Positions 1 through 21,490 of a stretch of DNA of 21,490 nt are shown here, piece after piece. The notes under the pieces are model-generated. The model saw only the letters and a list, made by a program, of their open reading frames with translations. It did not search any database and was not told where the DNA came from. Source of the stretch: a virus; IMG/VR virus record IMGVR_UViG_3300030451_006234, positions 2,809-24,298 of that record; one strand, 5' to 3'. The position numbers and the translations under genes were made by a program. Each line of letters starts with the position of its first letter. Positions within the stretch are counted from its first letter, which is position 1.

Positions 1-1
1 A

Positions 2-292
2 AATGGTTTACCTTTTGCTTTTACGAATTGGGCATTTTTAAACAAGGATGCAGAGAAAAGATTTATGACAACCGCAGAACTAAACCCTGAAGATTACAAT
101 AGTGGAGACATCCCTTGGCACATTGATACTATCTGTATTGATGATGTGAAATCTGTTATGAAATGGACTAAAGAATACTTTACTAATCTATTAGGGTATA
201 ATAAACCTGTAAAATGGCTACGTGTAAGTGACGATGAAGTTATTACAAGAGTCGTAACTAGATATACAAAGGAACATTATGGGGTCAATTAA
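2..292 (+). CDS. HlyC-family toxin-activating lysine acyltransferase-like protein (C-terminal part, runs off left edge)
   Basis: The frame is open from the first bases of the window, so the gene begins upstream; 96 residues are visible. They align by eye with the second half of E. coli HlyC. A PFAFTNWAFL stretch matches PVAYCSWANL, an N-S-G-D followed by WHID (GAT at 125-127) matches TSGDRKWFID, and a later WLRV matches AIRV. The aspartate of WHID falls at the place of HlyC Asp92, one of the two catalytic residues; the catalytic His would lie left of the window. HlyC enzymes transfer a fatty acyl chain from acyl-ACP to internal lysines of RTX toxins. No RTX toxin is visible here, and the next genes are virion proteins, so the substrate may be a virion or host protein (inference). 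The gene overlaps the next one by 14 nt. An internal ATG at 65 would give only 75 residues and cut the conserved WAFL block, so it is not taken as the start. Confidence 0.7.
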   Translation, partial: NGLPFAFTNWAFLNKDAEKRFMTTAELNPEDYNSGDIPWHIDTICIDDVKSVMKWTKEYFTNLLGYNKPVKWLRVSDDEVITRVVTRYTKEHYGVN

Positions 293-1514
293 AAAAGCAT
301 TAAAACCTATTACTAAGGTTGTTGATGATATTATCCCTAACGAGATAAAACCTGCATTACCTTATATTGCAGCTACATTCGGTGCACCTTATTTAAGTCC
401 TTTGGTTGGAAAGGGTTTAGGAGCTCTTGCAACTAAGATGGGAGCTGGCAAAGGATTAACAGCTTTTTTAAGTAGCGCTCCTTTGGCAAAAGGTTTAGCA
501 GGGAGTTTTGCTAACATAGGTACACAAGCTTTATTAGGAAAAAAAATTAATCCTGTATCAGCAGGTATATCGGGATTGTTAGCGGGTGGTGGAGAACTTT
601 TATCTGGATTAGATGCTCCACTTGCAAAAGAAGTAGGTGGATATTTATCTCCAAATAAAATTGGTGGTATGACTCTTGGTGAAGTGTCGACCGCGGCTTC
701 CATTCCTTTAACAGCAGGCACAGTAGAAGCAGCAGGAGATGCGGCTAGAAAAGCAAATGAAGAGTATGAACGATATTTAGAAGAGCAAAAAGCTGCAGGT
801 AATGAAGATATTCAAACAAGAGTAGATTACATAACAAGGTACATGAGCCTTGCCGGGTTTGATCAAAACACAATTGATGAAAAATTAAATGAATTAGGAT
901 ATGCTGCAAATGGTGGTTTGATGGGAACTCGTGTGGGTTATAAAATTGGTGGTAGCACTATGCAAAATATTTTAGCTAGATTATTTAATGTTGAAGTTCC
1001 TGCGGAAAGATTAGAAGAGATGAGACAAAACAGAGCTGATTTTCTTTTTAATGAAAACGTAGATGCTGAAGATTATCCTTCTCAAGATTATTTGAATAAA
1101 GTAAGAGACGCAGCAGAAAAACAAGCCACAAAAGAATTAAACGAATATATGAAAAAAATAGGAATGGACCCTTTTAATCCACCCGAAGGCTCTATGGAAG
1201 ATGAAATGATTGATCAGATTATGGAACCACGAAAAGAGGGCCGTGTCAAAGAAGCCATGGGCGGACGTATTTACAAAGCAGACGGTGGTATCATGAACTT
1301 AAAAATGGGTGGTATGCCTGCTGAAATGGATTTACGAGGTGGTGGTTTTGTGCCGATTGGTGCAAAAGAAAAAGCTGACGATGTCCCTGCAAGATTATCA
1401 AAGAACGAATTTGTCATGACCGCTGATGCAGTAAGAGCTGCCGGTGGAGGAAGTGTTAACAAAGGGGCGAAAAGAATGTATGATTTGATGAATAAATTGG
1501 AGGCTAGAGTGTAA
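279..1514 (+). CDS. Probable virion-associated protein with conserved DDVPARLSKNEFVMTADA C-terminus
   Basis: This 411-residue protein starts at an ATG preceded by AAGGA. Residues about 20-160 are rich in Gly, Ala and Leu with several hydrophobic stretches, ending in a segment that could cross or insert into a membrane. A charged, probably helical part follows (about 150-330). The C-terminus holds Gly-rich GGR/ADGG/MGG repeats and then, at residues 367-411, the motif DDVPARLSKNEFVMTADA followed by AVRAAGGG and NKGAKRMYDLMNKLE. I know this tail from many marine phage virion-module proteins of undefined role. The stop overlaps the next ATG (TAATG), so the two are translationally coupled. Its role is inferred from the tail and from its place in the late block; it could be an internal or ejected protein. 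Confidence 0.6.
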   Translation: MGSIKKALKPITKVVDDIIPNEIKPALPYIAATFGAPYLSPLVGKGLGALATKMGAGKGLTAFLSSAPLAKGLAGSFANIGTQALLGKKINPVSAGISGLLAGGGELLSGLDAPLAKEVGGYLSPNKIGGMTLGEVSTAASIPLTAGTVEAAGDAARKANEEYERYLEEQKAAGNEDIQTRVDYITRYMSLAGFDQNTIDEKLNELGYAANGGLMGTRVGYKIGGSTMQNILARLFNVEVPAERLEEMRQNRADFLFNENVDAEDYPSQDYLNKVRDAAEKQATKELNEYMKKIGMDPFNPPEGSMEDEMIDQIMEPRKEGRVKEAMGGRIYKADGGIMNLKMGGMPAEMDLRGGGFVPIGAKEKADDVPARLSKNEFVMTADAVRAAGGGSVNKGAKRMYDLMNKLEARV

Positions 1515-2365
1515 TGGCAGAAGAACAAATTACCACGACGAAACCCGCGCCGTTTATAGAGGCGGCGGGAACAACACTAACAGAAAAACTCATGCCTTTA
1601 TTAGGGCAACCTATTGATACTGCTGCCTTTGCTCCTAGTGTTGCTGCACAAGACCCATTACAACAACAAGCGTATCAACAAGCCTCAGGCCTTGGAGCGT
1701 TTGAACCTTTTCTAGCTCAAGCCGGTGCCGAAGCTACAGAAGCAGGACAGTTTGTAGGACCACAAGCCTATCAAGAATTTATGTCTCCGTATCAACAAGA
1801 AGTAATTGACACCTCTCTCGCTGCATTACAAAGAGAACGTGATATCGCAAGACAACAAATAGGGACAGGCGCTGCACAATTAGGTGCTTTTGGTGGTGGT
1901 CGTCAAGCGGTGCAAGAAGCAGAATTTGATGCCGCAACGGCATTAGGAAAAGCTCAATTGGAAGCACAACTTAGAGCACAAGCTTTACAACAAGCACAAC
2001 AACAAGCCGCACAAACATTTCAACAACAACAAGCGTTATCACAACAACAACAAGGACTAGCACAACTAGCCCCACAATTAGCGCAACAAGAGATTTCAGG
2101 GTTACAACAACTAGGACAGCAACAACAATTACAATCACAAGCTGTTCTTGATGCCGCTGCACAAGCTGAAAGAGAACGAGCGTTTGAAGAACAACAACGA
2201 TTAGGTTTTGTGGGTCAACAATTAACAGGATTGATTGGTGGATATCCTGCACAGCAAACTTTCCAAACAACCACAACTCCACCTCCAAGTCCATTATCTC
2301 AAATCTTAGGTGTAGGAGCGGGATTAACAGGAATCTTAGGTAACTTAGGAGTATTTGGTCAATGA
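1514..2365 (+). CDS. Gln/Ala-rich coiled-coil probable virion protein
   Basis: This 283-residue protein starts at an ATG with GGAGG about ten bases upstream, overlapping the previous stop by one base. The N-terminus (about 1-60) is Pro/Ala/Gln-rich. A conserved-looking core around residues 90-135 reads YQEFMSPYQQEVIDTS and GAFGGGRQAVQEAEF. Residues about 155-230 are extremely rich in Gln and Ala, predicting a long helix or coiled coil, and the end (about 235-283) is Gly/Leu-rich and hydrophobic. The MSPYQQ and GAFGGGRQ elements recur in structural-module proteins of uncultured marine phages as I recall them. The DNA of the Gln tract (about 1970-2240) is a degenerate CAA/CAG repeat. The function is not known; a role inside the virion or at the tail is inferred from position. 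It ends in an ATGA overlap with the next gene. Confidence 0.6.
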   Translation: MAEEQITTTKPAPFIEAAGTTLTEKLMPLLGQPIDTAAFAPSVAAQDPLQQQAYQQASGLGAFEPFLAQAGAEATEAGQFVGPQAYQEFMSPYQQEVIDTSLAALQRERDIARQQIGTGAAQLGAFGGGRQAVQEAEFDAATALGKAQLEAQLRAQALQQAQQQAAQTFQQQQALSQQQQGLAQLAPQLAQQEISGLQQLGQQQQLQSQAVLDAAAQAERERAFEEQQRLGFVGQQLTGLIGGYPAQQTFQTTTTPPPSPLSQILGVGAGLTGILGNLGVFGQ

Positions 2366-3504
2366 GTAGAATTTTAAAAAGACCTATGTTTCGTGGTGGT
2401 GGAAGAGCGAACAGTAAAGGCACAGGCATCACATCTGGTCTTGAAAATAGAATAGGGTATTCAACGGCAGGAATTGTTGGTGGTGATCAAAATTATGGTC
2501 GTGTGAGAGTTGAACCGGGTGGAGAACCGCTTGATGTTTTAGGTTTTTTAAAAAACATATTTAAGGGAGAAAATGTTGGCGCAGGACAAATGTCTAGAAC
2601 TCAAGATAAAAAAACTACAGATACAACCGATAACACAACTACAGCGACAACCACTACAGATACCACAGATGCTACCACAAAGGATGACACAACAAAAACA
2701 AACGATCAAAAAATTAAAACTGATATTGGAGAATATCCTGAAGGAATAACTGCGGGAAGAGTTGTAGAAACACCAAAAGACGACCCTTCTCCTAATAATC
2801 TATTTGATGATGATGATTTATATAATTTTAATGAACAAGAAATAAAAGAAAGAGCAAAAATATATGAAGAAATGTTAGGTAAAAGTAAAAAAGATAAATT
2901 TTTTGATGCTTTAATAGCAGCTGCTCCAGGGTTGTTAGAGGGTGATTACGCAAAGGCAATTGCAGGAGCGGGAGAAGCAACTCGAGATGATACAGATAGA
3001 CAAGCTAAATTGTTAGCGATTCAAGAAGAAATTGAAATGAGAAAACAAAGACTGAAATTAAATACACCTACCACTTTGATGAGAAATATAGAATATTTAC
3101 AAACACCTGATGGCGGTAATTTAAGTGTTGAAGAATCGATAAATAGATTAGCTCCGGTAGGAACTAGTTTTCAAAAAGACTATACACCAGGTAGACAGAT
3201 TTTTGAATTTACAGAAGGTTTTCAAGATAACATAAATTCATTTATTGCTGATAATGCTGCTGGTTATGGACAAGGTGCGTTTTTAGCAACAAATTATCAA
3301 ATTCCTGTAGCAAAATATTCTTTTAATAAAGACAATAAAAGAGTTAGAAATGAAATTGGAGAAGGAGAAATAGTTTGGGACCCTATAAATTTAGTTTTTA
3401 TTGCAAAGAAAAAAGGAGATACTACAGACAAGTTTTTTGACTTTGATCAAAACAATCCTGCTGCTTCTGTTAAGGCAGTTAAGCAGTATGTTTATGGAGA
3501 ATAA
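2362..3504 (+). CDS. Probable virion protein with Thr-rich linker
   Basis: This 380-residue protein starts at an ATG in an ATGA overlap, with AGGAG upstream. The N-terminus (KRPMFRGGGRANSKG) is basic and Gly-rich, a style common in this class of marine phage structural proteins. Residues about 85-114 form a nearly pure Thr/Asp linker. From about residue 150 the protein is charged and helical, with a short Ala-rich segment (FDALIAAAPGLLEGDYAKAI, about 180-200) resembling the AGxGLLxGD patterns of phage structural proteins. The C-terminal 140 residues look globular and mixed alpha/beta. I recognise no enzymatic motif. Its place between other virion-type genes suggests a structural or ejected protein (inference). 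Confidence 0.55.
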   Translation: MSRILKRPMFRGGGRANSKGTGITSGLENRIGYSTAGIVGGDQNYGRVRVEPGGEPLDVLGFLKNIFKGENVGAGQMSRTQDKKTTDTTDNTTTATTTTDTTDATTKDDTTKTNDQKIKTDIGEYPEGITAGRVVETPKDDPSPNNLFDDDDLYNFNEQEIKERAKIYEEMLGKSKKDKFFDALIAAAPGLLEGDYAKAIAGAGEATRDDTDRQAKLLAIQEEIEMRKQRLKLNTPTTLMRNIEYLQTPDGGNLSVEESINRLAPVGTSFQKDYTPGRQIFEFTEGFQDNINSFIADNAAGYGQGAFLATNYQIPVAKYSFNKDNKRVRNEIGEGEIVWDPINLVFIAKKKGDTTDKFFDFDQNNPAASVKAVKQYVYGE

Positions 3505-3509
3505 TAAAA

Positions 3510-6500
3510 TTGTCTAGAGCGTCTTATTTAAATAATCTTCTAGATGAAGAACGTAGAAAGATTAATGTAGGTGTTTCTGAAGTTCCTTCACAAGGGCTTG
3601 ATGAACCTGAAACAGACATAGGAACTATTGAGTCTGTCTTAGCAGGAATAGCCTCTGGTGTATTTAAAATCCCAGAAGGCATTGTTTCTTTAGGAGCAGA
3701 GCTTTATGATTTAGGAGCAGATACAAATACAGCAGCTCAAGTAGAAAAATTTTTTGATGATATTAATCCTTTTGATGAAATAGCAGAAGCCACTACAGCA
3801 GGTAGGATAACAGAGACTTTAGTTAATATAGGTATTCCTGGGGGTATAGCGTTTACAAAAGGAACAAGTCTTGCAGCGAAAGCTCTTCGTGCTAAAAAAG
3901 CTAAAACATATTTTTCTTTAAATAAGAAAGATATGGATTTTACAGAGTTAAGAAGATATCGAGATCAAGCTACCAAATTAAATAAAAAAGAAAAAGCTAT
4001 TAAATTTGGAACAGGTGCTTTTGTGGGTGGAGCTGCAGAGGGTGTTTTTGTTGCAGATGTAGAAAATGTTGGAACTATTAGTGATGCTTTTCAAGGAGGA
4101 CCTGTAGATTTTTTAGCCTTGTCTAGAGGGGATGAAAACGATCCAGCAAGAGACTTAATTAACAGAGTTAAATTTGGTACAGAAGGTGCTTTGTTCACGG
4201 GATTAATAGGAGGCACAGGAGCTACAATAAAGAAATTAGCAAAAAGAACAGATAATTTATTAAGAAGTAATTCTGCTATTGATAGACTTTTAGGTAGAAT
4301 AGGAGCAGGATTTAGAGCTTCTGGAAAAACAACACAAGAATATTTTCAAGCAACAAGAGCTCAAAAAGGAAAAAAGTCTAGAGACTTATACATAGCTCAA
4401 GAAATTTCTAACAGATTAGATAAAAACATAGACGCTATTTTTCCTTATTGGAAAAATGTTTTAAACAAAAAAGCAAAAGGTAAACAAAGAAGAGAAGCTT
4501 ATTCTTTTATTAACGAAGCTTTGTTTTCAAAAAAAAATCTAAAAGTCGGTAGAACGGTAGATAAAAAAACAAAAGAAAATATTACAAAAGTTGATTTTGG
4601 TAAAATGGATAGAGACAAAGTTAATCAACTTATAAAATTTTTATCTGATAGTGGTGCAGGGACTAAAAATATGAAAGGCATAATTAATTCTTTGAATTCA
4701 ATACGATCCGAATGGGGAAAGATGTTTTCTAGACTTGGAGGAAAATTAAAAGATAAAGATTTTGAAAAATTTGAAAAACAATTTAGTGACAAATTTAGAG
4801 ATTATTTAGACGCCAGTTATGATATTTTTAAAAACGATTCTTTAATTCCGTTAGTAAATTATAAACCTTCTGAAGAAATTATTGAAAAAGCAATTGATGT
4901 ATTTACAGCAGAAGCTAGAAAAACAGGAAGAATTTTAACTAGAGAGCAAGCGTTAAGTGATATTAATACAATTTTAAAAACAGGAGAACAAGGAACCAAA
5001 TTACCCGACAACTTTGAAAGTATGTTTTTAAGAGATGATTACAGACCTGCTCCTATTTTTAAATTACCAGACTATTTTGCAGGGAAAACAACGGCTGATA
5101 GTTTTTCAAACACAATGAATAAAAAAGATTATGTTAGTTTAGGGAAAACACTTGATCCAAAGAAAAAAGAAATATTTTCTCAGTTATTAGGAAAAGATGT
5201 AGAAATAAATGGAAAAGTGTTAAAAGATTATTCTAATCCCATGATGACTATATTAGCAGGAACTCAAAGAATATCAGGACATCTTAGAGGAAATGAATTT
5301 TATGATTTATTATTAGACGCAAATAACAGAGCTAAAAAAGCAGGCAAACCTGGATTGTTTTTTAAAACAAAGGGAGCTGCAGAGAGGGCTTTAGGATCTA
5401 ATAATGTTGTTCGATTAGTGGGTATAGACAGAGGTGGTAAGTATGCTGTGGGACCAAATCAATTATTCGATGAATACAAATATGTTGATCGTTTAACTTT
5501 TGAAGCGATGACAGAGTCAACTGAAATAACTAGAGGTTTGGGCCGAGAAATTTATAATCATTTATTTTTATATCCTAAAGCCACATCACAAATAGCTAAA
5601 ACAATTTTTTCACCTCTAACTCATGTACGTAACTTTATAAGCGCAGGAGCGTTTGCCGCGGCCAATGGAATTATTCCTGGAGTTACCGTAAACCCAAAAG
5701 AATTTACACAAAATTTTATAAACACTTTTAGTGTTTTACGTGGAACAGACGCTGAAAAAGCTTATGCCAAGTTGTTGGAAAAGGGTGTTGTTAATAGTAG
5801 CGTTAGTTTAAATGATTTAAGAGGACTTCTATCTGATATTGATTATGGTAAAAGTTTTAGTGGTATAAAAGGTTTTAATCGTATGATGAAAACTCTTTCT
5901 AAAATAAAAAGAGTATCAGAAGATTTATACACAGCAGAAGATGACTTTTGGAAAATTACAACGTTTGCTACAGAAAGAGGAAGATTAGACAGAGCTTATA
6001 AAGCAGCAGGTATTACAAAAACAAAAGACGAAATTTTTGATGAAGCAGCAGACATTGTAAGAAATAATGTTCCTAATTATGATTACGTGTTTCAATTTGC
6101 AAAAGATACAAGAAGAGCACCTGTTGGTAATTTTGTATCTTTTCCTGCTGAGATATTAAGAACAGCTCCTAACATAGTTAGAAGAGCTCTTAGAGAAATT
6201 ACAACAGAAGTGACAAACGATAATGGAGAACTTGTAAAACCTTTACGACGTATTGGTTTAGCGAGATTATTTGGATTTGGAACGACTGTTGTTGGAGTTC
6301 CTTATGGTGTACAAGAAATGTTTCAAAACTTATACGATGTTACAGAAGAAGAAATGGAAGCATTAAAAAGATATGTTGCGGATTGGTCAAAAAATTCTGT
6401 TTTAATTCCAATAAAAACTAAAGAAGGTAAATTAAAATACATAGATTTTTCTCACACTAATGCTTATGACACTCTTACTCGACCTATACAAACAGTTATA

Positions 6501-7526
6501 AACGCGGTAGCAGAAGGTCGAAATGATGAAGATGGGATTATGGATGATTTTATGAAAGGTCTTATTAATGCTACAAAAGAACTCGGTCAACCGTTTCTTT
6601 CAGAATCTCTTTGGACAGAGGCTTTATTTGATATATGGGCCAGAAACGGTGTAACTAAACAAGGAAAAGTATTATATACACCAGAAACACCTGATGGTGA
6701 AAAAATGTATAACATGTTAAAACATTTAATGAGCACTCAATTACCTGGTTCTTTAGCTGCCATTGAAAGATTAGATATTGCTTTTAAACCTATTGATGTA
6801 GTTAGAAGAGGAGCTGATGCAGACGTTAACGATTATGGACAAACATATGATGTAGGTTCTGAAGCGGCAGGTTTATTTGGTTTTAGAGCAATTGATGTAG
6901 ATCCTGAAAGAGCGATTAACTTTAAAATTGCAGACTTCCAAGAAAGAGTTCGTAATTCTAGAAAATTATTTACTTCTCCTTTATTAAAAGGTGGTGTCGT
7001 ACAGCCAGAGGATATTGTGGATAGATATATAGAAGCTAACAAAGCTTTATATAACAGCTACAATGAACTAAGAAGAGACTATTCAGCAGGAGTTAAATTG
7101 GGGGGTAATCCTGAATTATTACAAAATGCATTTATTAAACGAGGATTAAATAGAGATTTCAACGCCATGATTAATGGTGAGTTTAGACCTTTAAAAATAT
7201 CAAGAGGAATTAGATTAGCTTTTCAAGAAAATGCTCAAGAGATCGGAGTGCAAAATCCTTTTGAAATTGTAGATTCTTATATAAATGATATTTTTTCTCT
7301 TCTTCAAGGAATGCCTTTATTAATGAATTCTTTACCCGAAATTCCAAATATATTTAAACAAGCAAATAGGCTTTATCCTGGTGACACTTATGAGAAATAT
7401 ATGGAAAGTAATGTACCGGGTGTATCTCCTACTATTGTAGGACCAAGTAGTAATTTAAACACACAAGCAATAGCACAGAAAGGACAGCAAGTATTTGGAT
7501 CTAATGATCCTATATTCGGAGGTTAA
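3510..7526 (+). CDS. Giant probable internal/ejected virion protein (1338 aa, TTG start)
   Basis: The largest gene in the window. Its start is a TTG at 3510 with GGAGA at 3496-3500. No in-frame ATG lies between the upstream stops and residue about 141, so TTG is the only sensible start. Several Gly/Ala-rich hydrophobic stretches (about residues 40-65, 100-125, 165-190, 225-240, and a later one near FGTTVVGVPYG) alternate with long Lys-rich helical regions. A central block contains SPLTHVRNFISAGAFAAANG and then EDLYTAEDDFWKITTFATERG and FVSFPAEILRTAPN. This resembles segments shared by large phage 'polyvalent'/virion proteins of unknown fold (family match from memory, not certain). I see no lytic transglycosylase motif. 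Size, hydrophobic segments and location suggest an internal core or DNA-ejection protein comparable in role to T7 gp16 (inference). It is followed directly by the endolysin. Confidence 0.6.
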   Translation: MSRASYLNNLLDEERRKINVGVSEVPSQGLDEPETDIGTIESVLAGIASGVFKIPEGIVSLGAELYDLGADTNTAAQVEKFFDDINPFDEIAEATTAGRITETLVNIGIPGGIAFTKGTSLAAKALRAKKAKTYFSLNKKDMDFTELRRYRDQATKLNKKEKAIKFGTGAFVGGAAEGVFVADVENVGTISDAFQGGPVDFLALSRGDENDPARDLINRVKFGTEGALFTGLIGGTGATIKKLAKRTDNLLRSNSAIDRLLGRIGAGFRASGKTTQEYFQATRAQKGKKSRDLYIAQEISNRLDKNIDAIFPYWKNVLNKKAKGKQRREAYSFINEALFSKKNLKVGRTVDKKTKENITKVDFGKMDRDKVNQLIKFLSDSGAGTKNMKGIINSLNSIRSEWGKMFSRLGGKLKDKDFEKFEKQFSDKFRDYLDASYDIFKNDSLIPLVNYKPSEEIIEKAIDVFTAEARKTGRILTREQALSDINTILKTGEQGTKLPDNFESMFLRDDYRPAPIFKLPDYFAGKTTADSFSNTMNKKDYVSLGKTLDPKKKEIFSQLLGKDVEINGKVLKDYSNPMMTILAGTQRISGHLRGNEFYDLLLDANNRAKKAGKPGLFFKTKGAAERALGSNNVVRLVGIDRGGKYAVGPNQLFDEYKYVDRLTFEAMTESTEITRGLGREIYNHLFLYPKATSQIAKTIFSPLTHVRNFISAGAFAAANGIIPGVTVNPKEFTQNFINTFSVLRGTDAEKAYAKLLEKGVVNSSVSLNDLRGLLSDIDYGKSFSGIKGFNRMMKTLSKIKRVSEDLYTAEDDFWKITTFATERGRLDRAYKAAGITKTKDEIFDEAADIVRNNVPNYDYVFQFAKDTRRAPVGNFVSFPAEILRTAPNIVRRALREITTEVTNDNGELVKPLRRIGLARLFGFGTTVVGVPYGVQEMFQNLYDVTEEEMEALKRYVADWSKNSVLIPIKTKEGKLKYIDFSHTNAYDTLTRPIQTVINAVAEGRNDEDGIMDDFMKGLINATKELGQPFLSESLWTEALFDIWARNGVTKQGKVLYTPETPDGEKMYNMLKHLMSTQLPGSLAAIERLDIAFKPIDVVRRGADADVNDYGQTYDVGSEAAGLFGFRAIDVDPERAINFKIADFQERVRNSRKLFTSPLLKGGVVQPEDIVDRYIEANKALYNSYNELRRDYSAGVKLGGNPELLQNAFIKRGLNRDFNAMINGEFRPLKISRGIRLAFQENAQEIGVQNPFEIVDSYINDIFSLLQGMPLLMNSLPEIPNIFKQANRLYPGDTYEKYMESNVPGVSPTIVGPSSNLNTQAIAQKGQQVFGSNDPIFGG

Positions 7527-7527
7527 A

Positions 7528-8001
7528 ATGAAACTATCACAACACTTTAGTTATCAAGAATTTATTAAGTCACAAACAGCAGCAAGAAAAGGTATCAAGA
7601 ATGAACCTGATGATGCTCAGTTATATAATATGAAAATGATTTGCGCTAATATCTTAGAGCCTGTCAGAGATAATTTTGGAGGACCTGTTATTATTACATC
7701 TGGATTTAGAAGTCCTGAGTTGTGTGTAGCCATTGGTTCATCTACGAACTCTCAGCACGCGAAAGGTGAAGCTGCAGACTTTGAGATACCTGGAATCTCT
7801 AACAAAGAAGTTGCTGATTGGATACATGCAAACTTAGTTTATGATCAATTAATCTTAGAATTTTTTGATGGCAAAGATCCGAACAGTGGTTGGATACATT
7901 GTTCTCACAAAGGTAATGATAATAGGAAACAATATTTAATTGCCTACAAAGATGAAAACAATAAAACTAAATACGCCCCAGCAAATCATCTTACTACTTA
8001 A
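7528..8001 (+). CDS. Endolysin: M15-type D-Ala-D-Ala carboxypeptidase-like peptidase
   Basis: This 157-residue protein starts at ATG 7528, with GGAGG at 7518-7522 placed just before it. A longer frame from 7495 would run back into the giant gene and is not needed. It begins HFSYQEF, as do many phage peptidase_M15_3 proteins. It carries the zinc-site signature HAKGEAAD (His77, Asp84) and GWIHCSH (His124 the likely third ligand; His127 follows). SGFRSPELCVAIGSS is the family's substrate-side loop. Such enzymes cut peptide crosslinks of peptidoglycan at the end of infection. There is no signal peptide or membrane segment, so it would need a holin; I see no holin in the window. It ends with an 8-nt tail-to-tail overlap with the leftward helicase gene. 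Confidence 0.85.
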   Translation: MKLSQHFSYQEFIKSQTAARKGIKNEPDDAQLYNMKMICANILEPVRDNFGGPVIITSGFRSPELCVAIGSSTNSQHAKGEAADFEIPGISNKEVADWIHANLVYDQLILEFFDGKDPNSGWIHCSHKGNDNRKQYLIAYKDENNKTKYAPANHLTT

Positions 8002-9442
8002 TCCAATTTAATAGTTCTTCACCCATAATCTCGTTGGCTATGTCTATTTTATCACGCAGGGCTTTGACGATTCTTTCATCAACAGTCTTTTCTGCAATCA
8101 AGTCTATGTAGGTAACGATGTTTTTTTGACCTATTCGGTGAGCTCTGTCTTCCGATTGTAATCTTTTTTCCAGGTCATAGTTGTTAGAATAGTAGATTAC
8201 TGTGTTTGCGGCCGTAAGAGTGATTCCATAGCCTCCAGTTTGTGTATTTCCAACAAAATACCTAGTATTCCCATTTTCCGCTTGATACAGAGCAATATTT
8301 TTCTGACGTGTGTTTGCATCAATTGCACCGTAATATGCCACTGTAGAGTCATCTCCGTAGGTTTTTTTCAAGACTTCAACGATTTTTTCTATGTCATGCA
8401 CATAATTTGCCCAAATAATGACCTTACCTTCCGTTTCTTCTAAAATTGATAACAATTCATTCATGCGATTGCTTTTGACCTCAGTGACGCTACCATCATC
8501 TGCCTTAAAATGACCACAAATAATTTGATGTAAACGCATCATCTGTGTAATGACATTCATTGTGCTCATGGTTTTACCTTTAAGTTCTGCTATCGCAGCT
8601 TTCTGCATCAATATATATAATTTTTTTTGCTCATCAGTAAGTTCGACTGTTCTTCGAACAAATGTTTTTTCTGGTAAGTCCAAACAATCTTTCTTCAAAA
8701 CACGATAAGAAAAGTTTTCTAGTTTGTCTGATAGTTCATCGAGTCTTCGATAAGATCCAACAATCTGTACACGACGGCCACCAAAGTTTCGTTCTACCAT
8801 GTGCGCGTACCGTGAACGAAAAGCATAATAAGATTCAAAACCTAAATGCCATTGATCCAAAAAATAACATTGTGAATATAAATCGAGTGGAGATTTCGTA
8901 ACAGGCGATCCGGTGAGAATTCTACGGTACTTTGCAAAATCCCTAAGTTTTAAAATATGTTTAGTTCTTTTGGCTGTCGGATTTTTGATTGTCGTAGACT
9001 CATCAATTCCTATCAGTGATCGCCCAACTGTAGTGTTCAGAAATTTCTCAGCGAAGTCAACTCCTTTATTTGTTGAAAAAGCTTCCACATTCATAATAAA
9101 TATCTTTAACTTACCATCGTTTTGTGATAGTAAATCGAGCTCCGCTAATTTAGTTTGAGTTAAACTAGGTTCCCACAAAACCGTAGTATGTTCTATATGT
9201 TGTGGGAGATGAGTTGGTACTTCTATTTCATACCAATTTCTGTAAACACCTTTCGGTGCTACAATCAAAACATTTTGTATATCCCCTTTATCATATAAGA
9301 GTGCGATATTATCTATTAATACTTTTGATTTTCCGGTACCCATTTCCATAAATAAAGCAAATGTTTCTTGGTCCCAAGAACGTTGCAAAGCTTTCAATTG
9401 ATGTTCGTATGGCTTTGTCTTAAATTTATAATGTTCAATCAT
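7994..9442 (-). CDS. SNF2-family DEAD/H-box helicase
   Basis: This superfamily 2 helicase/translocase has 482 residues. The order of motifs is complete: a KPYEHQ Q-like motif (10-15), Walker A EMGTGKS (33-39), Walker B as DEST at 147-150 in place of DEAH, LTGSP (176-180), TGGYGITLTAANTVIYY in the C-terminal RecA lobe, and the SNF2-type QSEDRAHRIGQ (429-439). The start is ATG at 9442; the frame continues upstream to 9541, but that part is the promoter region and would cover the divergent gene's start. It is the only large leftward gene in the left 20 kb and has its own promoter. Phage SNF2 helicases are thought to help replication, recombination or transcription; the actual role here is unknown. 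Confidence 0.9.
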   Translation of the reverse strand: MIEHYKFKTKPYEHQLKALQRSWDQETFALFMEMGTGKSKVLIDNIALLYDKGDIQNVLIVAPKGVYRNWYEIEVPTHLPQHIEHTTVLWEPSLTQTKLAELDLLSQNDGKLKIFIMNVEAFSTNKGVDFAEKFLNTTVGRSLIGIDESTTIKNPTAKRTKHILKLRDFAKYRRILTGSPVTKSPLDLYSQCYFLDQWHLGFESYYAFRSRYAHMVERNFGGRRVQIVGSYRRLDELSDKLENFSYRVLKKDCLDLPEKTFVRRTVELTDEQKKLYILMQKAAIAELKGKTMSTMNVITQMMRLHQIICGHFKADDGSVTEVKSNRMNELLSILEETEGKVIIWANYVHDIEKIVEVLKKTYGDDSTVAYYGAIDANTRQKNIALYQAENGNTRYFVGNTQTGGYGITLTAANTVIYYSNNYDLEKRLQSEDRAHRIGQKNIVTYIDLIAEKTVDERIVKALRDKIDIANEIMGEELLNWIK

Positions 9443-9455
9443 AGTAAATTCTTTC

Positions 9456-9483
9456 TTGACAAAAATATAATCATGACTATCTT
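9456..9483 (+). promoter_or_regulatory. Sigma70-type promoter for the rightward replication operon
   Basis: A perfect -35 TTGACA (9456-9461) is followed after 16 bases by TATCTT (9478-9483), four of six matches to the -10 consensus. The expected start is near 9490, just before the GAAGGAA ribosome site (9494-9500) and ATG at 9507. The -10 is weaker than that of the opposing promoter, which suggests it may need help or be the regulated partner (inference). Confidence 0.6.
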
Positions 9484-9492
9484 TGTTGTCAA
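9464..9492 (-). promoter_or_regulatory. Sigma70-type promoter for the SNF2 helicase gene
   Basis: Reading leftward, a perfect -35 TTGACA (9492 down to 9487) is separated by 17 bases from TATATT (9469 down to 9464), which matches the -10 consensus at five of six positions. The expected transcript starts near 9457, about 15 bases before the ATG at 9442. It overlaps a rightward promoter on the same bases. Confidence 0.75.
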
Positions 9493-9506
9493 GAAGGAAG
9501 AATAAA

Positions 9507-9905
9507 ATGAAGAATAAAATATTTGAACTATATAAACCCAAAAGCTTAGAAGAGTTTTTGACATTTAAAAGAGAGAACCCCGAAGAGACTTTTGTGTATG
9601 TTCTTCAACATCCCCCTGAGAATATTAATATTCTTAGTGCTTCTAACTTCGGCTATTTGGTTATCTGTTTACCGCAGCTATCACAAATAGTTTTTAGTAC
9701 AGGTCCTTTTGTTTTTAAAATGAGAAAAAACCTACAGGACTTTCGTGCCCAGGATTATATTCTGTGCACCGGTGATCCTGCTGTCATTGGTTTATCAACA
9801 GCCATTGTCAGTGATATTACCACGGGTAAATTTAATCTCTTGAAATGGGATAAAAGAGAGTTTAAATATTATCCATTAAGTATTGACTTATACAAGAAAG
9901 GATAG
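9507..9905 (+). CDS. Conserved phage protein of unknown function
   Basis: This 132-residue protein starts at ATG 9507, just after GAAGGAA; an upstream in-frame TTG at 9483 falls inside the promoter. The middle and end read as a compact alpha/beta protein with CTGDPAVIGLSTAIV (about residues 90-105) and FNLLKWDKREFKYYPLSIDL at the C-terminus. I recall similar endings in first-gene products of marine phage replication operons, but no function is known to me. It is the first gene of the rightward replication block, directly behind the divergent promoter, so it is probably made early. It is followed by a coiled-coil protein four bases later. Confidence 0.6.
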   Translation: MKNKIFELYKPKSLEEFLTFKRENPEETFVYVLQHPPENINILSASNFGYLVICLPQLSQIVFSTGPFVFKMRKNLQDFRAQDYILCTGDPAVIGLSTAIVSDITTGKFNLLKWDKREFKYYPLSIDLYKKG

Positions 9906-9909
9906 AGTA

Positions 9910-10476
9910 ATGAGCGATCTTATGAAGGCGATGGAAAAAGACCAAGAGTCTTTTGCATCGAACACAGATAACATTCAACAGTTGGCTTCTAAGTGTCAAG
10001 AGATGTTGGATTTAGATAAATTAATTTCTGATAAAGAAGCAGAACTAAAAGAACTCGAGAACAGAAGAGATGTTATTAGTTCTGAAGTAATACCCAATCT
10101 TTTATCAGAACAAGGTTTAGCGTCTTTGAATATGATTGACGGTAGTAAAGTAGAAGTAAAAAAGAAATATAGCTGCACCGTCAAAGCTGATCCGGAACTT
10201 AAAGAAAAGGCGCATGAATGGCTTCGCAACAATGGCTTAGGTGATATTATTAAAAACAATGTTGCTGTTAGCTTTGGCACCGGCGAGGATAACAAGGCTG
10301 AAGAGTTTTTTGGCCTTGCCGCATCAAGTGGATATGAACCCGAACAATCTCAAAAGGTTGAACCATCCACATTGAGAGCGCTATTCAGAGAGCGTGTTCA
10401 AAACGGGTTGGACATGCCCTCTGATCTCTTTAATATTTTTATTAAAGATGAAACTAAAATAACCCGTAAAAAATAA
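9910..10476 (+). CDS. Coiled-coil protein of unknown function in the replication block
   Basis: This 188-residue protein begins at ATG 9910, the in-frame ATG after the previous stop; an ATG-less extension to 9883 would overlap the preceding gene. Residues about 35-65 (KLISDKEAELKELENRR) form a clear coiled coil. A beta-rich stretch around LNMIDGSKVEVKKKYS and a charged helix (ELKEKAHEWLRNNGLGDII) follow. The C-terminus ends FNIFIKDETKITRKK. The layout of short coiled coil plus beta/alpha core resembles conserved proteins placed just before the ssDNA-binding gene in marine phages; I cannot give it a function. An accessory role in replication or recombination is inferred from position only. Confidence 0.6.
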   Translation: MSDLMKAMEKDQESFASNTDNIQQLASKCQEMLDLDKLISDKEAELKELENRRDVISSEVIPNLLSEQGLASLNMIDGSKVEVKKKYSCTVKADPELKEKAHEWLRNNGLGDIIKNNVAVSFGTGEDNKAEEFFGLAASSGYEPEQSQKVEPSTLRALFRERVQNGLDMPSDLFNIFIKDETKITRKK

Positions 10477-10489
10477 AGGAACGTGAAAC

Positions 10490-11278
10490 ATGAAACAAGA
10501 AACGAAGACCGCGAATAGCGTACAAACGAAGAAAGACAACTTGCCTATCGCAAGTATGTTTGAAAGCGATGCTCACAAAGGCATGGAACATATTGGAGCC
10601 GATGATCTCGCTCTTCCTTTTATACGGATCTTAGGTGATTTATCTCCGCAAGTTAAGAAATCTAAGGCTGAATATGTGGAAGGTGCAGAACCTGGTATGC
10701 TCTTTAATACAGTTTCGAAAGAACTGTATGATGGTGACAAAGGTATCACTGTGGTGCCTTGTTATTACAAAAGAGAATACGTGGAATGGTCCGACCGAGG
10801 TGAAGGACCGGGTGCTCCAATAGCTGTTCACCCTGCTAGTTCTGATGTTATCAACACAGCACAAAGAGATGCAATGGGAAAGGATAGGTTACCAAATGGA
10901 AATTATTTGGAAAACACTGCATCGTATTATGTGATGGTATTAGGTGATGATGGAAGCGCTGAAACCGCTTTGATCACTATGAAATCTACTAGCTTGAAGA
11001 CGAGTCGACAATGGAACTCGATGATCAGTGGTATCAAACTTCAAGGTACAAACGGAAAGTTTACACCACCAATGTTCAGTCATATGTATCAACTGAAAAC
11101 TGTAGAGATGTCTAATAAAAAAGGCACATGGTCTACGTGGTCAGTAGGTAAGATTGGACCTGTTCAAGACATGTCGATCTACGAGCAAGCAAAAAGTTTT
11201 GCTGATAGTGTATCCAAAGGAGATGTGCAAGCAAAACACGGTGGTGAAGAAACAGCAGAAGATAAAGTTCCCTTCTAA
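10490..11278 (+). CDS. Putative single-stranded DNA-binding protein
   Basis: This 262-residue protein starts at ATG 10490 with AAAGGAACG upstream. The body is beta-rich with many aromatic and basic residues, including PCYYKREYVEWSDRGEGPGAP and TSLKTSRQWNSMISGIK. The C-terminus is acidic and ends EDKVPF, very like the DDIPF/DDVPF tips by which bacterial SSBs and acidic-tailed phage SSBs recruit partners. It lies directly before the primase and in the same operon as two helicases and the polymerase, where an SSB is expected. I do not recognise a classical SSB OB-fold signature, so the assignment rests on tail, composition and context. It might instead be a recombination mediator. Confidence 0.5.
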   Translation: MKQETKTANSVQTKKDNLPIASMFESDAHKGMEHIGADDLALPFIRILGDLSPQVKKSKAEYVEGAEPGMLFNTVSKELYDGDKGITVVPCYYKREYVEWSDRGEGPGAPIAVHPASSDVINTAQRDAMGKDRLPNGNYLENTASYYVMVLGDDGSAETALITMKSTSLKTSRQWNSMISGIKLQGTNGKFTPPMFSHMYQLKTVEMSNKKGTWSTWSVGKIGPVQDMSIYEQAKSFADSVSKGDVQAKHGGEETAEDKVPF

Positions 11279-11292
11279 GGGATTGCTCGCAC

Positions 11293-11316
11293 GGGTGGGG
11301 TTTGATGGCCCCACCC
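11293..11316 (+). other. Strong RNA hairpin between the SSB-like gene and the primase
   Basis: GGGTGGGG (11293-11300) and CCCCACCC (11309-11316) form a perfect 8-bp, almost all-GC stem with an 8-base loop. No T-run follows, so it is not a standard intrinsic terminator. The primase ribosome site AAGGGGA lies at 11322-11327, only six bases downstream, and its GGGG could instead pair with the CCCC of the right arm. Confidence 0.75.
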
Positions 11317-11332
11317 TCACAAAGGGGATTGT

Positions 11333-12853
11333 ATGCAAGAAAGATTTAAACAAATATTTGAAGGCTTTAATGAAGCGCATGGTTATACCTACAAAACAGG
11401 TGAACGTGATGACCGTGGAAAAGAAAAAGTAAAATCGGGATTTGAAAGAAAGATTGTCACTAATGACTTGTGGCAAAAACATTTAGATGGTGAACCCCCA
11501 GCTCTAGGTATTATTCCTATTAATGAAAATAATCAATGTAAGTGGGGCTGTATTGATATTGATATTTACAATCTCGACCATAAAAAGTTAATTCAGAAAA
11601 TTAGAAAACATAATCTACCAATGGTTGTGTTTCGATCAAAGTCCGGTGGAGCTCACGTATTTTTATTTGTAAAAGAATTTGTATCAGCAAAGCTGATGAG
11701 AATAAAACTCAAAGCGATAGCTGATTTACTCGGTTATCAATCATCAGAAATATTTCCAAAGCAGGATGAGGTGTTAGTCAAAGAAGGACATCTCGGTAGC
11801 TTTTTAAATTTACCCTATCATGGTGGTATCAAAAGTATGCGATACGCTTTGAATGAAAATGGTGACGCATTACAACTAGAAGAGTTTATTGAACTGTATG
11901 ATCGTGTATCGCTGACCGAGGTTTCTCTTGATGAGATAAAAATTACCAAACCAAAAATCAAAGAAGTGTTTGAAGAAGGACCACCTTGTCTTAATAAATT
12001 AGCTGAGGATGGCTTCGGAGAAGGTAGTAGAAACAATGCTTTATTCAATATTGGAGTGTTCTACAAAAAAGTCGATCCAGATAATTGGAAAGATTTATTA
12101 GAAGAAGCAAATCAAAAATACGTGGTGCCACAACTCAAAGCTGCAGAAGTTTTAGGTGTCATCAAATCTTTAGAGCGAAAAGGATATGATAAGTATCGAT
12201 GTAAAGATGCACCCATCAATTCAGTTTGCCAAGCAGGTATTTGTAAAACAAAAAAGCATGGAGTTGGTTTTGAAGACGAGCAATTACCCGAACTAAAAAA
12301 TTTAACAAAGATAACTTCTAATCCACCGGAATGGTTTTTAGAAGTCGATGGCAAAGTCATCAAATTAAAATCAGAAGAATTACATAGTCCCAATATGTTT
12401 GCTCTTTGTTGTCTTGACCAAGCTAATCTCGTGGTGGCCAATGTAGCCCCACGAGATTGGCGACAAGTGATACTGAAAGAACTATTAGAAAACTTACAAG
12501 AGATTAAACCTCTCGAGTCATTGAATCATGATAATCAATTAGAGAATCTATTGTATGACTTCACAGTGAATCGCCCAGCTGCAAGAACGAAAGAAGATAT
12601 GCTGAACAAAATGTCGTGGACCGATGATGACCATAGTTATTTCAGATTGGAAGACTTTTATAATTTTGCCAAAAGAAATAATTGGGAGTTAGATAAAACT
12701 AAGACAGGTAATTTATTGAAGCAAGCAGAAGTATTTGTAGAAGAAGTTCGAATGACTTTGAAAAATCAAACACCCCGTATTGTAAAAATAAAAGCGATGA
12801 AGAAATCAGAACCTAGTATATCGGGAGTGAAGTATGCGGACGAGCATTATTAG
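11333..12853 (+). CDS. Archaeo-eukaryotic-type primase (AEP) related to TOTE primases, with four-cysteine C-terminal cluster
   Basis: This 506-residue protein starts at ATG 11333 behind AAGGGGA. The primase core shows the catalytic CIDIDIY (Asp75, Asp77), the RSKSGGAHVFLF motif with His108, and EIFPKQDEV (about 139-147), the pattern of the AEP domain of TOTE conflict-system proteins. A helical part follows with PPCL (Cys219), GSRNNALFNIGVF (PriCT-like), and YRC(8)C(4)C with Cys290, Cys299 and Cys304. The four cysteines could hold an Fe-S cluster or zinc, like the C-terminal domain of primase large subunits (inference). The last 170 residues are charged and unrecognised. Primases make the primers for the phage polymerase encoded downstream. 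In TOTE proteins the primase is fused to a helicase and nuclease; here it stands alone with separate helicase genes. Confidence 0.8.
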   Translation: MQERFKQIFEGFNEAHGYTYKTGERDDRGKEKVKSGFERKIVTNDLWQKHLDGEPPALGIIPINENNQCKWGCIDIDIYNLDHKKLIQKIRKHNLPMVVFRSKSGGAHVFLFVKEFVSAKLMRIKLKAIADLLGYQSSEIFPKQDEVLVKEGHLGSFLNLPYHGGIKSMRYALNENGDALQLEEFIELYDRVSLTEVSLDEIKITKPKIKEVFEEGPPCLNKLAEDGFGEGSRNNALFNIGVFYKKVDPDNWKDLLEEANQKYVVPQLKAAEVLGVIKSLERKGYDKYRCKDAPINSVCQAGICKTKKHGVGFEDEQLPELKNLTKITSNPPEWFLEVDGKVIKLKSEELHSPNMFALCCLDQANLVVANVAPRDWRQVILKELLENLQEIKPLESLNHDNQLENLLYDFTVNRPAARTKEDMLNKMSWTDDDHSYFRLEDFYNFAKRNNWELDKTKTGNLLKQAEVFVEEVRMTLKNQTPRIVKIKAMKKSEPSISGVKYADEHY

Positions 12854-13016
12854 ATGCATGGTTTGTAATAAAAAATATTCTTGGTCGATGATCATCACAA
12901 GAGAAAAAGTTCTTCAACCAGGAAGAAAATCAAAAGCAGACGAGCATTACTGTATTAAGTGTTACAACAGGGGATTTTATGAAAACGATAATACTAGGAC
13001 CACCAGGAACAGGTAA
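12834..13016 (+). CDS. Zinc-ribbon mini-protein
   Basis: This 60-residue ORF starts at ATG 12834 with GGAGTGA just upstream. It overlaps the primase end by 20 nt and the helicase start by 38 nt. It has two CxxC pairs, CMVC (residues 8-11) and CIKC (about 40-43), a typical spacing for a zinc ribbon; the rest is basic. Placement between primase and helicase fits a small DNA- or RNA-binding accessory factor (inference). The overlaps are long for this genome, which lowers confidence, but the ribosome site and the two CxxC pairs make a chance ORF unlikely. Confidence 0.6.
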   Translation: MRTSIIRCMVCNKKYSWSMIITREKVLQPGRKSKADEHYCIKCYNRGFYENDNTRTTRNR

Positions 13017-14487
13017 GACAACAACCCTACTGAATCTGGTTGATCAGTTTATTCAACAAGGTATTCGACCAAAGAGGATAGGATACTTCTCTTTTACCAA
13101 GAAAGCTGCCAATGAAGCAAAGCAAAGGGCTGTCGATAAATTTAATTTAGATGAGAAAGAAGATTTAATTTTTTTTAGAACACTACATTCTTTTGCTTTT
13201 AGATTTTTAGGGGCAACCAAAGAAGGAATGATGAGACCACAGGACTACAGAGACTTTGGTTTGAAATGTGGTATTCCCATTAAAGCTGCAGCGTTTTCTG
13301 ATGAAGACGGTATATTTAATTCTGATAATGAATATTTAAAAACCATAGAGAAAGCAAAAGTCAAAGGTATATCTGTACTCGAACAATACGATAAGAACGA
13401 ACATCTTTTAGATATTGAAAGAGATACTTTGTATTTGATAGATAAAGAATTAGCTCGATACAAAAAAGAAAGAAACATGAAAGACTTTACCGATTTGTTA
13501 TTAGATTTTATTGAGAAAGATATGTCACCAGAGTTTGATGTTTTGTTTATTGATGAAGCGCAAGACTTATCTTATTTGCAATGGCAAATGGTTCGCACGA
13601 TGTGGAAGAAGTCAAAGAAGACATACATCGCAGGTGATGATGACCAAGCTATCTTTCAGTGGGCCGGAGCTGACATTGATCACTTCATTGCATTGAAAGA
13701 AGAAGTGGACGAGATAAAAGTTTTAGAACAATCTTACAGAATACCTGGTGGACCTATTCATGAACTATCACAAAGAATTATTGCAAACGTTTCAAACCGA
13801 TATGATAAAATCTATAAACCAAGAGAAGAAACAGGTGTTTTAAAATATCACAGTGATGTAACTCAAGTAGACATGAGTGAAGGTCAATGGTTAATCTTAT
13901 CGACTGCGCATTATTTTTTAGAAGACGTCAAAGAGTTGTGTGAATTACAAGGTTGGTATTATCAACACCGAGGAAAAAATTCTGTATCACTAGAATTGTT
14001 ATTGGCAATATCGAATTGGGAATCATGGAGAAAGAAAGAACTTTTAACAAATCTAGAAATCAAAAGTATCTATTCTTATCTTGGTGCAAACGTTGCACCA
14101 GGTTTTCGTGATGGTAAAACATTACACTCTAATACAAAGTATTATTTATCACAATGTCAAGAGGAACATGGTTTGTTATCAGACAAAGTATGGTTTGAAA
14201 GTTTTGATAAATTAGATACAATTACTGAAAATTATATAAGAAATATGAGAGCAAATGGGGAAAAGATAAATCGTAATCCTAGAATTCTTTTGTCGACGAT
14301 ACATGGAGCCAAGGGTGGTGAAGCAGATAAAGTTTTAGTTTTACCAGACTTAACCAAAGCTGCATTAGATCAAAGCGATAAGAGTCCAGATGAATTACAT
14401 CGTTTATTTTATGTAGCAACAACCAGGGCAAAAAAAGAATTGCATATTGTGAGTCCTAGAAATTATGAAAGGTCTTACTCTTTATGA
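12979..14487 (+). CDS. UvrD/Rep-like superfamily 1 DNA helicase
   Basis: This 502-residue helicase is shorter than cellular UvrD (about 720). The start is ATG 12979 after AGGGGA. Motifs are all visible: Walker A GPPGTGKT (7-14), SFTKKAANEAK (motif Ia, 38-48), DEAQDL (192-197), GDDDQAIFQWAGAD (219-232), LEQSYRIP (motif IV), TIHGAKGGEADKVLVLPD (motif V) and LFYVATTRAKKELHIV (motif VI) near the C-terminus. Domain 2B seems reduced. Such 3'-5' helicases unwind DNA in replication or recombination-dependent repair. It lies downstream of the primase and overlaps the next gene (ATGA), so it is part of the replication operon. Which of this and the SNF2 helicase drives the fork cannot be told from sequence; this is the better candidate. 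Confidence 0.9.
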   Translation: MKTIILGPPGTGKTTTLLNLVDQFIQQGIRPKRIGYFSFTKKAANEAKQRAVDKFNLDEKEDLIFFRTLHSFAFRFLGATKEGMMRPQDYRDFGLKCGIPIKAAAFSDEDGIFNSDNEYLKTIEKAKVKGISVLEQYDKNEHLLDIERDTLYLIDKELARYKKERNMKDFTDLLLDFIEKDMSPEFDVLFIDEAQDLSYLQWQMVRTMWKKSKKTYIAGDDDQAIFQWAGADIDHFIALKEEVDEIKVLEQSYRIPGGPIHELSQRIIANVSNRYDKIYKPREETGVLKYHSDVTQVDMSEGQWLILSTAHYFLEDVKELCELQGWYYQHRGKNSVSLELLLAISNWESWRKKELLTNLEIKSIYSYLGANVAPGFRDGKTLHSNTKYYLSQCQEEHGLLSDKVWFESFDKLDTITENYIRNMRANGEKINRNPRILLSTIHGAKGGEADKVLVLPDLTKAALDQSDKSPDELHRLFYVATTRAKKELHIVSPRNYERSYSL

Positions 14488-14963
14488 GTAAAAATTTTTC
14501 TGTTGTTCCCATGACATTAAAAGAATCAAATGAATTTGTAGATGAATATCATTCTCATAACAAAAGAGTACAAGGATATAAATTTGCTATTGGGGCTGTT
14601 CATCAAGATAAATTAGTTGGTGTTGCTATTTGTGGTCGACCTATTTCTGCAACACTAGATAATAAAAGAACAATTGAACTTCTTCGCTCCTGTGTTTTGG
14701 ATGATGCTCCAAAGAATACAAACAGTTTTTTATATGGTCGTTCTTGGAGAGTCGCAGAAGCAATGGGTTATGAAAAGATGATTACGTATACTTTGGTTGA
14801 GGAAAAAGGAAGTGCGTGTAAAGCAATTGGAATGAAAATTGTAGGACAAACACAAGACACAACTAAGGCATGGAAGAAAAAAGAAGAGCGGGACGGTATC
14901 AAAAGACAGTCACAAGAAATATATAGAAAACCGAAATACCGATGGGAGAAGGTAATAAAATGA
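14484..14963 (+). CDS. XF1762-family GNAT-fold protein (Mom-like)
   Basis: This 159-residue protein starts in an ATGA overlap with the helicase. It has the pattern of the phage XF1762 family: HSHNKRVQGYKFAIGAV (about 23-39), LVGVAICGRPISATLD (44-59), a TIELLRSC strand-helix (63-70), LYGRSWRVAEAMGYEKMITYTL (83-104), EKGSACKAIGMK (108-119) and a charged tail. This family belongs to the GNAT fold and is related to phage Mu Mom, which modifies adenine in phage DNA. Whether this member modifies DNA, another molecule, or acts as an acetyltransferase cannot be seen. Its place in the replication operon, in a phage that also has a C5 methyltransferase, is compatible with DNA modification (inference). 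Confidence 0.75.
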   Translation: MSKNFSVVPMTLKESNEFVDEYHSHNKRVQGYKFAIGAVHQDKLVGVAICGRPISATLDNKRTIELLRSCVLDDAPKNTNSFLYGRSWRVAEAMGYEKMITYTLVEEKGSACKAIGMKIVGQTQDTTKAWKKKEERDGIKRQSQEIYRKPKYRWEKVIK

Positions 14964-15151
14964 GAATTATATACATGGATAAAAAACTTTATGTAAGTTT
15001 GAGTGATGAAGAGATTGATAATTTTTACAAAAACAAACACAAGACTGTAGAGATTGATATTGGTTATTTAAAAGTTTTACATGAAGACGTAACTCAAGCC
15101 ATGCAACAAGCATGGAGAGAGATGGTCGAAGAAAAGTATGGCAAGAAATAA
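14960..15151 (+). CDS. Small protein of unknown function
   Basis: This 63-residue protein starts at ATG 14960 because GGAGAAGG (14945-14952) ends eight bases before it; the in-frame ATG at 14942 precedes that ribosome site. It begins with two short strands (MRIIYMDKKLYVSLSDEEI), then a helix rich in Glu, Lys and Trp. No known motif. It overlaps the GNAT gene by 4 nt and the polymerase by 14 nt, so it is translated as part of the operon. Confidence 0.55.
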   Translation: MRIIYMDKKLYVSLSDEEIDNFYKNKHKTVEIDIGYLKVLHEDVTQAMQQAWREMVEEKYGKK

Positions 15152-17000
15152 TTTACAGATACCGATGTTCTCTCCGCAAACGGAGTGGACGCCACCGGAT
15201 GAACTAAAAGATTTATCACAAGCCAAACAAATTGCGATTGACTTAGAAACAAGAGATCCCAATCTTACGACACTTGGTTCAGGTAGTGTTCGTGGTGATG
15301 GTGAGATTGTGGGTATCGCGGTGGCTGTCGAAGGTTGGCAAGGATACTTTCCGATTGCTCATGAAGGTGGGGGTAACATTGACAAGAAGATTGTCATGGA
15401 TTGGTTCAAAGATATTTTGAAAACTCCGGCTACAAAAATATTTCACAATGCGATGTATGACGTATCGTGGATACGAGCTGCAGGTTTAAAGATTGAAGGA
15501 AAGATTATTGACACGATGATTGCAGGCTCTTTAGTAAATGAAAATAGACTGCGATATAACTTAGACTCTTTGGCCAGAGAATATGTGGGCATGGGTAAGA
15601 ATGAAAAATTATTATTTGAAGCTGCAAAAGAATGGGGTGTCAATCCTAAAAAAGAAATGTGGAGATTACCGGCAATGCATGTCGGTGAGTATGCAGAACA
15701 AGATGCTGTCGCTACACTGAAACTTTGGGAACGATTACAACAAGAGATTACAGCACAGGATCTATGGGATATTTTCAATACAGAAATAGAACTCTTTCCT
15801 TGTTTGGTTGATATGAAATTTCAAGGTGTTCGAGTAGACCTGGACAAAGCTCATCAAATAAAAAAAGATTTAGTCAAAGAAGAAAAACAATATTTAAAAA
15901 AGATCAAAGATGAAACAGGTTTGAATGTAGAGATTTGGGCAGCTGCATCTATTGCGAAAGTCTTTGATAAACTAAAACTACCCTATGATCAAACAGCTAC
16001 TGGAGCTCCGAGTTTTACCAAGAACTTTTTATCACAACACCCTAACGAAATAGCACAAGCCATTGCTCAAGCGAGAGAAATTAACAAAGCGCACACGACA
16101 TTTATTGATACGATTTTAGAACACGAGCACAACGGAAGAATTCATGCGGACATCAATCAAATACGATCTGATGACGGTGGAACGGTGACGGGCCGATTCT
16201 CTTATTCTAATCCTAATCTTCAGCAAATCCCCGCTCGAAGTAAGAAAATTGGTCCGTTAATTCGTAGTTTGTTTTTACCAGAAGAGAACTGTGTATGGGG
16301 TGCCTTCGATTATTCTCAACAAGAACCGAGGATCGTGGTTCATTACGCAGCTCTATCACAACTGCAAGGAGTTGGTGATATTGTGAACGCGTACCGTGAA
16401 GGTGACGCAGACTTTCATCAAGCGGTCGCAGACATGGCTGACATCAATAGAAAAGACGCCAAAACGATTAACCTGGGTTTGATGTATGGCATGGGTAAAA
16501 ATAAATTAATGGCAGAACTAGGACTCTTGGTCGAGCAAGCAGAGAAACTTTTGAAACAATATCATGAGCGAGCTCCGTTCGTGAAACAACTCATCGATGC
16601 TGTATCACGCAGGGCTCAAGAACGTGGACGCATTCGCACGATTGGTGGTCGTATTTGTCATTTTGATTTATGGGAACCAGCTAGCTTTGGTATTCACAAA
16701 CCATTGCCTCACGCAGATGCACTAGCGGAACATGGACCGGGGATTAAAAGAGCGTTCACTTACAAGGCTTTGAATAAACTAATTCAAGGTAGTGCTGCGG
16801 ATATGACAAAGATTGCCATGGTCAAATTGTATCGGGAGGGGGTTATTCCTATGATTCAGATACATGATGAACTAGATGTTTCGGTGGAGAACCCAAAACA
16901 AGCACAGAAAATAATTGAGGTTATGGAAGAAGCTGTTAAACTAGAAGTTCCAAACAAAGTCGATTACGAAAAAGGAAATAACTGGGGAGAAATTAAATGA
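15138..17000 (+). CDS. polA: Family A DNA polymerase (3'-5' exonuclease + polymerase), Leu at the '762' position
   Basis: This 620-residue protein is a complete phage polymerase without the 5'-3' nuclease domain of cellular Pol I. The exonuclease part (about 1-210) has DLETRDP (Asp35, Glu37), FHNAMYDVSWI and YAEQDAVATLKLW, giving all Exo I-III acidic residues. In the polymerase part, motif A is FDYSQQEPRIVVHYA (Asp391). Motif B is NRKDAKTINLGLMYG, where Leu446 sits at the site of E. coli Phe762. Motif C is QIHDELDVSV (Asp577, Glu578), and TVTGRFSYSNPNLQQIP is the template/thumb-palm TGR segment. It is the replicative polymerase of this phage. ATG 15138 overlaps the preceding ORF by 14 nt; the following gene starts in an ATGA overlap. 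Confidence 0.95.
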   Translation: MARNNLQIPMFSPQTEWTPPDELKDLSQAKQIAIDLETRDPNLTTLGSGSVRGDGEIVGIAVAVEGWQGYFPIAHEGGGNIDKKIVMDWFKDILKTPATKIFHNAMYDVSWIRAAGLKIEGKIIDTMIAGSLVNENRLRYNLDSLAREYVGMGKNEKLLFEAAKEWGVNPKKEMWRLPAMHVGEYAEQDAVATLKLWERLQQEITAQDLWDIFNTEIELFPCLVDMKFQGVRVDLDKAHQIKKDLVKEEKQYLKKIKDETGLNVEIWAAASIAKVFDKLKLPYDQTATGAPSFTKNFLSQHPNEIAQAIAQAREINKAHTTFIDTILEHEHNGRIHADINQIRSDDGGTVTGRFSYSNPNLQQIPARSKKIGPLIRSLFLPEENCVWGAFDYSQQEPRIVVHYAALSQLQGVGDIVNAYREGDADFHQAVADMADINRKDAKTINLGLMYGMGKNKLMAELGLLVEQAEKLLKQYHERAPFVKQLIDAVSRRAQERGRIRTIGGRICHFDLWEPASFGIHKPLPHADALAEHGPGIKRAFTYKALNKLIQGSAADMTKIAMVKLYREGVIPMIQIHDELDVSVENPKQAQKIIEVMEEAVKLEVPNKVDYEKGNNWGEIK

Positions 17001-17635
17001 GTTTTTTAGTAGCAAACGTACCACCTGTTAAAGTATGGGTAAAAAAACAATACCTCTATGATTTAGAAAAAGGACATGGTGAGTATGTCGAAGGCATTTG
17101 GGCTACCGTTAAATCTATCCAAGGCAGGGCTTTGTATTTTGAAACATACATACCTGAGTATGCTGCATTGTATGATAAACTTCCTATCAGTGCTTTTGTT
17201 AATTCACCAAAAGTCAAAGATGATTTACCCTTAGAAGAACTAGAGCTATGGGATGCTTTTAGTTATCACATCACCGTGATAGAAAAAACAACTGTGCCAC
17301 CCAGGGCAAAATATTTATCACCTTCAAAGAAATGGTATCAAGGAGAGTATCTTTTTACAATTGATAGCTGTCATGCTGATCATAACTTACCCAATATTAA
17401 TTATTCTCAAGTTCCACAAGAACATAAATCTTTTAATATTATTGAATTAGATAATGGTCACTTCGCAGCTCAACCCAATAACAGAACATTGTTTTATGAT
17501 AAGTCATTAACACCATCTGAACCAAAACAACCAGACTTCAAAGTATCAACAATAGAATATAATGTGGAATCAATTAGTAAGTGGACAGCCGGAGATGATA
17601 CAAATTATTTTTATGAATTTAAGGAACAAAAATAA
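16997..17635 (+). CDS. Conserved phage protein of unknown function downstream of polA
   Basis: This 212-residue protein starts in an ATGA overlap with polA behind GGGGAG. It is rich in aromatic residues and beta strands (VKVWVKKQYLYDLEKG, IWATVKSIQGRALYFETYIPEYAALYDKLP), followed by FSYHITVIEKT and KKWYQGEYLFTIDSCHAD; the last 60 residues look extended. I recall related unknowns next to polymerase genes of marine phages but no function. No signal peptide, no membrane segment. Position suggests a replication or DNA-metabolism accessory role (inference). Confidence 0.6.
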   Translation: MSFLVANVPPVKVWVKKQYLYDLEKGHGEYVEGIWATVKSIQGRALYFETYIPEYAALYDKLPISAFVNSPKVKDDLPLEELELWDAFSYHITVIEKTTVPPRAKYLSPSKKWYQGEYLFTIDSCHADHNLPNINYSQVPQEHKSFNIIELDNGHFAAQPNNRTLFYDKSLTPSEPKQPDFKVSTIEYNVESISKWTAGDDTNYFYEFKEQK

Positions 17636-17811
17636 TGAGAGAAGAATTATACCTACGTCAATTAAAAGTTTTACATCGCGTTGTCAAAAATGTACGAAAG
17701 AAATATCAAGGAGATGCTAGTAAGGTTGTCAAGCCTTTTGTAGATGATCTCAACAGAATAGCTCTAGAAGTCCACACTCTCAAAGAAGACATAGAAAAGA
17801 ACTTAAAGTAG
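17635..17811 (+). CDS. Small basic helical protein of unknown function
   Basis: A 58-residue ORF (MREELYLRQLKVLHRVVKNV...) whose ATG overlaps the preceding stop by one base (TAATG), with AAGGAAC upstream. It is basic at the N-terminal half and ends in a charged helix (KEDIEKNLK), with strong helical periodicity throughout. It is the last gene before the terminator. No family recognised. Confidence 0.5.
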   Translation: MREELYLRQLKVLHRVVKNVRKKYQGDASKVVKPFVDDLNRIALEVHTLKEDIEKNLK

Positions 17812-17819
17812 GGGCCCGC

Positions 17820-17870
17820 CCTATCGGACGATAGGACGAGCAAACAAAAGTGAAGAAGAGCTTCATTTTT
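17820..17870 (+). terminator. Tandem hairpins with T-run ending the replication operon
   Basis: A first hairpin pairs CCTATC (17820-17825) with GATAGG (17830-17835) around GGAC and has no T-run. A second pairs TGAAG (17851-17855) with CTTCA (17861-17865) around AAGAG and runs straight into TTTTT (17866-17870), with AAAA before the left arm able to extend the pairing. The second is the likely intrinsic terminator; the first may assist. Confidence 0.6.
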
Positions 17871-17886
17871 GACTATATTTTTTTCT

Positions 17887-17914
17887 TTGTCAACCACCCA
17901 TTTTGTAGTATATT
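17887..17914 (+). promoter_or_regulatory. Promoter for the small-gene/nuclease operon
   Basis: TTGTCA (17887-17892, five of six) and TATATT (17909-17914, five of six) are 16 bases apart. The expected start near 17921 lies about 30 bases upstream of ATG 17950 and its AGAAGG ribosome site. A TTGAC at 17869-17873 forms a 5-bp inverted repeat with GTCAA (17889-17893), overlapping the -35. Confidence 0.6.
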
Positions 17915-17949
17915 TTCCCATATATTAATAAAAAGAAAGAAGGTACAAT

Positions 17950-18129
17950 ATGTATGTAATAGACAGAAAGAAAGAACTAGTGACAGAAATGAAAGGTGAG
18001 ACTCTTGCAGAATTTTTAAATGCTGTAATGAAACACGAGATCAGTGATTTTTGTTTTGCTAATACCGAACGAGAAGCAGGTAATATAATCCTGTCATTAA
18101 TAAAGGAGAAACAACATGTCCAAAACTAA
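17950..18129 (+). CDS. Small protein of unknown function, first gene after the promoter
   Basis: A 59-residue ORF (MYVIDRKKELVTEMKGETLA...) with AGAAGG seven bases before the ATG. A short N-terminal strand is followed by helices (EFLNAVMKHEISDFCFANTE). It overlaps the next start by 14 nt. No family recognised; promoter, ribosome site and coupling support it as real. Confidence 0.5.
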   Translation: MYVIDRKKELVTEMKGETLAEFLNAVMKHEISDFCFANTEREAGNIILSLIKEKQHVQN

Positions 18130-18190
18130 CGAATACTATCGACTATTAGAAGAGGAAGAACAAATGCAACAGGAGGAAGAGAATGCCTGA
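18116..18190 (+). CDS. Very small acidic peptide (24 aa)
   Basis: ATG 18116 is preceded by AAGGAG at ideal spacing. The product is 24 residues, mostly Glu and Gln after an MSKTNEYYRLL start. It overlaps its neighbours on both sides (14 nt and 8 nt). It may be a true small protein or mainly serve to couple translation to the next gene. Confidence 0.35.
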   Translation: MSKTNEYYRLLEEEEQMQQEEENA

Positions 18191-18341
18191 TATACAAAAA
18201 TATAAATCTGTGTCGGTTCCGGCCGACACTTACAAGATATTAGTTCATCTCAGTAAAAATATTTTTGAAGCACCGTTGACCATATCGAAGACCATTGAAT
18301 ACTTGGCTCGAAAAGAAGAAAAGAAAAATGGCAAAGGCTAA
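18183..18341 (+). CDS. Ribbon-helix-helix-like small DNA-binding protein
   Basis: A 52-residue protein starting at ATG 18183, with AGGAGGAAGAG just upstream. The segment YKSVSVPADTYKILVHLS, followed by LTISKTIEYLARKE, has the beta strand-helix-helix layout of CopG/Arc-type regulators: alternating polar/nonpolar strand residues, then PxxTY, then a TIS...I helix. The tail is basic. Such proteins bind operators as dimers; the nearby inverted repeats are possible targets (inference). It overlaps the next gene by 14 nt. Confidence 0.5.
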   Translation: MPDIQKYKSVSVPADTYKILVHLSKNIFEAPLTISKTIEYLARKEEKKNGKG

Positions 18342-18522
18342 ATTCAAATGCGGTGAGTGTCAAGGCGCCGGTTACATTGAAACAAGAAGAAGCAAGAACG
18401 AGATTGTAGTGTTAAAATGTTCTCGTTGTAATGGGAAAGGATTTATCAAAGTTGAGAAACCTATTTTACATGAGAGTATCATTGGTGATGATTACCGTCT
18501 TACTTATATCAAAGGGGGCTGA
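18328..18522 (+). CDS. DnaJ-type zinc-finger mini-protein (two CxxCxGxG)
   Basis: A 64-residue protein with CGECQGAG (8-15) and CSRCNGKG (about 31-38), which is one half of the four-repeat cysteine-rich domain of DnaJ; one zinc is expected. ATG 18328 is chosen; a TTG at 18295 in the same frame would extend into the preceding gene. No J-domain is present. Proteins like this are common in phages, usually without a known role; a chaperone or nucleic-acid link is speculative. It ends three bases before the next gene. Confidence 0.75.
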   Translation: MAKAKFKCGECQGAGYIETRRSKNEIVVLKCSRCNGKGFIKVEKPILHESIIGDDYRLTYIKGG

Positions 18523-18525
18523 TGC

Positions 18526-18852
18526 ATGGCTAGTAATCTGAAATCTAGAAAAGGTATTAGTTCAGAATTATCAGCAGCAGTCGATTATATTAGGAAAGGG
18601 TATTATGTGGCTATTTCTTTGGATCCTTTATGTCCTTTTGATCTTGTTGTCACTGATAGCGATGGCAATAGTTTCTTGGTGGATGTAAAGACTGAAAGCA
18701 AACGAAAAACAAAATCAGGAACGCATGATAAAGGGGGACGTATTTATCGTGCGTTAACCGAAGAACAACAGAAGATGGGTGTTCGATTGAAGTACGTTCC
18801 TTGGGATGAAGACAGCAAAAAGATTGAGGAGTTAGATGGAAAAAATCAATAA
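18526..18852 (+). CDS. PD-(D/E)XK endonuclease-like protein (small)
   Basis: A 108-residue protein starting at ATG 18526 behind AAGGGGG. Glu14 (in GISSEL), Asp39 (in PFDLVV) and the VDVKT motif with Asp53-x-Lys55 form the E...D...(D/E)xK pattern of the restriction-nuclease fold, as in Hjc-like resolvases and small phage nucleases. The basic loop after VDVKTES fits DNA binding. It overlaps the next nuclease gene by 17 nt. A Holliday-junction or flap-cleaving role in recombination is inferred; a structure-specific assignment cannot be made. Confidence 0.6.
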   Translation: MASNLKSRKGISSELSAAVDYIRKGYYVAISLDPLCPFDLVVTDSDGNSFLVDVKTESKRKTKSGTHDKGGRIYRALTEEQQKMGVRLKYVPWDEDSKKIEELDGKNQ

Positions 18853-19525
18853 ATTTTATTATCCGACGTCGTTTATTCGAAGCGATACGGAAGGTAAGGG
18901 TCGAACCTACGATGTCAAAGATCAAGTATCATTGGCGAGTGTCACGACGATTTTAGGAAACACAAAAGACAAATCGTTTTTGACAGAGTGGAAAAAACGT
19001 GTTGGTAAAGAGAAAGCCAAGAAGATTGTAGAAGAAGCCTCGAAACGTGGAACGTCGATGCATAATATTATTGAAGGGTGGGTATCGGGTCAACAGCATT
19101 TAGATTTGACTCCGATTGGTCAAAATGCTCATAGTATGGCAACACAGATTATAAAAAACGGTTTAAAGGACCGTCTAGAGGGGTATTACGGTATCGAGGC
19201 TCTGATGTATTACCCTGAATTGTATGCAGGTAGTGCGGATTTGGTCGCTCAACACGATGGTGAGATCACGATCATTGACTTCAAACAGACGAATAAACCC
19301 AAACGATATGAGTGGATCGAGGATTATTTCTTGCAGCTCTCGGCTTATGCCATGGCTCATGACTATGTCTATGGGACCTCTATTGATAAAGCGATGATTA
19401 TGATGTGTTCCGTGGATAATTATTATCAAGAATGGATTATCAGTGGCGCGCAATTGAAGCACTATAAACATGAATTTCTTCGACGAGTGGATCAATACTA
19501 TGGTAAGATTGACCAGGGATTATGA
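18836..19525 (+). CDS. PD-(D/E)XK exonuclease of the RecB/Cas4/MGME1 type
   Basis: This 229-residue protein has the ordered motifs of RecB-family exonucleases: RGTSMHNIIEGW with His76, then LYAGSADLVA with Asp135, TIIDFKQTNK with Asp148-x-Lys150, and YFLQLSAYAMAH (Gln167, Tyr171), the QxxxY motif. It begins with a YYPTSFIRS strand and a substrate-side helix (LTEWKKRVG). Length and motif order match the MGME1-like exonucleases common in marine phages, which trim ssDNA ends. With the upstream nuclease it makes a recombination pair. The start at ATG 18836 overlaps the previous gene by 17 nt. Confidence 0.85.
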   Translation: MEKINKFYYPTSFIRSDTEGKGRTYDVKDQVSLASVTTILGNTKDKSFLTEWKKRVGKEKAKKIVEEASKRGTSMHNIIEGWVSGQQHLDLTPIGQNAHSMATQIIKNGLKDRLEGYYGIEALMYYPELYAGSADLVAQHDGEITIIDFKQTNKPKRYEWIEDYFLQLSAYAMAHDYVYGTSIDKAMIMMCSVDNYYQEWIISGAQLKHYKHEFLRRVDQYYGKIDQGL

Positions 19526-19728
19526 TGAAATTTTTTTTAGTTGGGTGGGTTTGTTTAGGCACAATTAATGTCGATTACCAATGCGTTCGCATGGCTTCGG
19601 GAGTTGTTCATGATACGTTTGAAAGCTGCAGTCAATACTACGATTTATTTATGGAAGATATGTCGGGTGTAGGGGCTGATTTAAAATTTACCTGTGTTCA
19701 AGCCGGATTATTAGAAGACGTTTTTTAG
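19525..19728 (+). CDS. Small Cys-containing protein with hydrophobic N-terminus, unknown function
   Basis: A 67-residue protein. ATG 19525 is preferred over 19522 because AGGGA (19515-19519) then has a five-base spacer. The start MKFFLVGWVCLG is hydrophobic and signal-like or short-anchor-like. The rest is small and polar with three further cysteines (YQCV, ESCS, FTCV). The spacing suggests disulfide bonds if exported (inference). No family recognised. Confidence 0.5.
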   Translation: MKFFLVGWVCLGTINVDYQCVRMASGVVHDTFESCSQYYDLFMEDMSGVGADLKFTCVQAGLLEDVF

Positions 19729-19913
19729 TCGAAAGACGACAGAGTGAATACTGTTGTTAAAAATTGACTAGATCTCTATTGATTGTATTGCCATTATACA
19801 CGAAATAAACCTTTCCTGTTTTAATGTCTATCGCCTTTCTACGCGTAGTTTAGCATACCTGGTGTTAAAAATCAGCAATTCTTTTCTCTTGACTTTTTGA
19901 TAAAAACTGAACC
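19729..19913. other. Mostly non-coding gap (185 bp)
   Basis: No rightward gene of useful length. TGTTAAAAAT occurs twice (19755-19764 and 19863-19872) and TTGACT twice (19764-19769 and 19889-19894), but no convincing -10 follows at 16-18 bases. A short leftward coding-like run lies inside and is described separately. Confidence 0.5.
19757..19856 (-). pseudogene. Possible frameshifted remnant of a very small leftward gene
   Basis: Reading leftward, ATG CTA AAC is followed, after one extra T, by an open run of 29 codons ending in TAA. That run reads RKAIDIKTGKVYFVYNG and then NTINRDLVNF, which looks like a small strand-rich phage protein. In its own frame the run has a stop directly before it and no start codon. 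Removing one base would give a 32-residue ORF. This may be a decayed gene, a recent frameshift, or chance in an AT-rich gap. Confidence 0.25.
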
Positions 19914-19931
19914 ATGAAAGGAAATATTGAT

Positions 19932-20111
19932 ATGTTTAATCTAACCCAAAAAGCAAAAGATCACTTCTTAAATTTCTTTAAGAGTGAGGATCAAAAAGAA
20001 GAAGAGTTCAAAGACTTCTTAAAAGCAGAGTACAAGAAAGATTGGAAAGCTGCCTACGCTTGGTTCAAAGAAGAAGGTTCTCTTCCTAATTTTATTCGTC
20101 GAACTCTTTAG
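19932..20111 (+). CDS. Small charged helical protein of unknown function
   Basis: A 59-residue protein. ATG 19932 is chosen because AAAGGAAA (19917-19924) then sits at a normal distance; an in-frame ATG at 19914 would place that ribosome site inside the gene. The product is a run of Lys/Glu/Phe-rich helices (KAKDHFLNFFKSEDQKEEE, then YKKDWKAAYAWFKEEG). No known family. Its end overlaps the leftward zinc-finger gene tail to tail by 20 nt. Confidence 0.5.
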   Translation: MFNLTQKAKDHFLNFFKSEDQKEEEFKDFLKAEYKKDWKAAYAWFKEEGSLPNFIRRTL

Positions 20112-20253
20112 GTTTGACACGATCGAGCTCACCCCGTCCGTCACAAAAGGGACAGGGTAGCTTCTCGATCTTCCCCGTGCCGTGGCATTCGATACAGACA
20201 CGGACGTTATAGTTCATCTGTTCTTTTTTGTAGTTTTCTTGTTGGTTATTCAT
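20092..20253 (-). CDS. Second DnaJ-type zinc-finger mini-protein, leftward
   Basis: A 53-residue leftward ORF from ATG 20253, beginning MNNQQENYKKEQ. It contains CIECHGTGK (from residue 20) and CPFCDGRGELDRV (from residue 34), two CxxCxGxG motifs only ten residues apart. The four cysteines with glycines make a chance ORF unlikely even though it is short. The ribosome site is weak (AAGAGA directly before the ATG); the internal Met13 is a possible alternative start. It resembles the rightward mini-protein at 18328 in motif but not elsewhere, so they are related by fold rather than by recent duplication. Confidence 0.7.
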   Translation of the reverse strand: MNNQQENYKKEQMNYNVRVCIECHGTGKIEKLPCPFCDGRGELDRVKPKEFDE

Positions 20254-20298
20254 TTCTCTTGGTTATTGGTACGTGGGCCGTGGAGCGTGGATGACCGG

Positions 20299-20315
20299 AG
20301 TATAAGGGGAGATTT
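20299..20315 (-). promoter_or_regulatory. Leftward AAATCTCCCC-TTATACT element, possible promoter core
   Basis: Reading leftward from 20315, this 17-mer ends in TATACT, five of six to the -10 consensus, and points at the leftward zinc-finger gene. There is no good -35 at 16-18 bases. It is nearly identical to the rightward element at 20544-20559. Confidence 0.4.
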
Positions 20316-20365
20316 GGGAAAACATTTTTTTAAAAATAAAAAAATAGCTGAAACCCCCGGTAGTG

Positions 20366-20450
20366 GTGGTAGAGTAGCAAAACACCATATATTTCAACAA
20401 TAATAGCACAATTTTGGTCTACCACGCCCGTGGTAGACGTGGTAGAGTAG
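20366..20450. repeat. Iteron-like GTGGTAGA repeats with a 22-bp inverted repeat
   Basis: GTGGTAGAGTAG occurs at 20366-20377 and again, identical, at 20439-20450. Between them GTCTACCACG (20417-20426) and CGTGGTAGAC (20429-20438) form a perfect 10-bp inverted repeat around CC. CGTGGTAGA is repeated head to tail at 20429-20437 and 20438-20446. Thus GTGGTAGA is present three times direct and once inverted within 85 bases. Confidence 0.85.
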
Positions 20451-20456
20451 ATTTTC

Positions 20457-20497
20457 AAAAAGCTATATTTATCAAGCTTTTTCAAGCTCCTAGCTTG
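20457..20497. repeat. Two adjacent AGCT-based inverted repeats, possible terminator
   Basis: AAAAAGCT (20457-20464) and AGCTTTTT (20475-20482) form an 8-bp stem with a 10-base loop, followed at once by CAAGCT (20483-20488) and AGCTTG (20492-20497) with a 3-base loop. The first stem reads the same on both strands and could be a weak bidirectional terminator; the two can also pair with each other in alternative ways. Confidence 0.55.
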
Positions 20498-20531
20498 GCG
20501 CGCGTAGGTTTTTGGTTTTTCAGAAAAAAAA

Positions 20532-20559
20532 TTGATTTGCCTAAAATCTCCCTTATAGT
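20532..20559 (+). promoter_or_regulatory. Rightward promoter placed directly before ATG 20566
   Basis: TTGATT (20532-20537, four of six) and TATAGT (20554-20559, five of six) are 16 bases apart. The start would fall at about 20565-20567, on the ATG of the next gene, so the transcript would be leaderless or use the second ATG at 20572. Confidence 0.6.
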
Positions 20560-20565
20560 TAGCGT

Positions 20566-20814
20566 ATGGAGATGGTAAATGTCGTTTGGTTGGATACAAA
20601 TGAATGCACCTTATCTGGTTGGCAGAGCAAAGAAGAGCTGCTATCAAGTAAACCTTGCACTGTTTCTTCACTTGGATATTTAATTAAAGAGGATAAAGAT
20701 AATATTACCATATCGGCAGACAAGGACCACTACGACGAAGATGATTTATTTGGACGGGCCCAAGTCATACCGAAAGGTGTTGTAATAAAGATAGAATTCT
20801 TAAAGGCTATCTAG
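20566..20814 (+). CDS. Small conserved phage protein of unknown function
   Basis: An 82-residue protein beginning VNVVWLDTNEC after two Met codons (20566 and 20572). The middle, VSSLGYLIKEDKDNITISAD, and the end, QVIPKGVVIKIEFL, follow the pattern of a small beta-barrel-like protein (W-L-D, S-x-G-x-L, I-P-K) found in many phages and usually unannotated. It converges with the methyltransferase and overlaps its end by 15 nt. Function unknown to me. Confidence 0.6.
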   Translation: MEMVNVVWLDTNECTLSGWQSKEELLSSKPCTVSSLGYLIKEDKDNITISADKDHYDEDDLFGRAQVIPKGVVIKIEFLKAI

Positions 20815-21490
20815 TCCTTCTATCTGTTTGATACAATTTGCAATCATAAAAGGAATTTGAGGTACTAAACTATTGCCTAGCGCTTTAAGTCTGTCCACCC
20901 TGTTGGGTATCCCATGAGCCACTCGACCCACGTCGGGTTCAAACTCCCACCATCCGACCCTCTCTTCGCTACTGCTACATTCAGATTTGTCCCCTTTCGT
21001 CGAAATTGACTCGGACCTCCATTGTTCTTTGAGTCGTTCACTGTCGGAGTTGGCCACATTTCCCTCTCTGCCACTTTCATTCCCAAACTGTGACCCCTCG
21101 TTTTCCCCACTGAAGGTGGAACTTTGCTCACCGAGTCTTTCCAATCTCTCGCGTTGGGAGTTGGCCACATTAAGTTTGGATGTGCTACTTGATCGTTCAG
21201 ACTGATTGGCATTCCCTTTTCTAATTTCATTTTCATTCTCTTTTCTGAACTCGGTCCCCTCCCACAATGGGCGTCCGGAGTGCGCCAAAACCCAGATTCT
21301 TTCTCTTTTGTGGTTTGCGCCGACGCTAGAAGCTGAAATACTAAACGTCCTCGTGGAGTAACCTTCACTTTCCAAGTTCTCGAGTACGGTGTCGAGACCT
21401 TGTTTAACATGTCCACTAACATTTTCTCCAATGATCCAAGTTGGTTTGAGTTCTTTGACAAGTCTAAAATACTCCGGCCATAAATGTCTC
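20800..21490 (-). CDS. DNA (cytosine-C5) methyltransferase, C-terminal part, runs off right edge
   Basis: The leftward frame is open to the window edge (PEYFRLVKELKPTWIIGENV), so the gene begins outside; about 229 residues are visible. Conserved C5-methylase motifs are present: GENV (motif VI; ENV codons at 21418-21426), VGANHKRERIW (motif VIII, QRRER-like), and at the end LKALGNSLVPQI (motifs IX/X region). The catalytic PC motif (IV) lies upstream of the window. Between motifs VIII and IX a target-recognition region contains LAHS and two NVANS segments. The enzyme would methylate cytosine in phage DNA against host restriction (established role of the family; target unknown). The same DNA carries a second long frame. 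Confidence 0.9.
   Translation of the reverse strand, partial: RHLWPEYFRLVKELKPTWIIGENVSGHVKQGLDTVLENLESEGYSTRTFSISASSVGANHKRERIWVLAHSGRPLWEGTEFRKENENEIRKGNANQSERSSSTSKLNVANSQRERLERLGEQSSTFSGENEGSQFGNESGREGNVANSDSERLKEQWRSESISTKGDKSECSSSEERVGWWEFEPDVGRVAHGIPNRVDRLKALGNSLVPQIPFMIANCIKQIEGLDSL
20877..21490 (-). CDS. Overlapping long frame inside the methyltransferase gene (WPTP / LNPTWVEWLMGYPTGWTD type)
   Basis: In the frame shifted by one base from the methyltransferase, and on the same strand, an ORF is open from the window edge to a TAG at 20877. Its sequence includes TWKVKVTPRGRLVFQL, GFWRTPD, two MWPTP segments, GGPSQFRRKG and the ending LNPTWVEWLMGYPTGWTDL. I recall proteins with these exact features from phages, often annotated as methyltransferase-related. 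Both frames therefore look like real proteins. The likely gene product is the methyltransferase; expression of this one (by an internal start or frameshift) is unproven. Confidence 0.35.
   Translation of the reverse strand, partial: DIYGRSILDLSKNSNQLGSLEKMLVDMLNKVSTPYSRTWKVKVTPRGRLVFQLLASAQTTKEKESGFWRTPDAHCGRGPSSEKRMKMKLEKGMPISLNDQVAHPNLMWPTPNARDWKDSVSKVPPSVGKTRGHSLGMKVAEREMWPTPTVNDSKNNGGPSQFRRKGTNLNVAVAKRGSDGGSLNPTWVEWLMGYPTGWTDLKR

Follow-up and report, generated by a model that had tools for sequence, protein, structure and literature searches.

A C5-cytosine DNA methyltransferase (MTase) gene at the end of a viral contig carries a second gene in its +1 frame. Among the relatives of this locus both frames are selected, the internal start of the second gene is conserved, the MTase frame (frame 0) is without a recognition domain or motif IX, and the +1 protein carries cassettes whose number and order vary. 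It is close to certain that both genes are real. From sequence comparison we consider it quite probable that this one gene gives rise to a two-subunit C5-MTase, with a specificity subunit nested in the gene of the catalytic subunit.

Two open frames at the end of a viral contig

The window, the whole stretch of DNA that was analysed, makes up the final 21,490 bases of a virus record 24,298 bases long, and the overprinted locus lies at its very end on the minus strand. An earlier reading, made from the sequence alone, had described two frames open for over 600 bases at the methyltransferase end, and this was borne out: frame 0, encoding the C5-cytosine MTase, is open over 20800-21489 (minus strand, 229 codons) and the +1 frame over 20877-21488 (minus strand, 203 codons). 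The paired readings given with it were also exact, in that LAHS/VANS/VANS in one frame is WRTP/WPTP/WPTP in the other, and GRVAHGIPNRVDR is read as WVEWLMGYPTGWT one base on. The contig ends within both frames, and the window therefore contains neither protein's start. Frame 0 matched PF00145 (2e-13) and phrog_363 (7e-38), and the +1 frame matched phrog_1008, named 'DNA methyltransferase', at 1.5e-27 over residues 3-201, its whole visible length. The features of the locus are listed below.

20800..21489, minus strand: frame 0, C-terminal part of a C5-cytosine DNA methyltransferase (putative large, catalytic subunit), by PF00145 and phrog_363; N-terminus off the contig
21418..21426, minus strand: frame 0 catalytic motif VI (ENV), from the sequence; invariant in the relatives' alignment A6
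21292..21309, minus strand: frame 0 motif VIII (KRERIW), from the sequence; last conserved frame 0 motif before the linker
20902..21279, minus strand: predicted frame 0 linker replacing the target-recognition domain, rich in S, E, G, R and N; from rates (0.87), composition and the L004 model, where most of residues 193-260 have a pLDDT under 50
20827..20901, minus strand: frame 0 motif X (RVDRLKALGNSLVPQIP...), by hhalign to canonical positions 327-355
20877..21488, minus strand: +1 frame nested second protein (putative small subunit), by phrog_1008 (1.5e-27), relatives and purifying selection; 5' end off the contig
20877-20879, minus strand: +1 stop codon
21330..21377, minus strand: conserved beta-hairpin segment of the +1 protein, TWKVKVTPRGRLVFQL, from alignment A2; two strands in the L004 model
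21168..21287, minus strand: +1 cassette 1 (WRTPDAHCGRG...AHPNLM), in the biggest cluster of cassettes, which single linkage has made broad (170 members)
21057..21167, minus strand: +1 cassette 2 (WPTPNARDWKDS...AEREM), from the sequence and the cassette pattern of relatives
20946..21056, minus strand: +1 cassette 3 (WPTPTVNDSKNN...GSDGG), from the sequence and the cassette pattern of relatives
20889..20942, minus strand: +1 C-terminal segment LNPTWVEWLMGYPTGWTD, aligned to C5-MTase motif IX by hhalign with a weak E-value, above 150 of 150 column-shuffled nulls

Two other ORFs were noted in the window. One of 53 codons (MNNQQENYKKEQMNYNVRVCIECHGTGKIEKLPCPFCDGRGELDRVKPKEFDE; 20092-20253, minus strand) has two CxxCxGxG zinc-binding motifs of the DnaJ type, and the other, of 82 codons (20566-20814, plus strand), converges on the MTase gene, sharing the final 15 bases of the latter.

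Stop codons in the +1 frame of relatives

Using the +1 protein we found 80 viral relatives, the best of them 57-63% identical to the window's +1 protein over its full length. Both frames were open across the compared overlap in all 80, and the +1 frames of the full-length relatives among them ranged from 205 to 585 codons. Because this set was chosen by the +1 frame, a second set was picked solely by the MTase N-terminal region, upstream of the overlap. Nearly all complete genes of the second set had a +1 frame that stays open from roughly motif III until shortly before motif X, and a +2 frame full of stops. Within a fixed region of 48 non-redundant genes there were 11 stops in the +1 frame versus 194 expected from synonymous-codon shuffling, with 38 genes lacking any, while the +2 control over the same region gave 500 versus 490 expected. 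Across 169 non-redundant genes there were 0 stops in the +1 frame versus 998 expected, but the region in that count is bounded by the +1 stop, so that the fixed-region figure is the cleaner of the two. A separate, more distant clade of enterobacterial phages, which also contains other phages, had a single +1 stop in 69 genes (232 expected), and none of 46 ordinary C5-MTases from two phyla had an open +1 frame. The openness of the +1 frame is not a product of chance.

Selection in each frame

Frame-resolved substitution rates were calculated for 358 relative pairs with our own OLGenie-like script, using dNN/dSN for frame 0 and dNN/dNS for the +1 frame; the pairs share sequences, so that the bootstrap intervals are too narrow. 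Before the +1 start, frame 0 gave 0.23 and the +1 frame 0.89. In the overlap up to motif VIII (motifs IV-VIII) the values were 0.215 and 0.436, in the recognition region 0.87 and 0.43, and after the +1 stop 0.26 and 1.21, and the in-gene controls on either side of the overlap behaved as expected. The enterobacterial-phage clade gave, for frame 0 and the +1 frame respectively, 0.26 and 0.96 before the +1 start, 0.18 and 0.56 in the overlap to motif VIII, 0.87 and 0.63 in the recognition region, and 0.19 and 0.88 after the +1 stop. The +1 protein is under purifying selection exactly from its start to its stop, and across the recognition region it is the +1 frame that is constrained, frame 0 being close to neutral. 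The second frame shows more purifying selection than the first frame imposes, as is the mark of a genuine overlap.

Codon positions were compared in 212 close pairs. Changes per codon at frame 0 positions 1/2/3 were 0.141/0.104/0.288 before the +1 start, the pattern of an ordinary gene, then 0.280/0.138/0.144 in the recognition region and 0.151/0.141/0.378 after motif X begins. The fastest position in the recognition region is frame 0 position 1, which is the third position of the +1 frame and changes about twice as fast as frame 0 position 3. This pattern bears on the possibility that only the MTase is selected, the +1 frame being open by passive inheritance or its database family being made up of misread frames. 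Databases do hold some misread frames, and the annotation of one Salmonella phage, W5_chr3 (L242; PP996006.1 36061-36990), gives only the +1 frame as a gene and omits the MTase frame. Passive inheritance is contradicted by the doubled rate at +1 third positions, by the strong depletion of +1 stops and by a +1 dN/dS of about 0.43 inside the bounds of the +1 gene and about 1 outside them, and we regard this explanation as extremely improbable. Passive conservation from the MTase frame is rejected by the codon-position and frame-resolved rates with their in-gene controls, and a recurrent database of misread frames, which the sequence-only reading had offered as one of two explanations, is refuted by rates and stop depletion as far as computation allows. 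Its other explanation, overprinting maintained in two frames, is upheld by the frame-resolved rates, the stop depletion and the conserved internal start; the per-frame rate comparison on homologues that it had proposed found constraint in both frames, not confined to that of the methylase. It had also named, as a sign against overprinting, homologues of the second frame that always overlap an intact methylase and have frequent stops; in the loci examined they did overlap an intact methylase, but without the stops.

A conserved internal start

In relatives with the whole gene, a ribosome-binding site and a start codon, both conserved, mark the +1 start close to MTase motif III. A Shine-Dalgarno sequence (5-6 base match, correctly spaced) with an ATG or GTG in the +1 frame was present in 94 of 167 genes, whereas 100 synonymous shuffles gave 19 on average and 29 at most. 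Many marine relatives have AAAGGAG, seven bases and then ATG or GTG, relatives from Bacillota often have AAAGGAG, seven bases and ATG, and some subgroups are without a clear Shine-Dalgarno or start site. In 15-codon sliding windows the suppression of position 3 sets in just past the +1 start. The +1 protein therefore has its own start in the relatives; the window's copy runs off the contig end, so its start is not visible there.

The sequence-only reading had suggested that two products might come from one gene by a second start or by a programmed frameshift. The first is favoured over the second because constraint on the +1 frame begins at the start codon and because of the excess of Shine-Dalgarno and start-codon pairs. 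A frameshift from frame 0 into the +1 frame, possibly with a return, would yield a single fused polypeptide carrying the recognition cassettes. It would fit a frame 0 with the catalytic motifs and a +1 frame with the recognition-like cassettes, and no in-frame fusion was seen among 205 matches to WxEWLMGxP. A single switch does not predict the joint constraint on both frames over motifs IV-VIII, nor would it place the onset of constraint at a conserved Shine-Dalgarno/ATG site, and we hold a frameshift to be very unlikely.

Frame 0 as an incomplete methyltransferase

Motifs I, IV (PCQ), VI (ENV) and VIII are invariant in the alignment of relatives, and the window's frame 0 shows only motifs VI, VIII and X because the contig ends. 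When frame 0 was aligned by hhalign to ordinary C5-MTases, motifs I-VIII matched canonical positions 27-203 (E 6e-47) and motif X (GNxxxP) matched 327-355, with nothing aligned between VIII and X. A strict pattern for canonical motif IX found no frame 0 match in 169 genes, against 22 of 46 ordinary MTases. Ser, Glu, Gly, Arg and Asn abound in the linker of the window's frame 0. AlphaFold2 input alignments were made with rows from annotated records left out, and the frame 0 model of a close relative (L004) has a catalytic core mostly at pLDDT >90, a motif X at roughly 80-96 and, at residues 180-260, a coil mostly below 50; the model superposes on M.HhaI over ~172 columns. Alignments and model together indicate that frame 0 is without a recognition domain and motif IX in the same polypeptide, and that its linker is poorly conserved and predicted to be disordered.

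Cassettes and C-terminus of the +1 protein

The +1 protein is laid out as an N-terminal domain, cassettes starting W/L-x-T-P and a C-terminal segment resembling motif IX. There are 1-6 tandem WPTP cassettes per protein, and the 420 cassettes cut from 164 genes formed 106 clusters and 127 architectures in which number and order vary. The WPTP repeats were also considered as repeats at the DNA level, which was ruled out: every one of the four bases occurs at the third position of their Pro and Thr codons, so the protein is what is conserved. In one relative (L081:2899-4110) a helix-turn-helix-like insertion, TAKELAEKTGIKKTTVEHWF, lies between +1 cassettes with frame 0 open across it, and has weak matches to helix-turn-helix families and a type II MTase model (Pfam 0.03, PADLOC 0.0075).

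The +1 proteins of the two clades are homologous (E 1e-31), and end in LNPxWVEWLMGYPxGWTD in the window's clade and in LNPAHSRWLMGYPPEWDD in the enterobacterial clade. In both, the best hhalign match of this C-terminus was to canonical motif IX (RRLTxRECARLQGFPDxF, about 302-323 of 390), with E values of 0.1 and 0.15 that are not significant alone, yet stand above 150 of 150 column-shuffled profiles for each clade. The +1 protein had nothing significant in Pfam, NCBIfam, PADLOC or the PDB. Modelled alone it gave a poor structure (mean pLDDT 64, pTM 0.32), which would suit a subunit that folds together with a partner, and a fold search with this model returned no match.

With no structural or sequence match to fix its function, and with a start site of its own, the +1 protein could be real and selected but have a role apart from the MTase enzyme, for example regulating the MTase or acting on host defence. 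In no inspected locus was it found away from an MTase, what it seems to supply is exactly what frame 0 is missing, and the frame 0 recognition region is nearly neutral; such a separate role we judge unlikely.

Distribution and annotation

In named bacterial genomes we collected 80 loci, from Bacillota, Bacteroidota, Pseudomonadota, Synergistota, Actinomycetota and others. Wherever such a locus was inspected, an MTase held the +1 match in its +1 frame, and no standalone +1 protein away from an MTase was seen. A family search of one phylum found 2 of 149 genomes, one being the centre, and a search of control genomes found none of 14. In the phylum of G003, 15 of 249 sampled species genomes (~6%) had a phrog_1008 match; most of the 15 read as the same overlap, a few loci being too short or weak to read. 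Five apparently identical overprinted MTase loci (L192-L196) were seen in one metagenome-assembled Roseovarius chromosome (OX638333.1), and Desulforhopalus singaporensis has four contigs with overprinted MTases (L169, L170, L222 and L223), in two near-identical pairs.

The +1 protein has already been recorded as an ORF, being the same protein as phrog_1008, the 'g55 internal gene' of Paenibacillus phage Shelly, a nested ORF annotated without explanation, and the 'Mte8-like protein' of Escherichia phage K1G, where ORF30 is annotated inside methylase ORF31, again without explanation. The phrog_1008 name, 'DNA methyltransferase', is silent on its being a second frame. Three families under that name, phrog_1008, phrog_31772 and phrog_10223, appear to be built from the overprinted +1 frame. 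The literature searched yielded no analysis of function or selection for the phrog_1008, Shelly or K1G ORFs, and no description of the nested gene in phages.

Comparison with known methyltransferases

The multispecific C5-MTases of Bacillus phages (SPbeta/SPR type) have several tandem recognition modules between motifs VIII and IX, in frame. The tandem modules are alike in the present family, but here they lie in the +1 frame. M.EcoHK31I carries its small-subunit gene within the large-subunit gene but in a different frame, and M.EaeI has a similar arrangement. M.EcoHK31I (YGGCCR), a two-polypeptide C5-MTase, is the nearest known relative, likened by its described motif layout. According to the account of it in the M.SssI paper (PMC3404938), its large subunit has motifs I-VIII and X and a predicted recognition domain, while the small polypeptide carries motif IX. 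As in M.EcoHK31I, motifs I-VIII and X are placed on the large polypeptide of the present family and, by the weak E-value match, a motif IX-like segment on the small one, but the family differs from that account in that the recognition region appears in the nested subunit. A recognition domain in the large subunit was not found here, the frame 0 region being near-neutral and predicted to be disordered and the +1 frame constrained. Also unlike M.EcoHK31I are the 1-6 tandem cassettes and the occurrence in phages and prophages of many phyla. M.AquI (CYCGRG) resembles the family, as read here, in being a C5-MTase of two parts, one catalytic and one with recognition and motif IX; as described in the same paper (PMC3404938), its motif X is also on the small subunit and its variable region is shared out across both polypeptides. 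The present family retains motif X in frame 0, and its second gene is entirely nested. New here are the breadth of the family, which spans phages and prophages from many bacterial phyla, and the location of putative recognition cassettes in an overprinted frame.

A proposed two-subunit enzyme

The two proteins are likely subunits of one enzyme, in which the hidden +1 protein would most likely supply the part that recognises which DNA sequence to methylate. Frame 0 would give the catalytic subunit, with motifs I-VIII, a flexible linker and motif X, and an internal second start, preceded by a Shine-Dalgarno sequence of its own, would give the +1 protein, with its N-terminal domain, one or more interchangeable cassettes that may read the DNA target, and the motif IX-like segment. 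The two proteins would then assemble into an active enzyme, the number and type of cassettes setting which sequences are methylated, and its purpose would probably be to protect phage DNA from host restriction. On balance we lean towards a broader statement, that this is a phage and prophage C5-MTase family whose whole specificity resides in an overprinted +1 subunit of tandem interchangeable cassettes, the reference frame having decayed to a linker. Counting against the two-subunit model are the poor model of the lone +1 protein and its lack of a fold match, the weak E-values for motif IX and the weak helix-turn-helix matches, as well as the prediction, in the account given by PMC3404938, of a recognition domain in the large subunit of M.EcoHK31I.

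Long same-strand overlapping genes selected in both frames have rarely been documented in prokaryotes, and the overlap here is kept over 200-580 codons in phages and in genomes across many phyla, flanked on both sides by controls within the gene. If the two-subunit model is true, it would explain a class of 'DNA cytosine methyltransferase' without a recognisable recognition domain and would put right annotations in which just one of the two frames is reported, and a nested gene carrying methyltransferase specificity would become directly testable.
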